From NCBI RefSeq assembly GCF_001648555.1, contig NZ_LQXM01000030.1, forward strand, positions 1-64,000: a stretch of 64,000 nucleotides of DNA, written 5' to 3'. Source of the stretch: Rossellomorea aquimaris TF-12. GTDB taxonomy: Bacteria > Bacillota > Bacilli > Bacillales > Bacillaceae_B. Below are positions 1 through 64,000 of the stretch, piece by piece (within the stretch, counting starts at the first letter, position 1; every line of letters starts with the position of its first letter). Made by a program: the position numbers and the translations under genes. The notes beneath the pieces are model-generated. The model had not been told where the DNA came from. It saw only the letters and a program-made list of their open reading frames with translations, and did not search any database.

Positions 1-308
<308 letters not shown>

Positions 309-425
309 AGTTTGAATAGCTCTTGTGTTACTTGTAAATCTAGAATTAACGTTGACGTTTTGTCTTGTTTTGTTCAGTTTTCAAGGTTCAATTTGTTAAG
401 TGCTTCGTTTTGAAGCGACCTAACT

Positions 426-454
426 ATCATATCATTGTCACTTTTTCGTGTCAA
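426..454 (-). promoter_or_regulatory. rrn promoter P2 (sigma-A)
   Basis: On the minus strand there is TTGACA (449-454), a 17-bp spacer and TATGAT (426-431), close to a perfect sigma-A promoter, about 120 bp upstream of the 16S start. The leader between them contains CCTTGAAAACTGAACA, a sequence typical of Bacillus rRNA leaders. Expected to be the proximal of two growth-rate-controlled promoters. Confidence 0.88.
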
Positions 455-522
455 CAACTTTTTTGTATTTTTTTGAGTCGCCACTGACCGCTCAATGATG
501 TCGTTCAGCAGCGACATTTACA

Positions 523-551
523 ACTATACCAAGGTTGAAAATTGAAGTCAA
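523..551 (-). promoter_or_regulatory. rrn promoter P1 (sigma-A)
   Basis: Minus strand TTGACT (546-551), 17-bp spacer, TATAGT (523-528), about 97 bp upstream of P2. Tandem promoters at this spacing are the usual arrangement of Bacillus rrn operons. It lies just beyond the 3' end of ygxA, which is transcribed in the same direction. Confidence 0.78.
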
Positions 552-569
552 TATAAAAATGATATTTTA

Positions 570-1442
570 CTATAATTTCTTTGATACGCGATAATATCTA
601 TGAAAAACACCTTGACCCTTTGTTTCTACATCTACAATATCAATTAATCCTCTATCTGTTAAAAACTCTATTAACATGCTCAAATCCACAGAGTAATGTT
701 TTGCTTCTGAATGATTCAGTAGATCTTGGAACGTCCAATAATCCCTCTGTTCCAAAATACTTAATAGATGTTCTGAAGAAACCTTTGTTCTTGAATGAAT
801 AAGAAATTCGCTAGCTAAAAACAATAACTCTAGTCTTTTTTCAATTTCTTCATCACTCGTAACCAACTCTTCATAGAGTTTATAAATTTCGGGCTCTATT
901 TGTTTCACTTGATTCCATACTGTTACTTCAGGGTGGAATCCATTTTCTATTACCGCCAATCTCGCTAAATGATGTAATGAATGTACAATATGATTATAAG
1001 CATCCAAATAATGTTTACTCTCAAAGAATACTTTTCCATCCATGTAACGGCGTATCAGCTTTCCAAATTCTAACCCCATCTTGATCTTTCTACCATAGAA
1101 AGGGAAATCTCTCAGTTCAGTCTTTAAGTTTTGAATATACTCATTACGATCAAACAACACTTTTCCATTAAAGAGCCAATCGATCACTTTTCGGTTCGAG
1201 CCAAGTAATATCCATTCCTTCAACTTTTCTTCTGTTACGATATGTAAGGCAGCTTTTTGCTCCTTATATGAATAATGTTTTATAAATACTGGCTCATCAG
1301 CTTCTTTTACAATTAAAAATAGGACAATATCAAATGTATCAGTCAACGGACTAGATTTCTTGCTTTGTTCAATTAGGATTACACCTAATGTATTTGGGTG
1401 GCTTGTTCGCTCTTGGTATAAAGGGCGCAAAATGTCTTCCAT
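570..1442 (-). CDS. ygxA: YgxA, nucleotidyltransferase-like protein
   Basis: A 290-residue protein beginning MEDILRPLYQERTSHPNTLG. The chosen start has GGAGG 7-8 nt upstream; a longer frame starting eight codons earlier has no comparable site. It resembles the Bacillus YgxA family, an N-terminal nucleotidyltransferase-like domain followed by helical and winged-helix parts (C-terminal region rich in LTDRGLIDIVDVE-type wing sequence). No substrate is known for the family. Its position between an rRNA operon and ygzB/perR is the same as in B. subtilis, which supports the name more than any motif does. Confidence 0.88.
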   Translation of the reverse strand: MEDILRPLYQERTSHPNTLGVILIEQSKKSSPLTDTFDIVLFLIVKEADEPVFIKHYSYKEQKAALHIVTEEKLKEWILLGSNRKVIDWLFNGKVLFDRNEYIQNLKTELRDFPFYGRKIKMGLEFGKLIRRYMDGKVFFESKHYLDAYNHIVHSLHHLARLAVIENGFHPEVTVWNQVKQIEPEIYKLYEELVTSDEEIEKRLELLFLASEFLIHSRTKVSSEHLLSILEQRDYWTFQDLLNHSEAKHYSVDLSMLIEFLTDRGLIDIVDVETKGQGVFHRYYRVSKKL

Positions 1443-1593
1443 AAAATACTCCTCCACATCAATCATTGGTTGGTTACTATTTCGACATTCAATGATGATT
1501 TCCTTCTCATAATATAGTCATTTTTCGACAAACGGTTTTAATATCCCCTCTTTTCAACAAATATGGTATAGTATTTTTTTAGGAGGGACAAAC

Positions 1594-1944
1594 ATGACTA
1601 AGAAATATTCAAGTAAAATTAATAAAATCCGGACCTTTGCCTTAAGCTTAGTTTTCATAGGATTTATTATTATGTACGTCGGTATATATTTTAGAGAACA
1701 TCCGTGGGTAATGACAACATTCATGCTACTGGGTTTTCTGGGCATTATTGGGAGTACTGTAGTTTACTTTTGGATTGGAATGCTTTCAACCAAAGCTGTG
1801 CAGGTTACATGTCCCAATTGCGGGAAAGTAACAAAGGTTCTTGGCCGTGTAGACATGTGTATGTATTGTAATGAGCCTCTAACGTTGGACCCTAATTTAG
1901 AAGGCGAAGAATTCAATGAAGAATATAATAAGAAGAAAATGTAA
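1594..1944 (+). CDS. ygzB: YgzB, UPF0295 membrane protein
   Basis: A 116-residue protein with two predicted membrane segments (about 13-33 and 40-62) and a cytosolic tail carrying a zinc-ribbon-like CPNC ... CMYC pattern (Cys73, 76, 89, 92), then an acidic and lysine-rich end. This is the layout of UPF0295/YgzB. The start is preceded by AGGAGGG at proper distance. It is divergent from ygxA and convergent with perR, as in B. subtilis. Biochemical role unknown. Confidence 0.9.
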
Positions 1945-1954
1945 TGAATAAAGT

Positions 1955-1997
1955 AAGGACTGTTCAAGAATACTCTTCCTGAACAGTCCTTTTTTTG
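1955..1997 (+). terminator. ygzB intrinsic terminator
   Basis: AAGGACTGTTCA pairs with TGAACAGTCCTT, followed by a run of seven T on the plus strand, directly after the ygzB stop. Confidence 0.88.
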
Positions 1998-2010
1998 TTA
2001 CATCTGAGCA

Positions 2011-2040
2011 AAAAAAGAATGGTTCATTTGAACCATTCTT
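2011..2040 (-). terminator. perR intrinsic terminator
   Basis: Hairpin AAGAATGGTTCA / TGAACCATTCTT with a T run on the minus strand, immediately after the perR stop codon. Confidence 0.87.
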
Positions 2041-2481
2041 CTAGTGTGTTTCTTTTTTCGAGCATTCAGAACATGTACCATATATTTCCATACGGTGATT
2101 ATTCACTTTAAATCCTGTTACATGAGAAGCAAGTTGCTCTACTTCATCTAATCCAGGGTAGTGGAAATCAACGATCTTTCCACAGCCATCGCAGATAACG
2201 TGATAATGATCTGTTGTGACAAAGTCAAAGCGACTAGAAGCATCACCGTAAGTTAACTCTTTTACTAAGCCAACTTCACGGAAGACTCGTAAATTATTAT
2301 ATACAGTAGCCACACTCATATTGGGAAATTTCCCTTCGAGTGCTTTATAAATATCATCAGCTGTTGGATGAGCCATTGATTCAATGAGATACTCTAAAAT
2401 CGCATGACGTTGCGGAGTTATCCGGACTCCCGTTTCCTTCAATGTAGAAATCGCTTCTTTTAATTGCCCTTCTTCTAACAT
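2041..2481 (-). CDS. perR: PerR, Fur-family peroxide-stress repressor
   Basis: Metal-dependent peroxide sensor that represses catalase, alkyl hydroperoxide reductase and iron/haem genes. The sequence closely follows B. subtilis PerR ([37 protein letters not shown]). Regulatory-site ligands equivalent to His37, Asp85, His91, His93 and Asp104 are all present, including the diagnostic Asp104, and the structural zinc site is kept as CDGC and CSEC. Two ATGs lie 6 bp apart; AGAGGTG is 7-8 nt from the second, so the start is placed at 2481 (146 aa) and not 2487. An autoregulatory PerR box lies upstream. Confidence 0.97.
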
Positions 2482-2514
2482 CGCCATGCACCTCTTTTCA
2501 TAAGAATTATTATT

Positions 2515-2529
2515 TTATAATCTTTATAA
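2515..2529. promoter_or_regulatory. PerR box upstream of perR
   Basis: TTATAATCTTTATAA matches the PerR/Fur 7-1-7 consensus TTATAATNATTATAA at all but one defined position. It sits 34 bp upstream of the perR start, as expected for autoregulation, which is known in B. subtilis. Confidence 0.82.
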
Positions 2530-2574
2530 ATAGTGTACTAATCACAGGTCCTATTTGTCAATCTTTCTAACTAT

Positions 2575-3123
2575 TCACTCATGCAGATTTTTCTCTTGTT
2601 CTCCTAGTTGTTGGTTAATATACCTGCCTGCAACAAATAGGTAGTCCGATAATCGATTTAAGTATGAAAGCACAAGGGGATTAATATTCTCATCTATCCC
2701 AACTGCTTCTCTTTCTGCTCTTCTCACAATTGTTCTGGCGGTGTGTAATGCTGCTCCAGCAGGATGACCACCAGGGAGAATGAAATTGCTTAGAGGTGTT
2801 AAGGTTCCATCCAGAAAATCAATTTGTTCTTCTAGTTCTGAAATATTCGATTCTTCCAGTTTCCACTTTACTTCTTTTCCTTCAGGCGTAGCAAGCTCTG
2901 CTCCAACATGAAAAAGGATTGTTTGAACTTTATGAAAAAAAGCTTCAAAGGATTCTTTCCCATCGAAGTACTCTACCTTTAGATAGCTTAACCCTAAGCC
3001 TATCATGGAATTTGCTTCATCACAGGTTCCATATGCCTCAACTCGCTGATCTTTTTTTGAAACACGTGTACCGTATACAAGTGAAGTTGTTCCTTTATCC
3101 CCTGTTTTCGTATATATTTTCAT
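2575..3123 (-). CDS. PduO-type cob(I)alamin adenosyltransferase
   Basis: Transfers the adenosyl group of ATP to cob(I)alamin to make coenzyme B12. The 182-residue protein starts MKIYTKTGDKGTTSLVYG, the family's ATP-binding N terminus, and carries TARTIVRRAERE, the conserved Arg-rich helix of PduO-type enzymes. Start chosen at 3123 because GAAAGGGG lies upstream; an upstream extension to 3168 would overlap the previous gene. It begins 1 bp after the stop of the dehydrogenase gene, so the two are probably translationally linked. No other B12 gene is nearby. Confidence 0.9.
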   Translation of the reverse strand: MKIYTKTGDKGTTSLVYGTRVSKKDQRVEAYGTCDEANSMIGLGLSYLKVEYFDGKESFEAFFHKVQTILFHVGAELATPEGKEVKWKLEESNISELEEQIDFLDGTLTPLSNFILPGGHPAGAALHTARTIVRRAEREAVGIDENINPLVLSYLNRLSDYLFVAGRYINQQLGEQEKNLHE

Positions 3124-3124
3124 C

Positions 3125-4075
3125 TTAATATCCCCTTTCAACATCAACAATATTGATAAATTCTTCATTGTTCTTACTATATGTTATTAAGTTCTGTTTA
3201 AATATATCAAATGCTCTTGGTAAGTAATTTTTTGTAATGCTTGAGAGATGAGGTGTAACTGTTATGCCTTCTTCCTTCCAAAATGGATGATCCTTCGGTA
3301 AAGGTTCATCCTTGAAAACATCAAGGTAAATATGACCTATCAACTGGGATTTCACTACCTCTGTCAACACATCCTCACTAACAAGATCTCCTCGACCAAT
3401 ATTGATAAAAACACTAGAATCTTTCATTTTCTTAAAGTGTTTAACCCCAATGAAAGATTTTGTGCTTTCTGTACTTGGGAGAACAGCTACTACGTAGTCT
3501 GCATGTGGAAGTTGTTCCTCAAATGTTTCTAGCGTAAACATGTTGTCAAAGTACTGAGCAGGCTTTGCATTTGAGTTTACCCCGCTTACCTTCATCTGAA
3601 AAGCTTTCGCTATCCTGGCAATCTCTCCCCCAATGGCACCTGCTCCAATTACTAGTAGAGAGGATCCATGAAGTTCTGTCGTAGGGAGTCTTCTACTCCA
3701 TACCGCTTCTTTTTCTTGATCCAATACGGCTTGTAACTGTTTAGCATGCTGGAGCATGAGACCGAATGTAAACTCCGCCATGGGAATCTTATGTATTCCT
3801 TTTGCATTTGTTACCAATATCCCTCGTTCTTTAATGGATTGGAACGGCATTTTTTCCAAGCCAGCAGAAGTGACCATGATCCATTTTAAATTCTGGCTCA
3901 TTTCAATATGTTCATCCGTCAAATCTTCTCCCATAGTAACGATGACTTCTGCATTTGGGAGTTCGTCTCTACTATCTTCAATTGTTCTATAAAATAAGAA
4001 TTCAACCTCAGGAAAGGACTTTTGCAGATCTTCTCTAAACTCTTCCTTAGGTTTAAAGGTTACGATAACTTTCAT
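3125..4075 (-). CDS. D-isomer-specific 2-hydroxyacid dehydrogenase
   Basis: NAD(P)-dependent dehydrogenase of the phosphoglycerate dehydrogenase superfamily, 316 aa. The Rossmann glycine motif (LLVIGAGAIGGEIA, about 140-153), the catalytic Arg region (INIGRGDLV), the Asp/Glu segment (LDVFKDEPLP) and the C-terminal catalytic His (VTPHLSS) are present. No ACT or other regulatory domain follows, so it is not a SerA; the substrate cannot be read from sequence. Start chosen at 4075 after GGGAGGATTAGT. Probably cotranscribed with the downstream adenosyltransferase. Confidence 0.9.
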   Translation of the reverse strand: MKVIVTFKPKEEFREDLQKSFPEVEFLFYRTIEDSRDELPNAEVIVTMGEDLTDEHIEMSQNLKWIMVTSAGLEKMPFQSIKERGILVTNAKGIHKIPMAEFTFGLMLQHAKQLQAVLDQEKEAVWSRRLPTTELHGSSLLVIGAGAIGGEIARIAKAFQMKVSGVNSNAKPAQYFDNMFTLETFEEQLPHADYVVAVLPSTESTKSFIGVKHFKKMKDSSVFINIGRGDLVSEDVLTEVVKSQLIGHIYLDVFKDEPLPKDHPFWKEEGITVTPHLSSITKNYLPRAFDIFKQNLITYSKNNEEFINIVDVERGY

Positions 4076-4446
4076 TACTAATCCTCCCAAAATCCCTGTT
4101 ACATTTATATTATCATAGTGAAATTAAAATCCCCTACTTATAACATTTTTCTGGAACATGGGCATCTTTTTATCAGGCTCTTTTTGACAAGTGTGTGTTG
4201 GATGCTGAGTGAACCTGCTTCGCTTGCAGCTAGCGTTTGCCGTAAAAATGGAGAAGCACAGAGGGGATTACAGCAGAAGCCAGAGGTGCCCCCAGAACCA
4301 ATAAAAAAGAGGACCGACAATAGTCGATCCTTCAACGGATGAGACTGACTTATTTGAGGAGGTTGCCCTACTCTTACTATATGTCCTTCAACAATTTGTG
4401 AATGGACAGAATACTCATCCTTTTTAAAATAGGCTTTAAAATAGGC
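4076..4446. other. Intergenic stretch with no supported gene
   Basis: About 370 bp between the dehydrogenase start and the bcp stop. Apart from the bcp terminator (4303-4331) I see no gene. Positions 4140-4300 can be read as open frames on both strands, but neither has a ribosome binding site or family resemblance. The 22-bp string around 4425-4446 contains a duplicated TTTAAAATAGGC, a short local direct repeat. Confidence 0.5.
4303..4331 (-). terminator. Terminator downstream of bcp
   Basis: On the minus strand AGGATCGAC-TATT-GTCGGTCCT is followed by CTTTTTT, about 115 bp past the bcp stop codon. One mismatch in the stem. Confidence 0.7.
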
Positions 4447-4917
4447 TTAGGAAAGGTTTTCTTGTATATAATGAAGAGCTTCTTCCACATGTCCCTTTAC
4501 TTTTACCTTTCTCCATTCCTTTGAAAGGTTACCTTCTTTATCAATAATAAATGTAGAACGCTCGATTCCCATATATTCTTTTCCAAAGTTGTTCTTAAGC
4601 TTCCAAACACCATATTCCTCTGCTACTTTATGATCTTCATCGACAAGTAATAGAAATGGAAGTCCATGCTTGTCTACAAACTTTTCGTGTCTTTCAACAG
4701 GATCAGGACTTACACCGAGAATCACTGCATCAAGGTCCTCAAAGTTTTCATGCTGATCTCTAAAATCACATGCCTCAGTGGTACAGCCAGGCGTCATGTC
4801 TTTTGGGTAAAAATATAGAACGACATTTTTCCCTTTGTAATCAGATAGCTTTACCTTTTCTCCGTTACTTGCAACCAATTCAAATGCTGGTGCTTTTTGA
4901 CCTGTTTCTACTGTCAT
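4447..4917 (-). CDS. bcp: Bcp/PrxQ-type thiol peroxidase
   Basis: Thioredoxin-dependent peroxiredoxin, 156 aa, reducing H2O2 and organic peroxides in the cytosol. The thioredoxin fold motif MTPGCTTEACDFRD carries the peroxidatic Cys45 and resolving Cys50, the same spacing as in E. coli BCP. The start has GGAGGGG upstream. In B. subtilis this gene (ygaF) lies between gsaB and perR; here the order is kept but other genes intervene. Proximity to perR fits a role in peroxide stress, though no PerR box is obvious in front of it. Confidence 0.95.
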   Translation of the reverse strand: MTVETGQKAPAFELVASNGEKVKLSDYKGKNVVLYFYPKDMTPGCTTEACDFRDQHENFEDLDAVILGVSPDPVERHEKFVDKHGLPFLLLVDEDHKVAEEYGVWKLKNNFGKEYMGIERSTFIIDKEGNLSKEWRKVKVKGHVEEALHYIQENLS

Positions 4918-4989
4918 TTACATTCCCCTCCAATAAAATATTCTGTATTACTAGAGTACCCATTAGGAGGAGAAAACTCAAACGTTACG

Positions 4990-5394
4990 CTATTTTCTTT
5001 CATAGTTCAAAAAGGATTTGACGACAAATGCAGCTGGAATCGTGTAACCAAGCCATGACTCAATTAAAGCAATTCCCCTACCAATCCCCACGGGTGTAAC
5101 ATCTCCGTATCCAACTGAGAAAAGAGTGATTCCACTAAAATACATTGTCGTGAAGAAATAATCCAAGAAGTCGCCAGAAACCGCCATTCCGTTTTCAATG
5201 AGAATCGGAATCCCCTCTAATTCTAAAAGAGTAAACAATAACCCAAACCCTATCATTATTGTGATATAGCTCATTCCCAGAAACATAAAATGATGAAAGG
5301 AAACGTGATGCCCTTTCCATTTTGAAGGATAAAACAAAGCTCTCAAACTCATGATCATGCAAAAAAGGATGAGAATTCCCATAATATAAAGCAT
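4990..5394 (-). CDS. Two-pore-helix potassium channel protein
   Basis: A 134-residue membrane protein with hydrophobic segments at about 2-20, 37-57 and 105-128, and between the last two a pore loop TLFSVGYGDVTP (90-101) containing the K+ selectivity filter VGYGD. It fits the Ion_trans_2 family of minimal K+ channels; no RCK or cyclic nucleotide-binding domain follows. The start is preceded by AAAGAGGG. A single gene on its own, between bcp and the ABC exporter. Its physiological trigger is not visible. Confidence 0.85.
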   Translation of the reverse strand: MLYIMGILILFCMIMSLRALFYPSKWKGHHVSFHHFMFLGMSYITIMIGFGLLFTLLELEGIPILIENGMAVSGDFLDYFFTTMYFSGITLFSVGYGDVTPVGIGRGIALIESWLGYTIPAAFVVKSFLNYERK

Positions 5395-5455
5395 ACCTAT
5401 ACCCTCTTTTCAACGCTTGTCATAGTATATGTACGCTTTATATGCTGAAAAAATG

Positions 5456-6241
5456 CTAGTTTCCTGCACCTCTATATCTCTTTACTCCTTCATTCCACAG
5501 CACGATTGAAAAGAGAAAGAAGCCGACTCCAACCAGTGGTGTCAGAAAGGAATAGGTGTACCATTCTGTTTTCTCTAAGAAAAAGGCAGAAGGATAAACC
5601 CCTACAAAGGCAAACGGTAAAATCCACGTCAAGATAAATCGAATAACCTTATTATAAATATCTACCGGGTACCTTCCATAGTTCCCAATGTTATACATCA
5701 TAGGCATAATAGATGTTTTAGCATCTGACCAGAAGGCGATACTTGCCAAAGCAATAAAGATCCCTGCATAAACAAGGGCACCACCCAACACAAAGGTAAT
5801 AAATAGAAACGGCTCATACCATTCGAAGGTAATATCGAGTCTATTTCCTGCGTAAAACATAACAGCAAGACCTGTAATCACACCGAATAATGACTCTAAC
5901 TCCATTCGTTCTAATATCACTTGAAATAAACTATGAATAGGCCTTGTTAAAATTCGGTCAAATTCTCCCTTCACAACGTATCGGTCATTAAAATCCCAAA
6001 TGTTGAAAAATGAAGTAAAGAGCGCGAAGGGGACCAAAAAGAATCCATAAATAAAAATAATCTCATCACGTGTCCACCCACTAAGTAGCTGCGTATGTCC
6101 AAACACTACAAGAATGAAGACTAAATTGACGGCTTGAAACAATAAATCAGAGAGAATTTCTACAATTAAATCCGCTCTGTATTGCAGTCTGATTTTCATA
6201 TATTGGGCGACATATTGAAAAAACATCTTTAAATAAAACAT
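5456..6241 (-). CDS. ABC-2 family exporter permease (distal)
   Basis: A 261-residue integral membrane protein with six probable membrane spans, of the ABC-2 permease type often annotated as daunorubicin-like (motif DIYNKVIRFILTWILPFAFVGVYPS near the C terminus is characteristic). Forms a transporter with the adjacent permease and the ATPase. It starts 3 bp after the stop of the upstream permease gene, so the three genes form one operon. The substrate is not identifiable. Confidence 0.88.
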   Translation of the reverse strand: MFYLKMFFQYVAQYMKIRLQYRADLIVEILSDLLFQAVNLVFILVVFGHTQLLSGWTRDEIIFIYGFFLVPFALFTSFFNIWDFNDRYVVKGEFDRILTRPIHSLFQVILERMELESLFGVITGLAVMFYAGNRLDITFEWYEPFLFITFVLGGALVYAGIFIALASIAFWSDAKTSIMPMMYNIGNYGRYPVDIYNKVIRFILTWILPFAFVGVYPSAFFLEKTEWYTYSFLTPLVGVGFFLFSIVLWNEGVKRYRGAGN

Positions 6242-6244
6242 TTG

Positions 6245-7036
6245 TCACCCTCCCTGAATAATCATTTGTTTTTTTGCGATAACCCATAGAACTTGAATTG
6301 GAATAAACAGAACCAACGTCCACACTCCCTGCATTAAAATAGCATTGAATGCTTCAGATGATGTAAATCCATTTGTAAAAATCATACTTGGTACATAGCT
6401 AATACTTTGGAAAGGCAGGTACTCCATTACATTTTGAGCCCATAAGGGAAAAAAGTGAATCGGCAATAACAGACCTGAAAACAAATCAATGACTACTCGC
6501 TTTGCACGAATGAGTCCATCGTTATTAAATAAGAAGAATGTTGTAATACCTGTTAACAAGTTTATTTGGGTGTTGATAATAAAACTGAATAAAATCGATA
6601 TCCCAAACAATCCCCAAGTATCAAGACCAGAACCAAATTGCAGCGGGAAGACAAAGCCCACAATAATCATCCCGGGAAAAGAAAAGAACACCAGTCTAAA
6701 AATCCCTTCTCCTAACCCTTGCATCGTTTTCATTCCTAAGTAGTTATAAGGCCTAATAAGTTCAACTGCTACTTTCCCCTCTTTGATTTCTTGGGCAATT
6801 TCACGGTCAATATTATTAAAGTAAAAAGCTCGTGCCATCCATGAAACTGCTACATAAGTGGTCATTTGAACAACAGAGAGTCCTTCGATGTCTTCTTTCC
6901 CACCATAGATCGCCTGCCACAAAAAATAATACGCTCCAATATTAATACTATAAATTAGAATTCCACTATAATAATTCGTTCTGTAAGCGAGCATCATTAA
7001 AAAGCGGATACGAATCATTTCGATGTATTTTGCCAT
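6245..7036 (-). CDS. ABC-2 family exporter permease (proximal)
   Basis: A 263-residue membrane protein with about six spans, paralogous in layout to the next permease (paired ABC-2 permeases of one heteromeric exporter). The start follows an AGGAGG-type site, and the gap from the ATPase gene is 30 bp. The pair plus ATPase resembles the Bacillus systems found beside gsaB in several genomes; a transported molecule is not evident from the sequence. Confidence 0.87.
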   Translation of the reverse strand: MAKYIEMIRIRFLMMLAYRTNYYSGILIYSINIGAYYFLWQAIYGGKEDIEGLSVVQMTTYVAVSWMARAFYFNNIDREIAQEIKEGKVAVELIRPYNYLGMKTMQGLGEGIFRLVFFSFPGMIIVGFVFPLQFGSGLDTWGLFGISILFSFIINTQINLLTGITTFFLFNNDGLIRAKRVVIDLFSGLLLPIHFFPLWAQNVMEYLPFQSISYVPSMIFTNGFTSSEAFNAILMQGVWTLVLFIPIQVLWVIAKKQMIIQGG

Positions 7037-7066
7037 AGTAACCTCCTATTTTTAGCATCATATCCT

Positions 7067-8077
7067 TCACTTTGATACCGATCCCTTTTCATAAATGTTT
7101 CGAATGATTTCCTCAGTTGTTGTTTCCTCAATTTTCATATCTTTGACTTTGATTGTTGACACAACCTTCGATATCAGCTGAGAAATCACCTCATCATCAG
7201 CTTCAGTGATGGCAGCATAGCTTTGCTTTTTATCATCGAATATCCATTCGATTTTAAGGTCCTGCGTCAATTCAGTTAATGCTGAAATAGAAGTATCTTC
7301 TAGAAATTGAAACACGACTTCCTTCTGATCCCCCCAGTTTTCCTTTAGTTGACTTAAAGCTCCATCATAGATAATTTTACCTTCATCAAGCATAACAACT
7401 CGTTCACAAAGGGCTTCAATATCCGATAAGTCATGGGTAGTAAGAAGAATGGTCGTATTATACTTTTCATTAATTTCTTTTAGGAATTTACGAATCTTCA
7501 GTTTTACCAAAACATCCAAACCAATCGTTGGTTCATCCAGAAACAATAGAGGAGGATTATGAACGAGTGCTGCGGCAAGTTCACATCTCATCCGTTGACC
7601 TAAGGACAGTTTCCGTACAGGTTTATCAAGTAGTGGAGCTATATCAAGGGTTTCAATCACATGATCCATATGTTCTTTAAATTGTTGATCTGGAACCTTG
7701 TACACCTTTTTTAAGAGTTGAAAGGATTCTTGAACAGCAATATCCCACCATAATTGAGATCGTTGTCCAAAAACGACCCCTATGGTTTGAACAAATTTTT
7801 CCCGATCACGATGCGGATTCATTCCATTCACCGTCAGTTCTCCATCACTTGGTGTTAGTATTCCTGTCAGCATTTTAATGGTCGTGGATTTTCCAGCTCC
7901 ATTTTCTCCAATATAACCGACCATCTCTCCTTGCTTTACGTTAAAGGATACATCGTTTACTGCTTGCAACACTTTATAATTACGAGTAAACAAATCTCTA
8001 AATGCTCCTTTTAATCCAGAGCGACTGGAAAATGCTTTAAACTCTTTTCGTAAATGCTTTACCTCAATGGCATTCAT
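7067..8077 (-). CDS. ABC exporter ATP-binding protein
   Basis: A 336-residue ATPase with Walker A GENGAGKST (57-65), signature LSLGQRMRCELAAAL, Walker B LLFLDEPTIGLD and H-loop LTTHDLSD. A C-terminal extension of about 95 residues follows the nucleotide-binding domain, typical of the NatA/ABC-2 class. First gene of a three-gene operon with the two permeases; its start has AGGAGGC upstream. Divergently transcribed from gsaB with a 205-bp shared upstream region. Confidence 0.92.
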   Translation of the reverse strand: MNAIEVKHLRKEFKAFSSRSGLKGAFRDLFTRNYKVLQAVNDVSFNVKQGEMVGYIGENGAGKSTTIKMLTGILTPSDGELTVNGMNPHRDREKFVQTIGVVFGQRSQLWWDIAVQESFQLLKKVYKVPDQQFKEHMDHVIETLDIAPLLDKPVRKLSLGQRMRCELAAALVHNPPLLFLDEPTIGLDVLVKLKIRKFLKEINEKYNTTILLTTHDLSDIEALCERVVMLDEGKIIYDGALSQLKENWGDQKEVVFQFLEDTSISALTELTQDLKIEWIFDDKKQSYAAITEADDEVISQLISKVVSTIKVKDMKIEETTTEEIIRNIYEKGSVSK

Positions 8078-8208
8078 ATTACTGCCTCCTTCATTTATCT
8101 ATATATAGAAAAAATTCACTTCTCGAATAATCAACAAATAGTGTACCATATAGTTTTGTTCTAGTACTTAAACTATGCTTCAAAATAGTGTTCCCTATTA
8201 TCCCCTAT

Positions 8209-8238
8209 TTGCTAAAGGGGAAATAAGCATACTACAAT
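8209..8238 (+). promoter_or_regulatory. Candidate gsaB promoter
   Basis: TTGCTA (8209-8214), 18-bp spacer, TACAAT (8233-8238), 45 bp before the gsaB start. Both hexamers deviate from consensus by one or two bases, so this is a candidate only. Confidence 0.45.
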
Positions 8239-8282
8239 AGAACATGAAGGAAATTAGTTAAGAATAAATTAGGAGGAGAATT

Positions 8283-9569
8283 ATGAATCATACCCAATCA
8301 GAATCCTTACATAAAGAAGCTCTAGAACATATTGTCGGGGGAGTGAATAGTCCATCCCGTTCATTTAAAGCAGTAGGCGGCGGATCACCCGTTGCCATGG
8401 AACGTGGAAAAGGAGCTTATTTCTGGGACGTAGACGGAAACCGTTACATCGATTATTTGGCAGCATATGGCCCAATTATTACAGGTCATGCCCACCCCCA
8501 TATAACAGAAGCCATTAAAACAGCTGCTGAAAATGGAGTCCTTTACGGAACTCCAACTCGCCATGAAGTGAAATTTGCGAAGATGATTAAAGAAGCAATG
8601 CCTAATATGGAAAAGGTCCGTTTTGTCAATTCAGGTACTGAAGCTGTGATGACAACAATACGTGTGGCACGAGCTTATACTGGCAAGGATAAAGTGATTA
8701 AATTTGCCGGCTGTTACCACGGTCATTCCGATTTAGTCCTTGTGGCAGCAGGTTCTGGTCCTGCAACATTAGGAACACCTGATTCTGCCGGAGTGCCTAA
8801 GAGTATTGCACAGGAAGTGATTACCGTCCCATTCAATGACATCGAGCCTTTCAGAGAAGCAATGGAAAAATGGGGAGATCAAATTGCTGCCGTTTTAGTG
8901 GAGCCGATTGTAGGAAACTTTGGAATCGTTGAACCGAAGGAAGGTTTCCTAGAGCAAGTAAATGAAATTGCTCATAGTGCTGGATCTCTTGTCATTTATG
9001 ATGAAGTAATCACTGCTTTTCGTTTTATGTTCGGAGGAGCACAAGACATGTTAAATGTAAAACCCGATTTAACAGCACTTGGGAAGATTATCGGAGGAGG
9101 TCTTCCCATCGGTGCATACGGTGGAAAGCTTGAAATCATGGAACAGGTTGCTCCCCTTGGACCTGCTTATCAGGCAGGAACAATGGCTGGGAATCCCGCA
9201 TCCATTCTATCAGGGATTGCTTGTTTAGAGGTATTAAAAGAAGAAGGCGTGTATGACAAGCTGGATCAATTGGGAAAAATGCTGGAAGATGGTATTTTAG
9301 CCGCTGCTGAAAAACATAACACTCCTATTTCCATTAACCGACTTAAAGGAGCTCTTACACTTTACTTTACAAAAGAAAAAGTTGAAAACTACGATCAAGC
9401 AGAAGCAACCGATGGAGAAACCTTTGCGAAATTTTTCAAATTAATGTTGAATCAAGGGATTAACCTTGCACCTTCCAAATATGAAGCTTGGTTTATCACC
9501 ATTGCTCATACTGAAAAAGATATAGAAGAAACCTTAACGGCTGTTGATAAAGCATTTGCTCAATTATAA
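8283..9569 (+). CDS. gsaB: Glutamate-1-semialdehyde 2,1-aminomutase
   Basis: PLP enzyme that converts glutamate-1-semialdehyde to 5-aminolevulinate in the C5 haem pathway. The 428-residue protein has the PLP lysine in [13 protein letters not shown] (Lys268), the cofactor aspartate in YDEVITAFR (Asp240) and the family substrate motif RFVNSGTEA (113-121). AGGAGGAG precedes the ATG. Bacilli usually carry two copies: hemL in the hem operon and this lone gsaB near perR. The location here matches gsaB. Confidence 0.96.
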
Positions 9570-9575
9570 AATTTT

Positions 9576-9618
9576 AAAGGCTCGAACAGAAGGTTAATCT
9601 CTGTACGAGCCTTTATTT
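9576..9618 (+). terminator. gsaB intrinsic terminator
   Basis: AAAGGCTCG ... CGAGCCTTT hairpin followed by ATTTTA, directly after the stop. Confidence 0.82.
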
Positions 9619-9817
9619 TATGGATTAAGTTTCTCGTATTCTATGAAATTGTTCTAGGCCGTGTTGTGATTTCTACCTTAAAACGATTGAATAAACCCTG
9701 TATAATGGTACACAAATGGTACAAACTAATTTTCATTTGCCTATTGATATTGTTTTAAAGTACCTGTATAGTACACTATTATTTATGAAAAAGTACTTCA
9801 AGAAAGGACCTGTTTCC

Positions 9818-10900
9818 ATGAAACTTGGTGCTCGCATCCTTAAGACAGGAATCGCGATTGTATTAGCTTTACTTGTATCCCAGCTATTGAATTTACCTTC
9901 TCCCGTATTTGCCGGAATTGCAGCTGTGTTTGCTGTTCAGCCTACGATTTATCGATCGTATTTAACCATCATTGAACAAATACAAGCAAATCTCATTGGG
10001 GCTGGTATAGCCGTTATTTTTGTACTTTTATTTGGCAGCAATCCCCTTGTAGTTGGCCTTGCTGCTATTATAGCCATTGGCATTATATTAAAATTAAAGC
10101 TTGAAAACACGATTGGCCTAGCTCTGGTAACACTCATTGCCATTATGGAAGTAACAAACCAAGACTTTATACAATTTGCATTTATTCGATTTTCTACTAT
10201 TATGATCGGGGTATTTTCCTCTTTCATTATTAATCTCATTTTTTTACCACCAAAGTATGAAACAAAACTGTATCACAAAATCTCTGATTCTACTGAAGAA
10301 ATTCTAAAGTGGATTCGGTTAAGTACAAGACATGCCACGGAATTTCATTTATTAAAGAAAGACCTTGAACGCTTAAAAGAAAAGCTGATTAAGGTTGATC
10401 AACTGTACCTTCTATATAAAGAAGAACGTTATTATTTTAAGAAGAACTCAGTTGTAAAAAGTAGAAAACTCGTCATATATAGACAAATGATCTCCTCAAC
10501 GAACCGAGGATTAGAAATTCTTAAGAGATTGAATCGATATGAAAACGAAATTTTTCAATTACCCGATGAACTTCGTGGTGTCATTAAAGGACAGCTTGAC
10601 TGTCTCCTTACCTATCACGAACAGCTTCTCTTAAAATTCATCGGCAAAATGCATCCACAGTCAGAGTCTGAAGCTCAACAGGATGTTTGCCTACACCGTA
10701 AAGAGCTCATGAAGATTATGTTAGATGAAGTTCAAAATCATAGCAAAGACAATAATATTCAAAATTTCCACCTGCTTCACATTTTTTCAGCAATATTTGA
10801 ATACGATGAACACCTAGAGCATTTGGAAAAATTGATAACAAGCTTCCAATCCTATCACAAGGATGATAATGAGGTAATGATTCAAGAAGAAGAAGAGTAA
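9818..10900 (+). CDS. ygaE: YgaE, aromatic acid exporter-like (FUSC) membrane protein
   Basis: About 360 aa. An N-terminal half with five or six hydrophobic segments (ILKTGIAIVLALLVSQLL onward to about residue 145) is followed by a soluble helical half. This is the ArAE_1/FUSC family layout seen in B. subtilis YgaE. The open frame extends to 9716, but AAAGGA lies 8-9 nt before the ATG at 9818 (MKLGARIL), and the upstream part has no such site. Synteny (gsaB-ygaE) supports the name. Substrate unknown. Confidence 0.85.
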   Translation: MKLGARILKTGIAIVLALLVSQLLNLPSPVFAGIAAVFAVQPTIYRSYLTIIEQIQANLIGAGIAVIFVLLFGSNPLVVGLAAIIAIGIILKLKLENTIGLALVTLIAIMEVTNQDFIQFAFIRFSTIMIGVFSSFIINLIFLPPKYETKLYHKISDSTEEILKWIRLSTRHATEFHLLKKDLERLKEKLIKVDQLYLLYKEERYYFKKNSVVKSRKLVIYRQMISSTNRGLEILKRLNRYENEIFQLPDELRGVIKGQLDCLLTYHEQLLLKFIGKMHPQSESEAQQDVCLHRKELMKIMLDEVQNHSKDNNIQNFHLLHIFSAIFEYDEHLEHLEKLITSFQSYHKDDNEVMIQEEEE

Positions 10901-10902
10901 TT

Positions 10903-10945
10903 AAAAAAGGAGCAGATGGTTTGAAACCATTTGCTCCTTTTTTTA
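10903..10945. terminator. Bidirectional terminator between ygaE and the peptide importer operon
   Basis: AGGAGCAGATGGTTT pairs with AAACCATTTGCTCCT with one mismatch, flanked by A and T runs on both sides. It can serve ygaE and the convergent dppC-like gene. Confidence 0.85.
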
Positions 10946-11839
10946 ATTCTTCATTTTTGGATCAAGTGCATCGCGAAGTCCGTCCCCCATTAGGTTAAAC
11001 CCTAATACAGTCAGCATAATCGCTAGTCCGGGGAAAATCATCGTCCAAGGTGCTTGAAGCATAAATTGTCTTGCATCTGATAGCATCTTGCCCCATTCTG
11101 GTTCAGGTGCCTGAGCCCCTAATCCCAGGAACCCAAGAGCTGCTGCCTCAATAATTGCTGTAGCAATAGCAAGAGTTCCTTGAACAATAATCGGTGCCAT
11201 ACTATTCGGAAGCACATGACTAAAGAGAATGCGACTATCACTCATTCCAATAGCCTTTGCTGCCATTACATATTCCTCTTGCTTTACGCTTAACACTCTT
11301 GACCTGATCAATCGACCAAAGTTTGGAATATTAATGATTGCAATGGCGATTAGTGCATTTCTTAGGGATGGCCCAAGTGCTGCTACAACGGCAATAGCAA
11401 GTAATATACTCGGGAAGGCTAACATGATATCAAAGATACGGGATATGATTGTATCCACCCATCGACCATAGTATCCAGCAACGATTCCCAATAAGCTCCC
11501 TACTACAGAAGAACCTATCACGGCAAAGAATCCAACCCATAATGAGATCCGGGCTCCATGTATGATTCTTGATAAAATATCACGTCCAAAATCATCTGTT
11601 CCTAACCAATGTTCAGACGAAGGAGCTTGAAGTCTCTTCGATAAGTCCTGTTCATTGATTCCTTGAGGAGCAATGAGAGGCGCAGTAATGGCCAGGATGA
11701 CAAAAAATAGAACAATACAGAAGCCAACAAGAGCAACTTTATTCTTTTTAAAGCTCTTCCAAGCTTCCTTCCATGGAGATATGGTTTCCTCTTGCAGCGA
11801 AGGACTAAATTCTTTTTGCGGTTCTGCTACTTCTGCCAT
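10943..11839 (-). CDS. Peptide ABC transporter permease, DppC/OppC type
   Basis: A 298-residue permease. It has the OppC_N cytosolic segment and first membrane helix (KKNKVALVGFCIVLFF), the LGTDDFGRDILSRIIHG motif characteristic of DppC/OppC, and the EAA loop IAIAIINIPNFGRLIRSRVLS. Last gene of a five-gene operon in the order ATPase-ATPase-binding protein-permease-permease. That is the order of B. subtilis appDFABC, although the binding protein resembles DppA more. AGAGGTG precedes the start. Confidence 0.93.
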   Translation of the reverse strand: MAEVAEPQKEFSPSLQEETISPWKEAWKSFKKNKVALVGFCIVLFFVILAITAPLIAPQGINEQDLSKRLQAPSSEHWLGTDDFGRDILSRIIHGARISLWVGFFAVIGSSVVGSLLGIVAGYYGRWVDTIISRIFDIMLAFPSILLAIAVVAALGPSLRNALIAIAIINIPNFGRLIRSRVLSVKQEEYVMAAKAIGMSDSRILFSHVLPNSMAPIIVQGTLAIATAIIEAAALGFLGLGAQAPEPEWGKMLSDARQFMLQAPWTMIFPGLAIMLTVLGFNLMGDGLRDALDPKMKN

Positions 11840-11867
11840 GAGAGTTCACCTCTTTCTTCTATTGATG

Positions 11868-12875
11868 TTAGTTGTATTTAATACGCGGGTCGACCGCTGC
11901 ATATAAGAGGTCAACGATTAAGTTAATTGATACAAATATAGTGGCTACTACTAATATTCCAGACTGTACAACAGGATAGTCTCTAAAACTGATCGCTTCA
12001 TAGATATAGCGACCAATTCCTGGCCAACCAAATATGGTTTCTGTTAGGATAGCTCCTCCTAGAAGAAGACCCATTTGTAAACCAATAACCGTTAATACTG
12101 GAATGATGGCATTTTTCAAAGAATGCTTATAGACAACCCAAAACATCTTCAACCCTTTTGACCGAGCTGTACGAATATAATCTGAGCGCATTACTTCTAA
12201 CATACTTGAACGCGTCATACGAGCTATGATGGCCATAGGAATCGTAGCTAAAGCAATACCTGGTAGAACTAAGTGTTTAAACACTTCCCCAAGCTGGTCA
12301 AAACGACCTTGTATAATCGTATCTACGATATATAGATTCGTAATGGAATCGATGGGGTTTCGAATATTTTCCCTTCCTGTGGTAGGGAGAATATCCAATT
12401 CTATTCCAAAAATCCATTGGCCCATTAACCCTAACCAGAAAATAGGCATAGATACTCCAATTAGAGCTAAGATCATAGCTGTATAATCAAACCAAGAATT
12501 TTGGAACCAAGCACTAATAATTCCTGCATTCACACCAATCACTACTGCAACGATAATGGCAACTAATGCTAATTCAAACGTGGCAGCCAGATATGGCCAT
12601 ATTTCACTTGAAACCTCCGTTTTGGTTCGTAGAGAATTACCTAAATCTCCTGTTAAAAGTCCTTTTAAGTAATCAAAATATTGTATATACCAAACAGTAT
12701 CAAGGCCTAACTGAGCCCTTAATGCTTCAACCGCTTCCTTTGAAGCTTGTTGTCCTAATATAACCTGAGCAGGATCTCCTGGAATCGCCCGGATGATAAA
12801 AAACACGATAAGTGTCATCCCAAGTAATACGGGTATAAGTTGTAATAATCGACGTATGGTGTATTGAAACATCAT
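11868..12875 (-). CDS. Peptide ABC transporter permease, DppB/OppB type
   Basis: About 335 aa with N-terminal YTIRRLLQLIPVLLGMTLIVF, the hallmark first helix of OppB/DppB, and a cytoplasmic EAA loop with YIRTARSKGLK. The frame is open back to a GTG at 12881, but the two following ATGs (12875, 12872) are better placed relative to GAGAGGTG; 12875 is used. Spaced 28 bp from the next permease. A 400-bp repeat block separates it from the binding-protein gene upstream. Confidence 0.92.
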   Translation of the reverse strand: MMFQYTIRRLLQLIPVLLGMTLIVFFIIRAIPGDPAQVILGQQASKEAVEALRAQLGLDTVWYIQYFDYLKGLLTGDLGNSLRTKTEVSSEIWPYLAATFELALVAIIVAVVIGVNAGIISAWFQNSWFDYTAMILALIGVSMPIFWLGLMGQWIFGIELDILPTTGRENIRNPIDSITNLYIVDTIIQGRFDQLGEVFKHLVLPGIALATIPMAIIARMTRSSMLEVMRSDYIRTARSKGLKMFWVVYKHSLKNAIIPVLTVIGLQMGLLLGGAILTETIFGWPGIGRYIYEAISFRDYPVVQSGILVVATIFVSINLIVDLLYAAVDPRIKYN

Positions 12876-12949
12876 GTTCACCTCTCTGAAAGGAGATTCT
12901 ATTATTTGAATCTTTCATTCTCTTACTTGATAGATGTTGCCGTGAAGTG

Positions 12950-13235
12950 CTTGTTGCCTCTTAAGCAAGGCTGGTTTTCTATTAGTCTAGCTTCGCCTCC
13001 GTGTCCCTCGAGGTCACTTTTGAAATATCCCATAAGGCATAGAGCGCTTTTTGGAATTTTCCCAAAGTGCTTGTCGGGCCAAAACAGTCGGCTCCGCTTT
13101 TCTATTTGTCTAGCTACAGGGCTTAGAGGCTCGAGGTCATTTCATGCCAATCAGCTGAAGGCAAAAAACGCCTTCTCCTGATTGCCCTGAAATGCTTGTC
13201 GCCTCTTAAGCAAAGCCCTTCCGCTTTTCTATGTA
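12950..13235 (-). repeat. Two tandem copies of a GACCTCGAG-type intergenic repeat
   Basis: On the minus strand two units share GACAAGCA, a long internal inverted repeat, GACCTCGAG and GCTAGAC plus AATAGAAAA; the right-hand unit contains a strong hairpin (CATTTCA ... TGAAATG with CAATCAG/CTGATTG inside). A third, diverged copy lies near 25630-25762. The block sits between the binding-protein and first permease genes of one operon. I recognise the sequence type as a dispersed Bacillaceae intergenic repeat but cannot give it a formal name. Confidence 0.7.
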
Positions 13236-13266
13236 CAAAGGGGAGAATCAAAGACATCTCCCCTAG
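13236..13266 (-). terminator. Hairpin downstream of the peptide-binding protein gene
   Basis: Minus strand AGGGGAGA ... TCTCCCCTTT hairpin 20 bp past the stop codon. A stem-loop here is common in Opp/Dpp-type operons and usually makes the binding protein more abundant than the permeases, by partial termination or by protecting the upstream mRNA. Confidence 0.7.
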
Positions 13267-13281
13267 GTTTGTTGCTTATTT

Positions 13282-14892
13282 CTATTCGATATCTACTCCA
13301 CCTAACCAGTCAGAACCAGTTGGATGTGGTTTAAAGTTTTTAAGTTTTGAGCTACCCGCAAGTAGTGGTGTAGAGTGAGCAATTGGTACCCATGGAGCAT
13401 CTTCATGGATAATTTCTTGTGCTTGTTTGTATAACTCTTCACGTTTTGCAGGATCCACTTCTGTTTGAGCATCAATTAAGATATCGTGCACTTTGTCGTT
13501 ACTGTAGTAAGAGTAGTTGTTACTTCCGATATTGTCCTTATCAAGAAGAACGTATAAGAAGTTATCAGCATCTCCGTTATCACCTGTCCAGCCAAGTAAG
13601 AATGCATCTGCTTCCCCGTTTTTAGCTTTTTCCAGGTAAGTAGCCCACTCGTAAGATACGATTTTCGCTTTAATTCCTACCTCAGCTAAATCAGCTTGCA
13701 TTGCTTCTGCAACTTTTTGGCCGTCCGGCATGTATGGACGTGGTACAGGCATTGCCCATAGTTCCATTTCAAAACCATCTGGATGTCCAGCTTCAGCAAG
13801 AAGTTCTTTTGCTTTTTCAGGATTGTATTCATATGCTTCAACATCATCATTGTATCCAGCAATTACTGGAGGCATTGGATTCTTTGCAATGTTTGCTTTT
13901 CCTTCGAAGAAAGCGTCAATAATTTCTTGCTTATTAATAGCATAGTTCACAGCTTGACGCACTTTAGGATCATCAAAAGGCTCACGAGTTGAAGTTAATC
14001 CTAAGTATCCAACGTTCATGGATGGACGTTCGAATAATTGTAAATTGTCATCAGAATCTACTTTACTTGCATCACTTGGGTTAACTCCATCAGCAAGATC
14101 GATTTCACCAGAAATTAATGCATTAAGACGAGCAGAGTTTTCTGGGATAGATTTGAATACTACTTGATCTAATTTCGGTAAATCTTTATTCCAATAGTCT
14201 TCATTCTTTTCTAGAACAATTTTGTCATTACGCTTCCATTCAACGAATTTGAAAGGACCTGTACCTGCATCAGTAGGACCTTCTGCAAGCTTGTCACCTA
14301 ATTCGTCAATCGCTTTAGGACTTACAATAGCGAAAGGACTCATAGCGACATTCTTTAAGAATGGAGCTTGTGGACGCTTAAGTGTAAATTCAACTGTTTT
14401 TTCATCTACAGCTTTTACTTCTTTAATTACATGACCTTCATCGCCTTTAAATCCACCAAACATTGAACCGTAGTATGGGAATTTATCTGCGTCTCCATTC
14501 ATCCAGCGTTCGAAGTTTTTCACAACAGCATCAGCATTAAAATCTGTACCGTCTTGGAATTTCACTCCTTCACGCAGCATAAATTTATAAGTCAAACCAT
14601 CTTCAGATACTTTCCAATCTTCTGCTAACCCTGGGTTAACATCTGTATCCTGTTCACCAAATTTAACGATTGTTTCAAAGATGTTTTTCGTTACTTTAAA
14701 TGATTCTCCATCTGTCACGGTACCTGGATCCAATCCAACTGAATCTCCTCCGCGACCAAAGATCAATACTTTTGCATCTCCGTTATCTTTTTTCCCGTCA
14801 CCTGAAGAACCTTCTGATCCGCCACATCCATATAGGACAGACGAAACGACTAAGATGACAAGCATTAAAATTGACCAGCCTTTTTTCCTCAA
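13282..14892 (-). CDS. Peptide-binding lipoprotein, DppA/OppA family (SBP_bac_5)
   Basis: Extracellular solute-binding lipoprotein, 536 aa. A TTG start at 14892 has AGGAGGGG 6 nt upstream and gives a clean signal peptide, RKKGWSILMLVILVVSSVLYGC, with lipobox LYGC (Cys23). The open frame runs a further 21 codons upstream but would bury the signal peptide. The mature part has the family motif GLAEDWKVSEDGLTYKF and, near the N terminus, GLDPGTVTDGES, which is more DppA-like than AppA-like. Third gene of the five-gene importer operon. Confidence 0.92.
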   Translation of the reverse strand: MRKKGWSILMLVILVVSSVLYGCGGSEGSSGDGKKDNGDAKVLIFGRGGDSVGLDPGTVTDGESFKVTKNIFETIVKFGEQDTDVNPGLAEDWKVSEDGLTYKFMLREGVKFQDGTDFNADAVVKNFERWMNGDADKFPYYGSMFGGFKGDEGHVIKEVKAVDEKTVEFTLKRPQAPFLKNVAMSPFAIVSPKAIDELGDKLAEGPTDAGTGPFKFVEWKRNDKIVLEKNEDYWNKDLPKLDQVVFKSIPENSARLNALISGEIDLADGVNPSDASKVDSDDNLQLFERPSMNVGYLGLTSTREPFDDPKVRQAVNYAINKQEIIDAFFEGKANIAKNPMPPVIAGYNDDVEAYEYNPEKAKELLAEAGHPDGFEMELWAMPVPRPYMPDGQKVAEAMQADLAEVGIKAKIVSYEWATYLEKAKNGEADAFLLGWTGDNGDADNFLYVLLDKDNIGSNNYSYYSNDKVHDILIDAQTEVDPAKREELYKQAQEIIHEDAPWVPIAHSTPLLAGSSKLKNFKPHPTGSDWLGGVDIE

Positions 14893-14939
14893 TGAAATCC
14901 CCTCCTGAATATTGTTTATATACTTATGAGACTTGACCT

Positions 14940-15905
14940 CTAATAAAGATGACAAGCTACATAATGCCCTGGTTGGTGTTCCTTAAATTCTGGTACTTTC
15001 TGTTTACAAATCTCTGTTGCATGTGGACATCTCGTATGAAATGTACATCCACTAGGTGGATTAGAGGGACTCGGAATATCTCCTTGTAACAGGATCGTCT
15101 CTCTTTCAAAATCTGGATCTGGTATCGGAACAGCCGATAATAGCGCTTGTGTGTATGGATGCAATGGTTTGTCGTACAGGTTTTCACTTTTACTTAACTC
15201 AACCATTTTTCCGAGATACATCACGCCGACTCGATCGCTTATATGTCTAACTACACCTAAATCATGAGCAATGAATATATAGGTGAGTCCAAACTCTTTT
15301 TGCAGGTCTTGCATAAGATTCAATACTTGGGATTGTATCGAAACATCCAGTGCTGAAACAGGTTCATCCGCTATAATTAACTTTGGTTTTGTCATTAGAG
15401 CACGTGCGATCCCAATTCTTTGCCTTTGTCCTCCACTAAATTGGTGAGGATACCGTTTGGCATGATAGCTGCTTAATCCAACAATGTTAAGTAGTTCGTG
15501 CACTCTTTCTTTTCGTTCCTTTGATGATCCCATTCCATGAACCTTTAAAGGCTCTTCTAGAATTTTTTCAACTGTATGTCTTGGGTTTAAAGATGCGAAA
15601 GGATCTTGAAACACCATTTGCATTTCTCGACGAACCTTTCTCATTTCTGAGTTTGATAGACTCGTAAGTTCCCGGTCTTCAAACGTAACACTGCCCTCAG
15701 AAGGGTCTATCAGTCTCATTAGCATTCTTCCAGTGGTTGATTTTCCACATCCACTTTCCCCAACGATTCCGAGTGTTTCCCCTTTATTGACGGTAAATGA
15801 TACTCCATCTACTGCTTTTACTGAACTGACAGGTCTGCCGAGGACACCCCCTGTAATAGGGAAGTGCTTCTTAAGATTATCAACCTTTAGCAACGGTTCC
15901 GTCAT
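14940..15905 (-). CDS. Peptide ABC transporter ATPase, DppF/OppF type
   Basis: A 321-residue ATPase: Walker [10 protein letters not shown] (49-57), signature [15 protein letters not shown], Walker [13 protein letters not shown], and the OppF/DppF C-terminal domain with the Cys pattern [14 protein letters not shown] that in relatives can hold an Fe-S cluster or metal. GGAGGAGGG precedes the ATG at 15905; a longer frame to 15986 is rejected. It overlaps the upstream ATPase gene by 26 bp, indicating coupled translation. Confidence 0.94.
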
Positions 15906-16896
15906 AAACTCCCTCCTCCACTTCATCGAACAGGAAGCATCTTGTGCAATGTCCTTGTGATGTTTCATATAATTCTGGTGTCTCAACTAAACAGCGATCG
16001 AATGCAAATTCACAGCGAGCAGCAAATCGGCATCCAGTTTTGATGGAACCTGGCTTTGGAACGCTCCCTTGAATGGAGTGTAATCGTTGTTGTTTTACAC
16101 GCATATCGGGAACGGACTGAATTAAGCCTTTTGTATAAGGATGTTGAGGGTTCTTAAAAATTTCTGCTACTGTTCCTTCCTCAACTATTTTCCCTGAATA
16201 CATCACAACGACTCTTTCGCATGTCTCTGCTACGACTCCAAGATCATGAGTAATAAGTAACACCGCAGTGTTTAATTCTTTGTTTAACTTCTTCATTAAT
16301 TTAAGAATTTGTGCTTGGATAGTAACATCCAAAGCTGTTGTTGGCTCATCGGCAATTAATACTTGTGGGTCACATACCATTGCCATGGCAATCATTACCC
16401 TTTGTCTCATACCACCTGATAACTGATGAGGATAATCTTTTATAAGTTCTTCTGATCTTGGTAAGCCTACCATTTTCATAATTTCAATTGCTTTTTCTTT
16501 TGCCTGCTTTTTGTTCACTTTAGTATGTATTCGTATAGCTTCTGTTAACTGATCACCTATGGTAAAAACAGGGTTTAAAGAGGTCATTGGTTCTTGGAAG
16601 ATCATGGCTATGTCATTACCCCGAATATCTCTCATTCTCTTTTCATTAGCCTTTGTTAAGTCTTCATCTTTAAAAAGGATTTTCCCCCCGACTACTTTCC
16701 CCGGTGGGCTAGGAACTAGTCCCATTATGGATAGTGAGGTTACACTCTTTCCGCAACCACTTTCTCCTACAATTCCTAGTACCTCTCCTTGATTTACATG
16801 AAAACTAACTCCATCGACTGCAGGAACTTCTCCGTCATCGGTAAAAAAGGAGGTCCTTAAATCTTCCACTTTTAGTAAAGGACGCGTTTCGTTCAT
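15880..16896 (-). CDS. Peptide ABC transporter ATPase, DppD/OppD type
   Basis: A 338-residue ATPase: Walker A GESGCGKS (44-51), signature [15 protein letters not shown], Walker [14 protein letters not shown]-loop LITHDLG, and the C-terminal oligopeptide-transporter domain with [14 protein letters not shown]. First gene of the importer operon; AGGAGGA precedes the start. The pair of distinct ATPases marks an Opp/Dpp-type importer and not a nickel or glutathione system, although those cannot be fully excluded by sequence. Confidence 0.94.
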
Positions 16897-17227
16897 TCAA
16901 ATCCTCCTCTTAAACTATCTTTCTTTTCGTAATAGTGATTATTTTCTAAATTTTATATGCTTCTTATTATACAATACGTTACAAATGTTGCAATCTATTT
17001 TCAGAATTTTTCTTTTAATTACATTTCCTCTTTCCTTCCTAATTCATTTCAATATATGTCCAAAATAAGGTTTCATTCCTTCCATAAAAAGTTATTTAGT
17101 CCTACTTTTTTCATCATTCTCTTATTCATATTTTAAAAAAACCTTATCGATTAAATAAAAAAGTCATGACTATTATCACCCTAATGTCTAAACATCAGTG
17201 GTAATCTTAGTCATGACTATATCAACG
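16897..17227. other. AT-rich intergenic region upstream of the importer operon
   Basis: About 330 bp without a gene. It should contain the promoter of the five-gene importer operon (leftward); I cannot pick a confident -10/-35 pair. The right end holds the ygaD terminator. Confidence 0.5.
17160..17219 (-). terminator. ygaD terminator (long hairpin)
   Basis: AGTCATGACTATTATCACC pairs with GGTAATCTTAGTCATGACT apart from a small internal mismatch, followed on the minus strand by TTTTTTATTT. It starts 9 bp after the ygaD stop. Confidence 0.82.
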
Positions 17228-18976
17228 TTAGTTATCTAATTGTTGTACCTGGAAGAGCTTATGATAATGACCTTGTTTCGCCATTAACTCTTCATGGGTC
17301 CCCATTTCAACTATTTCACCATGCTCCATGTGAATAATACGGTCAGCATGAGTAATGGTGGATAATCGGTGGGCAACAATAAATGTTGTTCTGTCTTTCG
17401 CTAGTATTTCAAGAGCTTCTTGAATAAGGTGTTCACTTTCCAGATCAAGAGCAGAGGTTGCTTCATCTAGTATTAAGATAGGCGGATTTTTTAAGAATAC
17501 TCTTGCAATGGCTACCCGTTGCTTTTGTCCACCAGAGAGCTTTACGCCCCTCTCTCCAACTCGAGTGTCATATCCGTCGGGAAGCTTCATAATAAACTCA
17601 TGGGCATTTGCGGCTTTCGCTGCATTTATCACTTCTTCATCAGAAGCTTCAGGGTTTCCAAACTTAATATTCATCTTCACAGATTCGCTAAATAAAATAT
17701 TATCTTGAAGAACCATACCGATTTTATCTCTCAACGACCTAACTTGAAATCGTGTGATTTCGGTTCCATCAAGTAAGATGGATCCCTTTGTTACGTCGTA
17801 GAAACGAGGAATTAAACTGACAAGTGAAGACTTTCCTCCTCCACTCATTCCAACAAGAGCAACCGTTTCTCCAGATCGAATCTGTAAGTTTAAGTTCTTT
17901 AAAACCTCTTCTTCTTTCGAATCATACTGAAAAGAAACATCTTTAAATTGAATGTCACCTTTAACATGTTTACAAGGAATTGCACCTGGCTCATCATCGA
18001 TATCATATTTTTCATCCATAAACTCAAAAACACGATCCATGGAAGCTATAGACTGAGTGAGGGTTGTGGATGAATTGACTAATCTTCTTAAAGGGCTATA
18101 TAAACGATCAATATAAGCAATAAATGCTGCCATCGTACCAATAGAAAGATTATCTTGAATCACTTCATATCCAGCAAAACCAATTATGATTAAAGGAGAG
18201 ATATCTGTAATCGTATTTACTACGGCAAAAGCCTTTGCATTCCAGCTCGTTTGCTTTAATGCTTTTGTTAAAAAGTTACTATTTTGATCTTGGAAGTGCT
18301 TTTGTTCATAATCTTCTACTGCAAAGCTTTTCACCACAGACATACCTTGAACACGTTCATGTAAATGGCTTTGAACCTCTGCCAGTGCTTGAGAACGTTC
18401 CCGCGTCAAACCACGAAGTCGACCAAAAAAGTAACGGACAGAAAAAGCATAAAAAGGAAAAGCAATGAGAGATACAAGTGTCAGCGATACATCCATCGTA
18501 AACATAATGGCAAGGGCAATGATAATGGTAGCTGCATCCAACCATAAATTCATTAGACCGGTAATAACGAAATTTTTTGTTTGCTCTACATCATTAATTA
18601 CCCTTGAAATAACTTCCCCTGCTCTCGTATTCGAATAATACTTAAAGCTTAATTTCTGTATGTGAGAAAACAGATTATCCCTCAGGTCATATAAAATTTT
18701 ATTTCCTGTCCACTGAGCAAAATATTGTCGATAATACTCTACAGGCGGTCTTACAAGTAAGAAAAGAACGAGCATAATTCCCATAATCGTAAAGAGCTGA
18801 CTCGTTTTTTCATCAGAAGATAAACTCGAACTTCCCACAATATCATCAATCACATATTTAATTAAGATTGGAATCAAAAGTGGAATAGTAAATTTAATAA
18901 TTCCTATAATTAATGTACCAATAATTTGCCACCGATAGGGTTTAACAAATTGAAGGTATCGTTTTATACTATCCAA
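17228..18976 (-). CDS. ygaD: YgaD, ABC multidrug exporter half-transporter
   Basis: A 582-residue fused exporter: an N-terminal membrane domain with six spans (about 15-310), then a nucleotide-binding domain with Walker [10 protein letters not shown], signature [14 protein letters not shown], Walker [13 protein letters not shown] and H-loop IVAHRLST. Acts as a dimer. A TTG start at 18976 (AAAGGAG upstream) gives [16 protein letters not shown], the usual N terminus of this family; the open frame continues 29 codons further but through a hairpin. Matches YgaD of B. subtilis by sequence type and position next to ygaC. Confidence 0.92.
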
Positions 18977-19021
18977 GAAATTACTCCTTTCTAAGGTGTA
19001 TTGTGCCCATTTTTCCGCAAT

Positions 19022-19065
19022 AAAAAAGGATGACCCTGTTTGGAGCGCTCTACTGTTCCTCATCC
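19022..19065 (-). terminator. Hairpin with T run in the ygaC-ygaD gap; terminator or attenuator
   Basis: Minus strand GGATGA, 26-nt loop, TCATCC, then TTTTTTA. It lies 45 bp before the ygaD start and 70 bp after the ygaC stop. It can be the ygaC terminator or an attenuator controlling read-through into the exporter gene. The stem is only 6 bp. Confidence 0.5.
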
Positions 19066-19135
19066 ATTCACTACAGATAGGTGAGAGGCTCCTTACTGGG
19101 TCAGCCCTTTAAACGTATAAAGTTTTCCAGCTGTG

Positions 19136-19666
19136 CTACCCCCGATGAGTCAAATAGCGCTCATACCAGATATCAATGAAGTCAGGAGCAAAAGGTCCTT
19201 TTCTTTGTCGTATCCAGCGCACTAATTTGTCTACATTTCGTTTAAGAATGTGATCAATCACATCTGGGTAACCATACAATTTTCCATGAGCCTCGTACTC
19301 GTCCTCATCTAGTAATGTATACGTCATATCAGGAAACACCTTGATATCTAAATCATAATCGATATACTTAATTGCTTCATGATCGTATACAAATGGAGAA
19401 CTTAAATTGCAATAATAATAAATTCCGTCCTCACGAATCATACAAATAATGTTAAACCAAAGCTCTGAATGAAAATAACAAATCGCGGGTTCACGAGTCA
19501 TCCACGTTCTTCCGTCTGATTCCGTTACCATTGTACGGTCATTTCCACCAATGATGAGATTACTTGTTCCTTTCAGAACCGTAGTCTCATTCCAAATTCG
19601 ATGAATGTTGCCGTCATGCTTATAGCTATGTATTTGTACAGATTGCCCTTCAGTGGGAACCGCCAT
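19136..19666 (-). CDS. ygaC: YgaC, DUF402 nucleoside tri-/diphosphate phosphatase
   Basis: A 176-residue DUF402/UPF0374 protein. Relatives (Ntdp of Staphylococcus) hydrolyse nucleoside tri- and diphosphates in a metal-dependent way. Conserved parts visible are [22 protein letters not shown] and LDEDEYEAH, which supply the acidic metal ligands of this beta-barrel fold. AAGGGG precedes the ATG. Order ygaD-ygaC-ygaB is as in B. subtilis. Confidence 0.9.
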
Positions 19667-19750
19667 CGTATCCCCTTCTTTCCTTACAAATTACAAGTAT
19701 ATATGGGTGTCTACTCTATCATTATAACGTTTCGACGGAAAATTTAAAAC

Positions 19751-19792
19751 AAAAGGGCTGCTCTTAAAGAAAATAACCTTTAAGAACAGCCT
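19751..19792 (-). terminator. ygaB terminator
   Basis: GGCTGCTCTTAAAG pairs with CTTTAAGAACAGCC (one mismatch), and the minus strand continues TTTTGTTTT. Confidence 0.8.
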
Positions 19793-19907
19793 AATATGCT
19801 GATTTACTGTGCAGTGAAATCCTCACAACAGTCAACAACATCGAATTTATTTGTTCGTATTCATTTAGAAACTTTTCATATAAAAAGATTCGTTTGGATT
19901 ATGAAAT

Positions 19908-20171
19908 TTATGTTGTCACCCGATTCAAATCTTTTTGATACGACCGAATTACCTGATCCGTTTGCTGCTGAAATATTTCATGAATCTCTTTAAGCTCCAC
20001 TTTCTTCTGAGTAATTTCCTGTTTCAAAGACTCAACCTTTGTCATCTCCTGCAACTGAAGTAACTCCTCCTCAAGCTCCTGACAACGCTCAATTTCAGAC
20101 TGAAGATATAGTAGCTTATCCATCGTCTCCAACTGTTCCGTTACTAACTGATTAAACCGTTGCTGCACCAC
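19908..20171 (-). CDS. ygaB: YgaB-like coiled-coil protein
   Basis: A small charged protein of about 87 aa that is almost wholly coiled coil (heptads of Leu/Ile in LQSEIERCQELEEELLQLQ and QEITQKKVELKEIHEI). The open frame starts at a TTG (20192), but AGAGGAG is 8 nt before the GTG at 20171, which is used. The position between ygaC and sspE identifies it as the YgaB family; the function is unknown. The same strand as ygaC but with its own terminator. Confidence 0.8.
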   Translation of the reverse strand: MVQQRFNQLVTEQLETMDKLLYLQSEIERCQELEEELLQLQEMTKVESLKQEITQKKVELKEIHEIFQQQTDQVIRSYQKDLNRVTT

Positions 20172-20284
20172 TCTACCATCTCCTCTAAACAAACTCTACT
20201 AAACATTCTCCTTTCCTACCCCAAACCCTTTGACAACTTCTGTCACATTCCCACCAGTTTTGTCGATGTGGTGGATGAGGTTCA

Positions 20285-20383
20285 TGAGGGACGGACCTCC
20301 AAAAGTATGTATGGGAGGGATGTAACTCTATGAATTCAGTAGAGGGTTTATTGAGAAGTTAGTGTTCGGAGGTCCGTCCCTCA
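20285..20383. repeat. 99-bp element bounded by perfect 16-bp inverted repeats
   Basis: TGAGGGACGGACCTCC (20285-20300) and its exact complement GGAGGTCCGTCCCTCA (20368-20383) enclose 67 bp with no coding content. It lies between ygaB and sspE. The arms belong to the GAGGGACGGACCT family seen at 24396, 37771, 55684 and 61352. The arrangement looks like a miniature inverted-repeat element; no target-site duplication is obvious. Confidence 0.8.
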
Positions 20384-20393
20384 AATAAACGAA

Positions 20394-20420
20394 AAAAGCA
20401 CCCAGTTTTGGGTGCTTTTT
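20394..20420. terminator. sspE terminator
   Basis: AAAGCACCCA / TTGGGTGCTTT hairpin with A and T runs on both sides, just past the sspE stop. Confidence 0.82.
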
Positions 20421-20440
20421 CTCGGTAAGGACAATTACAA

Positions 20441-20653
20441 TTATTGTTGTTGTTGGCCGTATTTACCAGAAGCTTTCGCTTTGTTTGCTTCTGCTTGTTG
20501 GTTTTGTTGTTTCACATGCTGTGCCGCTGTTGTTTCTGAAGCAAACTCAGTTCCGTATTGTTGTTTCTGAGGTTGAGCTCCAGCTTGAGCGTTTTGTTGC
20601 TTAACATGTTGAACGCTTGTTCCAGCTTGAGTTTTGTTTGGTTGTTTTGCCAT
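20441..20653 (-). CDS. sspE: SspE, gamma-type small acid-soluble spore protein
   Basis: A 70-residue Gln/Ala/Lys-rich spore storage protein: two HVKQQN repeats flank TEFASE, the cleavage site of the germination protease GPR. It does not bind DNA but supplies amino acids at germination. The ATG at 20653 follows GGAGGTGA; a longer open frame to 20686 is not needed. One repeat unit fewer than many gamma SASPs, hence the short length. Its position between ygaB and fabL matches B. subtilis. Confidence 0.96.
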   Translation of the reverse strand: MAKQPNKTQAGTSVQHVKQQNAQAGAQPQKQQYGTEFASETTAAQHVKQQNQQAEANKAKASGKYGQQQQ

Positions 20654-20674
20654 TGTAATCACCTCCACGCTAAT

Positions 20675-20705
20675 TAAGATAACCAAGCGTGGTAGTGACT
20701 ATCCA
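20675..20705 (-). promoter_or_regulatory. Candidate sigma-G promoter of sspE
   Basis: Minus strand TGGATA (20700-20705), 18-bp spacer, TATCTTA (20675-20681). Compared with the forespore sigma-G pattern (TGAATA, CATNNTA) each element has one mismatch. Expected from gene class, but weak alone. Confidence 0.4.
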
Positions 20706-20730
20706 ATATATTTATTGGGAAAACATTCCA

Positions 20731-21504
<774 letters not shown>

Positions 21505-21585
21505 TTAGGGCAATTGTATCAATGAGCATAATCAGCAACTGAATATGCAAACTAAAAAGAGCTCGATAAAAATGGAGGAATGTAA

Positions 21586-21810
21586 ATGTATGTAGGTAGA
21601 GATATGACAGAGCTTTCTATGCTCCCTAAAAATGAATGGACAAAAAGTGAGCTTGCCTTCTTTCACCATTCACTACAACAAATAGTACCCTATTTAAACG
21701 TAGAAGGACAATCTATTCACAGAGAAATCGTAGAAGAAATTGAGAGTCGTGGAGGATTAAAACGCGGTGAAGCTGATTACACCCACGGAACGAAGATATC
21801 GTATGATTAA
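21586..21810 (+). CDS. YfhS-like small protein
   Basis: A 74-residue soluble protein (MYVGRDMTELSMLPKNEWTK) with GGAGGAATG upstream of the ATG and a shared terminator after the stop. Length and position between fabL and mutY match YfhS of B. subtilis, a sporulation-associated protein of unknown function. The name rests on synteny and length, not on a domain. Confidence 0.75.
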   Translation: MYVGRDMTELSMLPKNEWTKSELAFFHHSLQQIVPYLNVEGQSIHREIVEEIESRGGLKRGEADYTHGTKISYD

Positions 21811-21840
21811 AAAAAAGCAACCAGCTGCAAACTGGTTGCT
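21809..21840. terminator. Bidirectional terminator for mutY and the yfhS-like gene
   Basis: AGCAACCAG-CTGCAAA-CTGGTTGCT with eight T on the minus strand. Confidence 0.87.
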
Positions 21841-21845
21841 TCAAA

Positions 21846-22952
21846 TTATTTTTGTAAAAGCGCTGCTGAAGTCTCTTTCCAAATCTTTTGATGAGAGACA
21901 GGAAAAGCATACTTTTCCAATTCTTCTTCAGTAACAGCAACCAAACCATTCGCTCCTAGTGAAGTGCTATTAATAGATCCCACATATACTTCAATATCCC
22001 AAATGATATGAGAAAATACATGTTGAATTTTAGTTATAACCCCAGTTTTCAACGAACAATCTACTTTATATTCATCTACAATGTTTTGTAACAACTGCTT
22101 TCGTCCACTGCTCGAATTCCCTACTTCGAAATTAGGAAATTCCCATAAATTTGCTAGTAACCCTTTGCTTGGACGTTTATGAATGACTACTCTATTGTCT
22201 TCTGTAAATAGGACAGCAGCAGCCATATTAAGTTTCCGGGCAGATTTTTTTTTAGTTTTTACTGGTAGATCGGATTGAACCCCTTCTTGAAATCCCTGAC
22301 AATGTTCTCGGACCGGACATAATAAGCATGAAGGCGAAGTTGGTGTGCAGATTAATGCTCCAAGCTCCATTAAGGCTTGGTTAAAATAAGATGGATTTTC
22401 TTCAGATATTAAAGCTCTCACAGCTTCCTCAAAAACTTTTCTGGAAGATGGTTTGGCAATATCAATCCAAATAGATAAAATACGAGAAAATACTCTCATT
22501 ACATTTCCATCAACAGCTGGTTCAGGCTTACCATATGCAATACTCAAAATGGCTCCGGCAGTATAGGGGCCAACCCCTTTTAAAGCCGAAATTTCTTTTG
22601 GCGTGTTCGGAACAATCCCCTCGTATTTCTCATTCACTTCTTTTACAGCAGTTTGAAGGTTTCTTACCCTTGAATAATACCCTAAACCTTCCCATGCTTT
22701 TAAAACCTCTTCCTCATCAGCGTGAGCAAGAGCTTCAATGGACGGGAATTTTTCTAGAAAGCGATTAAAATAAGGGATAACAGTATCTACTCTCGTTTGC
22801 TGAAGCATGATTTCGGACACCCATACTTTATATGGATTCTGATCCTTTCTCCAAGGTAGGTCCCTTTGTTCTCTTGAAAACCAAGAAATTAAGTCTTCTT
22901 GAAATTCTTCGCGATTAATTGTTTGTAAATGTCTTAATGATTCTTCTTTCAA
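21846..22952 (-). CDS. mutY: MutY, A/G-specific adenine glycosylase
   Basis: Removes adenine mispaired with 8-oxoguanine. 368 aa. Catalytic Glu in [17 protein letters not shown], helix-hairpin-helix [12 protein letters not shown], catalytic Asp in [10 protein letters not shown], the [4Fe-4S] cluster pattern C-x6-C-x2-C-x5-C ([17 protein letters not shown]), and a C-terminal NUDIX-like 8-oxoG recognition domain ([20 protein letters not shown]). A TTG start follows GGAGGTACAAAA. Called yfhQ in B. subtilis. Confidence 0.96.
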
Positions 22953-23001
22953 TTTTGTACCTCCAGGATGTTAAATGTTACGTTGAATAGGGAATAAATA
23001 A

Positions 23002-23310
23002 TTAAAGCTTTGTTTTTAAGCCGATGCATCTGATTTCCTTTAATCCACCACATATACATTCATCTAATAATCCAAATAATAAATGACGACGGGATGTTCG
23101 TAAGCGTTTCAAAGCATGATAATGGGATTCTGTTGGAACAGCGAAGGTTTCCATGTACCGATTGGGGCTGATTTCAGACTTCTCCCATTGAATGTTTGAA
23201 GCATCATATTGTGGTAATGTATTTACGATAGTATTCATAATTTGTTTATATTGAGGTTGAAGATTTTGTTTTATTTCGTATTCTAAATAAATTTGCAATG
23301 AATTTTTCAT
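23002..23310 (-). CDS. Conserved hypothetical protein (102 aa)
   Basis: A 102-residue soluble protein starting MKNSLQIYLEYEIKQNLQPQY, with AAGGAG before the ATG (GGAGTTTATTTCA). It contains SHYHALKRLRTSRRHLLFGLLDECICGG. I do not recognise a family. Same strand as mutY, 50 bp upstream of it, so possibly cotranscribed. Confidence 0.7.
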   Translation of the reverse strand: MKNSLQIYLEYEIKQNLQPQYKQIMNTIVNTLPQYDASNIQWEKSEISPNRYMETFAVPTESHYHALKRLRTSRRHLLFGLLDECICGGLKEIRCIGLKTKL

Positions 23311-23402
23311 TGAAATAAACTCCTTTTAACCATATCATGTTTAAAAATGAATACAAGAGATTACAGGTTACAGGATAAAAACGAGCCAAGGGAGGACTTT
23401 CA

Positions 23403-24389
23403 TTGGATACAGGTACTCACATTGTTATGGGCTTTGCTCTTGGAGGCTTAGCTACATTAGATCCCGTTGTTGCGGAAAGTGCAGCCACCTCTCAAAGTGT
23501 GTTAATAGCCGCAGTTATAGGCTCTCAAATACCAGATATCGACACTGTCTTGAAATTACGCAATAATGCCGTTTATATACGACATCATCGAGGTGCTACA
23601 CATAGCATTCCAGCTGTTGCTTTATGGCCACTTTTAATCATTGCATGTCTTTATCCTTTTTTTCCTGAAGCTAATTTGCTTCATCTATGGATTTGGACAT
23701 TTGTTGCTGTATTCCTGCATGTATTTGTCGACATTTTCAACGCTTATGGAACCCAAGCCATTAGGCCAATCTCGTCGAAATGGGTCGCATTAGGTGTCAT
23801 AAACACGTTCGACCCATATATTTTCGGTATCCATGTTGTCGGATTGATTCTTTGGGGCATTGGGTTACCACCTGGTGAAACCTTTTTAGTTATGTACATT
23901 GTCATTTTTGCTTATTATGTGTTGAGGTTTCAGGTTCAAAAAGCAGTTAAAAACGCTGTAAAAAGAAGAATCCCAGAAGCTGAAAAAATCATCGTATCAC
24001 CGACGATACGTTTCTTCCAATGGAGATTAGCCATAGTAACGAGAGATAAATACTATGTTGCCAGAGCCTTTAGACGTTCGATTACGATTTTCGATGAATT
24101 CAAACGTGTTCCAGTACCGAAACTTCCTGTGATTGAAGCAGCGAAAAAAGATAAAAACTTATCAGCATTTCTATCCTTCTCCCCTGTATATCGTTGGGAA
24201 GTAGATGAATACGACGACCATTTCGAAGTACGCTTTATTGATCTACGGTACAGAAACAACGGACACTATCCATTTGTAGCCCTAGTGCAGCTAGATAAAG
24301 ACCTCTCAGTCGTAAGCTCCTACACAGGCTGGGTCTTTAGTGAAGAAAAACTACGCAAAAAAGTAGACATCGACATATTAATCGATTAA
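23403..24389 (+). CDS. yfhP: YfhP, DUF457 membrane-bound metal-dependent hydrolase
   Basis: A 328-residue membrane protein of the YdjM/DUF457 family: N-terminal DTGTHIVMG and SQIPDIDTVL with RHHRGATHSIPAVALWP carry the conserved His/Asp residues of a PAP2-like, phospholipase C-like metal site; four membrane segments precede a soluble C-terminal half. A TTG start follows GGGAGGAC. Order mutY-yfhP is as in B. subtilis. Substrate unknown. Confidence 0.88.
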   Translation: MDTGTHIVMGFALGGLATLDPVVAESAATSQSVLIAAVIGSQIPDIDTVLKLRNNAVYIRHHRGATHSIPAVALWPLLIIACLYPFFPEANLLHLWIWTFVAVFLHVFVDIFNAYGTQAIRPISSKWVALGVINTFDPYIFGIHVVGLILWGIGLPPGETFLVMYIVIFAYYVLRFQVQKAVKNAVKRRIPEAEKIIVSPTIRFFQWRLAIVTRDKYYVARAFRRSITIFDEFKRVPVPKLPVIEAAKKDKNLSAFLSFSPVYRWEVDEYDDHFEVRFIDLRYRNNGHYPFVALVQLDKDLSVVSSYTGWVFSEEKLRKKVDIDILID

Positions 24390-24395
24390 CGTGAT

Positions 24396-24430
24396 GAGGG
24401 ACGGACCTGCTTTCAGCAGGTCCGTCCCTC
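24396..24430. repeat. GAGGGACGGACCT-family perfect inverted repeat
   Basis: GAGGGACGGACCTGCT and its exact complement are separated by 3 bp, making a 35-bp hairpin immediately after the yfhP stop and before the convergent yfhJ stop. It has the position of a terminator, but T runs are missing. Confidence 0.85.
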
Positions 24431-24436
24431 TGTCCT

Positions 24437-24706
24437 TTAATGCGTTACATTATTGTCATTGTCCAGCAGGTGTTTGTATTTTGGGTTACGTGCTGCGAAT
24501 TCATGGATGCGTCCACCGTAATTGGTGATCCATTGGCGTACTACTTTTTCGGTCATTTCTTTGCCTTGATAGTCGTATCCTGCTTTAGCATATGTCGTTT
24601 CGAAGTCCTCCCAAACAAGCTCTACCCATGTTCGGGCTTTTTCATAGGAAAGATTATCATTGGTTTCCAATAGTAATTCTGTTAACTCGTGAAATGTTGA
24701 CTCCAT
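24437..24706 (-). CDS. yfhJ: YfhJ (WVELL family)
   Basis: An 89-residue soluble protein with the diagnostic KARTWVELVWEDFE block of the YfhJ/WVELL family, known only from Bacillaceae. Convergent with yfhP. Function unknown; neighbours are sporulation genes. Confidence 0.9.
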   Translation of the reverse strand: MESTFHELTELLLETNDNLSYEKARTWVELVWEDFETTYAKAGYDYQGKEMTEKVVRQWITNYGGRIHEFAARNPKYKHLLDNDNNVTH

Positions 24707-24748
24707 TTTTTGTCTCCTTCATTTCCATTTATTTTGTTTCTGCTTTTA

Positions 24749-24777
24749 TGATAATGTTCATTATTCCAACCATACTA
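24749..24777 (+). promoter_or_regulatory. Sigma-G promoter of sspK
   Basis: TGATAA (24749-24754), 16-bp spacer, CATACTA (24771-24777), a perfect sigma-G -10 element, about 80 bp before sspK. Forespore expression is expected for this spore protein. Confidence 0.65.
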
Positions 24778-24857
24778 ATAATACGTGATTAAGCTTAGTT
24801 CATTTCCTTTGCTTTTTCACGGTGTGTAAGTCCACTACACCTTTTAGGAGGCAAATT

Positions 24858-25022
24858 ATGCGTAATAAAACTACAGGGTTCCCAAATGCAACAGGTAATA
24901 AATTCGAAGGGGAGCCTAGAGCGAAAGCGGAATATGCATCTAAAAGGGCAAACGGCACCATCAATACCCATCCTCAAGAACGTATGAAAGCTTCAGGGGA
25001 CAGAGACCAAGACTCGATTTAG
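24858..25022 (+). CDS. sspK: SspK, small acid-soluble spore protein K
   Basis: A 54-residue minor spore protein, very close to B. subtilis SspK ([32 protein letters not shown]). AGGAGGC precedes the ATG at 24858. Located in the forespore core; its precise role is unknown. Confidence 0.94.
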
Positions 25023-25053
25023 TGAAGTGAAATTTGTTTAGGGGGTAGTTACG

Positions 25054-25212
25054 ATGGCAAACATGAAAAACAACTTTTATCGCAATAAGTACAGCAGTCC
25101 ATTTAACAAGGCATTTTACAACCCGAAACATGCCCATTCTCAAGCAAATGGACAAACAACACAAACACAAGACTTAATTATTCTAGAGAACCAAACCCGT
25201 AAGCGTTCCTAG
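25054..25212 (+). CDS. YpzG-like small protein
   Basis: A 52-residue basic protein: SSPFNKAFYNPKHAHSQANGQ then TQDLIILENQTRKRS at the C terminus, which I recognise as the YpzG family of small Bacillus proteins. GGGGGTAG precedes the ATG, and a terminator follows. It starts 31 bp after sspK and may share its forespore transcript. Confidence 0.78.
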   Translation: MANMKNNFYRNKYSSPFNKAFYNPKHAHSQANGQTTQTQDLIILENQTRKRS

Positions 25213-25219
25213 ACTATTT

Positions 25220-25262
25220 CAAGGTGCGTCCCTAAGTGGATGCACCTTGAACCTTATTTTTT
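25220..25262 (+). terminator. Terminator after sspK and the ypzG-like gene
   Basis: AAGGTGCGTCC / GGATGCACCTT hairpin followed by TTATTTTTT. Confidence 0.8.
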
Positions 25263-25580
25263 CTCCCCTGCTAAAAGAGAAATAGGCAATGCTTCTTCTT
25301 GTCCATTACCACCTAATCGATAACCCCAAGCGAATACTCCATTTAAATAATCAATTTTAAAGTATGTACCTGGATCTCCTTCAATGGCGTAAATTCCACC
25401 AGCTTGATATTCACTAGGATCCATCAAATAAGCTTGAGCCATAAGAGCTTTACGCTCTAAAACGGCGAACTCATTTACGATTCCTAATTGTTCAGCCTTT
25501 CGTGCTTTTTCTTTCAACTGTGCAATTTCCTGTTTCAGTTCATGCTCAGTCATTTGACTGTATCTTCTCTCTTGTTCCAT
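25254..25580 (-). CDS. yfhH: YfhH, DUF1811 family protein
   Basis: A 108-residue protein: N-terminal helical hairpin (TEHELKQEIAQLKEKARKAEQLG) then a small beta domain (GDPGTYFKIDYLNGVFAWGYRLGG), the layout of YfhH/DUF1811. Start at 25580 after AGAGGTG; an upstream GTG would be too close to it. Order yfhJ, sspK, yfhH, recX is syntenic with B. subtilis. Confidence 0.9.
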   Translation of the reverse strand: MEQERRYSQMTEHELKQEIAQLKEKARKAEQLGIVNEFAVLERKALMAQAYLMDPSEYQAGGIYAIEGDPGTYFKIDYLNGVFAWGYRLGGNGQEEALPISLLAGEKK

Positions 25581-25629
25581 CAAAATCACCTCTACTAATG
25601 ATAGTATAGAGAATTTGTTATAATAAGAA

Positions 25630-25762
25630 AAGCGGAGGATCTTAGCCCAGAGGTGACAAGCATAAGGTAAGTCAGCCTAAAAGGCGTTCTTTTCCTTTTT
25701 GGATGAATTTACTTTTGACCTCGAGCCTCTAAGCCCCGGAGCTGGGCAATAAGAAAAGAAGG
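25630..25762 (+). repeat. Third copy of the GACCTCGAG-type repeat
   Basis: Shares GAAAAGCGGA, GACAAGCAT, then GACCTCGAGCCTCTAAGCCC and the end AATAAGAAAAG with the copies at 12950-13235 (reverse orientation there). Its internal region has diverged. Confidence 0.65.
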
Positions 25763-25919
25763 AATGACTTGTACAAACAGGCGTAATTGTTAAAGAATGT
25801 TGTTTTTGTGAGTATTGGTTAATCTCTGCTCCGTTTAAGTGTTTATTTCTACTTAAAATTATGTTTTGCATAAATTTTTTTTTTGCTAATATGACTCTGT
25901 CACGATTTTTCTTATAGAT

Positions 25920-25990
25920 GGTTAGGAGGACTGAGAAGATTCCTGCAGAAGTACAGGCGTAACGAGACCCCGGAAGCGAAGCAATTCCCC
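25920..25990 (+). repeat. Remnant of a second Bacillus-type intergenic repeat
   Basis: GACTGAGAAGATTCCTGCAG followed by CAGGCG and CGAGACCCCGGAAGCGAAGC. The combination of a CTGCAG/CTGCGG step with CGAGACCCCGGAAGCGAAGC recalls a repeat common between genes in Bacillus genomes. Only one copy in the window, so it cannot be verified here. Confidence 0.35.
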
Positions 25991-26077
25991 TTACCATCAA
26001 GCACATACTAGTAATCAGAGCCTTAGGTAATTAAAATTGACCACAAGACAAAACAGCATACAGAAAGGATGATCAAC

Positions 26078-26752
26078 ATGAATACAGCAGTTATTACAGG
26101 TGGAGGTTCCGGTCTCGGATTAGAGTTAGGAAAACGTCTAAGCCAGCAAGGATTCCATATTTTCATATTAGGTCGTACCCTTGACACTTTAAAAAAAGCG
26201 GCATCAGACATACAAGAAATCGGCGGAGAGGTTTCATACGCAACCGTTGACTTACGCTCAAATTCTGATATTCAAAAGGTTTGTGAAAATCACCTTCATA
26301 ACCACAATATTCAATTGCTTATACATAACGCTGGAGTCGGATACTTTGGTGCTTTTAAAGACTCAAATGAAGAAGAATTAGAATCCATGTTTGAGACAAA
26401 TGCCCTTGGCCCCATTCGCCTGACAAAAGCATTGTTGGATCAACTTGATTCTAACAACAGTACGATTCTAAATATTATTTCAACAGCTGGTTTAAGAGGG
26501 AAGAAGAACGAATCTTTATATGTAGCAAGTAAATTTGCATTAAGAGGATTTGGAGAAAGCTTACAAAAGGAATACGAAGACTCTAGCCTTCGTATTGTGA
26601 ATGCTTATATGGGAGGTATGGATACACCATTTTGGGATGAAAGCGATCATATTAGTGATCGATCCCGATTACGTTCACCAGAAGAAGTAGCTGAAATAAT
26701 CGTGGATCAATACAAGAAAAAAAACGAAATTGTGATTGAATCAAAGAAATAG
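26078..26752 (+). CDS. Short-chain dehydrogenase/reductase
   Basis: A 224-residue classical SDR: cofactor motif TGGGSGLG, NAGVG, and catalytic Ser-Tyr-Lys (SxxGLRGKKNESLYVASK). Start at 26078 follows AAAGGA by 8 nt. Single gene between yfhH and recX, absent from this place in the B. subtilis order. Substrate unknown; an N-terminal Arg at the end of beta-2 (LGRT) suggests NADP(H). Confidence 0.88.
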   Translation: MNTAVITGGGSGLGLELGKRLSQQGFHIFILGRTLDTLKKAASDIQEIGGEVSYATVDLRSNSDIQKVCENHLHNHNIQLLIHNAGVGYFGAFKDSNEEELESMFETNALGPIRLTKALLDQLDSNNSTILNIISTAGLRGKKNESLYVASKFALRGFGESLQKEYEDSSLRIVNAYMGGMDTPFWDESDHISDRSRLRSPEEVAEIIVDQYKKKNEIVIESKK

Positions 26753-26755
26753 GAT

Positions 26756-26789
26756 AAAAAAGCTGTATCCACGAGTGGATACAGCTTTA
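26756..26789. terminator. Bidirectional terminator between the SDR gene and recX
   Basis: AAGCTGTATCCAC-GA-GTGGATACAGCTT hairpin with a T run on the minus strand. Confidence 0.87.
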
Positions 26790-26801
26790 ATCGTTTATTT
26801 A

Positions 26802-27608
26802 CTACTCTTCACTTTCCTTTAATTCCTCCAACAGTCTTCCGATAATCTCCATGGAAAAACCTTTTCGATAAAGAGCTTGCTTCATTTTTTGCTCATATTC
26901 ATATCCCTCATACTTTGTACTTAACTTTCTATGGGCTTTTAATCCTTGATGATAAATGGCATCCCATTGTTCATCGCTATCCCGATCCGTTTCAACCGTT
27001 TCCCAAACGATTTTCATAACAGATCCTGAATACCCTTTACGAAGCAAATTCTGTTCAATTTTTTGTTTAGCAATTCTTTGAGAATCTTTTTTATATTTCC
27101 GAAGAAGCTTCTCTGTTAAAACAACTGCTTTATCAACTTGGTTTTCCACAGTGAAGGAAGATAGGGCCTCTTCAATATATTGTTGAGACACACCTTTCTT
27201 CATTAATTCACCGCGAATCCAGCTTGGACCCTTGTCCGACGTGTTGATTTGAGTTCCTACAAAGGCATGTGCAAATTCTAAATCATTAATGTACTTGATT
27301 TCTTTCAACTTATGTAATACTTCTGGAATGATTCCATCCTCAAGATCTCCTTCTGCAAGGTGATCATGGATTTCTTTTTCTGTTCTCATTCGATAAGATA
27401 AGTATTGAATAGCCTTGTTAAATGCCTTTTTTACATCATCTTCATATTGTACCTCTGAAATTTTTAATTCTTCGACTTCCAAACCTTTTCTTAGTTGAAA
27501 CTTAGCTAAAATGGCTTCATCTACGCTAAAGGCATATTTTCCATCTATAAATAAATTGTACCGTTCAAGATTCTTCACTTGCTTCGTTATTTTTGTGATA
27601 ACACCCAT
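26802..27608 (-). CDS. recX: RecX, RecA regulatory protein
   Basis: A 268-residue three-domain RecX repeat protein: SYRMRTEKEIHDHLAEGDL, NDLEFAHAFVGTQI, GPSWIRGELMKKGV are the family motifs. It binds along the RecA filament and modulates strand exchange. GAGGTGG precedes the ATG at 27608; a longer frame would overlap yfhF. The N-terminal ~50 residues (VITKITKQVKNLERYNLFIDG) are the extension usual in Bacillus (YfhG). Confidence 0.94.
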   Translation of the reverse strand: MGVITKITKQVKNLERYNLFIDGKYAFSVDEAILAKFQLRKGLEVEELKISEVQYEDDVKKAFNKAIQYLSYRMRTEKEIHDHLAEGDLEDGIIPEVLHKLKEIKYINDLEFAHAFVGTQINTSDKGPSWIRGELMKKGVSQQYIEEALSSFTVENQVDKAVVLTEKLLRKYKKDSQRIAKQKIEQNLLRKGYSGSVMKIVWETVETDRDSDEQWDAIYHQGLKAHRKLSTKYEGYEYEQKMKQALYRKGFSMEIIGRLLEELKESEE

Positions 27609-27698
27609 TTTTTCCACCTCATTACTAATGTAACACATCAACATATGTTTTTTATTGAGAAGATAGGTAAAATAGTAAGTATTAATGGAGGGATGATT

Positions 27699-28601
27699 AT
27701 GAAAATTGCCATAACAGGTGGAACAGGTTTTGTAGGGAAAGCTCTTACAGAAGAACTTCTCGAACATAACCATGAATTATTTATCCTTACCCGAAATCCT
27801 GATAAATACGAAAATCGCACTGGAATCACATATGTAAAATGGCTTTCAGATAACGCTCATCCTAAAAGAGAGCTTGAAGGGGTGGAAGCCTTTATAAATC
27901 TTGCAGGTGAATCCATCAACAGTGGAAGATGGACAGATGAGCGGAAGAAACGAATTATTAATAGTCGAATCACCTCTACACAAGAAATCATTTCAATTAT
28001 GAAAGGCTTAGATAAAAAACCAGCCTGCCTGATTAACGCAAGTGCAATAGGTTATTATCCATCTTCTAAAACGAATACCTACACAGAAGAATCAACCGAT
28101 ACGTCCAATGATTTTTTAGGAGAGACGGTTCAGATTTGGGAAAAAGAAGCAAGTAAAGCAGCTGAACTAGGTATTCGAGTTGCTTATACTCGCTTTGGTA
28201 TCATACTAGGAGAAAAGGAAGGGGCACTCCCTCGTATAGCTTTACCTTATAAAATGTTTGCAGGTGGCACCGTAGGTTCAGGTAAACAATGGATGTCCTG
28301 GATTCACATTCAAGACGTTGCAAGGGCGATTCATTTTGTGGCGAATTCAGAAGATATCAAAGGTCCTGTGAATATTACAGCCCCTACACCTGTGACAATG
28401 AAAGAATTTGGGAAAACGTTAGGTTCCGTACTAAACAGACCCCACTGGATACCAGTACCTCCTTTTGCGTTGAAAATAGCAATGGGTGAAATGAGTACAC
28501 TCGTATTAGAAGGGCAAAAAGTACTTCCTGGCGTTCTTTCACAGCATGGATTCCCGTTTCTTTACCCAACTCTACAAAAAGCGTTAAAGAATATTTATTA
28601 A
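27699..28601 (+). CDS. yfhF: YfhF, NAD-dependent epimerase-like (TIGR01777 / DUF1731)
   Basis: A 300-residue extended SDR: N-terminal TGGTGFVGKAL, central AGESINSGRWTDERKKRI and IGYYPS, then a C-terminal DUF1731 (PVPPFALKIAMGEMSTLVLEGQKV). This is the SulA/YfhF family. Start at 27699 after GGAGGGATG. Divergent from recX, 90 bp apart, as in B. subtilis. Substrate unknown. Confidence 0.92.
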   Translation: MKIAITGGTGFVGKALTEELLEHNHELFILTRNPDKYENRTGITYVKWLSDNAHPKRELEGVEAFINLAGESINSGRWTDERKKRIINSRITSTQEIISIMKGLDKKPACLINASAIGYYPSSKTNTYTEESTDTSNDFLGETVQIWEKEASKAAELGIRVAYTRFGIILGEKEGALPRIALPYKMFAGGTVGSGKQWMSWIHIQDVARAIHFVANSEDIKGPVNITAPTPVTMKEFGKTLGSVLNRPHWIPVPPFALKIAMGEMSTLVLEGQKVLPGVLSQHGFPFLYPTLQKALKNIY

Positions 28602-28668
28602 AGGTATGTTCCCTTCTTTTTAAGTCAAAAATAGGAATAATCTTGTTAAGAAGGGAAGATACATACGT

Positions 28669-28794
28669 ATGGATAAAAAGAAGAAAAGAGATAAAACGAA
28701 ATCAGTGTTAACGAGTGCACAAGAGGTAACATATTCAAGAGAGTTTAAGGCAGCTGATCGAGTAGGTGGATTTACTTCTAAACGAAATAGTTAA
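28669..28794 (+). CDS. yfhE: YfhE-like small protein
   Basis: A 41-residue Lys-rich protein, MDKKKKRDKTKSVLTSAQEV then TYSREFKAADRVGG, matching the YfhE family of small Bacillus proteins. The GAAGGGA ribosome binding site is further from the ATG than usual. Position between yfhF and yfhD is syntenic. Function unknown. Confidence 0.82.
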   Translation: MDKKKKRDKTKSVLTSAQEVTYSREFKAADRVGGFTSKRNS

Positions 28795-28837
28795 GAAAAT
28801 TTTCCCTAACTAAAATTCATCTCTTTGATGCAAAATA

Positions 28838-28877
28838 AAGGTACAAGTCAGAGTTACTGACTTGTACCTTTATTTTT
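28838..28877 (+). terminator. yfhE terminator
   Basis: AAGGTACAAGTCA / TGACTTGTACCTT hairpin followed by TATTTTT. Confidence 0.85.
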
Positions 28878-28906
28878 GTATTAAAACGAAAAAGGGGATG
28901 TTTAGA

Positions 28907-29098
28907 TTGGGTAGATCACGCGGACATAACAAAAGGGATAAAAACAAAAACAGCTTGGCTCAAACGCCTGCACAACTTAAGAAAACAGATGGTGTAGACG
29001 AGGAATTCTCTCGAGAAATCGCTGACCAGGCTGATATGGAAGCCCAGGCTCGCGCAAATGCAGCGAACCAACGTGCACGAGTGAAGAAAAACCAATAG
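28907..29098 (+). CDS. yfhD: YfhD-like small protein
   Basis: A 63-residue polar protein: GRSRGHNKRDKNKNSLAQTP ... EFSREIADQADMEAQARANAA, the YfhD family pattern. TTG start at 28907 with AAAGGGGAT 8-9 nt upstream gives the family N terminus MGRSRG. The hairpin of the yfhE terminator lies just upstream, so its promoter is either within that hairpin region or shared. Likely sporulation-associated; function unknown. Confidence 0.83.
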   Translation: MGRSRGHNKRDKNKNSLAQTPAQLKKTDGVDEEFSREIADQADMEAQARANAANQRARVKKNQ

Positions 29099-29142
29099 AA
29101 CAATCCCAGTTACAAATCAGGACTTGAGGAATTCACAATGAA

Positions 29143-29175
29143 TAAACCACTTAAGAGTTTTTCTTAAGTGGTTTA
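29143..29175. terminator. Bidirectional terminator between yfhD and doxX-like gene
   Basis: AAACCACTTAAGA-GTT-TTCTTAAGTGGTTT hairpin between convergent genes. Confidence 0.85.
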
Positions 29176-29181
29176 TATTTA

Positions 29182-29685
29182 TTAAACAATCATCGCTTTT
29201 TTATGATGGACATCCTTTTTTTGAGTTAATGTATGTTTCAAATAAGGAATCATCCAGCGGTCAGCTCCCCAATAATACGCACCTTTCCCGGTGAATAATA
29301 GGATGATTGCTATTGTATAGAGAATCGGATTAGTGCTTAAGGTACCTGCCAGGAGAAAATTCAAATTCATAAATGCTCCCGCCAGCAGTGCAGGAATAGT
29401 CATAAACCCAATAATAAGTCCAAGACCTACCAAAACTTCTCCCCAAGGAATTAAAATATTAAATACGTCAACATTTGGTATGGCGAATTCTTTTAAAAAT
29501 GTAGCATACCACCCTTGAACTGCAGGATGATCACCTGCTGCTTTGCCTAGTGCTCCTTGTAGAAAACCACTTGCATCGAAACCATCATTGACCTTATGCC
29601 ATCCGGCCTCAAGCCATTGAATTCCTAACCAAATTCGAAGGACTGTCCAAACCATGCTAACTTTTTCATTTTGCCACCATTTCAT
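29182..29685 (-). CDS. DoxX family membrane protein
   Basis: A 167-residue membrane protein with four predicted spans and the DoxX motif GIQWLEAGWHKVNDGFDASGF; the loop NVDVFNILIPWGEVLVGLGL is also typical (thiosulfate:quinone oxidoreductase small-subunit-like, as in CatD/YfiD). AAAGGAG precedes the ATG. Two Rex-type operators lie upstream, which points to control by the NADH/NAD+ ratio. Confidence 0.88.
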   Translation of the reverse strand: MKWWQNEKVSMVWTVLRIWLGIQWLEAGWHKVNDGFDASGFLQGALGKAAGDHPAVQGWYATFLKEFAIPNVDVFNILIPWGEVLVGLGLIIGFMTIPALLAGAFMNLNFLLAGTLSTNPILYTIAIILLFTGKGAYYWGADRWMIPYLKHTLTQKKDVHHKKAMIV

Positions 29686-29710
29686 GATGGACCATCTCCT
29701 TTACATTATA

Positions 29711-29728
29711 TTGTGAAATAATTCACAA
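29711..29728. promoter_or_regulatory. Rex-type operator 1
   Basis: TTGTGAA-ATAA-TTCACAA, a perfect match to the Rex consensus TTGTGAA-N4-TTCACAA, 26 bp before the doxX-like start codon and overlapping a TATAAT on the minus strand. Confidence 0.85.
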
Positions 29729-29775
29729 ATATTCGCGAGATTAATACATTTTTTTGATTGACGTCATTCGTTTGT

Positions 29776-29793
29776 TTGTGAAATGTTTCACAT
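29776..29793. promoter_or_regulatory. Rex-type operator 2
   Basis: TTGTGAA-ATGT-TTCACAT matches 13 of 14 arm positions of the Rex consensus. Its start is 65 bp from that of operator 1. Confidence 0.78.
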
Positions 29794-29880
29794 GTTCTTT
29801 ACACTTATAATATACCTTCTTTCTAGCTCCATTACAATAGGCTTTCCCGTAATTCATAAAGCTGTCAAATTTATAAAAAA

Positions 29881-29916
29881 TAAACCAGAAAACCGTTCTA
29901 ACGGCTTCCTGGTTTA
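29881..29916 (-). terminator. Terminator of the VOC-protein gene
   Basis: TAAACCAG ... CTGGTTTA with an inner ACCGTT/AACGG(C) stem, followed on the minus strand by TTTTTTA. Confidence 0.82.
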
Positions 29917-29934
29917 AACATACAATCTTACTCT

Positions 29935-30276
29935 TTATCGTTCTTTACTTAAATCAATGATTCTTATGAGATTATCTGACTCGTCTTTATAAATGGCATA
30001 TCTCCCTGGTGGTATATCACATGGTGTTTTGATGAATTGGAGCTTGTTTTGATGTTCTTCAAAGTATACGTCTACGCTCTCTACAATGAAAATTCCCCCA
30101 GCAGTTAATTCCGGTTCATCATTTTCTATCATGAGTTGAACCTCGGTTCCTGGCAGCTTGAGGGCTATTGTATGATCTCCTTCTCTCCACGCTTCTTCAA
30201 AACCAAGAGTATCACGGTAGTAATCAAGTGATTTCATTAAATCTTTTACTGGATGACAAAGAAAAGCTAATTTCAT
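29935..30276 (-). CDS. VOC family (glyoxalase-like) protein
   Basis: A 113-residue single-module vicinal-oxygen-chelate protein: HPVKDLMKSLDYYRDTLGF at the N terminus, TEVQLMIEND, and C-terminal GRYAIYKDESDNLIRIID. The His and Glu positions that bind metal in this fold are partly present. Substrate not predictable. Follows the nucleotidyltransferase-like gene by 24 bp on the same strand. Confidence 0.82.
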   Translation of the reverse strand: MKLAFLCHPVKDLMKSLDYYRDTLGFEEAWREGDHTIALKLPGTEVQLMIENDEPELTAGGIFIVESVDVYFEEHQNKLQFIKTPCDIPPGRYAIYKDESDNLIRIIDLSKER

Positions 30277-30300
30277 TTACTTCACCTCTAATGAATTTAT

Positions 30301-31134
30301 TTATAATACTAATCCCACAACCTCATCTACCCAATCTGTTTGCTCTTCAAGTTCAAGCTTTCTGCAGATAGATGAATGTACCCGCTTAAATTCAGGGACA
30401 ATTCCTTTCATCACAATAAGTATATCTTCTGGGCTTCGACTACTTCCCCATTCTTTCAATAGGGAAATTTGCCAATCTGCAAAAGTCGATCGTTTCCCTT
30501 CATATTTAGACCAGTCACCTGGAGGGTTCGGGAGTATATCTCTCTCCATGTTCCATCCTGCTGCAATGGACCATCGCATGTGGTCTAATGAATGAAGAGC
30601 ATAATATATTTCCCCTCTCTTCACTCTTCTATAAACTTCATGCATATGAGCAAAGAATTTACTTCTCCATATTTCAAATTCATCAAGGGTCACCATATAA
30701 TGTAGTTCATTTGATTGTTTATGAATATTTTTTACAATATGAAATGGGTCATATTCAATCTCCACTTCCTTTAAGTGAAGAGATGCCTTTAAGTCCTGTG
30801 GCTTGTAGTAGAATACATCTACTTTTATAAAACATTTGAAATGAGCTACCGTATGGACGGCCCATGGAAAATCTTCGTAATAGAGCACGTCCCCCCAACA
30901 CTTTGCTCTTTCCTTTTTGTTTTTTCTGTATGCTTCAAAAACTTCTTCTTTCACAACGATTCTCAAATCTAAATCTGAGTAATCATCATAGTTTCCTTTA
31001 GCTAGTGAGCCTCCATAGAAGAAAGCCAATACATATTCATCTTGTATTAAGTCTTCCTTGATGGCTTTTCTTAATTTTTCACGTTCTTTAACTAAAGAAG
31101 CATCTCTTTCGTTAAACTTATGCCCAAATCCCAC
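30301..31134 (-). CDS. Nucleotidyltransferase-domain protein
   Basis: A 277-residue protein with the polymerase-beta superfamily motif GGS-x10-DLDLRIVV (YGGSLAKGNYDDYSDLDLRI), so an aminoglycoside-adenylyltransferase-like fold, followed by an all-helical C-terminal half. A GTG start at 31134 has TAGGAT near it. It could inactivate a small molecule or be a housekeeping nucleotidyltransferase; the sequence does not decide. Confidence 0.8.
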   Translation of the reverse strand: MGFGHKFNERDASLVKEREKLRKAIKEDLIQDEYVLAFFYGGSLAKGNYDDYSDLDLRIVVKEEVFEAYRKNKKERAKCWGDVLYYEDFPWAVHTVAHFKCFIKVDVFYYKPQDLKASLHLKEVEIEYDPFHIVKNIHKQSNELHYMVTLDEFEIWRSKFFAHMHEVYRRVKRGEIYYALHSLDHMRWSIAAGWNMERDILPNPPGDWSKYEGKRSTFADWQISLLKEWGSSRSPEDILIVMKGIVPEFKRVHSSICRKLELEEQTDWVDEVVGLVL

Positions 31135-31334
31135 ACATATCCTATCACTCCTTCAATTTTTTCATTGAGAGACTCCCTATGAGGTTTTGACCATTTTACC
31201 ACATAATGGTATTAGTATCGTGGAAATATTTCTAATATTATTGATTCTTCTGATCTTTTAGTTAAAGAAACTTTCTTCTTTCCCATTCGTACTACATAAT
31301 AGAAATAGACAGAAGTGTTACGGAGGATTAAATC

Positions 31335-32957
31335 ATGAAGTCAGAGAGAAAGCTTTGGAGAATGTGGAAGATATTATCGTTGGCGTTATCCATTGTAATA
31401 CGGACTTATTGGTATAAGCTTAGTCGAAAGTCTGAAGCTGAGAAGGAACAGCTTTGGGTGAGGATTGGAAAAGAGTTTAAACAAACACTGTTTGAATTAA
31501 ATGGTGTTCTCATTAAGGTTGGTCAATTATTGAGTATACGTGAGGACCTTTTACCTAAGGGATTCATTAATCAAATTAAAGATCTCGTCGATCATGTTCC
31601 TCCATCACCATGGAAGGACATTGAAAGAGTATTAGAGAAGGAATGGAATAGTTCTGTTCATATGAAGGTAGACTCTATTAATCGAGAAGCCGTTGCATCT
31701 GCTTCCATTGGAGAGGTGTACAAAGCTACTTTATTAGATGGTACTCAAGCTGCCATTAAGGTACAGCGTCCCGAAATCCCATCTCTTGTCAAAACTGATT
31801 TCCGTTCCCTTAGCATCATTATTTGGTTTGCTAAGTATTTTGCTCCCGTTCCCAAAGGGTTTATCAATTTTAATATGCTATATAAAGAATTAAAGCAGGT
31901 TATTGAGCAGGAGCTTGATTTTTACAAGGAAATGAATACAGCCATATCTTTTAAAGAACGATTTACCGATCACCCCGGGGTGAAAGTTCCAGCTGTTTTT
32001 CCGGAGCTTTGCACAGATAAAGTTTTGGTCATGGAATGGGTGGATGGAACAAGATTAAATGATAGGAATGCCATTACTCGGTATGGACTTGATGGTCGTG
32101 AACTAGCGGAAAGATTGTTTCGACTGTTTCTGCCTCAATGGCTTGAAGCAGGGTTATTCCACGCAGATCCACATGCAGGTAACATTCTTATTCAGCCTGA
32201 TGGAACCTTTGTATTACTGGATTACGGGATGATTGGTGAGATTTCAAAACGTGATGCAGCTCACTTTCAGGGACTGCTAGAGGGTATCCTTCTGAAAAAT
32301 TATTCGAAAGCGTCTGGAGCATTAGCTGACCTTGGCTTTTTACTACCCGGAGCCGACCCTAAAGCCATCGAACAGGTTCTTGAAGAATTTGTGACCCTTG
32401 ATATGGAGCAATTTAAGCAGATGGATCTTCTATCGGTTAAAAAAGAAATAAACGAAATGGTAAAATCTCTACCAGTACAAGTACCAACTCGGTTTATATT
32501 CCTTGGACGTTCCTTTGCCACAATTGAAGGACTTGTCTTTATCCTTCATCCAGAAGAGGAAACTCTGGACATAGTAAAGCCGGCTTTCTTAGATTGGCTA
32601 AAAAATAGTAGTACTAGTAAGTGGGATTTGATACTAAAATGGATAACGGCTCAACCTCTTTTCCAAACCGTTCAGAAGGTGAAAGGACTTTTAGATATTC
32701 CTGAACGGATATTAAAGCAAAGGGAGCTTCACGATCAGAATTCTTTTCAATTTACAATGTATGAGAATGGAAAGAAGTATGCATTTACTGTAATGGTCCT
32801 AGGTATTGTGGGGAGTTTTACAGGATATTCTCTTACAATGGAGTCGGTGTGGCAAGGTTCCGTCCTACTAACAGTACTCGGAGGGTTTTCGTATTCAATC
32901 ACAGGCATGAAACAGAAAAAATGGCTAAAAAAGTTAAAGAACGGTCAACTACAGTAA
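31335..32957 (+). CDS. UbiB/ABC1/AarF family atypical kinase
   Basis: A 540-residue member of the UbiB family. KxGQ motif (IKVGQLLSIREDLLP), Ala-rich loop SASIGEVYKA, the kinase Lys (AAIKVQRP), catalytic HADPHAGNIL and metal-binding LDYGMIGE are all present. Two hydrophobic segments at the C terminus (about 480-520) anchor it in the membrane. In most bacteria the family supports quinone synthesis by ATP hydrolysis. GGAGGA lies before the ATG. Monocistronic. Confidence 0.93.
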   Translation: MKSERKLWRMWKILSLALSIVIRTYWYKLSRKSEAEKEQLWVRIGKEFKQTLFELNGVLIKVGQLLSIREDLLPKGFINQIKDLVDHVPPSPWKDIERVLEKEWNSSVHMKVDSINREAVASASIGEVYKATLLDGTQAAIKVQRPEIPSLVKTDFRSLSIIIWFAKYFAPVPKGFINFNMLYKELKQVIEQELDFYKEMNTAISFKERFTDHPGVKVPAVFPELCTDKVLVMEWVDGTRLNDRNAITRYGLDGRELAERLFRLFLPQWLEAGLFHADPHAGNILIQPDGTFVLLDYGMIGEISKRDAAHFQGLLEGILLKNYSKASGALADLGFLLPGADPKAIEQVLEEFVTLDMEQFKQMDLLSVKKEINEMVKSLPVQVPTRFIFLGRSFATIEGLVFILHPEEETLDIVKPAFLDWLKNSSTSKWDLILKWITAQPLFQTVQKVKGLLDIPERILKQRELHDQNSFQFTMYENGKKYAFTVMVLGIVGSFTGYSLTMESVWQGSVLLTVLGGFSYSITGMKQKKWLKKLKNGQLQ

Positions 32958-32990
32958 AAAGGAAACTTCCCATGGTTTCCTTTTGTTTTG
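32957..32990 (+). terminator. Terminator of the UbiB-like kinase gene
   Basis: AAGGAAAC / GGTTTCCTT hairpin followed by TTGTTTTG. Confidence 0.78.
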
Positions 32991-33003
32991 GTTCTATTTT
33001 CAT

Positions 33004-33230
33004 TCACCTTTCCCTTACATATACTTCATCGACTCGGATCTCGAATTCTAACCCAGTCGGTTCGTTATCAAAAGGGCCAGTCATTCTTTAAAGGGTAACC
33101 GTAGTCCAGTACCTTCATCAGGTAATGGAGGAGATCCAATAAATTAGAGTTGATGATGTTCTAATGATCCCCCACCTCCTATTCCCCGACAATCTTACTT
33201 TCCCCCTAAAAATAATTCAAATGATTCACG
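33004..33230 (-). pseudogene. Possible degraded coding remnant
   Basis: Minus-strand sequence reads MTGPFDNEPTGLEFEIRVDE-VYVRER-stop (33084-33004), and in a shifted frame just upstream IGSPPLPDEGTGLRLPFKE. Both parts look protein-like but stops and a frame change separate them. I do not recognise a family. The rest of the 32,990-33,444 gap shows nothing. Confidence 0.3.
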
Positions 33231-33444
33231 GTCATGTTGATCTATGTAGTTCAGTTTTAAGGTAGAAAAAACAAAGAGCTCCAATACTTTTAGTCCAATT
33301 CGCATATGAATTAGACTATTTCATTATGTTGATTTATCAGTGTATTGTAATGTTCATATGATTATTTAGAGGTTAAATATGTAACGCCATAGGACACTAT
33401 TACGACTAATTATTTGAAGTTATTGATAAGGAGGTAGAAACTAA

Positions 33445-33750
33445 ATGGAAAAGAATTTTATTATACTCTTTTTAATATGCTTTTCCCTGGTTGGCTGTAG
33501 TAGTAAGGAAGAAGTTAAAGGTCAATTTGATATTAAGGGAAATATTGTTGGAATTAACGAAAAAGAAAATCGTATTTTAGTAGTGGATGCAGATAAAGGA
33601 GAAACTTGGGTAGTCTTACCTGAAAACGCAGACATCAAGAATTATCAAGAAGGACAGGAAGTTGTCATTTGGGTAGATGATGGGATAGACACATCGGCCC
33701 CCACTTCCGCAAAAGCATTAAATATTGAGATAACATCATTAAATCCATAA
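33445..33750 (+). CDS. Small lipoprotein, DUF3221-like
   Basis: A 101-residue protein with a lipoprotein signal (FIILFLICFSLVGC, Cys18) and a mature OB-like domain (GNIVGINEKENRILVVDADK ... GQEVVIWVDDGIDTSAPTSA) similar to DUF3221 lipoproteins of Bacillus. AAGGAGGT precedes the ATG. Anchored outside the membrane. Function unknown. Confidence 0.85.
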   Translation: MEKNFIILFLICFSLVGCSSKEEVKGQFDIKGNIVGINEKENRILVVDADKGETWVVLPENADIKNYQEGQEVVIWVDDGIDTSAPTSAKALNIEITSLNP

Positions 33751-33851
33751 TACAAAGGGATATCTAAAAACAGAAATTCCTTTTAATTTTTTCTTACCTT
33801 TTATACTTCTAAATTACTTGTCAGTTTTACTTTTTCATCTATCCTTATTTT

Positions 33852-34193
33852 CTACTTCGAAACTGAATAACTTACATGATGATCATGTGGGTTTTCCTCT
33901 GAAGTGTCCCAGTCAACATTTAAAACAACAACGCTTGCATTATCATATTGGCGGATGAATAGTACTGTGTAGAGGTGATTATCTAATTCTACTGACTTTA
34001 AAATTTGTACATGCCTACGGAAGCCAATGGGCTCAATGAACGAGCGAAAATTCTCATTTCTTAAAGCACCAAATATACTATTTAATAAATCCTCATATAA
34101 ATCATATTACCCCGCCCAATCTGCTATATACTCAGAGAATGGAAAAACTGGTTTAAAGACATCCGTTTTATCTTCTTCCACCTCCTCCTCCAT
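33852..34193 (-). pseudogene. Pseudogene of a ~113-aa protein with one in-frame TAA
   Basis: From ATG at 34193 to TAG at 33852 there are exactly 114 codons in one frame, interrupted only by TAA at codon 29 (34107-34109). The translated parts (KPVFPFSEYIADWAG before, then LLNSIFGALRNENFRSFIEP and LYTVLFIRQYDNASVVVLNV) look like a folded protein of unknown family. No ribosome binding site is evident at the ATG. It lies between the lipoprotein and the diguanylate cyclase genes. Confidence 0.65.
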
Positions 34194-34244
34194 TATGAAT
34201 CAGGCATAAACCCCCTATGAGCTTTTTGCCCAAATTAGCTATGT

Positions 34245-35336
34245 TTAAATCATGCACTCACCGCTGGTACACACAATGTTACGACCGTTTCGCTTAGCTC
34301 TATATAAGGCGTCATCCGCTTGCTGAAACATGGAGTCATGCTTTTCTTTCCCCCCATTATATACAGACACACCGATAGAGACAGTAAGCTGAATTTTCTT
34401 CTTATCCGGCAGGACGAAAGAGTGGTGATAGACCGCTTCTCTGACTCGTGTGGCAATTTCTTTTGCTTGCTCTACACTGCAATCTGGGAGAAGAAGAGAA
34501 AACTCTTCTCCACCATTTCGAGACAACGTATCCCCCGATCTAGTTAAACCCGTCAATACTTTTGCAAGCTGTTTTAATACTTCATCACCCGCACTATGAC
34601 CGTGTGTATCGTTAATTTGTTTGAAATGATCAACATCTATTAGGCAGATGGCACAGGTTTCCTTTTCTGTCCTGGCCACACTGATCATATCATTGTAATA
34701 GCGATCAAATGATCGAACATTATACAAACCTGTTAGGGAGTCACGCTGTGAATTTTCTTTATATTTGTAATATCGTTCACTTGTTTTTCTTATATAATTG
34801 ACGAAATAAAAGGTTAAGTATCCTCCAATAAGCGTACTTATGATATGAAATACTGCAAAGTCCAGGACGAGACTATAGTCATCCACCACTATATAAAGAG
34901 CAATGGAAAAAATCATTTGGCTATACACTAGTAGAATTGTCCATTTCTTCCAAGGAGAAATCCTTATAAATCGCACAATGAATCCTGCTCCAATAGAAAT
35001 CATCAGCATCATAAATAAAGCCACATAAGATGAAAAATTAACGGCAATAAAAAAGCGTCCAATCGTGATGACGATTGCTGATACAATAGTTGGTAAAAAC
35101 CCTCCGTAATAAGCAACAAGAATAACAGGGATATGTCTTAAATCAAGAATCGTTAACTCATTTACAGTAATGCTGTAATGCATGAGGACAATTCCAAGAA
35201 GACCAGCCAACACCCCGTCCACAGACTTGATCCAAATAGGCGAATTCATAGTCAAACGATTTTTGCGAAAGAGCTGATGCCACAAAAACGTAAAGGACAT
35301 TAACAATGAAATATTGACGATTAAATCACTAATCAT
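34245..35336 (-). CDS. Diguanylate cyclase, 5TM-LYT sensor plus GGDEF
   Basis: A 363-residue membrane protein. Residues ~1-180 form five or six hydrophobic spans with DGVLAGLLGIVLMHYS and the LRHIPVILVAYYGG segment of the LytS-YhcK (5TM-LYT) sensor type; then a GGDEF domain starting RDSLTGLYNVRSFDRYYND. The active site is RNGGEEF and an I-site RSGD lies five residues before it, so c-di-GMP feedback inhibition is expected. Similar in layout to B. subtilis DgcK (YhcK). Confidence 0.92.
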   Translation of the reverse strand: MISDLIVNISLLMSFTFLWHQLFRKNRLTMNSPIWIKSVDGVLAGLLGIVLMHYSITVNELTILDLRHIPVILVAYYGGFLPTIVSAIVITIGRFFIAVNFSSYVALFMMLMISIGAGFIVRFIRISPWKKWTILLVYSQMIFSIALYIVVDDYSLVLDFAVFHIISTLIGGYLTFYFVNYIRKTSERYYKYKENSQRDSLTGLYNVRSFDRYYNDMISVARTEKETCAICLIDVDHFKQINDTHGHSAGDEVLKQLAKVLTGLTRSGDTLSRNGGEEFSLLLPDCSVEQAKEIATRVREAVYHHSFVLPDKKKIQLTVSIGVSVYNGGKEKHDSMFQQADDALYRAKRNGRNIVCTSGECMI

Positions 35337-35407
35337 ACTAAACTCTTCCTTTTACAAACTATATTATTAGAAAATTATACCATAATGGTATTTCACACTA
35401 CAATTTT

Positions 35408-35737
35408 TCACTCTACTTCTTCTACTGATGGACGATGCTGATATTTCTCCAAATCTATCTTATTCTCTTTTGCAATGATAACTCCTTCAGATTGAAGTGA
35501 TTTTTTTTGAAAATAAAGAGATTCCTGATCTTGAATCCCAATCTCTCCCTTGCTATTAATGACTCGATGCCACGGAAGGTTATATTTTTCACTCATAGAA
35601 TGTAATATTCTAACCACCTGTCTTGCAGCTCTATGGCTACCGGCTAAAGCAGCAATTTGACCGTAAGTCATCACTTTTCCAGGTGGAATATCTTTAATTA
35701 TTTTTACTGCTCTTTCTGTAAAAGGCTTCATTTTCAT
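35408..35737 (-). CDS. Alkyltransferase-like protein (ATL), PWHR active site
   Basis: A 109-residue protein with the DNA-binding fold of O6-alkylguanine transferases (IPPGKVMTYGQIAALAGSHRAARQVVRIL), but the PCHR acceptor motif is PWHR. Such ATL proteins cannot accept the alkyl group; they flip O6-alkylguanine and mark it for nucleotide excision repair. The start may be the ATG two codons later, which is better spaced from GGGAAG. Single gene. Confidence 0.92.
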   Translation of the reverse strand: MKMKPFTERAVKIIKDIPPGKVMTYGQIAALAGSHRAARQVVRILHSMSEKYNLPWHRVINSKGEIGIQDQESLYFQKKSLQSEGVIIAKENKIDLEKYQHRPSVEEVE

Positions 35738-35809
35738 TCACTTCCCTATCTCCAGATCTCAATAAGTGATAGTTCCATTGTAATATGAAGGGAAGAATAG
35801 AGGAAAGCA

Positions 35810-35856
35810 TAAAGAAGCTTAAACCTTTGACGAATCAAAGATTTAAGCTCTTTTTT
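35810..35856. terminator. Hairpin downstream of the 123-aa protein gene
   Basis: AAGCTTAAA ... TTTAAGCTC with an inner CTTTGA/TCAAAG stem and a T run on the plus strand. On the minus strand, where it would terminate the 123-aa gene, the T run is weak. Confidence 0.6.
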
Positions 35857-35857
35857 G

Positions 35858-36229
35858 TTACAGTAGGCAAGTTCCGTCCTTTAAAGGACAGCCTAAACTA
35901 TTATATCCTTCTAGTTCTTCTCTTACTTCTTCATAGTCTCCGCTATTATAAGAATCTTGTACCTTAGCAATAACCTCAGACTCGGTGAGTGGATAAGAGA
36001 TAGCTGGATGTGCCGCATTCAAAAGTGCTGCAACTCCTGCTCTAGCAACTCCGTTAAAGTCATATCCTTGCAACTTTAAAGCTTCCTTTAACGTAATATC
36101 CGGATCATAAGCGTGAATTCCAAATACAGTGTCAAAATCATCTGTACGGGAGTAGCCAGTTGGAGTCCAGTGACAGGCATTCTCGCACTTTCTCCAAAAT
36201 TTATTCGTACACCCTTGTCGTAAGCCCAT
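35858..36229 (-). CDS. Free-standing domain of secreted-protein type (123 aa)
   Basis: A 123-residue protein. The pattern GCTNKFWRKCENACHW ... TDDFDTVFGIHAYDPDITLKEALKL ... ARAGVAALLNAAHP ... YNSGDYEEVREELEGYNSLGCPL resembles a C-terminal module (GCTPGYWKNH type, with DTVFGV and AALLNA) found on bacterial extracellular proteins. Here it occurs alone, has no signal peptide, and has four or more cysteines. GGAGG is 8 nt before the ATG at 36229. Function unknown. Confidence 0.7.
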   Translation of the reverse strand: MGLRQGCTNKFWRKCENACHWTPTGYSRTDDFDTVFGIHAYDPDITLKEALKLQGYDFNGVARAGVAALLNAAHPAISYPLTESEVIAKVQDSYNSGDYEEVREELEGYNSLGCPLKDGTCLL

Positions 36230-36473
36230 TATCATTACCTCCTTTCATAGGAAGATATTTTATACTATGATAGATTTTCCAATGTGGACTAGGTGTTCAT
36301 GGCTATTCTTGTAAAGATTTAGCGGAATTAATTGATCATGTGTAAAGGACCTACAAATCCGGTAATATAGTCTTTTTTAATTCCAACTCATAGTTTCTAG
36401 TGAATTAGTGGATATCCAATGGAAGAAAGCCAGCATATACTATTTAGAACATACAAAGGAAGGTGGGTTATGA

Positions 36474-37766
36474 ATGAGTACTTCTAGTGGAAGATGGAGT
36501 CTATATGAAATCTTAAGAGAAGATATAGCTCTTCAACCTTTCTTATTAAATACACAACTTCTCAAGAAAGAGACTTTTTCAACTGAATTATTGGATCTAT
36601 TCACTATACGACCTTGCTTCGGAGAGGCGAACATCTTTGGTGGCTCTGTTAATCGCGACATCTATCAACTAATCAGTAGAAAGCAAGACGTCACTTTCAT
36701 CGAGAAATCTCAAGCGTTCCATTTTATACAAGAAATAATTCTCGAAGGGAAAAACGCCATTTTACAAGACTTTCATTTTTTGAATGAGTTTGAAGAGAAG
36801 CCCTCTGAATTGTATATTACCGTTCAACTGGAACCTCCTTCCGAATGGAAGGTTTCTGCACTGGTAGAAAAGGAGTCCCCCTCCCTCCTTAAAGGTAATA
36901 CACTCCTTAGAAGTAGAATGTATGAAGTAGCGATTAGAATGGCTGGAAGACTCCAAGTCTACTACCCCCAATGCCTTACATTCGTTTTGGAGATTGGATT
37001 TGTATTGGACAAACTATGGTTACAGGATATAAAACTCCACTATTCCAAAAGCAAATGGAGTCAATATCAAATCATGAAATCCGTTCAAGAACTAACCCCC
37101 TATCTTCCGCAAACCCAGTTAGCTACGCCTCTTTCCCTCTGCAATTTTCTATCACTTTACAATGAAGTCGTTCTTAAACCCTATAATGGGCAATGGGGTG
37201 CTGGAGTGATTAAAGTGAACAGTCTTTCTGAAGGGGACTATGAGTTGCATGAAAACCGGAAGAAAACCCGCTTTTCAAACAGCTCTGATCTCCTTTTTCA
37301 CTTAAATAGCCATTACCTCTCGAAAAAGGGCTACATTGTTCAAGAAAACATCCCATTATCCAAAATAGAGCAAAGTCCATTTGATGTTAGAGTGATGACT
37401 CAAAAAGAAATTCCTGAAGAACACTGGGAAGTAACCGGCAAGCTCGTTAAGATAGCTATGGATAAAGTATTTGTTACGAATTTAGCTAAATCTCTTATAT
37501 TTTTAGAAGATGCTTTGAATAGGATTGGGATGAATATGAAGCAATCTATCGATCTGATTGCAGAGTTGGAAACCCTTTGTCTTCTCACTTCTCAGCTTTT
37601 AGAAGAACATTTTTCTACAGTTTCCATCGTTGGATTTGATATAGGGATTGATACGTATGGGCAACTTTGGATCATTGAAGCAAATTTATGGCCCGACTTA
37701 ACCATTTTCAGAATGATTGAAGATAAGAGCATGTATGAAAAAATCAGAGAAAAAAAACGAAAATGA
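36474..37766 (+). CDS. YheC/YheD-family ATP-grasp spore coat-associated protein
   Basis: A 430-residue protein of the YheC/D family. The ATP-grasp core is visible as VVLKPYNGQWGAGVIKV (lysine and glycine loop), GYIVQENIPL and a C-terminal IIEANLWPDL metal-binding end. In bacilli these proteins are made in sporulation and associate with the coat; the ligation product is not known. GGTGGG precedes the start. Followed directly by a perfect palindrome. Confidence 0.85.
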   Translation: MSTSSGRWSLYEILREDIALQPFLLNTQLLKKETFSTELLDLFTIRPCFGEANIFGGSVNRDIYQLISRKQDVTFIEKSQAFHFIQEIILEGKNAILQDFHFLNEFEEKPSELYITVQLEPPSEWKVSALVEKESPSLLKGNTLLRSRMYEVAIRMAGRLQVYYPQCLTFVLEIGFVLDKLWLQDIKLHYSKSKWSQYQIMKSVQELTPYLPQTQLATPLSLCNFLSLYNEVVLKPYNGQWGAGVIKVNSLSEGDYELHENRKKTRFSNSSDLLFHLNSHYLSKKGYIVQENIPLSKIEQSPFDVRVMTQKEIPEEHWEVTGKLVKIAMDKVFVTNLAKSLIFLEDALNRIGMNMKQSIDLIAELETLCLLTSQLLEEHFSTVSIVGFDIGIDTYGQLWIIEANLWPDLTIFRMIEDKSMYEKIREKKRK

Positions 37767-37770
37767 AGTT

Positions 37771-37812
37771 CAGAGAGAGGGACGGACCTCATGAGGTCCG
37801 TCCCTCTCTCTG
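37771..37812. repeat. 42-bp perfect palindrome of the GAGGGACGGACCT family
   Basis: CAGAGAGAGGGACGGACCTCA and its exact complement abut with no spacer. It begins 4 bp after the YheC/D-family stop codon. It has the longest arms of the family in the window. No T run. Confidence 0.9.
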
Positions 37813-37887
37813 AGCTAAATCCTACATAAGAATTCCATGATGTATTACACTAATAGTACATTTAGAGAGGACGTGAGGTATTTGACA

Positions 37888-38625
37888 ATGGATATTAAGT
37901 TAATAGCATTAGATATGGATGGAACTCTAGTGAATCATGAGGGAGATGTTTCTCCTGAGAATGAACGAGCTATTCAACAAGCAAAAGAGAAAGGAATTCA
38001 TGTGGTGTTAAGTACAGGGCGTTCCCTTACTAGAGCCAGGGATATTTCTGATCAGTTAGGTCGCTCATCCTACCTGGTCACTGTGAATGGCGGAGAAATA
38101 TACGATCATGACTATCAATTAGTAGATAGTACTCCACTAGACACGGAGCTGGTAAAACATCTTTGGAAATTAAAACAGGAGCACGATGTGTATTTCTGGT
38201 CAACCACTAAACAAGGACTGTTTAATAGTAGAAATCCCTTTGACCAGGAAATTGATACTTATGATTGGTTAAAGTTTGGATACGACATTAAGGATGATGA
38301 AGTACGTCAAGTCATTCGGGATGAACTAATGAAAAACGAAGCACTTGAGATTACAAACTCAAGTCCAACAAATATAGAAATTAACCCTGCCGGCGTTAAT
38401 AAAGCAGCAGCCTTAGTAAAAGTTTGTAAGTGGTTGGATTTATCCATGGATCAAGTGATGGCTGTTGGAGATAGTATGAATGACATTGCCATGATACGGG
38501 AAGCAGGGTTAGGCGTAGCAATGGGAAATGCTCAAGAAGAAGTCAAACAGGCGGCTAATTGGGTAACTGGAATAAACACGGATCATGGCGTAGCTCAAGC
38601 CATTGATCGAATTCTTACATCTTGA
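37888..38625 (+). CDS. Cof-type HAD-IIB hydrolase (sugar-phosphate phosphatase family)
   Basis: A 245-residue HAD phosphatase: motif I ALDMDGTLV with both Asp, motif II STGRS, motif III Lys in NPAGVNKAAAL and motif IV GDSMNDIAMI, with an inserted C2 cap between. Cytosolic; substrates of the Cof family are usually phosphorylated sugars or FMN. Start at 37888 because GAGGT lies 8 nt upstream. An open frame reaches 37837 but lacks a site. Confidence 0.92.
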   Translation: MDIKLIALDMDGTLVNHEGDVSPENERAIQQAKEKGIHVVLSTGRSLTRARDISDQLGRSSYLVTVNGGEIYDHDYQLVDSTPLDTELVKHLWKLKQEHDVYFWSTTKQGLFNSRNPFDQEIDTYDWLKFGYDIKDDEVRQVIRDELMKNEALEITNSSPTNIEINPAGVNKAAALVKVCKWLDLSMDQVMAVGDSMNDIAMIREAGLGVAMGNAQEEVKQAANWVTGINTDHGVAQAIDRILTS

Positions 38626-38634
38626 AAAACATGA

Positions 38635-38669
38635 ATGGAAAAAGTTAATATAACTTTTTCCATTTTTTG
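38635..38669 (+). terminator. HAD-hydrolase gene terminator
   Basis: ATGGAAAAAGTTA / TAACTTTTTCCAT hairpin followed by TTTTTG. Confidence 0.88.
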
Positions 38670-38738
38670 TTACAAACGTCTATCCTACACTGTAACCGGC
38701 CATACTGATAAAAATCGATAGGATAAGGACAAACTCTT

Positions 38739-39251
38739 ATGTATTTACTTTTAATCGTCATCGCCTATATATTAATCGCTATCAAATTCATGAATTGGAG
38801 CCGGTGGAAGGAGTATTATCCAACCATCCAATTCTACGTGATCGGGGACCTTCTATATAATTTTGTCTTTTACCATCATACTTTGTGGGCATACAAAGGA
38901 GCTTCCTGGAAGTGGCTAAACCATACCTTTATTTCTCTTACCTTTACCTTCACGGTGATTCCCATAGCCCTCATGTTTTTCCTTCAGTACTATCCAAAAG
39001 GCAAGAAACGTTTTCTATATTTGTTTCTTTGGGTTCTTTATTTCACCCTACTTGAGCTGTTTTTCTCTAAAATAGGATTATTTGTTTATGATAATGGCTG
39101 GAATCTATGGTGGTCTGCCCTATTCAATGTAGTTACTTTCTCTATGATTTCTTTGCATTTTAAAAAACCAGTGGTAGCACTCATCATTTCAGTTCCACTC
39201 ATTGCGGTTTTGCTATTATTCTTTCATCCTTTGCTTCATGAATTGAAGTAA
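38739..39251 (+). CDS. CBO0543-like membrane protein
   Basis: A 170-residue membrane protein with five predicted spans. MNWSRWKEYYPTIQFYVIGD and NFVFYHHTLW are characteristic of a family of Firmicute membrane proteins known as CBO0543. AAGGAC precedes the ATG. No enzymatic motif. Function unknown. Confidence 0.78.
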   Translation: MYLLLIVIAYILIAIKFMNWSRWKEYYPTIQFYVIGDLLYNFVFYHHTLWAYKGASWKWLNHTFISLTFTFTVIPIALMFFLQYYPKGKKRFLYLFLWVLYFTLLELFFSKIGLFVYDNGWNLWWSALFNVVTFSMISLHFKKPVVALIISVPLIAVLLLFFHPLLHELK

Positions 39252-39326
39252 TTTTATTTAAAGGGTAACTCACATCAAAAAGTTCAGTGTCCTGAGGTTC
39301 GTCTATATCTCCCAAAGCAACGTGAT

Positions 39327-39812
39327 TTATTTATCCAACTCTTCCTTTAAAGCGTTAATAGCTTCCAGTACCTCTTGAATATTATCCTTATGATTCATCT
39401 TGTTTCTAGCATGTAGTAATGACGGTCGAACAGACTCCACTGAACGTCCAAACTCATACATCCATTCGTACCTTGGAACCATCCAGGTATGGAAATGATG
39501 AGTCGTATCTTCGTTGTAAAAATAATAAACATATTCAATTCCCAATACTTCTCTTTGAGCCTTTCTTATCTTAGTTAAAAGAGTGATGTAATCAATTTTT
39601 TCAGCTTCTGTTAATTCATCAAAGCATTTAATATGCCTTTTAGATGCTAAGATAATCAACCCTTTAATTGGATAAGCAACGTCCTGATGGGCGTGAAAGT
39701 GCTCCGTTTCTATTACCACACCCCCATCGGGTTCAATGAGTCCACTGGTTAAGGCACAGCTTAAACATTCTACGTCTACTGTTTCTCCGTTTGATAGTGT
39801 TATTTTTCTCAT
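39327..39812 (-). CDS. HIT-superfamily protein with divergent histidine triad
   Basis: A 161-residue protein related to HIT hydrolases of the diadenosine tetraphosphate hydrolase type: YPIKGLIILASKRHIKCFDEL is the HIT core, and the catalytic strand reads THHFHTWMVPRY, where the third position of the usual HxHxH triad is Trp. Two Cys (ECLSCAL) lie near the N terminus. It may keep nucleotide binding with altered chemistry. Confidence 0.78.
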   Translation of the reverse strand: MRKITLSNGETVDVECLSCALTSGLIEPDGGVVIETEHFHAHQDVAYPIKGLIILASKRHIKCFDELTEAEKIDYITLLTKIRKAQREVLGIEYVYYFYNEDTTHHFHTWMVPRYEWMYEFGRSVESVRPSLLHARNKMNHKDNIQEVLEAINALKEELDK

Positions 39813-39851
39813 GTTTTTTTCTCCTGGCTGGTTAAGTATTTTTTATGAATA

Positions 39852-40655
39852 TTAACTTATTAACCAATCTTTGATTAGCTCTTGTACTATTTCACGTTTT
39901 TCTATTTGAAGCATATGACCTGCTTTATTTAAAACGACAAATGTGGCATTAGGAAGCTTTTCTAGAAGAAAATAGTGATCTTTATATCCACAGATTGAAT
40001 CTTGTTTTCCTACTATTATGAGAGCAGATTGAGAAAGACTCTCTAAACCTTTAAAGGGTTCTTCAGAAAGGAAATAGCCATTTTCTCTCCAATTTGATGA
40101 TAGAAAATCTTTATTGGCTAGTGAACGTCCAGGTTGAATTTCATCTAAAAAGCATTGAATACTTTCTTCGCTTTGATCGTTCATCAACGTTTCAAATGCT
40201 CTTTTAATATCAGGATCCAATGTATTTAATAATTCCTCATCCTTTTTAAAAACCATTTTTTCTGGAAGATTTCTTTCTTTTAGATGGAGTGCAGTAGCCA
40301 TTAAACAAATACTCTTAACATTATTTCGTTTTTGACGCAAAATTCCTTGAGCTAAATATCCACCATATGAAAAACCAATAAGAGAAAAATCTTCGTTCGG
40401 TATGGTCTTATCAATAAATTCTAAAATATTTGAAAGCATATCATCTGAAGAGCTGAAATGATTGTCAATTAAACTTCGACCATGAGCAGGTAAATCTATG
40501 TATATTCTCTGAAACCCTTCTATATCATTAAAGATTGGCTCAATCCATGTCTTCATGGACCTGTGGTCTGTCCCCATTGAATGCAATATTACGATTGGAA
40601 AGCCATTTCCGACAACTTCGTAATAAATACTTCCTTTTGTAACTAAGCAATTCAT
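39852..40655 (-). CDS. Alpha/beta hydrolase
   Basis: A 267-residue alpha/beta-hydrolase: oxyanion strand HSMGTDHRSM, nucleophile elbow GFSYGGYLAQG, acid in VGKQDSICGYKDH and catalytic His in NKAGHMLQIEK. Cytosolic, no signal peptide. Start at 40655 with GGAG 9 nt upstream; an earlier GTG is overlapped by that site. Follows the GNAT gene by 29 bp and may be cotranscribed. Substrate unknown. Confidence 0.88.
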   Translation of the reverse strand: MNCLVTKGSIYYEVVGNGFPIVILHSMGTDHRSMKTWIEPIFNDIEGFQRIYIDLPAHGRSLIDNHFSSSDDMLSNILEFIDKTIPNEDFSLIGFSYGGYLAQGILRQKRNNVKSICLMATALHLKERNLPEKMVFKKDEELLNTLDPDIKRAFETLMNDQSEESIQCFLDEIQPGRSLANKDFLSSNWRENGYFLSEEPFKGLESLSQSALIIVGKQDSICGYKDHYFLLEKLPNATFVVLNKAGHMLQIEKREIVQELIKDWLIS

Positions 40656-40684
40656 ACATTTTTTCTCCACTTCTATATTCGATT

Positions 40685-41146
40685 TTAAAGGGAATATCTT
40701 TTCTGCAAATCCATATTCATTTCAATCTCGTTATCAGTTTGTTCTACCCTTTTAAAACCTACTTTTTCATACACGCAAATGGCTGCCTTGTTTTCTGAAT
40801 CCACAACTAATTTAATGTTGTTAAGTTTACGATTATAGTGTTCAATGCCAAACTCTATTCCTTGATTGACAAATTTCACTCCTAAACCTTTACCTACTAA
40901 ATCAGGTTTTAAAGCCAATCCTATTTCCATAGTCGATCCCTTTATATTAAACTCAAATAAACCGGCAGCCTCGTTGTCTATGAATGCTACAAATCCATCG
41001 CAGCCTCCGGGGCCAATCAACGTTCCAGACTTCTCAAATGAATTAAAATAAGGGGTCATTAATACTTCTTCAATGAAACCTTCATAATTCCAAGAATCAA
41101 TTTCTTTTACATATTCCATAGTGATAGGTTTAAAAATGAAATCCAT
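40685..41146 (-). CDS. GNAT family acetyltransferase
   Basis: A 153-residue acetyltransferase: acetyl-CoA motif A KPDLVGKGLGVKFVNQGIEF and motif B LVVDSENKAAICVYEKVGF. AAAGGAGC before the ATG. Substrate not predictable. First of a two-gene unit with the alpha/beta hydrolase; a 21-bp periodic array lies 60 bp upstream of its start. Confidence 0.9.
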   Translation of the reverse strand: MDFIFKPITMEYVKEIDSWNYEGFIEEVLMTPYFNSFEKSGTLIGPGGCDGFVAFIDNEAAGLFEFNIKGSTMEIGLALKPDLVGKGLGVKFVNQGIEFGIEHYNRKLNNIKLVVDSENKAAICVYEKVGFKRVEQTDNEIEMNMDLQKRYSL

Positions 41147-41205
41147 TTGCTTTAGCTCCTTTAGCTGAAAAATATCGCTTCGTTATTGAACAAGTACTCG
41201 AATAC

Positions 41206-41331
41206 TTATCCGTTACTTTGGTCGGTTAATCCATATGAATCAGAGGTTTATCCGTTACTTTGGTGGATTTATACGTAAAATTCATAGATTTTCCCGTGAA
41301 TGCCTCCCATTTTTGCGTATCATTGTGAACA
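41206..41331 (+). repeat. 21-bp periodic array A (six units, word TTATCCGT)
   Basis: Units start at 41206, 41227, 41248, 41269, 41290 and 41311, exactly 21 bp apart. Their first eight bases are TTATCCGT, TAATCCAT, TTATCCGT, TTATACGT, TTTCCCGT and TTTTGCGT. Units 1 and 3 are near-identical throughout; the others agree mainly in the word. It lies between the GNAT gene start and the clpE terminator. Confidence 0.8.
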
Positions 41332-41411
41332 ACGATAATGATTCTAATTAAAATTTAATGGGATTAAGTTTTATTTTAGCATTAAATTCCATTCTCTTGG
41401 CATTCTTACAT

Positions 41412-41446
41412 AAAAAAGAGAGGCCTTTTGAATGGCCTCCCTTTTT
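41412..41446 (-). terminator. clpE terminator
   Basis: GAGGCC / GGCCTC hairpin extended by A/T pairs, T run on both strands, directly after the clpE stop. Confidence 0.85.
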
Positions 41447-43582
41447 TTATATTTTAGTAACTACGATTTCATTTTCATTTAGTGAAACTCTAACATTACT
41501 TACGTTTTCTTCTTCTAATAATAAATCTGCGATCTTATCTTCCACTCTTTCCTGGATGACACGGCGAAGTGGTCGCGCACCAAATTCAGGGTGGTAGCCA
41601 AGATCAACTAACTTCTCTTTTGCATCCTGTTCAATTGTCATTGTAATGTTTTGCTCCGTTAACTCTTTTTGTAAATCCGTTAACATGAGCTCAAGGATTT
41701 GAAGTAATTGATCCTTATTAAGGGAATCAAACTCAATGATACTGTCAAAACGGTTTAAAAATTCCGGCTTAAAGTACGCACCAAGAGATTGAAGAATCGT
41801 TGTTTCTTTTATGGCATCGGTGCCACCGGTGTCAAACCCTACGACTGGTGCTTCTTTATCTGTCACTCCAGCATTACTTGTCATAATAATGACTGTTTCC
41901 TTAAAGTTCACTGTTCTACCCTGACTGTCTGTTAAACGACCGTCTTCAAGGATTTGCAGGAACATGTGCTGAACATCTGGATGAGCTTTTTCAATTTCAT
42001 CCAGTAAAATGATGGAATAAGGATTTCTTCTTACTTTTTCAGTTAATTGTCCTGATTCTTCATGACCTACATAACCAGGAGGTGAACCAATCAGCTTAGA
42101 GACAGAATGCTTCTCCATATATTCACTCATGTCTAATCTAAGCATGGCATCTTTTGATCCGAATAGTTCTTCCGCAAGGGTTTTGGTCAGCTCCGTTTTC
42201 CCTACACCAGTTGGCCCGACAAATAGAAAGGTTCCAATTGGACGGTGCTTTGCTTTTAACCCTGCACGACTTCGACGGATTGCTTTCGATACTTTCTTCA
42301 CGGCTTCTTCCTGGCCAATAACGTTGTTTGAAAGATTCTCTTCCAATGACTTCATACGTTTGCGGTCATCACGGTGAAGCTTTCCGACGGGAATACCTGT
42401 TTTTGCCTCAATAATCGTTTGAATTAATTCTTTTTCAACTACAGCCTTACTGTTGTCTCCATTTGAGTGTAGTTGTTTTTCAATCTCAGTTTCCTGATCC
42501 CGCAGAATCGCTGCTTGTTCATAGTTCTCTTCTTTCGTGGCAAGTTCTTTTTTGGCTTTTACATCATTTAATTTCTTATGAATAACTGAAATGTCTTTTC
42601 CTTCAAATTGGAGATTCATTTTAGATCCAGCTTCATCTAATAAATCAATGGCTTTATCTGGTAAGAAACGATCTTGAATATAACGGTGGGACAAACTTAC
42701 ACATGCTTCAATGGCCTCATCTGAAAATTGCACACCATGATATTCTTCATACTTTTCTTTCAGGCCTTTTAAAATATTGATTGATTGTTCGATTGACGGC
42801 TCGTTTACCATAACTGGCTGAAAACGACGTTCAAGGGCTGCATCCTTTTCAATTTGTCTGTACTCTTTTAACGTTGTGGCTCCAATCACTTGCAGTTCGC
42901 CACGAGCTAATGCAGGTTTTAAAATGTTGCCTGCATCCATAGATCCTTCAGCCGAACCAGCACCCACCAGCTGATGGATTTCATCAATAAATAACATGAC
43001 ATTTTTCCGATTTTGAAGCTCACTAATGATGGCTTTTAGTCGCTCTTCGAAGGAACCACGTACTCCTGTACCTGCTGTTAGAGACGCTACATCCATGACA
43101 TAAACCTCTTTATTGATTAATTTTGATGGTACAGTTCCTTCCACAATTTTAAGAGCTAACCCTTCTGCAATCGCTGTTTTCCCTACACCAGGCTCACCGA
43201 TAAGAACGGGATTATTTTTATTGCGACGGTTTAAGATTTCTATCACACGCTCAACTTCTTTATCTCGACCAATCACGGGATCAATCAGTCCCGCTTTCGC
43301 CGCATGAGTGACATTACGACCAAATTGATCCAGTATTCCGTTTCCACCTTGCCCGTTTTGGGTATTTGGTTCTTGTGGATGTTTATTTTGAAACCCTTGT
43401 GGTTGAGTACCGCCCATGCTTATTCCTTTAAATAATTCATCAAAAGGAAAGCTTGATGTTGGTATTTTTGCCTGCTGCTCCTTAAAGCAGCTTGAACACA
43501 TACGCATGCTCGCTTTCTGTCCATTCAGTTGGGTATATACTTCTACGGTAGCTTGATTATGCTGACATACTTGACATTTCAT
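41447..43582 (-). CDS. clpE: ClpE, ATP-dependent Clp unfoldase
   Basis: HSP100 unfoldase that works with ClpP on aggregated proteins. About 711 aa. The ClpE-specific zinc finger (CQVCQHNQ ... CSSC) is at the N terminus in place of the ClpC repeat domain. It is followed by AAA1 (Walker [10 protein letters not shown], Walker [12 protein letters not shown]), a short UVR-type coiled middle ([21 protein letters not shown]) and AAA2 ([20 protein letters not shown]). ATG used; a TTG one codon earlier is possible after AGGAGG. CtsR operators lie upstream. Confidence 0.96.
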
Positions 43583-43646
43583 CAATACATAACCTCCTAT
43601 ATATCATCTTATTTACAGCAATTATCTAAAATTTTTTTAAGGTCTT

Positions 43647-43703
43647 TTTGACTTTGACTTTCTTTGACCTTATAAACCAAGTATACTTTGACCTATTTTG
43701 ACT
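43647..43703 (-). promoter_or_regulatory. CtsR operators of clpE
   Basis: CtsR heptad pairs (consensus RGTCAAA-N3-RGTCAAA, on the minus strand) at 43687-43703 (AGTCAAA-ATA-GGTCAAA) and 43653-43669 (GGTCAAA-GAA-AGTCAAA), with a further heptad at 43647-43653. The array is placed across the promoter, as in B. subtilis clpE, which has several heptads. Confidence 0.92.
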
Positions 43704-43708
43704 TTCAA
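43680..43708 (-). promoter_or_regulatory. clpE sigma-A promoter
   Basis: TTGAAA (43703-43708), 17-bp spacer, TATACT (43680-43685) on the minus strand. The first CtsR site fills the spacer, so bound CtsR would exclude RNA polymerase. Confidence 0.82.
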
Positions 43709-43805
43709 GATTTTTGCTTATGGGAATTTTCGGTAACGAAGGAAGCATTGAAGGTTTTTAAAATGATACAATAAAGGTACCCATTGAATTTTTGGAGGTG
43801 ATAAG

Positions 43806-44948
43806 ATGGTTTCCAACATTTCGTCAGAAATTGTCATGGATGAATGGAACCATTTGTTCTTACATATTAATTGGTTGGATATTCTATTGTTTTTTGTTTA
43901 TGTTTTGCTCATCTTTTTGGCAAGATGGATTATTCTTTATTTGACAAAAAAGATTAAATCAGAGAACCATCCCTTTTTGAATCAAGTAGAATCACTGACC
44001 AGGTATATCCTGAACTGGGTGACAACTTATGGCATCCTTCTCTTTATGCTGTTTTATTTTTCTGAATCGAATTGGCTGACGAAGGAAATTATTTCAATTG
44101 GTAATGTGAAAATTACGATCTTTCTTATCATCATTGCTATTTTAATTATTTCTTTAGCAAACAGAGCGTCGAATGTAATCACTAAATATATTTTACCGAA
44201 TGTGTATCGTCGATATCACCTGGATCGTGGGATTCAGTTTACGTTTGATCGGATTTTTCATTATAGTGTGATGGTTATTGCCTTTGTTGTCAGCTTAACG
44301 ACTGTCGGGATAGATCTTAGTGCCTTAACTGTATTTGCAGGAATGCTTGGTGTTGGGATTGGGTTTGGCTTGCAAAACATTGCTTCGAACTTTATCTCAG
44401 GAATCATTTTATTATTTGAACGTCCCATTAAGGTAGGGGACCGTGTAATAGTAGATGACATTATTGGGGATGTTGAGAGAATAAATATGAGGGCAACAAT
44501 CATCAAAACCCTGGATAATGAACACATTATTGTCCCAAACTCATATTTTCTTGAAGAACAGGTGGTCAATCGTTCATATAGTGATCCACGATTACGATTG
44601 GTTATTCCTATTGGTGTCGCATACGGAACGGATGTAGAAAAGGTACGAGAACTCCTTTTACAGGTTGCAGAGGAGGAAAAGAGTGTCTCTGATACAGTGT
44701 TACTCTATCCAAAGCCCTTCGTTAATTTCGTAGGATTCGGCAACTCTTCTTTAGACTTTGAACTGTTTGTATGGATAACAGACCCTAATCAAGTGGTTGT
44801 GATAAAGAGTAATATTAATTTTAGAATCAATAAAATACTCGCTCAACATCAAGTTGAAATTCCATTTCCACAACGAGATTTACATATTCGAAGTGTTGAT
44901 TCAGGGATTATGAAGGGCGTTTATAAAGATGCTAATGATCATGAGTGA
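43806..44948 (+). CDS. MscS-family mechanosensitive channel
   Basis: A 380-residue MscS-like channel with four or five N-terminal membrane spans. The pore-lining helix and following beta domain are GMLGVGIGFGLQNIASNFISGIILLFERPIKVGDRVIVDD, the family signature. GGAGGTG precedes the ATG. It would act in release of solutes upon osmotic downshock. Divergent from clpE. Confidence 0.93.
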   Translation: MVSNISSEIVMDEWNHLFLHINWLDILLFFVYVLLIFLARWIILYLTKKIKSENHPFLNQVESLTRYILNWVTTYGILLFMLFYFSESNWLTKEIISIGNVKITIFLIIIAILIISLANRASNVITKYILPNVYRRYHLDRGIQFTFDRIFHYSVMVIAFVVSLTTVGIDLSALTVFAGMLGVGIGFGLQNIASNFISGIILLFERPIKVGDRVIVDDIIGDVERINMRATIIKTLDNEHIIVPNSYFLEEQVVNRSYSDPRLRLVIPIGVAYGTDVEKVRELLLQVAEEEKSVSDTVLLYPKPFVNFVGFGNSSLDFELFVWITDPNQVVVIKSNINFRINKILAQHQVEIPFPQRDLHIRSVDSGIMKGVYKDANDHE

Positions 44949-44965
44949 GACTTATATGTACGAAA

Positions 44966-44998
44966 GAAAAGCTGGGTTAAACTAACCCAGCTTTTCTT
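44966..44998. terminator. Bidirectional terminator between mscS and the 108-aa gene
   Basis: AAAGCTGGGTTA-AAC-TAACCCAGCTTT hairpin between convergent genes. Confidence 0.87.
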
Positions 44999-45003
44999 CA
45001 TCT

Positions 45004-45330
45004 TTACCACATATCTGTGGGATCAATACCATATTTCAGGTATTCTCTCATTTCGCTTAACTCTTCCTTGATTTCTTCTATTTCTTCTTGATTATTAGTT
45101 GAATCTTGATTTAATACTTTTTCAACCATAGGAATTACATTCATCAAATTCGATAAGACTTCTGATGATGTACCTTCATTTTTTTTGACTAAATCTGCTA
45201 GTGTACCTCCTTCTAATAAAGGAGTAAGAGACGTTTTAATCGATTCTAAATTAAAAGATTTCCCGTTTTGTTTTGCATATTGTGTTACTAAACTCAACAG
45301 AGCTTCTGCTGGATGTCTTTGATCACTCAT
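45004..45330 (-). CDS. Hypothetical protein (108 aa), C-terminal coiled coil
   Basis: A 108-residue acidic cytosolic protein. A helical N-terminal part (HPAEALLSLVTQYAKQNGKSF) is followed by a coiled-coil segment (NQEEIEEIKEELSEMREYLK) and the end DPTDMW. The ATG follows GAAGGGAGG. I do not recognise a family. Confidence 0.72.
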   Translation of the reverse strand: MSDQRHPAEALLSLVTQYAKQNGKSFNLESIKTSLTPLLEGGTLADLVKKNEGTSSEVLSNLMNVIPMVEKVLNQDSTNNQEEIEEIKEELSEMREYLKYGIDPTDMW

Positions 45331-45449
45331 TTCAGAATTCCTCCCTTCTTTTCAAATCTAGCTTTAAAAGAATAGTGTTTTTTGAAAGGATTCCTTGAAA
45401 GCAGCTTTCACTGTTTTCAAGGAGAATAGATACTTCCATTGCAGGTAGA

Positions 45450-45614
45450 TTAGCTAATCGCTCCAACAACTAAAAGAATCAGCAACGCAATTCCTACAAT
45501 AATGGCCGCGATAATATCAATTCCTAGTAGTACGATAAAAGCTACTAGCAACAGAACCAACAGTAGGCTGAAGAAATCGAATTCCTCTCTTGAATGACTA
45601 TTCGTATAACTCAT
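45450..45614 (-). CDS. Small hydrophobic membrane protein (54 aa)
   Basis: A 54-codon frame: polar N terminus MSYTNSHSREEFDF, then two hydrophobic stretches separated by GID (SLLLVLLLVAFIVLLGID, IIAAIIVGIALLILLVVGAIS). AGAGGTGA is 6 nt before the ATG at 45614. No homologue recognised; resembles other tiny Bacillus sporulation or stress membrane proteins only in composition. Confidence 0.75.
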   Translation of the reverse strand: MSYTNSHSREEFDFFSLLLVLLLVAFIVLLGIDIIAAIIVGIALLILLVVGAIS

Positions 45615-45741
45615 AACCTATCACCTCTCTTATTCGAGATTGGTAAAACACCTTACATAGCTATCCTATGCCTGTCCTTCTAGTAATGTTTATTATAGGA
45701 GTCTAGAAACTAGTAAAATAGTAAAGAAATTTCTATGGGGA

Positions 45742-45775
45742 CAAAAAAAAAAGAGAGGATCTCTCTCCTCTCTTC
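45742..45775 (-). terminator. Terminator of the small-ORF pair
   Basis: Minus strand AGAGAGGAGAGAGATCCTCTCT followed by nine T. Directly downstream of the two small ORFs. Confidence 0.8.
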
Positions 45776-45789
45776 TTTACTATACTAAT

Positions 45790-45888
45790 TCACGATTCAA
45801 AATAGGTTGCTTCATTACGGAATTTTTTATCCGCGCCTTCTCCACCTACTACATACAGACTATCAAACAAGACTGATTCACTACTCAT
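45790..45888 (-). CDS. Small ORF (32 aa), overlapping the ORF before it
   Basis: MSSESVLFDSLYVVGGEGAD then KKFRNEATYFES. The ATG overlaps the stop codon of the preceding small ORF (ATGAGTAG), and AAAGGTG lies 7 nt upstream, as expected for translational coupling. No family recognised. A terminator follows. Confidence 0.55.
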   Translation of the reverse strand: MSSESVLFDSLYVVGGEGADKKFRNEATYFES

Positions 45889-46000
45889 CTTTTGACACCT
45901 TTACACCTGTATTAGTCGTCATGTCCTTTCCTTGATCATCCACTCGATACTCCTCAAGCTGTTCTTCTTTACGATTACCTTTTTGGCGTTCACTTCCCAT
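45881..46000 (-). CDS. Small ORF (39 aa)
   Basis: MGSERQKGNRKEEQLEEYRV then DDQGKDMTTNTGVKVSKDE: charged, soluble, with AAGGGATG before the ATG. No family recognised; size and composition resemble small Bacillus spore or stress proteins. Confidence 0.62.
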   Translation of the reverse strand: MGSERQKGNRKEEQLEEYRVDDQGKDMTTNTGVKVSKDE

Positions 46001-46142
46001 TTTTTCATCCCTTACTCACATTATGTAAGTCATTCTGATTGACTATTACCCCAATCATTCACCAATAAACACTTATTGGAAGTATGAAAAATTATGATAT
46101 ATTAGTAGCGATAATAAGTATTTTTAAAGAAGGAGGGAAAGT

Positions 46143-46547
46143 ATGCAAATTCATGAACAATGCCCGTTTTGCAACCCACACAACGATCCAGACCAACATA
46201 TTATTTTTGAAAATGATACATGTTACTTTCTTCAACATAATCACCAGCAAAATGTCCTTGAAGGCTGTGGAGTCATTGTTCCAAAAGAGCACCGTCAAGA
46301 CGCATTCTCTCTTACCAAAGAGGAATGGACTGATACATATGATTTATTGCAGCAAGCAAAAGAATATCTGGACAAGAATTTTGCAGCAGATGGATACACC
46401 CTAGGCTGGAATGTTGGGAAGGTATCGAATCAATTTATTTTCCACAGTCATTTTCATGTAATCCCTCGATACAACGATGAGCCCTTGGCCGGAAAAGGGC
46501 TTCGTTATTGGATTAAGCAACCTGAAAACAAGCGTCCAAAAAAATAA
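46143..46547 (+). CDS. HIT family hydrolase
   Basis: A 134-residue HIT protein. N-terminal zinc Cys pair CPFC, core NVLEGCGVIVPKEH, and the full catalytic triad HSHFHVIPRY. Likely hydrolyses dinucleoside polyphosphates or nucleotide phosphoramidates. GGAGGGAAAG precedes the ATG. Unrelated in the triad to the divergent HIT protein at 39.3-39.8 kb. Confidence 0.93.
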   Translation: MQIHEQCPFCNPHNDPDQHIIFENDTCYFLQHNHQQNVLEGCGVIVPKEHRQDAFSLTKEEWTDTYDLLQQAKEYLDKNFAADGYTLGWNVGKVSNQFIFHSHFHVIPRYNDEPLAGKGLRYWIKQPENKRPKK

Positions 46548-46576
46548 TGCTCAGAGTTTTCTCTCTGAGCATTTTG
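46548..46576 (+). terminator. Terminator of the HIT gene
   Basis: TGCTCAGAG / CTCTGAGCA hairpin with TTTT after it. Confidence 0.82.
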
Positions 46577-46590
46577 ATGGATCTTATGAC

Positions 46591-46938
46591 TTAATGAAAC
46601 TCAATGAGCTCACCAACTATATAATCTTGCATCCTTTCTTTTCCTTTTTCTGTAGCCAACGTAACTGTTATGACTGCAGAACTAAATGCTTTAATTATTT
46701 CATCTTCACTTAAACCCTTGGCATAAAAGACAAATTCATTGGTATACATATTATCTTGTTCTGTCCCTTTCCCATACCAGTAACGCTTTTTATCTCACTT
46801 TTTCCAATCATCGGGGAATTCAACTTAATGAGACTGTAAGATATCTTTATCCTCCACCTTAGAATTAACGAGGAATTTTCGAAAAACCTCTCTTGTTGGA
46901 TTGTCCAATAAGCGAAGAAATGGTTGCGTTATGCGCAG
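46591..46938 (-). pseudogene. Pseudogene with two in-frame stop codons
   Basis: A single minus-strand frame of 116 codons ends in TAA at 46591. It is broken by TAA at 46825-46827 and TGA at 46795-46797 and has no frameshift. Readable parts are QPFLRLLDNPTREVFRKFLV, VEFPDDWKK, KRYWYGKGTEQDNMYTNEFV and LSEDEIIKAFSSAVITVTLA. No start codon or ribosome binding site at its upstream end, so it may also be truncated. Family not recognised. Confidence 0.7.
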
Positions 46939-47014
46939 TCAATAAAACAATGATATTTGCAAAAAATGATCAGCATCTGAAGCCTCCGACCATTTTTTTG
47001 CTATTTTTATTCAA

Positions 47015-47713
47015 TTAAGGTTTATTTAATTCACGAATTAATTCTTTATCTTCCTCACCAACTCGAACCGTTTTGGATGTATTCTTACCCAATGTCTCGA
47101 TTGAAATTGATTTCTTGTGATCTACTGTAATTTCATATTGACCATTTAAATCAGTATATAACACTTGAAGAGATGTAATGTTGTAATTTCCCCTTAGACT
47201 GTCTATTATTTCTTTTGTAAGTTTTGCAGGCATTTTAATACTGTCCTCAGAAGCAATCTTCTCTCGGTTAATAATGCCTAAAAGATAAATTTTTTGATAA
47301 AGAGATATCCCCTTTGAATATTCACCATTAGCAAAAACTGAACTATACAATCCCGCGCTTGGTGGCAACTCAATATTATCTACATATGAATTTTTTAACT
47401 TATTGTAATCATATTGGAATTTATTATTAATATCGTTTACTAGTTTCTTATCAATGATTAGATTATTTAAAAGGTCATAGGAAAATTCGTTTCCCAATTG
47501 AGGTAGGTAAACTTCATAGGATGAATTTTCAATATTATATTGTGGTTCGGGGATACTTTCATTAAAGTCATATACTTGCTCCACGTAATCAGTTATTTTT
47601 GCTTTTGCTATATAACTACCAAAAGGAATACCATTAAATATAGAGTAGAAAAAAATAAGAAGAAAAGAAAAAATAAGTGTTATTATAATTTTGAAAATTC
47701 GTTTTTTAATCAT
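47015..47713 (-). CDS. YfjL-like membrane-anchored protein
   Basis: A 232-residue protein. Membrane anchor at residues 5-28 (IFKIIITLIFSFLLIFFYSI), then an extracytoplasmic part with VYDFNESIPEPQYNIENSSY and a C-terminal YEITVDHKKSISIET. This resembles the YfjL family of Bacillus, but the match is weak. Start at 47713 after GGGGGAC. Function unknown. Higher AT content than its neighbours. Confidence 0.7.
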   Translation of the reverse strand: MIKKRIFKIIITLIFSFLLIFFYSIFNGIPFGSYIAKAKITDYVEQVYDFNESIPEPQYNIENSSYEVYLPQLGNEFSYDLLNNLIIDKKLVNDINNKFQYDYNKLKNSYVDNIELPPSAGLYSSVFANGEYSKGISLYQKIYLLGIINREKIASEDSIKMPAKLTKEIIDSLRGNYNITSLQVLYTDLNGQYEITVDHKKSISIETLGKNTSKTVRVGEEDKELIRELNKP

Positions 47714-48027
47714 AAAGTCCCCCATAATATATTAGCCAGTAATACAACACCAACCATTTAAAGTTATTTGAATCGTCCTCACTTTAGGGTAATTTTACAC
47801 TAAAAGAGTAATAAATACTATTATTATTTTGAGTTTTTAGATTATTGACTATATTATTACTGATAGGCCGTTGTGAGAACTGCCCTATTCTTTTAGTTTC
47901 TAGCGATAAAGAGTATTAAGGAGGGCAAATTTTAATATTTAACAAAGATTAAGAAAGAATCATGCTAAATTTGCCGTTTTCGCCTAATTTTCATGAGGGA
48001 ATTTCTTGCGGGACAAGATATATTATC
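47714..48027. other. AT-rich gap without a gene
   Basis: Over 300 bp upstream of the YfjL-like gene and before array B. No ribosome binding site plus ORF seen on either strand. It should hold the promoter of the YfjL-like gene, but I cannot point to one. Confidence 0.45.
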
Positions 48028-48111
48028 AACTTTTGAACTTTTATTTTTAACTTTTGAGGATTTATTTTCAACTTTTGAACTTTTATTTTTAACTTTAAAT
48101 ATTGCGTTGGT
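48028..48111 (-). repeat. 21-bp periodic array B (four units, word AACTTTTGA)
   Basis: AACTTTTGA occurs at 48028, 48049 and 48070, and AACTTTAAA at 48091, each step 21 bp. The array lies in the 470-bp gap upstream of the YfjL-like gene. Because 21 bp is seven codons, an open frame across it reads as a seven-residue repeat (SSKVxNK). Just to the right, AACTATCAAA occurs at 48141 and 48181 with a related unit between them. Confidence 0.75.
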
Positions 48112-48185
48112 TTTATTATGAAGTAAAGGGTTATATAAGCAACTATCAAAATTTATTATCAACATACATTGTTTATTGGCAACTA

Positions 48186-48455
48186 TCAAAGTTCAACCAG
48201 AACACCCAAAACACTCCCAATAAAAAACAACGGTGGTAGTGCGCTCAACATCAAACCATATTTAGCGTACGCCGAATGAAACGAAAGGATAGCACCGACT
48301 AACCATACTAGAATGATGACTAGGAATTGCGGAAGAACAAACACACTGTCTGTGTAATTTTCACCTATTCCTCCTGATGCAATAAATAGAGTAATAGGAA
48401 TCGTGATAATGCCTGTTATAATCAAATGGATCATTCGATATATGTTAAATCTCAT
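48186..48455 (-). CDS. Small membrane protein (89 aa)
   Basis: An 89-residue protein with three predicted membrane spans (about 8-26, 40-60, 66-88). GAAGGAG before the ATG. No family recognised. On the same strand as the ABC operon upstream but separated from it by a terminator. Confidence 0.72.
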   Translation of the reverse strand: MRFNIYRMIHLIITGIITIPITLFIASGGIGENYTDSVFVLPQFLVIILVWLVGAILSFHSAYAKYGLMLSALPPLFFIGSVLGVLVEL

Positions 48456-48520
48456 TTCATCACTCCTTCATTTTTTGACTCTAGCATTTTTTACCATTAA
48501 TATCCAATCTCTTTTTCTCA

Positions 48521-48556
48521 TAAAAAAATATGCCTGACCCCAAAGGGAATCAAGCA
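48521..48556 (-). terminator. Terminator of the GntR-ABC operon
   Basis: Minus strand TGCTTGATTCCC-TTT-GGGGTCAGGCA (imperfect stem) then TATTTTTTT. Confidence 0.7.
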
Positions 48557-48574
48557 TTATTTTCTCAAACATGA

Positions 48575-49261
48575 CTATTCGATAAACTCAATATCTCCCT
48601 CTACCTCTACTCCTTGTGGAATACTCAAAAGCAGTAGATCTCCACCCAATGAAGACCCGTATTCGTAATTGTCTTGGGAATCATTTTTAAATTGATTCGT
48701 AATAAATTCATTCGTAAAGCTGGCAAGCTTTATTTCAACATGTTCCGGATCGTGAACGACTAATTGATTATCATAGAACGTAATAGTCGGTGAAGATAGT
48801 TTATCCGTCACATCTATTCGGTGAACAATGGATTTTGATGTGTAATAATCCACCTTTATTCTTTGGTCATTAGACTCCGTTCTTTTCGCTAATATGAACA
48901 TATTTACAGTGAAATTGGAAATCGTTAATCGGGATTCATCCACCTTAAACTCCCATTCCTTTTTTAAAACCGTTCCTTCCCCTTCTTTAATCTTTCCATT
49001 CATTGCATCTTCAAAAAAAGCTTCTCTGTCTTTATTTAACTGCTTGATTTCTTCATCAGTTAACTTTTCCCCATAGGCTGATTCCTTTTCTGGTAATAGA
49101 TAAGCGATGGGAACCGATACGATTAAAATACAAAAGTACGCTATGAATATCCATTTAGTTTTCCAGCCAGTAAACAACCCGCCTTTTCTGTAAATTACAG
49201 GGATGACCAATGCAAGGACAATAATGAACAGAATGGGTAAGAATGCAACAAGAATACTCAT
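48575..49261 (-). CDS. Membrane protein of the GntR-ABC operon
   Basis: A 228-residue protein with two N-terminal membrane spans (3-23, 37-58) and an extracellular C-terminal domain (KEWEFKVDESRLTISNFTVN ... IEFIE). It overlaps the permease stop by 4 bp (ATGA), so it is translated with the transporter and probably works with it. No family recognised. Confidence 0.8.
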   Translation of the reverse strand: MSILVAFLPILFIIVLALVIPVIYRKGGLFTGWKTKWIFIAYFCILIVSVPIAYLLPEKESAYGEKLTDEEIKQLNKDREAFFEDAMNGKIKEGEGTVLKKEWEFKVDESRLTISNFTVNMFILAKRTESNDQRIKVDYYTSKSIVHRIDVTDKLSSPTITFYDNQLVVHDPEHVEIKLASFTNEFITNQFKNDSQDNYEYGSSLGGDLLLLSIPQGVEVEGDIEFIE

Positions 49262-50001
49262 GACCTTACCTCCATTCGATTAGTCAACATCGTGACAAGT
49301 CCCAGCAGAGGAATCACGGTTATGAAGATTTTCACCAGGAAGATGAGAAAAGAAGATTCTCCTGCAAATACCAGCCCAATTTCAGCTAAGGTAATATCCT
49401 TATTCAGCAATTGCGACATTAAAAACATACTTCCAAATAGAAGGGCAGGGATGAGAATAATAAAGATCTTACTCATCTGAACAAGCATCCCACACGTATA
49501 GCCGAAACTTGCAAAGAGAAGTAAATAAAGGATCAGACCGAAGAATCCCCAAATGGAGATTTGGAACACACTCTCCGTTACAATGTCTCCTTTAGTAATA
49601 AAGAACATGATCACTTTTAGAGTATAACCTGCTAAGAACGTGGTGATGGCTCCTACAATACTCGCTGTTATTAGAAATAGAATCGTAGACAAATGACTTG
49701 TGAATCGATTCGTCACAAAGGTAAAATCATCCTCACGATAGGCTTTAGTAGTCGTTACAATCGAGATAATAAATGCCCAGATCATCATAAAACCGATGAT
49801 TAAGTTGACGGAATACAGATTCACTTCATATGAAACAATGGCACTGCCACCGCCACCCATTCCCATACCACCTAAGGAAAACAGGAGTGCCAACAGTTGT
49901 ATAACAATCATCGATGTGTAAACACCGCGATAGGCCTTTAGTTTATAGAAAAATTGTTTCTTTATAACATTCCATGGCTTACTCTCTGTTAAAAACATCA
50001 T
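49258..50001 (-). CDS. ABC transporter permease, GntR-ABC operon
   Basis: About 247 aa with six membrane spans. Start at 50001 or the adjacent ATG at 49998, after AGGAGGG; the coding region overlaps the ATPase 3' end by 23 bp. The glycine run MGMGGGGSA lies in an extracytoplasmic loop. It pairs with the ATPase upstream. Substrate unknown; such operons in Bacillus often answer to cell envelope stress. Confidence 0.85.
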   Translation of the reverse strand: MMFLTESKPWNVIKKQFFYKLKAYRGVYTSMIVIQLLALLFSLGGMGMGGGGSAIVSYEVNLYSVNLIIGFMMIWAFIISIVTTTKAYREDDFTFVTNRFTSHLSTILFLITASIVGAITTFLAGYTLKVIMFFITKGDIVTESVFQISIWGFFGLILYLLLFASFGYTCGMLVQMSKIFIILIPALLFGSMFLMSQLLNKDITLAEIGLVFAGESSFLIFLVKIFITVIPLLGLVTMLTNRMEVRS

Positions 50002-50872
50002 CGATCCCTCCTTTTGATTTACTTGTGAGATAGACACATACATCCTCTGCTGATACAGAAGAAACTTCTAATCCATTACTCTCAAAATCACTTTCCCTAC
50101 CATCTCTTTTCACCACGGCAAATACCCGATTCATTTCCATAGATCTGTGATGAATGACTTCTTTATTTTTTATCCACTCGTTTACTGCTTCCGTCTTACC
50201 ACTCACTCCGACAGCATAGGTTCTTAAATCTTCAATAGGCATGTGAAGGCACTTTTCTCCATCTTTTAAAAGAAGAATATCTTCTAAAATGTCTTCTACC
50301 TCATTTAGCAAATGACTCGATAAAATCATAGTCCGAGGGTAGGCAATATAATCTTTTAAAAGAACTCTGTAAAAATCCTTTCTTACGGCTGCATCCATTC
50401 CAGTCGTTGGTTCATCAAAAATAGTTAATGGACATCTTGCAGAAAGACCAAAAATCATATTAAAGGTGCTTCCCATTCCTTTTGAAAGATTTGCATGATA
50501 TTGGTCAGGATCAAAAGAGAAATACTGAAACAGCCGCTGGGCAAAATCCATATCCCAATTTTCATAAAAAGAGGCTCCCATTTCTAATAATTCCCCGAGA
50601 GTAAGGTATGGGGAAAAGCTTAACTCATCATCTACATAGACCATATTGGCTGAAACCTTTAAGCTATTAAAAGGATTTTCAGAAAATACATTGATTTCAC
50701 CCGAGGATTCCTTTGTATAACCTGCCATCATTTTCAATAAGGTGGTTTTGCCCGCCCCGTTCCTTCCTATTAGACCTGTTATTTTATTTTCACCAAGTGT
50801 AAATGAAAGATTGTTTAGAGCTTTTTTATTTCCATATTCTTTCGTTAATTCACGACATTCCATCACATTCAC
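49979..50872 (-). CDS. ABC transporter ATPase, GntR-ABC operon
   Basis: A 297-residue ATPase of the YtrB/YhcG type. Walker A GRNGAGKTT, Walker B LTIFDEPTTGMD, H-loop LSSHLLNE. The signature is degenerate, NLSKGMGSTF in place of LSGGQ. GTG start at 50872 shares a base with the gntR stop (GTGA) and follows AAGGGGG, so it is translationally coupled to the regulator. Confidence 0.9.
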   Translation of the reverse strand: MNVMECRELTKEYGNKKALNNLSFTLGENKITGLIGRNGAGKTTLLKMMAGYTKESSGEINVFSENPFNSLKVSANMVYVDDELSFSPYLTLGELLEMGASFYENWDMDFAQRLFQYFSFDPDQYHANLSKGMGSTFNMIFGLSARCPLTIFDEPTTGMDAAVRKDFYRVLLKDYIAYPRTMILSSHLLNEVEDILEDILLLKDGEKCLHMPIEDLRTYAVGVSGKTEAVNEWIKNKEVIHHRSMEMNRVFAVVKRDGRESDFESNGLEVSSVSAEDVCVYLTSKSKGGIDDVFNRE

Positions 50873-51249
50873 TTTTCTTCCCCCTTTTTCATTTCCAGTT
50901 TGAGCATCTCAAGTAACTCCTGTTCAGACACATGTAAAAATGAGGCTTCTTTCACTAAATCTTTTATAAGAGAAGCTAAGGTCTGATTTTTCCTTTTTGA
51001 AAGAATGATTTTTTGAGCTTCTTCTGATACAAACATCCCAAGCCCCCTCTTTTTATACAAAACGCCTTCATCCACCAACATAGTTAACCCTTTACCTGCT
51101 GTTGCCGGATTGATATTATACATTTCTGCCAACTGGTATTGAGAGTAAACCTTTTCATGGGCCTGAATCTCATCACCTAATATCTCTGTCTCTATCCACT
51201 CTGCAATCTGTATATAAATAGGCTTCATGCTATCAGAGTTAAGAATCAA
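50869..51249 (-). CDS. GntR family regulator, YtrA subfamily
   Basis: A 126-residue repressor: N-terminal winged helix (PIYIQIAEWIETEILGDEI, LAEMYNINPATAGKGLTMLVDEGVLYKKRGLGMFV) and only a short C-terminal dimerisation tail, the YtrA subfamily. TTG start at 51249 after GGAGG. First gene of the ABC operon; an inverted repeat over its own promoter should be its operator. Confidence 0.93.
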   Translation of the reverse strand: MILNSDSMKPIYIQIAEWIETEILGDEIQAHEKVYSQYQLAEMYNINPATAGKGLTMLVDEGVLYKKRGLGMFVSEEAQKIILSKRKNQTLASLIKDLVKEASFLHVSEQELLEMLKLEMKKGEEK

Positions 51250-51274
51250 ACGTACACCTCCTTAAAATCCACCA

Positions 51275-51300
51275 TAGTGCATTACTGTTGTAATGTACTA
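51275..51300. promoter_or_regulatory. GntR-type operator of the ABC operon
   Basis: TAGTGCATTAC-TGTT-GTAATGTACTA, 11-bp arms with one mismatch, on the promoter of the gntR gene and overlapping its -10 and start region. Length and symmetry fit a YtrA-type operator. Confidence 0.8.
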
Positions 51301-51325
51301 TATAATAATTGGATGAATATTACAA
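51297..51325 (-). promoter_or_regulatory. Promoter of the GntR-ABC operon
   Basis: TTGTAA (51320-51325), 17-bp spacer, TATAGT (51297-51302), minus strand. Confidence 0.75.
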
Positions 51326-51374
51326 TAGGTTTATGCCTAATTTGTGAAAATTTTCTAAAAAGTCCTTTACTAAC

Positions 51375-51426
51375 GTAACAATGTTCTGTTAAAGTAAGAG
51401 CAAGAAGCGTAACAATGTTTTGTTAC
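51375..51426. promoter_or_regulatory. Duplicated inverted repeats upstream of the yhbD-like gene
   Basis: GTAACAA-TGTT-CTGTTAA (51375-51392) and GTAACAA-TGTT-TTGTTAC (51409-51426, perfect arms), starts 34 bp apart. The second ends 20 bp before the TTG start of the DNA-binding protein gene. Likely operators for it or for a regulator of the yhbD-bactofilin unit. Confidence 0.7.
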
Positions 51427-51446
51427 AGAAAAGAGGTGAATGAACA

Positions 51447-52067
51447 TTGGAAGGAAATCTCATTTCAAAAAAAGAAGTATTAGAGCTTACTGGGATTTCT
51501 TACGGACAGCTTTACCGGTGGAAACGAAAGAACATCATACCAGAGGACTGGTTTATTAAGAAATCCAGCTTTACTGGACAAGAAACGTTCTTTCCACGTG
51601 AGAAAATGCTTTCTAGAATTGATAAGATAAAGGAAATGAAAGATACCTATTCACTAGACGAATTATCGGATTTCTTTTCGCCTAACCCAACAAAGATCGA
51701 ACTGAGCATAGAAGAACTACGGGTACAAAATCTTATTTCAGAAGACACACTTACGCTTTGCACTCCCCTTTTATCCAACATAGACTCACTAGAATTTCCA
51801 GACATTTTAAATATGACCATTGTAGAAAAGGTTTCCTTAACAAAAAAAGATCAAGAGAGAGTTTTTCATTTTCTAAAAGAGCATTTTGATCCTCTTAAAA
51901 ATCCGGCTTATCAATTAATCGGTTTGCGTAAAGGACTAGAGGTCATATGGTTGCTACTTCCACCTCATACTCCTTTTTCAACGGATGGTGGTACAGAAAT
52001 AAAGCTCGATTTACTTCAAATAATTGAAGAATTAAAAACAACATTATCAAATGGGGAACGTCCCTAA
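51447..52067 (+). CDS. YhbD-like DNA-binding protein (DUF4004)
   Basis: A 206-residue protein with an N-terminal MerR-type helix-turn-helix (LISKKEVLELTGISYGQLYRWKRKNIIPEDWF) followed by helical parts of unknown role, the YhbD/DUF4004 layout. TTG start at 51447 after AGAGGTG. It is 17 bp upstream of a bactofilin gene, as in the B. subtilis yhbDEF unit. Duplicated inverted repeats upstream suggest autoregulation. Confidence 0.87.
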   Translation: MEGNLISKKEVLELTGISYGQLYRWKRKNIIPEDWFIKKSSFTGQETFFPREKMLSRIDKIKEMKDTYSLDELSDFFSPNPTKIELSIEELRVQNLISEDTLTLCTPLLSNIDSLEFPDILNMTIVEKVSLTKKDQERVFHFLKEHFDPLKNPAYQLIGLRKGLEVIWLLLPPHTPFSTDGGTEIKLDLLQIIEELKTTLSNGERP

Positions 52068-52084
52068 AAATAGGAGGAATTAAT

Positions 52085-52876
52085 ATGAATACCGCGGAAA
52101 AACAAGAATTACACGATTTAAAGATTAGTGGATCTGGCAGCTCAGGTGGAGGACAATTCAATAAAGTGAAAATAAGCGGCAGTGGCAAAATCTCCGGTGA
52201 CATTGATTGTAAAGAGCTTAAAATCTCTGGTTCAGGTAAAATTAACGGGAACATCAAAACAGGTTATATGAAGTCAAGTGGTTCTTCCCATATTCACGGG
52301 GACTTGAAGGCTGAAAAAATCAGTATAAGCGGCAGCTCTAAATTTGAAGGCTCAATTATGGCCGCTACCATGGAAGTCAGTGGATCTAGTAAAGTCTCTG
52401 AAAATCTTATTTGTAAGGATTTTAAAGCGAGCGGCTCTTGTGTCGTACAAGGAAAACTTCAAGGTGAAAACGTAAAATCATCGGGCTTATTAAAGGTTCT
52501 TAAAGATTGTGAAGTCGAAACCTTCACTTCACATGGGGCAGTGACCATAGATGGCTTACTAAGCGCTGATAAAGTAGATATTCAATTGGAGCATCAATCT
52601 TCCATTAAGGAAATTGGTGGTGAAACCATTGTAGTAAAGAATCAAAACTCTACAAGACTTCTAAAGCAAGTAGTGAACTTCTTTTTCCAAAAGGATGATC
52701 ATCTTCATTCAGACTTAATTGAAGGTGACGAAGTGTATCTTGAAAATACGAAAGCAAAGCTGGTTCGTGGGAAAAACGTGGTCATAGGAGAAAACTGTGA
52801 AATTGAAACAGTAGAATACTCTGGTTCTCTTGATATAAAAAAGGAAAGTAAGGTTCAGAATCAAGTGAAAATGTAG
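52085..52876 (+). CDS. Bactofilin-like polymer-forming protein (YhbE/YhbF type)
   Basis: A 263-residue protein made of short beta-helix repeats (KISGSGKISGDIDCKELKIS, SGSSKVSENLICKDFKASGS), the bactofilin core. B. subtilis has two neighbouring paralogues, BacE (YhbE) and BacF (YhbF), needed for flagellar hook-basal body assembly; only one is present here. AGGAGG precedes the ATG. Forms filaments in the cytosol. Confidence 0.9.
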   Translation: MNTAEKQELHDLKISGSGSSGGGQFNKVKISGSGKISGDIDCKELKISGSGKINGNIKTGYMKSSGSSHIHGDLKAEKISISGSSKFEGSIMAATMEVSGSSKVSENLICKDFKASGSCVVQGKLQGENVKSSGLLKVLKDCEVETFTSHGAVTIDGLLSADKVDIQLEHQSSIKEIGGETIVVKNQNSTRLLKQVVNFFFQKDDHLHSDLIEGDEVYLENTKAKLVRGKNVVIGENCEIETVEYSGSLDIKKESKVQNQVKM

Positions 52877-52892
52877 CTGGATATTTCTTTAT

Positions 52893-52918
52893 GGCTCTAG
52901 AAATAGAGCCTTTTTTTA
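52893..52918 (+). terminator. Bactofilin gene terminator
   Basis: GGCTCTA-GAAA-TAGAGCC followed by seven T. Confidence 0.9.
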
Positions 52919-53040
52919 TGAAAAAATGAGGATGAGAGGCTCCATTCGCTTTTTTGAAAAATTCATATTTTTATTCTGAATAGTCTGCTATATTAATAGG
53001 TATATAGTACAAACTTATGTCACTTAAGTTGGAGGCCGTT

Positions 53041-54345
53041 ATGAATCGCCTTACTGATCACTTGATTGTGATATCCTTTGATTGCCTTTCTTCACTCGAT
53101 TATCCTATGCTTCTAGAGCTTCCCCACTTTCGAGAATTACTTACAAAAGGATTCTATTGTAAGAATGTTGAAAGCATTTATCCATCCGTCACGTATCCAT
53201 GTCACGCAACAATCGTTACTGGAAACTACCCCAACCGCCATGGTATTACCAACAACACATTCATTCAGCCTGGCCGTCTCTCACCCGATTGGTACTGGCA
53301 CAGAAAATATGTAAAAGGAACGACCTTATATGATGAAGCGAAAAAAGCTCGCATGACGACGGCCGCTTTATTATGGCCTGTAACAGCCAAAGCAAATATA
53401 GATTATAATATGCCGGAAATCTTCGCCAATCGTTCCTGGCACAATCAAATTATGGTCTCACTGTTTAATGGGAGTCCCCTCTATCAATTAAGCATGAATC
53501 GTCGCTTCGGACACCTTCGGGATGGTCTGAATCAGCCAGCACTCGATGACTTTGTTCTGGAATCAACCGTGGAGACCATCAAAAAGAAGAAACCCGATTT
53601 ACTAATGGTTCATTTTACAGACCTCGATACTCAACGACATTATCATGGCTTCTCATCAGAAGAAGCACACGCCAGTATCCGTCGCCATGATGAAAGACTT
53701 GGAAGAATTGTAGATGCCCTTAAAGAGAGTGGAATCTATGAGAACTCTACTATCGTTGCCCTTGGCGACCATAGTGCACTTGATGAGTCAAAGGCAGTTC
53801 AATTAAATGTACTATTAAAGGAAAAAGGATTCATCACAGTCAATAAAAAAGGAAAAGTGAAGGACTGGAATGCCTATTGTAAGGGGTGTGATGGTTCCGC
53901 TTATGTGTACGTAAAAAACAATGATATTAACACAAAGAACGCTGTACATGCACTTTTAAAAGAGCTGCAAAAAGATCCAAAGAACGGCATTGAAAACATT
54001 CTAACGGGTGAAGAAGCTGGTTTATTGGGAGCCGATGAACAATGCGCCTTTATGTTAGAAGCCCGAAAAGGATTTTATTATAAAGACACCCTTGAAGGTA
54101 CGTTTCTTCACACCATCACACCAGAAGATGTTAAGGAAAAGCGTTATACCTATGCTTCCCATGGATACTCCCCTAAGAAAGAACACTACCAGACAATATT
54201 CATGGCGGCTGGAAAAGGAATTAAAAAACAGACGAACATTTCTTCTATGCGTCTCATCGACGAGGGTCCAACATTCGCTCATTTACTTGGACTTCAACTA
54301 GGAGACACCGATGGAAAAGTGATAGAAGAAATGATAGAAAGATAA
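53041..54345 (+). CDS. Alkaline phosphatase superfamily phosphodiesterase (NPP type)
   Basis: A 434-residue phosphodiesterase of the nucleotide pyrophosphatase/phosphodiesterase branch: metal Asp in VISFDCLSS, nucleophile Thr in SVTYPCHATIVTG, second site VHFTDLDTQRHYHG and GDHSAL, third in SHGYSP. No signal peptide. Start at 53041 after GGAGGCC; a longer frame to 53017 has no site. Followed by a UMF1 transporter 23 bp later, probably one transcript. Confidence 0.93.
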   Translation: MNRLTDHLIVISFDCLSSLDYPMLLELPHFRELLTKGFYCKNVESIYPSVTYPCHATIVTGNYPNRHGITNNTFIQPGRLSPDWYWHRKYVKGTTLYDEAKKARMTTAALLWPVTAKANIDYNMPEIFANRSWHNQIMVSLFNGSPLYQLSMNRRFGHLRDGLNQPALDDFVLESTVETIKKKKPDLLMVHFTDLDTQRHYHGFSSEEAHASIRRHDERLGRIVDALKESGIYENSTIVALGDHSALDESKAVQLNVLLKEKGFITVNKKGKVKDWNAYCKGCDGSAYVYVKNNDINTKNAVHALLKELQKDPKNGIENILTGEEAGLLGADEQCAFMLEARKGFYYKDTLEGTFLHTITPEDVKEKRYTYASHGYSPKKEHYQTIFMAAGKGIKKQTNISSMRLIDEGPTFAHLLGLQLGDTDGKVIEEMIER

Positions 54346-54368
54346 TGTTTCCATAGGGGGAAATGAAA

Positions 54369-55643
54369 ATGAAACGCTTTTCAAAAGAAGAAAGCAGTTG
54401 GGTTTTTTATGATTGGGCAAACTCAGCGTATTCCATTATCATCTCTACTGCTGTCTTTCCTTTATTTTATAAAGCAGCAGCTACAAATGCAGGGATCAGC
54501 GGAGCCAATTCAACTGCTTATTTAGGCTATACCATTGCCATTGCCACCTTTATCCTGGCTATGCTCGGACCCATATTAGGAACCATTGCCGATTACGAAG
54601 GCTATAAGAAGAAATTTTTCACCTTTTTCCTGGCTTTAGGGGTTACCTTTACTGCTATTCTTGCCTTTGTTCCAAGTGATCAATGGTTGCTATTATTAAT
54701 CTTTTATACAGTTGCTGCTATAGGGTCAGCAGGTTCAAACGTCTTCTATGATGCATTTTTAACGGATGTCACAACAGAAGATCGAATGAACAGAGTATCG
54801 TCTCGAGGCTTTGGTTTCGGATATATTGGGAGTACCATACCGTTTATCATCAGCATTGCTATCATCATTATGGCACAAAGTAACATTATCCCGATTACAA
54901 CAACCGTTGCTAGTAAAATTGCATTTTTGATTACTGCCTTATGGTGGGGATTTTTCTCCATTCCCCTGCTCAAAAACGTACATCAGCGCTATTACATTGA
55001 ACGAGAAACCAGTCCTGTCATCAAAAGCTTTAAACGTTTAGGAAAAACAATGAAAGAAATTCGCAAATACCGTGCACTCTTTCTATTCCTTCTTGCTTAC
55101 TTTTTCTACATTGACGGTGTCGGTACAATCATTACCATGTCCACAGCCTACGGGACGGACCTGGGTATCACCTCTACTAACCTATTGATTATCCTTTTTG
55201 TCACTCAGGTTGTAGCTGGCCCGTTTGCCATTTTATACGGAAGACTCGCTGAAAAGTTCACAGGAAAAAAAATGCTTTACGTAGGAATATTCGTTTATAT
55301 TATCGTTTGCATTTACGCTTACTTCTTAAAAACAACCATGGATTTTTGGATCCTGGCTATGCTGGTTGCTTCATCACAAGGAGGCATCCAAGCCTTAAGC
55401 CGTGCTTACTTTGCAAAACTGATACCTAAGCAAAACTCTAACGAATTCTTCGGATTCTACAATATATTCGGAAAATTCGCCTCCATCCTTGGACCACTAC
55501 TCGTAGGAGTCACTGCCCAAATGACAGGCAATTCCAACAGCGGCGTATTCAGTCTAGTCATCCTGTTTATCATCGGATTAGTCATACTAGCCTTCGTACC
55601 CGAACCAAAAGAAAACGAAATTCCAAAACCCACTATCGTATAA
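54369..55643 (+). CDS. UMF1/Atg22-family MFS transporter
   Basis: A 424-residue transporter with 12 spans. The N-terminal SSWVFYDWANSAYSIIISTAVFP is the UMF1 (Vacuole effluxer Atg22-like) signature. Better start at 54369 (AGGGGG 8 nt upstream) than at 54363. Cotranscribed with the phosphodiesterase, so it may import or export a product of that enzyme; not proven. Confidence 0.92.
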   Translation: MKRFSKEESSWVFYDWANSAYSIIISTAVFPLFYKAAATNAGISGANSTAYLGYTIAIATFILAMLGPILGTIADYEGYKKKFFTFFLALGVTFTAILAFVPSDQWLLLLIFYTVAAIGSAGSNVFYDAFLTDVTTEDRMNRVSSRGFGFGYIGSTIPFIISIAIIIMAQSNIIPITTTVASKIAFLITALWWGFFSIPLLKNVHQRYYIERETSPVIKSFKRLGKTMKEIRKYRALFLFLLAYFFYIDGVGTIITMSTAYGTDLGITSTNLLIILFVTQVVAGPFAILYGRLAEKFTGKKMLYVGIFVYIIVCIYAYFLKTTMDFWILAMLVASSQGGIQALSRAYFAKLIPKQNSNEFFGFYNIFGKFASILGPLLVGVTAQMTGNSNSGVFSLVILFIIGLVILAFVPEPKENEIPKPTIV

Positions 55644-55681
55644 CCAAAAGACTGACTGCGAGTACGCAGTCAGTCTTTTGG
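55644..55681 (+). terminator. UMF1 gene terminator
   Basis: CCAAAAGACTGACTGCG-AGTA-CGCAGTCAGTCTTTTGG, a perfect 17-bp stem, no long T run, directly after the stop. Confidence 0.82.
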
Positions 55682-55683
55682 AT

Positions 55684-55700
55684 TGAGGGACGGACCTCAT
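55684..55700 (+). repeat. Solitary arm of the GAGGGACGGACCT family
   Basis: TGAGGGACGGACCTCAT, the left half of the palindrome at 37771, without its partner. Confidence 0.75.
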
Positions 55701-55733
55701 GTATATTGGTTTGGTTCGAGTGTGTGTTCACAA

Positions 55734-55828
55734 TTTCGCACATTTATGGTTGAGTTTCGCACATTCTGCATAGATTTTCGCACATTAACGAGAAGTTTTC
55801 GCACATTCCCCTCCCATTTTCGCACATT
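55734..55828 (+). repeat. 21-bp periodic array C (five units, TTTCGCACATT)
   Basis: TTTCGCACATT occurs identically at 55734, 55755, 55776, 55797 and 55818, always 21 bp apart. The ten bases between words differ from unit to unit. Confidence 0.9.
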
Positions 55829-55882
55829 CTTTCAAACTGTTATTCTATAAGAAGCAGGTAACACAATGCCTTGTTCACAATT

Positions 55883-55975
55883 TGGCTCAATTTTCCCCAA
55901 AAGTGGCCCAATTTTTCACTATTTTGGCCCAATAACAGTGAAAAGTGGCCCAATAAGTAACAATTCCGGCCCAAT
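55883..55975 (+). repeat. 21-bp periodic array D (five units, TGGCCCAAT)
   Basis: TGGCTCAAT (55883), TGGCCCAAT (55904, 55925, 55946) and CGGCCCAAT (55967), again exactly 21 bp apart with unrelated sequence between. Starts 55 bp after array C, not in phase with it. Confidence 0.9.
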
Positions 55976-56008
55976 TATTCAAAATTGAGAACCAAGCTAT
56001 TTTCCTGA

Positions 56009-56947
56009 TTACATCTCATGCCTCTTTTTCTTATTCATAAACCAGGATTGTTTTCTTCTTATAATCAATTCCTCTAAAGTACCTGATCCACAGATAACCC
56101 CGACCACGATGAACAGTAGTCCAATCAAGTGATAGTATGAGATGACCTCACCTAATATGACAGCTGCTCCTATCAGAGAGAAGAACGTATTTAAATTTAG
56201 AAAAATAGAGGTTTCAGCTGCTCCAATTTTTCCGATGGAATGGTTGTATACCATATGTCCGACAGCTGTTGCCAGCATAGCAGAGGCAAAGAATAAGATC
56301 CATACCCAGCTTGGTGCATTCCCAAGCTCCTCTAAGCCTGTTGGTTCTTTGAATAAGCTGATAATGAACAACACCATAGATCCAAACAGAAGCATATATC
56401 CTGTTAATAATCTAGGATCTAACGTTTTAGCCGCTTTGCTAATAATGATAAAGCTCATTGCCTGCGAGAAAATAGAGATGAATACAAATAAATCTCCTGT
56501 GTTAAGATCACCTATTCCCTCACCACTTGATAAAACAATGATCGCTACCCCAACACTTCCCGATAGAAACCCCATTATTTTTATAACCGTTGGACGATTC
56601 CTTAGCAAAATAGAAGCGAGCATTGCTGTTAACAGGGGGCCTGTACCCAGAATTAATCCTCCATTTGTTGAAGTGGTTTGAGTTAACCCGACGGATAGGA
56701 AGTAATGATGACTAACTACATTTAGCGAGCCTCCCACCATTATGAACATCCATTCTCTCAGAGATGGTTTACGTACTTTCTTCATAATACCTAATAGGAT
56801 GAACACCGTTATGCTAGCTGTAAATATACGTAAAGAGGTTATCGTGACGGGGTTGAACTCACTTACTAAAATTTTTAAAACAGGTACATTAAATCCCCAA
56901 ATCAACATGATGAACACTAATACAATATAGGTCTGCCATTTTTTCAT
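56009..56947 (-). CDS. EamA/DMT-family transporter
   Basis: A 312-residue protein with ten predicted spans in two EamA repeats (first repeat IMLIWGFNVPVLKILVSEFNP; second from about residue 155). GAGGGC before the ATG. Drug/metabolite transporter superfamily; substrate unknown. Monocistronic, convergent with the UMF1 gene across arrays C and D. Confidence 0.9.
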   Translation of the reverse strand: MKKWQTYIVLVFIMLIWGFNVPVLKILVSEFNPVTITSLRIFTASITVFILLGIMKKVRKPSLREWMFIMVGGSLNVVSHHYFLSVGLTQTTSTNGGLILGTGPLLTAMLASILLRNRPTVIKIMGFLSGSVGVAIIVLSSGEGIGDLNTGDLFVFISIFSQAMSFIIISKAAKTLDPRLLTGYMLLFGSMVLFIISLFKEPTGLEELGNAPSWVWILFFASAMLATAVGHMVYNHSIGKIGAAETSIFLNLNTFFSLIGAAVILGEVISYYHLIGLLFIVVGVICGSGTLEELIIRRKQSWFMNKKKRHEM

Positions 56948-57089
56948 GTTATTAAGCCCTCATTTATGATCTTAGATATTTGTAATCTTTTCATCATAGC
57001 ACCACACACTTTTCAAAGCTATGAAATTTTTGAAACAATTCCCAGGTTGGTTCCGTTATATAAATAACAGATAAAGGAGGCTATTTCAT

Positions 57090-57410
57090 ATGTACTTCCG
57101 TAAACATGCTCTATTAATATGTATACTTCCTTTTTTTATCCTTGTAGGTTGTTCAGTCAATCAGCTGGAAACAATCAATTCTCGTGTGATTACCCTTGAT
57201 GAATACCATCAATTGACCAAAGGGCTACCATTAGAAGAAGCAATCGAAATTATTGGTGGAGAAGGAAAAATTTCAAGCGAGAGTGGTAAAAAAGGGACTC
57301 CATCCTATCAAATTGGCTATGTGTGGGACGGAGAGGCAGCAAATTCCTTTGCCCATATTTCTTTTCAAAATAATAAAGTCATTACAAAAATGCAAACAGG
57401 ATTACGTTAA
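57090..57410 (+). CDS. Small lipoprotein, SmpA/DUF3862-like fold
   Basis: A 106-residue protein: lipoprotein signal FILVGC (Cys22) then a domain with LDEYHQLTKGLPLEEAIEIIGGEGK ... YQIGYVWDGEAANSFAHISFQNNKVITKMQTGL, the pattern of BLIP/SmpA-like DUF3862 domains. AAAGGAGG precedes the ATG. Role unknown. Confidence 0.85.
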   Translation: MYFRKHALLICILPFFILVGCSVNQLETINSRVITLDEYHQLTKGLPLEEAIEIIGGEGKISSESGKKGTPSYQIGYVWDGEAANSFAHISFQNNKVITKMQTGLR

Positions 57411-57417
57411 AAAATAT

Positions 57418-57464
57418 AAAACTATTAGAGTCACTCTATAAAAATGACCCTAATAGTTTTTTAT
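57418..57464 (+). terminator. Lipoprotein gene terminator
   Basis: AACTATTAGAGTCA pairs with TGACCCTAATAGTT (one mismatch) and T run follows. Confidence 0.8.
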
Positions 57465-57580
57465 TTATAGGTTTTTAAAAAAAGCATTTGGATATATTAG
57501 CCGTTCAAATTCATGATAGATATGTTACTATATATTAGTTAGTGTTAGATTTATAGATTCGTTACAAGGAGGAACAGAAG

Positions 57581-58300
57581 ATGGATTTCTTATTCCCACT
57601 TGGACTTGCCATATCATCTGGAGCAATTATTGCGCTGTTAAAAATCATAGCGATAGATATCATTTTGTCTGGAGATAATGCAATTGTGATTGCAATGGCA
57701 ACAAGAGGATTACCAAAGGAACATCAAAATAAAGCGATCTTTTACGGAACAGCTGGTGCTGTCATCTTACGTATTCTTTTCGCCGCTGTTATAGTTTATT
57801 TATTGAAAATACCGTTTGTTCATTTAATAGGTGGTGTTCTTCTTCTTTGGATTGCATACAAAGTGCTTGTAGAAGGTGAAGAAGAAGCCAATATTAAGTC
57901 ACACAGCGGACTGAAGCAAGCGATTACGACGATTATTATTGCTGATGCTGTAATGAGTCTTGATAACGTTATTGCAGTAGCAGGTGCTGCCCATGGTCAT
58001 ATCGGAATGATTGCCCTAGGTGTTTTCATCAGTATTCCGATTATGATTTTCGGATCAAAAGCAATTGTAAAAATGCTGGACAAATATCGTTGGATTGCTT
58101 ATCTTGGTTCAGGAATTCTTGCCTATACAGCCGGTGAGATGATTGTATCTGATAAGAAGTTTTTAGATTTGATTAATTTACATCATGGATTTATCACCAC
58201 GGTCATAACGATTGTCTTAACTATTAGTGTTCTACTCGCGGGATTCTTAGTCAATCAAAAAGAGGCTAATCGTTCTGACAAAACTCAAGAAGCTAATTAA
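57581..58300 (+). CDS. TerC family membrane protein (YjbE type)
   Basis: A 239-residue TerC protein with seven spans. Conserved acidic motifs in membrane segments: IDIILSGDNAIVIAMA and ADAVMSLDNVIAVAGAA. The short YjbE subfamily. Recent work on Bacillus TerC proteins ties them to Mn2+ export and metallation of secreted enzymes. AAGGAGG before the ATG. No yybP-ykoY riboswitch in the 110-bp leader. Confidence 0.92.
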   Translation: MDFLFPLGLAISSGAIIALLKIIAIDIILSGDNAIVIAMATRGLPKEHQNKAIFYGTAGAVILRILFAAVIVYLLKIPFVHLIGGVLLLWIAYKVLVEGEEEANIKSHSGLKQAITTIIIADAVMSLDNVIAVAGAAHGHIGMIALGVFISIPIMIFGSKAIVKMLDKYRWIAYLGSGILAYTAGEMIVSDKKFLDLINLHHGFITTVITIVLTISVLLAGFLVNQKEANRSDKTQEAN

Positions 58301-58308
58301 TGATATAG

Positions 58309-58345
58309 AAAAAAGATGCTTACTGGTGTAGGCATCTTTTTTTGT
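58309..58345. terminator. terC-like gene terminator
   Basis: AGATGCTTAC-TGGT-GTAGGCATCT (one mismatch) followed by TTTTTTT; also A run for the opposite strand. Confidence 0.85.
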
Positions 58346-58352
58346 ACTGAAT

Positions 58353-59129
58353 TTATTTTTTTAATACGAAATAGGTGACTTCAATCGTTTCAATAAATGA
58401 ACCAGTTGACGATAATTTAGTTAATTCGTCTGTGATCTCGGCTTCAAATTCCTCTACCTTTTCTCCTAGAAGAGCCCGATTACAAAAAGATGTTGAATAA
58501 AGATAACCGATGATATGGTCGATGGTCCACGGATAATTAAATGTGTAATTCCCTTTAGTAACTTGAGTCAATGGGGATCTTTCGAGATAATACTCATGTT
58601 TTTTTGCGTCTTTCTGATACGTACTTGAGCCTGCTCTCCGGTCGGTACCTAAATATTTTTGAATTACTTCTACGATTTTTTTCTGCCATTCCTTTTTCCC
58701 GTTCCACACGCTTCCCCCTGCTAAAATGACCAACGTGCCTTTAGGCTCAAGCATGTTAAAGCAGGAATGTAGTACTTTTTCCCGATTCATCCAGTGAAAA
58801 GCATTGCCAATGAAGATGGCATCAAAGGATTGATGTAGTTCTTCCATTTTCTCAGCAGATAGATGATGCCACTTTATGTTTGACCTTCCTGCTTCCTGTC
58901 CTTTAGAGAGCATTTCCAAGCTACTATCGATGGCATGAACTTCATGAAAGCTTTGGGACAATGGAATCGCAAGCTGACCCGTTCCGCATCCTAAATCCAG
59001 TAGTTTACTTTCGCTCTTTTTTTCTACGAAAGTAAGGATGAAATTTAGCAGTTCCTTTGGATAAGCTGGGCGAAACTTTTCATAGTAATGGGCAGTTCCA
59101 TTAAAAAGGTCAGAAGGTTGATTGTTCAT
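58353..59129 (-). CDS. Class I SAM-dependent methyltransferase
   Basis: A 258-residue methyltransferase: SAM motif LLDLGCGTGQLAIPLS, acidic VHAIDSSLEML and post-motif FDAIFIGNAFHWM. The N-terminal YYEKFRPAYP resembles UbiE/trans-aconitate type enzymes. AAGGAGC before the ATG. Substrate not predictable. Confidence 0.9.
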   Translation of the reverse strand: MNNQPSDLFNGTAHYYEKFRPAYPKELLNFILTFVEKKSESKLLDLGCGTGQLAIPLSQSFHEVHAIDSSLEMLSKGQEAGRSNIKWHHLSAEKMEELHQSFDAIFIGNAFHWMNREKVLHSCFNMLEPKGTLVILAGGSVWNGKKEWQKKIVEVIQKYLGTDRRAGSSTYQKDAKKHEYYLERSPLTQVTKGNYTFNYPWTIDHIIGYLYSTSFCNRALLGEKVEEFEAEITDELTKLSSTGSFIETIEVTYFVLKK

Positions 59130-59182
59130 TGTATGCTCCTTATGTTGGTGAGATTTGAATGATTCTTGTTATTCACAGTGAA

Positions 59183-59252
59183 ACGGATAAATAGCTTGGT
59201 TGTGCGAATAAAATGCGCTTTTTAACGCGTAAATACCTTTTTTCACCCTTAA
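59183..59252 (-). repeat. 21-bp periodic array E (minus strand, TTATCCGT-like word)
   Basis: Minus strand words TTATCCGT (59183-59190), TTATTCGC (59204-59211) and TTACGCGT (59225-59232) at 21-bp steps, then TTAAGGGT (59245-59252) at 20. The first word equals that of array A. Confidence 0.6.
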
Positions 59253-59262
59253 ATCTGGAATC

Positions 59263-60348
59263 TCAATTTCCTTTCATTCGTTCATCAAGCAATTCAAACA
59301 GGTTTCTTAATGCATTTTTTGGAATTTGAGAATAAAGGTCACCAACCGTTACTTCATAGCCGCATTGATTATCATTTATGGCATTGACGTAAGCCGTAAT
59401 TCCTATACCTGTTTTTTCATAGATTTCGATTAGTACCTCTTCCATCTTTTCTTTTGACTCATGGAAGATGACATGAAACATATTCGAGACTGGTATTTCA
59501 GGTTTCGTGGAAACCCCGTGGCATTGTTGAAACAACTCGGCAAGTTCTTTTGTTTCCTTATAATACTGATCCATTTTGGAGATTCTTTTTTCAAAGTAAT
59601 AATCTGCACTAATAATATAAGGGTAAAGACTAATCAAATCTCCCCCGTGACGTCTCTTCCACACTTTCGACTCTTTTATGAAGTCCTCTTCTCCAGCAAG
59701 GATGGCACCGGCAAGCCCTCCGATTCCTTTATAAAAAGAGATATAAACGCTATCAAACAGACTGCATAATTCAGCAGCTGATTTTCCGTAGTATGGTAGA
59801 ATTTCATAGAGTCTGGCACCATCTAGATGTAGTTTCACTCCATTTCCCCTACAATAAGCAGAGATTTTTTCAAGGGTCTTGAATTCAGGAAGCTGTCCTC
59901 CGATTTCACGTTGAGGCAGCTCAAGCAATAAGCAGGAGATGTCCTCCTTCATATTTTGAACGTCTTCTAATTCAATGACTCGATCTTTATCTGCTAATAG
60001 GATAGGTTCAATATGATGCAATTCCTTTAAGCCATCCTCTTCATGGATTTCTAAATGACTCAATGGATGATAGGCTACTTTCTTTATCCCTTTTTGATCA
60101 CACCAAATTCTAAGAGCAATTTGCTGAGCCATCGTTCCACTTGGAAAGAAAACGGCTTTTTCCTTTCCGAGGTACTTTGCCATTTTATCCTGGAAGTCTT
60201 CTATTAATGGACCAGAACCGTAAATATCGCTTTCCTGGTCGTCGTCTATTTCTTGTAATGCTTCTTTTAAAACACCTGCGTTCCGTTTGCCATGGCCATT
60301 TAATTGCTGATTCGTGCTTTTAAATGCTTGGAATAAGATTTTTGACAT
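59263..60348 (-). CDS. Threonine aldolase / beta-eliminating lyase family protein
   Basis: A 361-residue PLP enzyme of fold type I, beta-eliminating lyase branch: AVFFPSGTMAQQIALRIW, LHLDGARL (PLP Asp) and SFYKGIGGLAGAIL with the PLP lysine. Most likely an L-allo-threonine aldolase. AAAGGGG precedes the ATG. The third gene of a set with the YunD-like and alpha/beta hydrolase genes, 14 bp after the latter. Confidence 0.9.
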   Translation of the reverse strand: MSKILFQAFKSTNQQLNGHGKRNAGVLKEALQEIDDDQESDIYGSGPLIEDFQDKMAKYLGKEKAVFFPSGTMAQQIALRIWCDQKGIKKVAYHPLSHLEIHEEDGLKELHHIEPILLADKDRVIELEDVQNMKEDISCLLLELPQREIGGQLPEFKTLEKISAYCRGNGVKLHLDGARLYEILPYYGKSAAELCSLFDSVYISFYKGIGGLAGAILAGEEDFIKESKVWKRRHGGDLISLYPYIISADYYFEKRISKMDQYYKETKELAELFQQCHGVSTKPEIPVSNMFHVIFHESKEKMEEVLIEIYEKTGIGITAYVNAINDNQCGYEVTVGDLYSQIPKNALRNLFELLDERMKGN

Positions 60349-60362
60349 ATAGGTACCCCTTT

Positions 60363-61325
60363 CTATTCTTCTATCACTTTATCGATAAAGTTCTTGAGTC
60401 GTTCTTTGTATTCACGTTCAGCTATTGTATATCCTTCTGTATGTCCTGCTCCAGGAACAATCCATATTTCCTTTTCACTCGTTGCGGCATCATATATTCG
60501 TGATGCCATTTCTGTTGGGACGAGTTTGTCTTGATCACCATGGATAATGAATAATGGGAGACCATTGTTTTTTACTTGCTGGATTGCAGAAGCTTCTGTA
60601 AAGGTATAGCCGGCTCTTAGCTTGGTGACAACACTTGTGACTTCCATGATGGGAAACGCAGGTAATTTGTATAAATAATTTAATTGATGTGCCAATTCTT
60701 CGTGAACCGACGTATACCCACTATCTGCAATAATCCCTTTCACTTCTGGAGGAAGTTCCTCTCCGCTCGTCATTAAAACAGTTGCTGCTCCCATTGAAAA
60801 TCCATGCAGGAAAATAGAGTCTGCCCTTTTTTCGTTGATTAATAGCTCTGTCCATCTTTGATAGTCTTTCCGATCGGGCCACCCATAGCCGACGTAGCTG
60901 CCTTCACTTTTCCCGTGACCTCTTGCATCAGGCTTTAAAATATCGAATCCTAGTTCATAATAATACTTTGTAATCCCGGGCATTTGCTCGTTATTTCCCT
61001 TATAGCCATGAGCAAGGATAACTGCTTTTCCGTTGGAGTTTTTATTTTTCAAAAAAACGGCTTGTAATGTTAAGTCGTCGTCTGATTGAATTTCAACAGT
61101 TTCAAATGACTGATTCTCTGTCCACTCCATTAGCTCTTTTAGTTTTTCCTGTTCTTCAGGGTTGGCACTAACTGCTTGGGCTTCGTCTTCAGTTCCACCG
61201 TATAATTGGATCGATTCGTCGCTTCGATGAATGGCTACGTTGTAGAAATAGTTTCCTGCCCCGACAAGAACAATGAGGGTTAGTACTACTAAACTACTAA
61301 TGATCTTCACCATTTTCTTTTTCAT
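60363..61325 (-). CDS. Membrane-anchored alpha/beta hydrolase
   Basis: A 320-residue hydrolase with an N-terminal membrane anchor (KIISSLVVLTLIVLVGAGNY). Catalytic residues: nucleophile in LHGFSMGAAT, acid in HGDQDKLVP, His in VPGAGHTEGY; lid region around YGWPDRKDYQRW. Similar to the YqkD family. AAGGAG before the ATG. It lies 39 bp after the YunD-like gene on the same strand. Confidence 0.9.
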   Translation of the reverse strand: MKKKMVKIISSLVVLTLIVLVGAGNYFYNVAIHRSDESIQLYGGTEDEAQAVSANPEEQEKLKELMEWTENQSFETVEIQSDDDLTLQAVFLKNKNSNGKAVILAHGYKGNNEQMPGITKYYYELGFDILKPDARGHGKSEGSYVGYGWPDRKDYQRWTELLINEKRADSIFLHGFSMGAATVLMTSGEELPPEVKGIIADSGYTSVHEELAHQLNYLYKLPAFPIMEVTSVVTKLRAGYTFTEASAIQQVKNNGLPLFIIHGDQDKLVPTEMASRIYDAATSEKEIWIVPGAGHTEGYTIAEREYKERLKNFIDKVIEE

Positions 61326-61351
61326 TCTTGGTTTCTCCTTATTTCAATTTT

Positions 61352-61367
61352 AGAGGTCCGTCCCTCA
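61352..61367 (-). repeat. Solitary GAGGGACGGACCT arm on the yunD stop codon
   Basis: Minus strand TGAGGGACGGACCTCT, whose first three bases are the stop codon of the YunD-like gene. Confidence 0.75.
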
Positions 61368-62756
61368 AACAAGTGCACGCTCTGTCGTTTGTTTCCATCT
61401 TGGGCGCATGGCTTGTTGGATGAATGCTGGTTTGTTGGCGTATTGTCGGATGACGTCTCGTATGTATCCTGGTCTGTATTGTTCATTTTGATTGTTTTTG
61501 AGAGATTCATAGCCTGAGCCACGTTGTAGGTAGTCTGAAGTTGCGACAGTATACCATTTTTCATCTTCTAGTGGTGTTTCTCCTATAAGGATTTCAGAGA
61601 TTTGTTTTCCATTATGGATAATCTCTGCTCCTGAAACATGAAGGCTTCCAACATATTTCCCTCTAAATCCCGGTCCCTTTCCATCAGCAAGACAAATCTG
61701 TGCGTCAAGAGACTGTTCTAAAGCCTCTCTTAAGAACTTTCCTTGTATTTCAAAGGAGGTTGGATTTAATGGAGAAGGACAGATTTCAATTAATTTTTTA
61801 TTAGACAAATAGTGAAAAGCTCCTGCATTGATGATACCACTGTTCATTAGCCCTATATCACACTTCAATATATCCTTTACTCCGTCAGCGATTAAGTTCG
61901 TGATGGGGTTTTCTTCCAAAACATCATGCCAAAGAGGCTGCTCAAGTGGATAAAGAGGTTCACTTAACATTTCGATTGCCCGTTCTTTGTTACGTTTTAA
62001 AATGGAAAGAATGCTTTCGTCCTGGCTAGAGTTTTTGGTGGGGATCGTCGTTGAGCGAATTAATTTTACTCCCTCACTTTTCACTTCAATTTCAAGAACT
62101 CCAATATGTTCACCAAAGCAGCCAGCACTGTTCATGATTGTGTTATGTACTACTTTTGCTTCAGAATATAGCTTGTGATCATGTGCTGAAAGGATGACAT
62201 CAAACTCTTTTATTTCATGGACAATTTCATCGTCAGCAAATGTTCCCACATGATTAAGGAGAATAGATAGATCATAGTTTCCTTTATTACGATCGATCTC
62301 TTCCTTAATCGCTTCTTTATAAGGTGTAATATGTATGCCTAAGCCGTCATTAAAATCTTCTAAATCGGGAGACGATCCCGTTACGAGAATTCGAAGACCA
62401 TTTTTATTTAGAATGACACTGGAAACAACACCTTTGACCTTGGCGCCTTCCTTCCTAAGAAGGTTATTACTAATAAACGGTACGGAGCTGTTGGTTGCCA
62501 TATGCTCTAGTGTATCAATTCCGTTAAACATTTCATTGTTCCCAACTGTCAATGCGTCATACCCAACGTACTCTAACAATTCAATTGCTGCTATTCCTTT
62601 TGTTCCTTGCAATTCGATGCTTTTGAAATCGGCAAAATCTCCTCCGTCAAAAATAAGAGTATTTTCATCCTTCAGTTCCTTCATGAGAGTAGCTGCTCTT
62701 GAAAATGCTTCAAAATGGCTGTGAAGATCATTTGTATGTAAAATTTTCAGTTTCAT
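61365..62756 (-). CDS. yunD: YunD-like 5'-nucleotidase / cyclic phosphodiesterase
   Basis: A 463-residue metallophosphoesterase with N-terminal ILHTNDLHSH, FDGGDFAD, TVGNNEMFNG and LSAHDHKLY (metal site), then a 5'-nucleotidase C-terminal domain with ATSDYLQRGSGYESL. It lacks a signal peptide and is the length of B. subtilis YunD (about 462). GGAGGT before the ATG at 62756; the longer open frame to 62864 has no site. First of a three-gene leftward unit. Confidence 0.92.
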   Translation of the reverse strand: MKLKILHTNDLHSHFEAFSRAATLMKELKDENTLIFDGGDFADFKSIELQGTKGIAAIELLEYVGYDALTVGNNEMFNGIDTLEHMATNSSVPFISNNLLRKEGAKVKGVVSSVILNKNGLRILVTGSSPDLEDFNDGLGIHITPYKEAIKEEIDRNKGNYDLSILLNHVGTFADDEIVHEIKEFDVILSAHDHKLYSEAKVVHNTIMNSAGCFGEHIGVLEIEVKSEGVKLIRSTTIPTKNSSQDESILSILKRNKERAIEMLSEPLYPLEQPLWHDVLEENPITNLIADGVKDILKCDIGLMNSGIINAGAFHYLSNKKLIEICPSPLNPTSFEIQGKFLREALEQSLDAQICLADGKGPGFRGKYVGSLHVSGAEIIHNGKQISEILIGETPLEDEKWYTVATSDYLQRGSGYESLKNNQNEQYRPGYIRDVIRQYANKPAFIQQAMRPRWKQTTERALV

Positions 62757-62897
62757 CGTATACCTCCGTCGTTTCACTATTTTAGTACTATTTGGAAAAT
62801 TCACTACTTTAATAGTAAAGGAAACCAGCACGGAAAAAAAGATAGGATAAGACTTTTTTAACAACTATTAATCATACAATTAACTTAAGGACTACAT

Positions 62898-63368
62898 TTA
62901 TTCAAATAAAGGAACCTGGAGATCTAGATCAAAACAATGAATGAGAATGGTATGAAGCTGACCTCTATGGTGATAAAGGTGAGCGACGATTTCTACAAGC
63001 CATTCAAATCTTGAATAAGTTACACCCCAATAAGCGGTTGTTTCTTCCTCAAGCTCTAATTCTGTTAGTTGTGATACCCTTTCTTTTAAAAAGGTGAAAT
63101 TCTGGATAAGTTCTTCTTGAATCTCAGTTAGGGAATTTAAGGATACACTGGAATAGTAAGTGTCCATTTCTTCTTTAGTTGCTTCATTTAACAAATAGTA
63201 ATCTGCTTTACAAATAAGAGCTGTATGAATAAGCAACTCTCCAATAGAACGCTTTGTAGTGACAGGTTTTTTATGTAAGTCTTCTTCTGTAAGCCCATCT
63301 ATTATTTTGACGATTGACGAAATGGCTACCTCCATTTGATTCAACGTGCTTTGACAGTATAAGTTCAT
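62898..63368 (-). CDS. DinB-like four-helix metalloprotein
   Basis: A 156-residue protein: four-helix bundle of DinB/DUF1572 type, with metal His residues in SIGELLIHTALICK and AHLYHHRGQLHTIL. AAGGAGA before the ATG at 63368; the open frame reaches further but has no site. Thiol transferase activity is known for some relatives. Separate from the yunD unit by 140 bp. Confidence 0.88.
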   Translation of the reverse strand: MNLYCQSTLNQMEVAISSIVKIIDGLTEEDLHKKPVTTKRSIGELLIHTALICKADYYLLNEATKEEMDTYYSSVSLNSLTEIQEELIQNFTFLKERVSQLTELELEEETTAYWGVTYSRFEWLVEIVAHLYHHRGQLHTILIHCFDLDLQVPLFE

Positions 63369-63479
63369 CGTAAGTCTCCTTTTTGCTCTTATTATACTCT
63401 TTATAACATTTAGGATTGACACATCCTATTTCATGAATATAAAATGTTGAACTAATATCAAGGAACAATTACATTTTAC

Positions 63480-63548
63480 GCTCGTATAATCTTGGAGATA
63501 GGGTCCATAAGTTTCTACCAAACTACCGTAAATAGTTTGACTACGAGA
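63480..63548 (+). promoter_or_regulatory. Purine riboswitch aptamer, guanine type
   Basis: P1 is CTCGTA/TACGAG (63481-63486 with 63542-63547). Conserved core: TATAAT after P1, GTTTCTACC between P2 and P3, P3 CAAACTA/TAGTTTG with CCGTAAA loop, and GACTAC before P1. The specificity base of the 3' core is C (GACTA; adenine aptamers have GATTA), which indicates guanine/hypoxanthine. L2 is GATAGGG, a variant of the usual GATATGG. Confidence 0.93.
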
Positions 63549-63598
63549 GGGAAAACATGTAGGTTTTTTTGGATACCGTATGATTCCCTCTTCAATGT

Positions 63599-63631
63599 CA
63601 AACCCTAGGAAAACTGGGGTTTTTATTTTTA
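63599..63631 (+). terminator. Riboswitch expression-platform terminator
   Basis: AACCCTAG-GAAAA-CTGGGGTT (8 bp with one G-U) followed by TTTATTTTT, 50 bp after the aptamer and 25 bp before the adenine deaminase start. Purine binding should favour this hairpin. Confidence 0.82.
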
Positions 63632-63655
63632 GGCTTTGATAAGGAGAGGGTTCAC

Positions 63656-64000
63656 GTGAATAAAGATAATGAAAAGCTAAAAAAACGAATAGCTGTTGCA
63701 AATAAAGAAGTGCCAGCAGACCTTGTCATTAAAAATGGAAAACTAATAGATGTTTTTAACTTAGACATTATAGAAGAAGATGTTGCGATTTCAAACGGGG
63801 TGATTGTTGGAATCGGAGAATTTCAGGGTAAGGAAACTTTGGATGCTAAAGGACGATATGTGAGTCCCTCCTTTATTGATGCTCATGTTCATATTGAATC
63901 ATCGATGGTGACGCCAGCTGAATTTGCCAAAGTAGTGCTTCCCCATGGAGTAACAACTGTCATTACAGACCCACACGAAATTGCCAATGTGTCGGGTGAA
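63656..64000 (+). CDS. adeC: Adenine deaminase, 5' part (partial)
   Basis: Converts adenine to hypoxanthine in purine salvage. GTG start at 63656 after AAGGAGAGG; 115 codons are in the window and the frame is open to the edge. Readable: [38 protein letters not shown] (metal His pair) and [13 protein letters not shown]. Preceded by a guanine-type riboswitch with its own terminator. Confidence 0.94.

Follow-up and report, generated by a model that had tools for sequence, protein, structure and literature searches.

Two adjacent arrays of short words, each repeated in direct orientation at exact 21-bp steps, lie between convergent genes of Rossellomorea aquimaris TF-12 and belong to a class of arrays that is real and genome-wide. 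The best explanation, to which we give a probability of about one half, is that these phase-locked direct-repeat arrays are one-face sites for sequence-specific DNA-binding proteins, resembling iterons or the ends of IS21/Tn7-type transposons, and that they have spread as one-ended elements. The arrays were found in the window, the whole 64,000-nucleotide stretch that was analysed (contig NZ_LQXM01000030.1, positions 1 to 64,000), and had been pointed out in an earlier note; the observation reported there was confirmed, and its interpretation was partly supported.

The window arrays and their neighbours

The features of the locus, together with a further array elsewhere in the window, are as follows.

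48021..48099 (no strand assigned): third window array, four units of the word AACTTTTGA at 21-bp steps, with a 42-bp dimer period
54363..55643 (+): MFS-type transporter gene, the upstream neighbour; NCBIfam matches all below curated cut-offs
55644..55681 (+): terminator-like hairpin with a T-rich 3' arm, directly after the MFS-type gene; read from the sequence and absent from the consensus-scan list
55684..55699 (+): TGAGGGACGGACCTCA, a palindromic, REP/RAYT-like repeat copy, separate from the word arrays and the sole consensus-scan entry in the region
55726..55733 (+): leader GTTCACAA of array A, directly before the first word
55734..55828 (+): array A, five exact copies of TTTCGCACATT starting at 55734, 55755, 55776, 55797 and 55818 (step 21 bp)
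55873..55882 (+): leader GTTCACAATT of array B
55883..55975 (+): array B, with TGGCTCAAT at 55883, TGGCCCAAT at 55904, 55925 and 55946, and CGGCCCAAT at 55967 (step 21 bp)
56009..56947 (-): EamA/drug-metabolite-type transporter gene, the convergent neighbour; NCBIfam matches below curated cut-offs

As the earlier note had claimed, array A consists of five unchanged words and array B of five words of which the first and last are altered, all at 21-bp steps and between two convergent genes; the distance between the arrays, given there as 55 bp, measures 54 bases. Ten letters separate consecutive words in array A and twelve in array B, where words 2 to 5 are preceded by AAAG, ATTT, AAAG and ATTC, in that order. 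A scan of the window for four copies at periods of 10-79, with at least seven identical columns and more than two letters, found only arrays A and B. Because of this, and because shuffles of 464 kb of the genome's own sequence gave no arrays in five of five runs against 16 in the real sequence, chance is excluded for the window arrays.

Folding of the window arrays as RNA was no better than that of shuffles on either strand (MFE z-scores, +0.76 and +0.32), and neither of the two Rfam matches within the window falls at the arrays. A purine riboswitch (RF00167) lies at 63462-63563. None of the six reading frames is open across both arrays, with some open over one of them; an origin from coding heptad repeats was rejected on this ground, and the families with a 20-bp step described below cannot hold a reading frame.

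Words, leaders and their spread

The source genome (G000; 4.04 Mb in 30 contigs, with an estimated completeness of 99.92 and contamination of 9.56) contains 28 exact pairs of TTTCGCACATT at 13 loci and 16 pairs of TGGCCCAAT at ten loci. With steps of 20-22 bp allowed, all 44 pairs stand at 21 bp, against no pairs for the reversed-pattern controls of both words. All ten copies of TTTCGCACATT in 464 kb of own sequence are confined to arrays, and an A array is found within about 0.2 kb of seven of the ten B loci, in both relative orientations. Duplicated segments among the A loci (C2/C14 and C13/C15/C17/C29-end) leave nine independent spacer sets, which over 153 pairs match at 2.91 of 10 letters (8 at most), where shuffled letters match at 2.51 (sd, 0.09); the spacers of different A loci are nearly, but not wholly, unrelated. 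The contrast drawn in the earlier note between a kept word and variable spacers is borne out for the words, which are the same, and has to be softened for the spacers, given this likeness, a 41/42-bp two-unit pattern in many arrays and a few identical neighbouring units (G005:C58).

The four A copies of the C13 group each lie downstream of a 5S rRNA 3' end and a hairpin. At the rRNA-flank loci L002, L006, L009 and L034, both B and A arrays follow the 5S rRNA 3' end, in paralogous copies that have gained or lost whole units; Rfam reports 5S rRNA at L002 and L034 only, and no tRNA was found at any of the four. In such copies the words change too (TTTTGC, TTTAGC and TGGTCC). A separate 25/50-bp repeat with GTGCCTGGTAC also occurs in this genome (L108, 6956; L110, 14909).

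Each array carries one word, each genome carries many, and most arrays comprise three to six units at 20/21-bp steps. The consensus units differ from array to array and include TTTCGCACATT, TGGCCCAAT, TATCTGCC, TATCAGCG, CGGCGAA, ATTGCGTCA, ATTGCGT, TATTTTCAAAA, TTTATTTTCAACTTT, AATCGAGCC, TAATCTTGCC and others; even adjacent arrays can differ in word, as in the window and at 24287/24414 of the joined stretch of G007. On one strand, most words have an AT-rich frame round a short GC-bearing core (TTAT-core-TTT), a description to be read against a background that is itself AT-rich. The A and B arrays mostly open with GTTCACAA(TT) immediately 5' of the first word, usually preceded by T to give TGTTCAC. 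At 20 of 22 B loci in three species, at least seven of the ten leader letters are kept, in a count that omits a 23rd locus, L022 (not placed), includes the duplicates L021 and L023, and scores as a miss L222, which has GTTCACAATTT further upstream. The leader GTTCACAATTT occurs six times in 464 kb of own sequence, each time at an A- or B-family array, and is absent at L012, L015 and L037 among the 13 A loci. By analogy, the leader GTTCACAATT of the A and B families looks like a transposon end; a clear leader was not seen in the 20-bp families. A variant (TTTTGCACATT, TGGCACAAT) often stands in first place, and the last unit, too, is common to some A arrays; the members of a family therefore look as if they had diverged from one shared element.

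Individual words have narrow ranges. Among 121 genomes searched, pairs of TTTCGCACATT turned up in the source genome alone, the negatives being 35 congeners and 85 further genomes of the order; three matches in GTDB contigs of other bacteria were rejected as unrelated (two simple duplications and one match inside a 21-bp tandem repeat of whole units). Pairs of TGGCCCAAT occur in three of 36 congeneric genomes (G000, G005 and G007, with 16, 8 and 21 pairs), and all 45 stand at 21 bp with 19-23 bp allowed. Pairs of TATCTGCC occur in six of 299 genomes of the order: 16 in the source genome, 21 in G024, 6 in G157 (of which three belong to a 298-bp repeat), 67 in G152 and one in each of two more, G157 and G152 representing two other genera; the reversed control gave three single matches.

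A word-blind scan, which required six or more identical columns among three copies set a constant step apart, excluded repeats of identical whole units and allowed extension by one base either way, found arrays at period 20/21 both in own sequence, with 16 in 464 kb, and in seven sibling species, with 17 in 1.1 Mb (G012, 5 in 200 kb; G007, 6 in 160 kb; G005, 2 in 40 kb; G025, 1 in 200 kb; G003, 1 in 200 kb; G022, 0 in 187 kb; G023, 2 in 112 kb). Over the eight genomes (1.56 Mb), these 33 arrays compare with 6 at nine other period pairs (five at 24/25 bp and one at 18/19 bp). No arrays arose in 20 runs on shuffled sequence (own, G012, G007 and G005), nor were any found in 313 kb from 20 genomes of other families, represented by contig starts that are in some cases very short. 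Without the whole-unit filter, the own sequence also shows periods of 15, 36, 42, 25 and 50 bp, from long uniform repeats. In intergenic DNA, counts of the lags between repeated 8-mers peak at 20, 21, 40-42 and 60-63 in the source genome and its siblings, and these peaks are absent in other families. Further 21-bp arrays, whose absence from this and related genomes would have spoken against the earlier note, are thus present, with the same words recurring in the genome and other words in its siblings.

A phage or plasmid origin was considered and rejected: scans of viral contigs gave 5 stretches for B pairs, 0 for the leader and 31 for TATCTGCC pairs, and all 36 were isolated pairs that by eye resemble coding DNA or chance occurrences. 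Plasmids gave no match to the window arrays, in a search whose sensitivity is poor for words so short. In another genus, L241 holds at 1451-2048 (G152:C1, about 701100-701700) a near-uniform 20-bp array of 30 units with TATCTGC, which is perhaps a young stage of the word-array process.

Word constraint and a proposed binding model

Two orthologous arrays allow words and spacers to be compared between species. In the B array common to G005 and G007, of which one flank aligns, 37 of 45 word letters are kept against 28 of 48 spacer letters; in the array common to G025 and G003, which has the same step series of 21-20-20-21, the figures are 38 of 40 and 31 of 50. Pooled over the two pairs, words keep 75 of 85 letters and spacers 59 of 98 (Fisher P, 2e-5), a difference that is partly built into the sampling, since detection of arrays by internal likeness favours intact words. 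This agrees with the claim that the word is held while the spacers drift. Two arrays of G023 are missing at the matching sites of G022, inside longer differences that include other repeats. A clean empty site was sought and rejected, since G023 and G022 differ by longer blocks and, at G005:C65:19240, G007 has a 2.9-kb difference; no second end or target duplication was seen. Array turnover is fast, and the constraint on words is real but not absolute.

Spacers also carry a trace of how arrays grow. Among 47 arrays tested, spacers two units apart were more alike than neighbours in 33 of the 45 untied (Wilcoxon P, 0.007). In B arrays, the letter class before the word agrees in 24 of 29 comparisons at lag 2 against 28 of 50 at lag 1 (commoner class, 56 of 72), and a residual spacer consensus remains. 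Units with identical spacers indicate growth by duplication, and duplication of one or two whole units is likely the growth process. The earlier argument, that tandem duplication would copy the whole 21-mer and that here only the word is kept, needs amending: duplications of one or two whole units do occur. Words nevertheless outlast spacers in the orthologues.

Under the binding model, each word would be the recognition site of a candidate sequence-specific DNA-binding protein, which would load cooperatively along one helix face in the manner of iteron initiators and of IS21/Tn7/Mu-class transposases at their ends. Arrays would grow by one- or two-unit duplication, after which the spacers would drift while binding kept the words and their phase. 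The A and B families may have spread as short, one-ended, transposon-end-like elements that settle for the most part 3' of genes, positions at which a nucleoprotein array, once bound, would be least harmful or might insulate neighbouring transcription units. The model draws support from IS21, whose ends in some sibling genomes carry direct repeats at similar steps and whose transposase reads such repeats, as detailed below. Of the three options in the earlier note, a protein-binding array, a nucleoid site and a mobile word-repeat family, the first and the third look jointly true.

Several points count against this model. No binding protein was found among the families searched (IS21, rve, Rep_3 and Nop), the rve loci scanned in other genomes lack 20/21-bp arrays, and neither a second end nor a target duplication was seen with the arrays. 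The measured constraint comes from two orthologous pairs, with the one-flank alignment and the sampling preference already mentioned. Words vary among the rRNA-flank copies, the residual likeness of spacers leaves room for copies that are merely young, and the 20-bp families have no clear leader.

A bolder version, which we put forward tentatively and regard as rather doubtful, is a system of DNA words in many dialects, not previously described, in which each member of a paralogous protein family reads its own word of roughly 10 bp and the family occupies arrays of two-turn pitch that, by extrapolation from 16 in 464 kb, number more than 100 per genome. Words and proteins would co-evolve at such a pace that one species could have a word of its own. 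No description of such arrays was found in the portions of the open-licence literature available to us. Should proteins prove to read the words, the genus would supply a natural set of protein-site dialects that brings its own replicas, each word having many arrays whose spacers drift and whose pitch is known. The recognition code, the cooperativity of loading and co-evolution would then be open to direct measurement, and bacterial dispersed intergenic repeats would gain a class that is phase-locked and not palindromic. Which protein binds is a well-defined question that can be answered.

Known systems and competing readings

Plasmid iterons of the Rep_3 type are direct repeats with a short core, placed on one helix face at a pitch of about 20-22 bp. 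The arrays share the short core, the single face and the pitch and differ from iterons in being chromosomal, in having many words and in lying in a genome without a Rep_3 match; no Rep_3 initiator scored over the cut-off in nine genomes, with none in the source genome and one weak match in G157.

The arrays might instead be dead ends of IS21/Tn7/Mu-class transposons, solo remnants of lost elements without present function, a reading that we consider unlikely. According to a structural study, the IS21 transposase reads direct repeats made of two conserved GC-rich segments with about ten variable letters between them, usually at least two repeats per end (PMC10122671). The arrays are alike in their two-turn direct repeats, about 20-22 bp apart, and in conserved segments with variable letters between, and such ends exist in the siblings, where 5 of 16 IS21 loci (L177, L179, L180, L181 and L199) have ends with four direct repeats at 21/22-bp steps. 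The TGTTCAC leader before 21-bp direct repeats also fits dead ends, as does the presence of arrays in one species and their absence from another whose identity to it at one gene is about 94%. Against them, the arrays mostly have three to six units, step by 20/21 rather than 21/22 bp and show a single end: in the loci inspected there is one leader per array, and only L012 (where A lacks the leader) and L033 have facing A/B pairs, not the two inverted ends of IS21. The IS21 transposase (NF033546) and rve (PF00665) have no matches in G000 and none in the array-rich G012. In the scan, 28 rve loci of other genomes proved free of 20/21-bp arrays, with a short B array lying close to one of them, L208. 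Recently dead copies should moreover have common spacers, which is barely so outside the two duplicated groups. An IS21 element of G003 has the word GAGCCAC, whose similarity to word B was set aside because it is oriented the opposite way with respect to the terminus. The arrays thus resemble iteron and transposon-end arrays in anatomy, yet do not qualify as members of the families tried.

Placement bears on a second alternative, also unlikely, in which the arrays are bound by a host protein, of the nucleoid or the terminator region, and serve to insulate or organise the chromosome. With crude gene calls, 27 of 29 arrays from four genomes could be placed, 10 between convergent genes (in 7 gaps), 15 between tandem and 2 between divergent genes, where weighting by length predicts about 4.5, 16.8 and 5.7; the convergent location claimed for the window is thus favoured, without being exclusive. 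This excess, and the four paralogous copies after a 5S rRNA end and hairpin, would suit a host architecture. A widely used host site is harder to reconcile with TTTCGCACATT pairs in a single genome of 121, with arrays gained and lost between close species, with many words per genome, and with siblings (G025, G003 and G022) that hold 0-1 array per roughly 200 kb. One three-unit 20-bp array (L117, 18034-18082) lies between two genes inside a likely operon; these look like leuC and leuB, names that we assume, and arrays are therefore not always outside transcription units. Arrays are scattered singly, and no common gene was found beside those inspected.

Neutral minisatellites, made by slippage and with word conservation reflecting recency only, seem improbable. 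They would account for neighbouring units with identical spacers, 42-bp dimers, the near-uniform array of 30 units in G152 and the residual likeness of spacers, but not for many loci with the same word and nearly unrelated spacers, the strong preference for the 20/21 step, or words that outlast spacers in orthologues. Arrays of RNA guides like TIGR arrays, with words as repeats and spacers as guides, are very improbable: in TIGR arrays, repeats of 8-12 nt alternate with spacers of 9 nt, or up to 12 (PMC12045711), a layout that the short repeats, roughly 10-nt spacers and weak alternation of letters adjoining the word in some arrays recall, whereas the arrays here are scattered singly without a common adjacent gene among those inspected, B spacers retain a residual consensus, and Nop (PF01798) has no match in seven of seven genomes, with a model that may miss Tas.

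REP/RAYT, bcr1 and MITE repeats are likewise present in many copies, intergenic and lineage-specific, and differ in that the arrays are not palindromic and consist of phased direct words. No array lies within 1.5 kb of 25 Y1_Tnp loci in nine genomes, and an identity with REP/RAYT was rejected, several Y1_Tnp genes being flanked by a different repeat or none. The GGGACGGACC/GGTCCGTCCC repeats, noted at 55684-55699 of the window and at L267, L269, L270, L272, L274 and L288 and numbering 53 in 464 kb of own sequence, surround a RAYT-like Y1_Tnp gene in the source genome and several congeners, and this REP/RAYT-type system sometimes adjoins word arrays.
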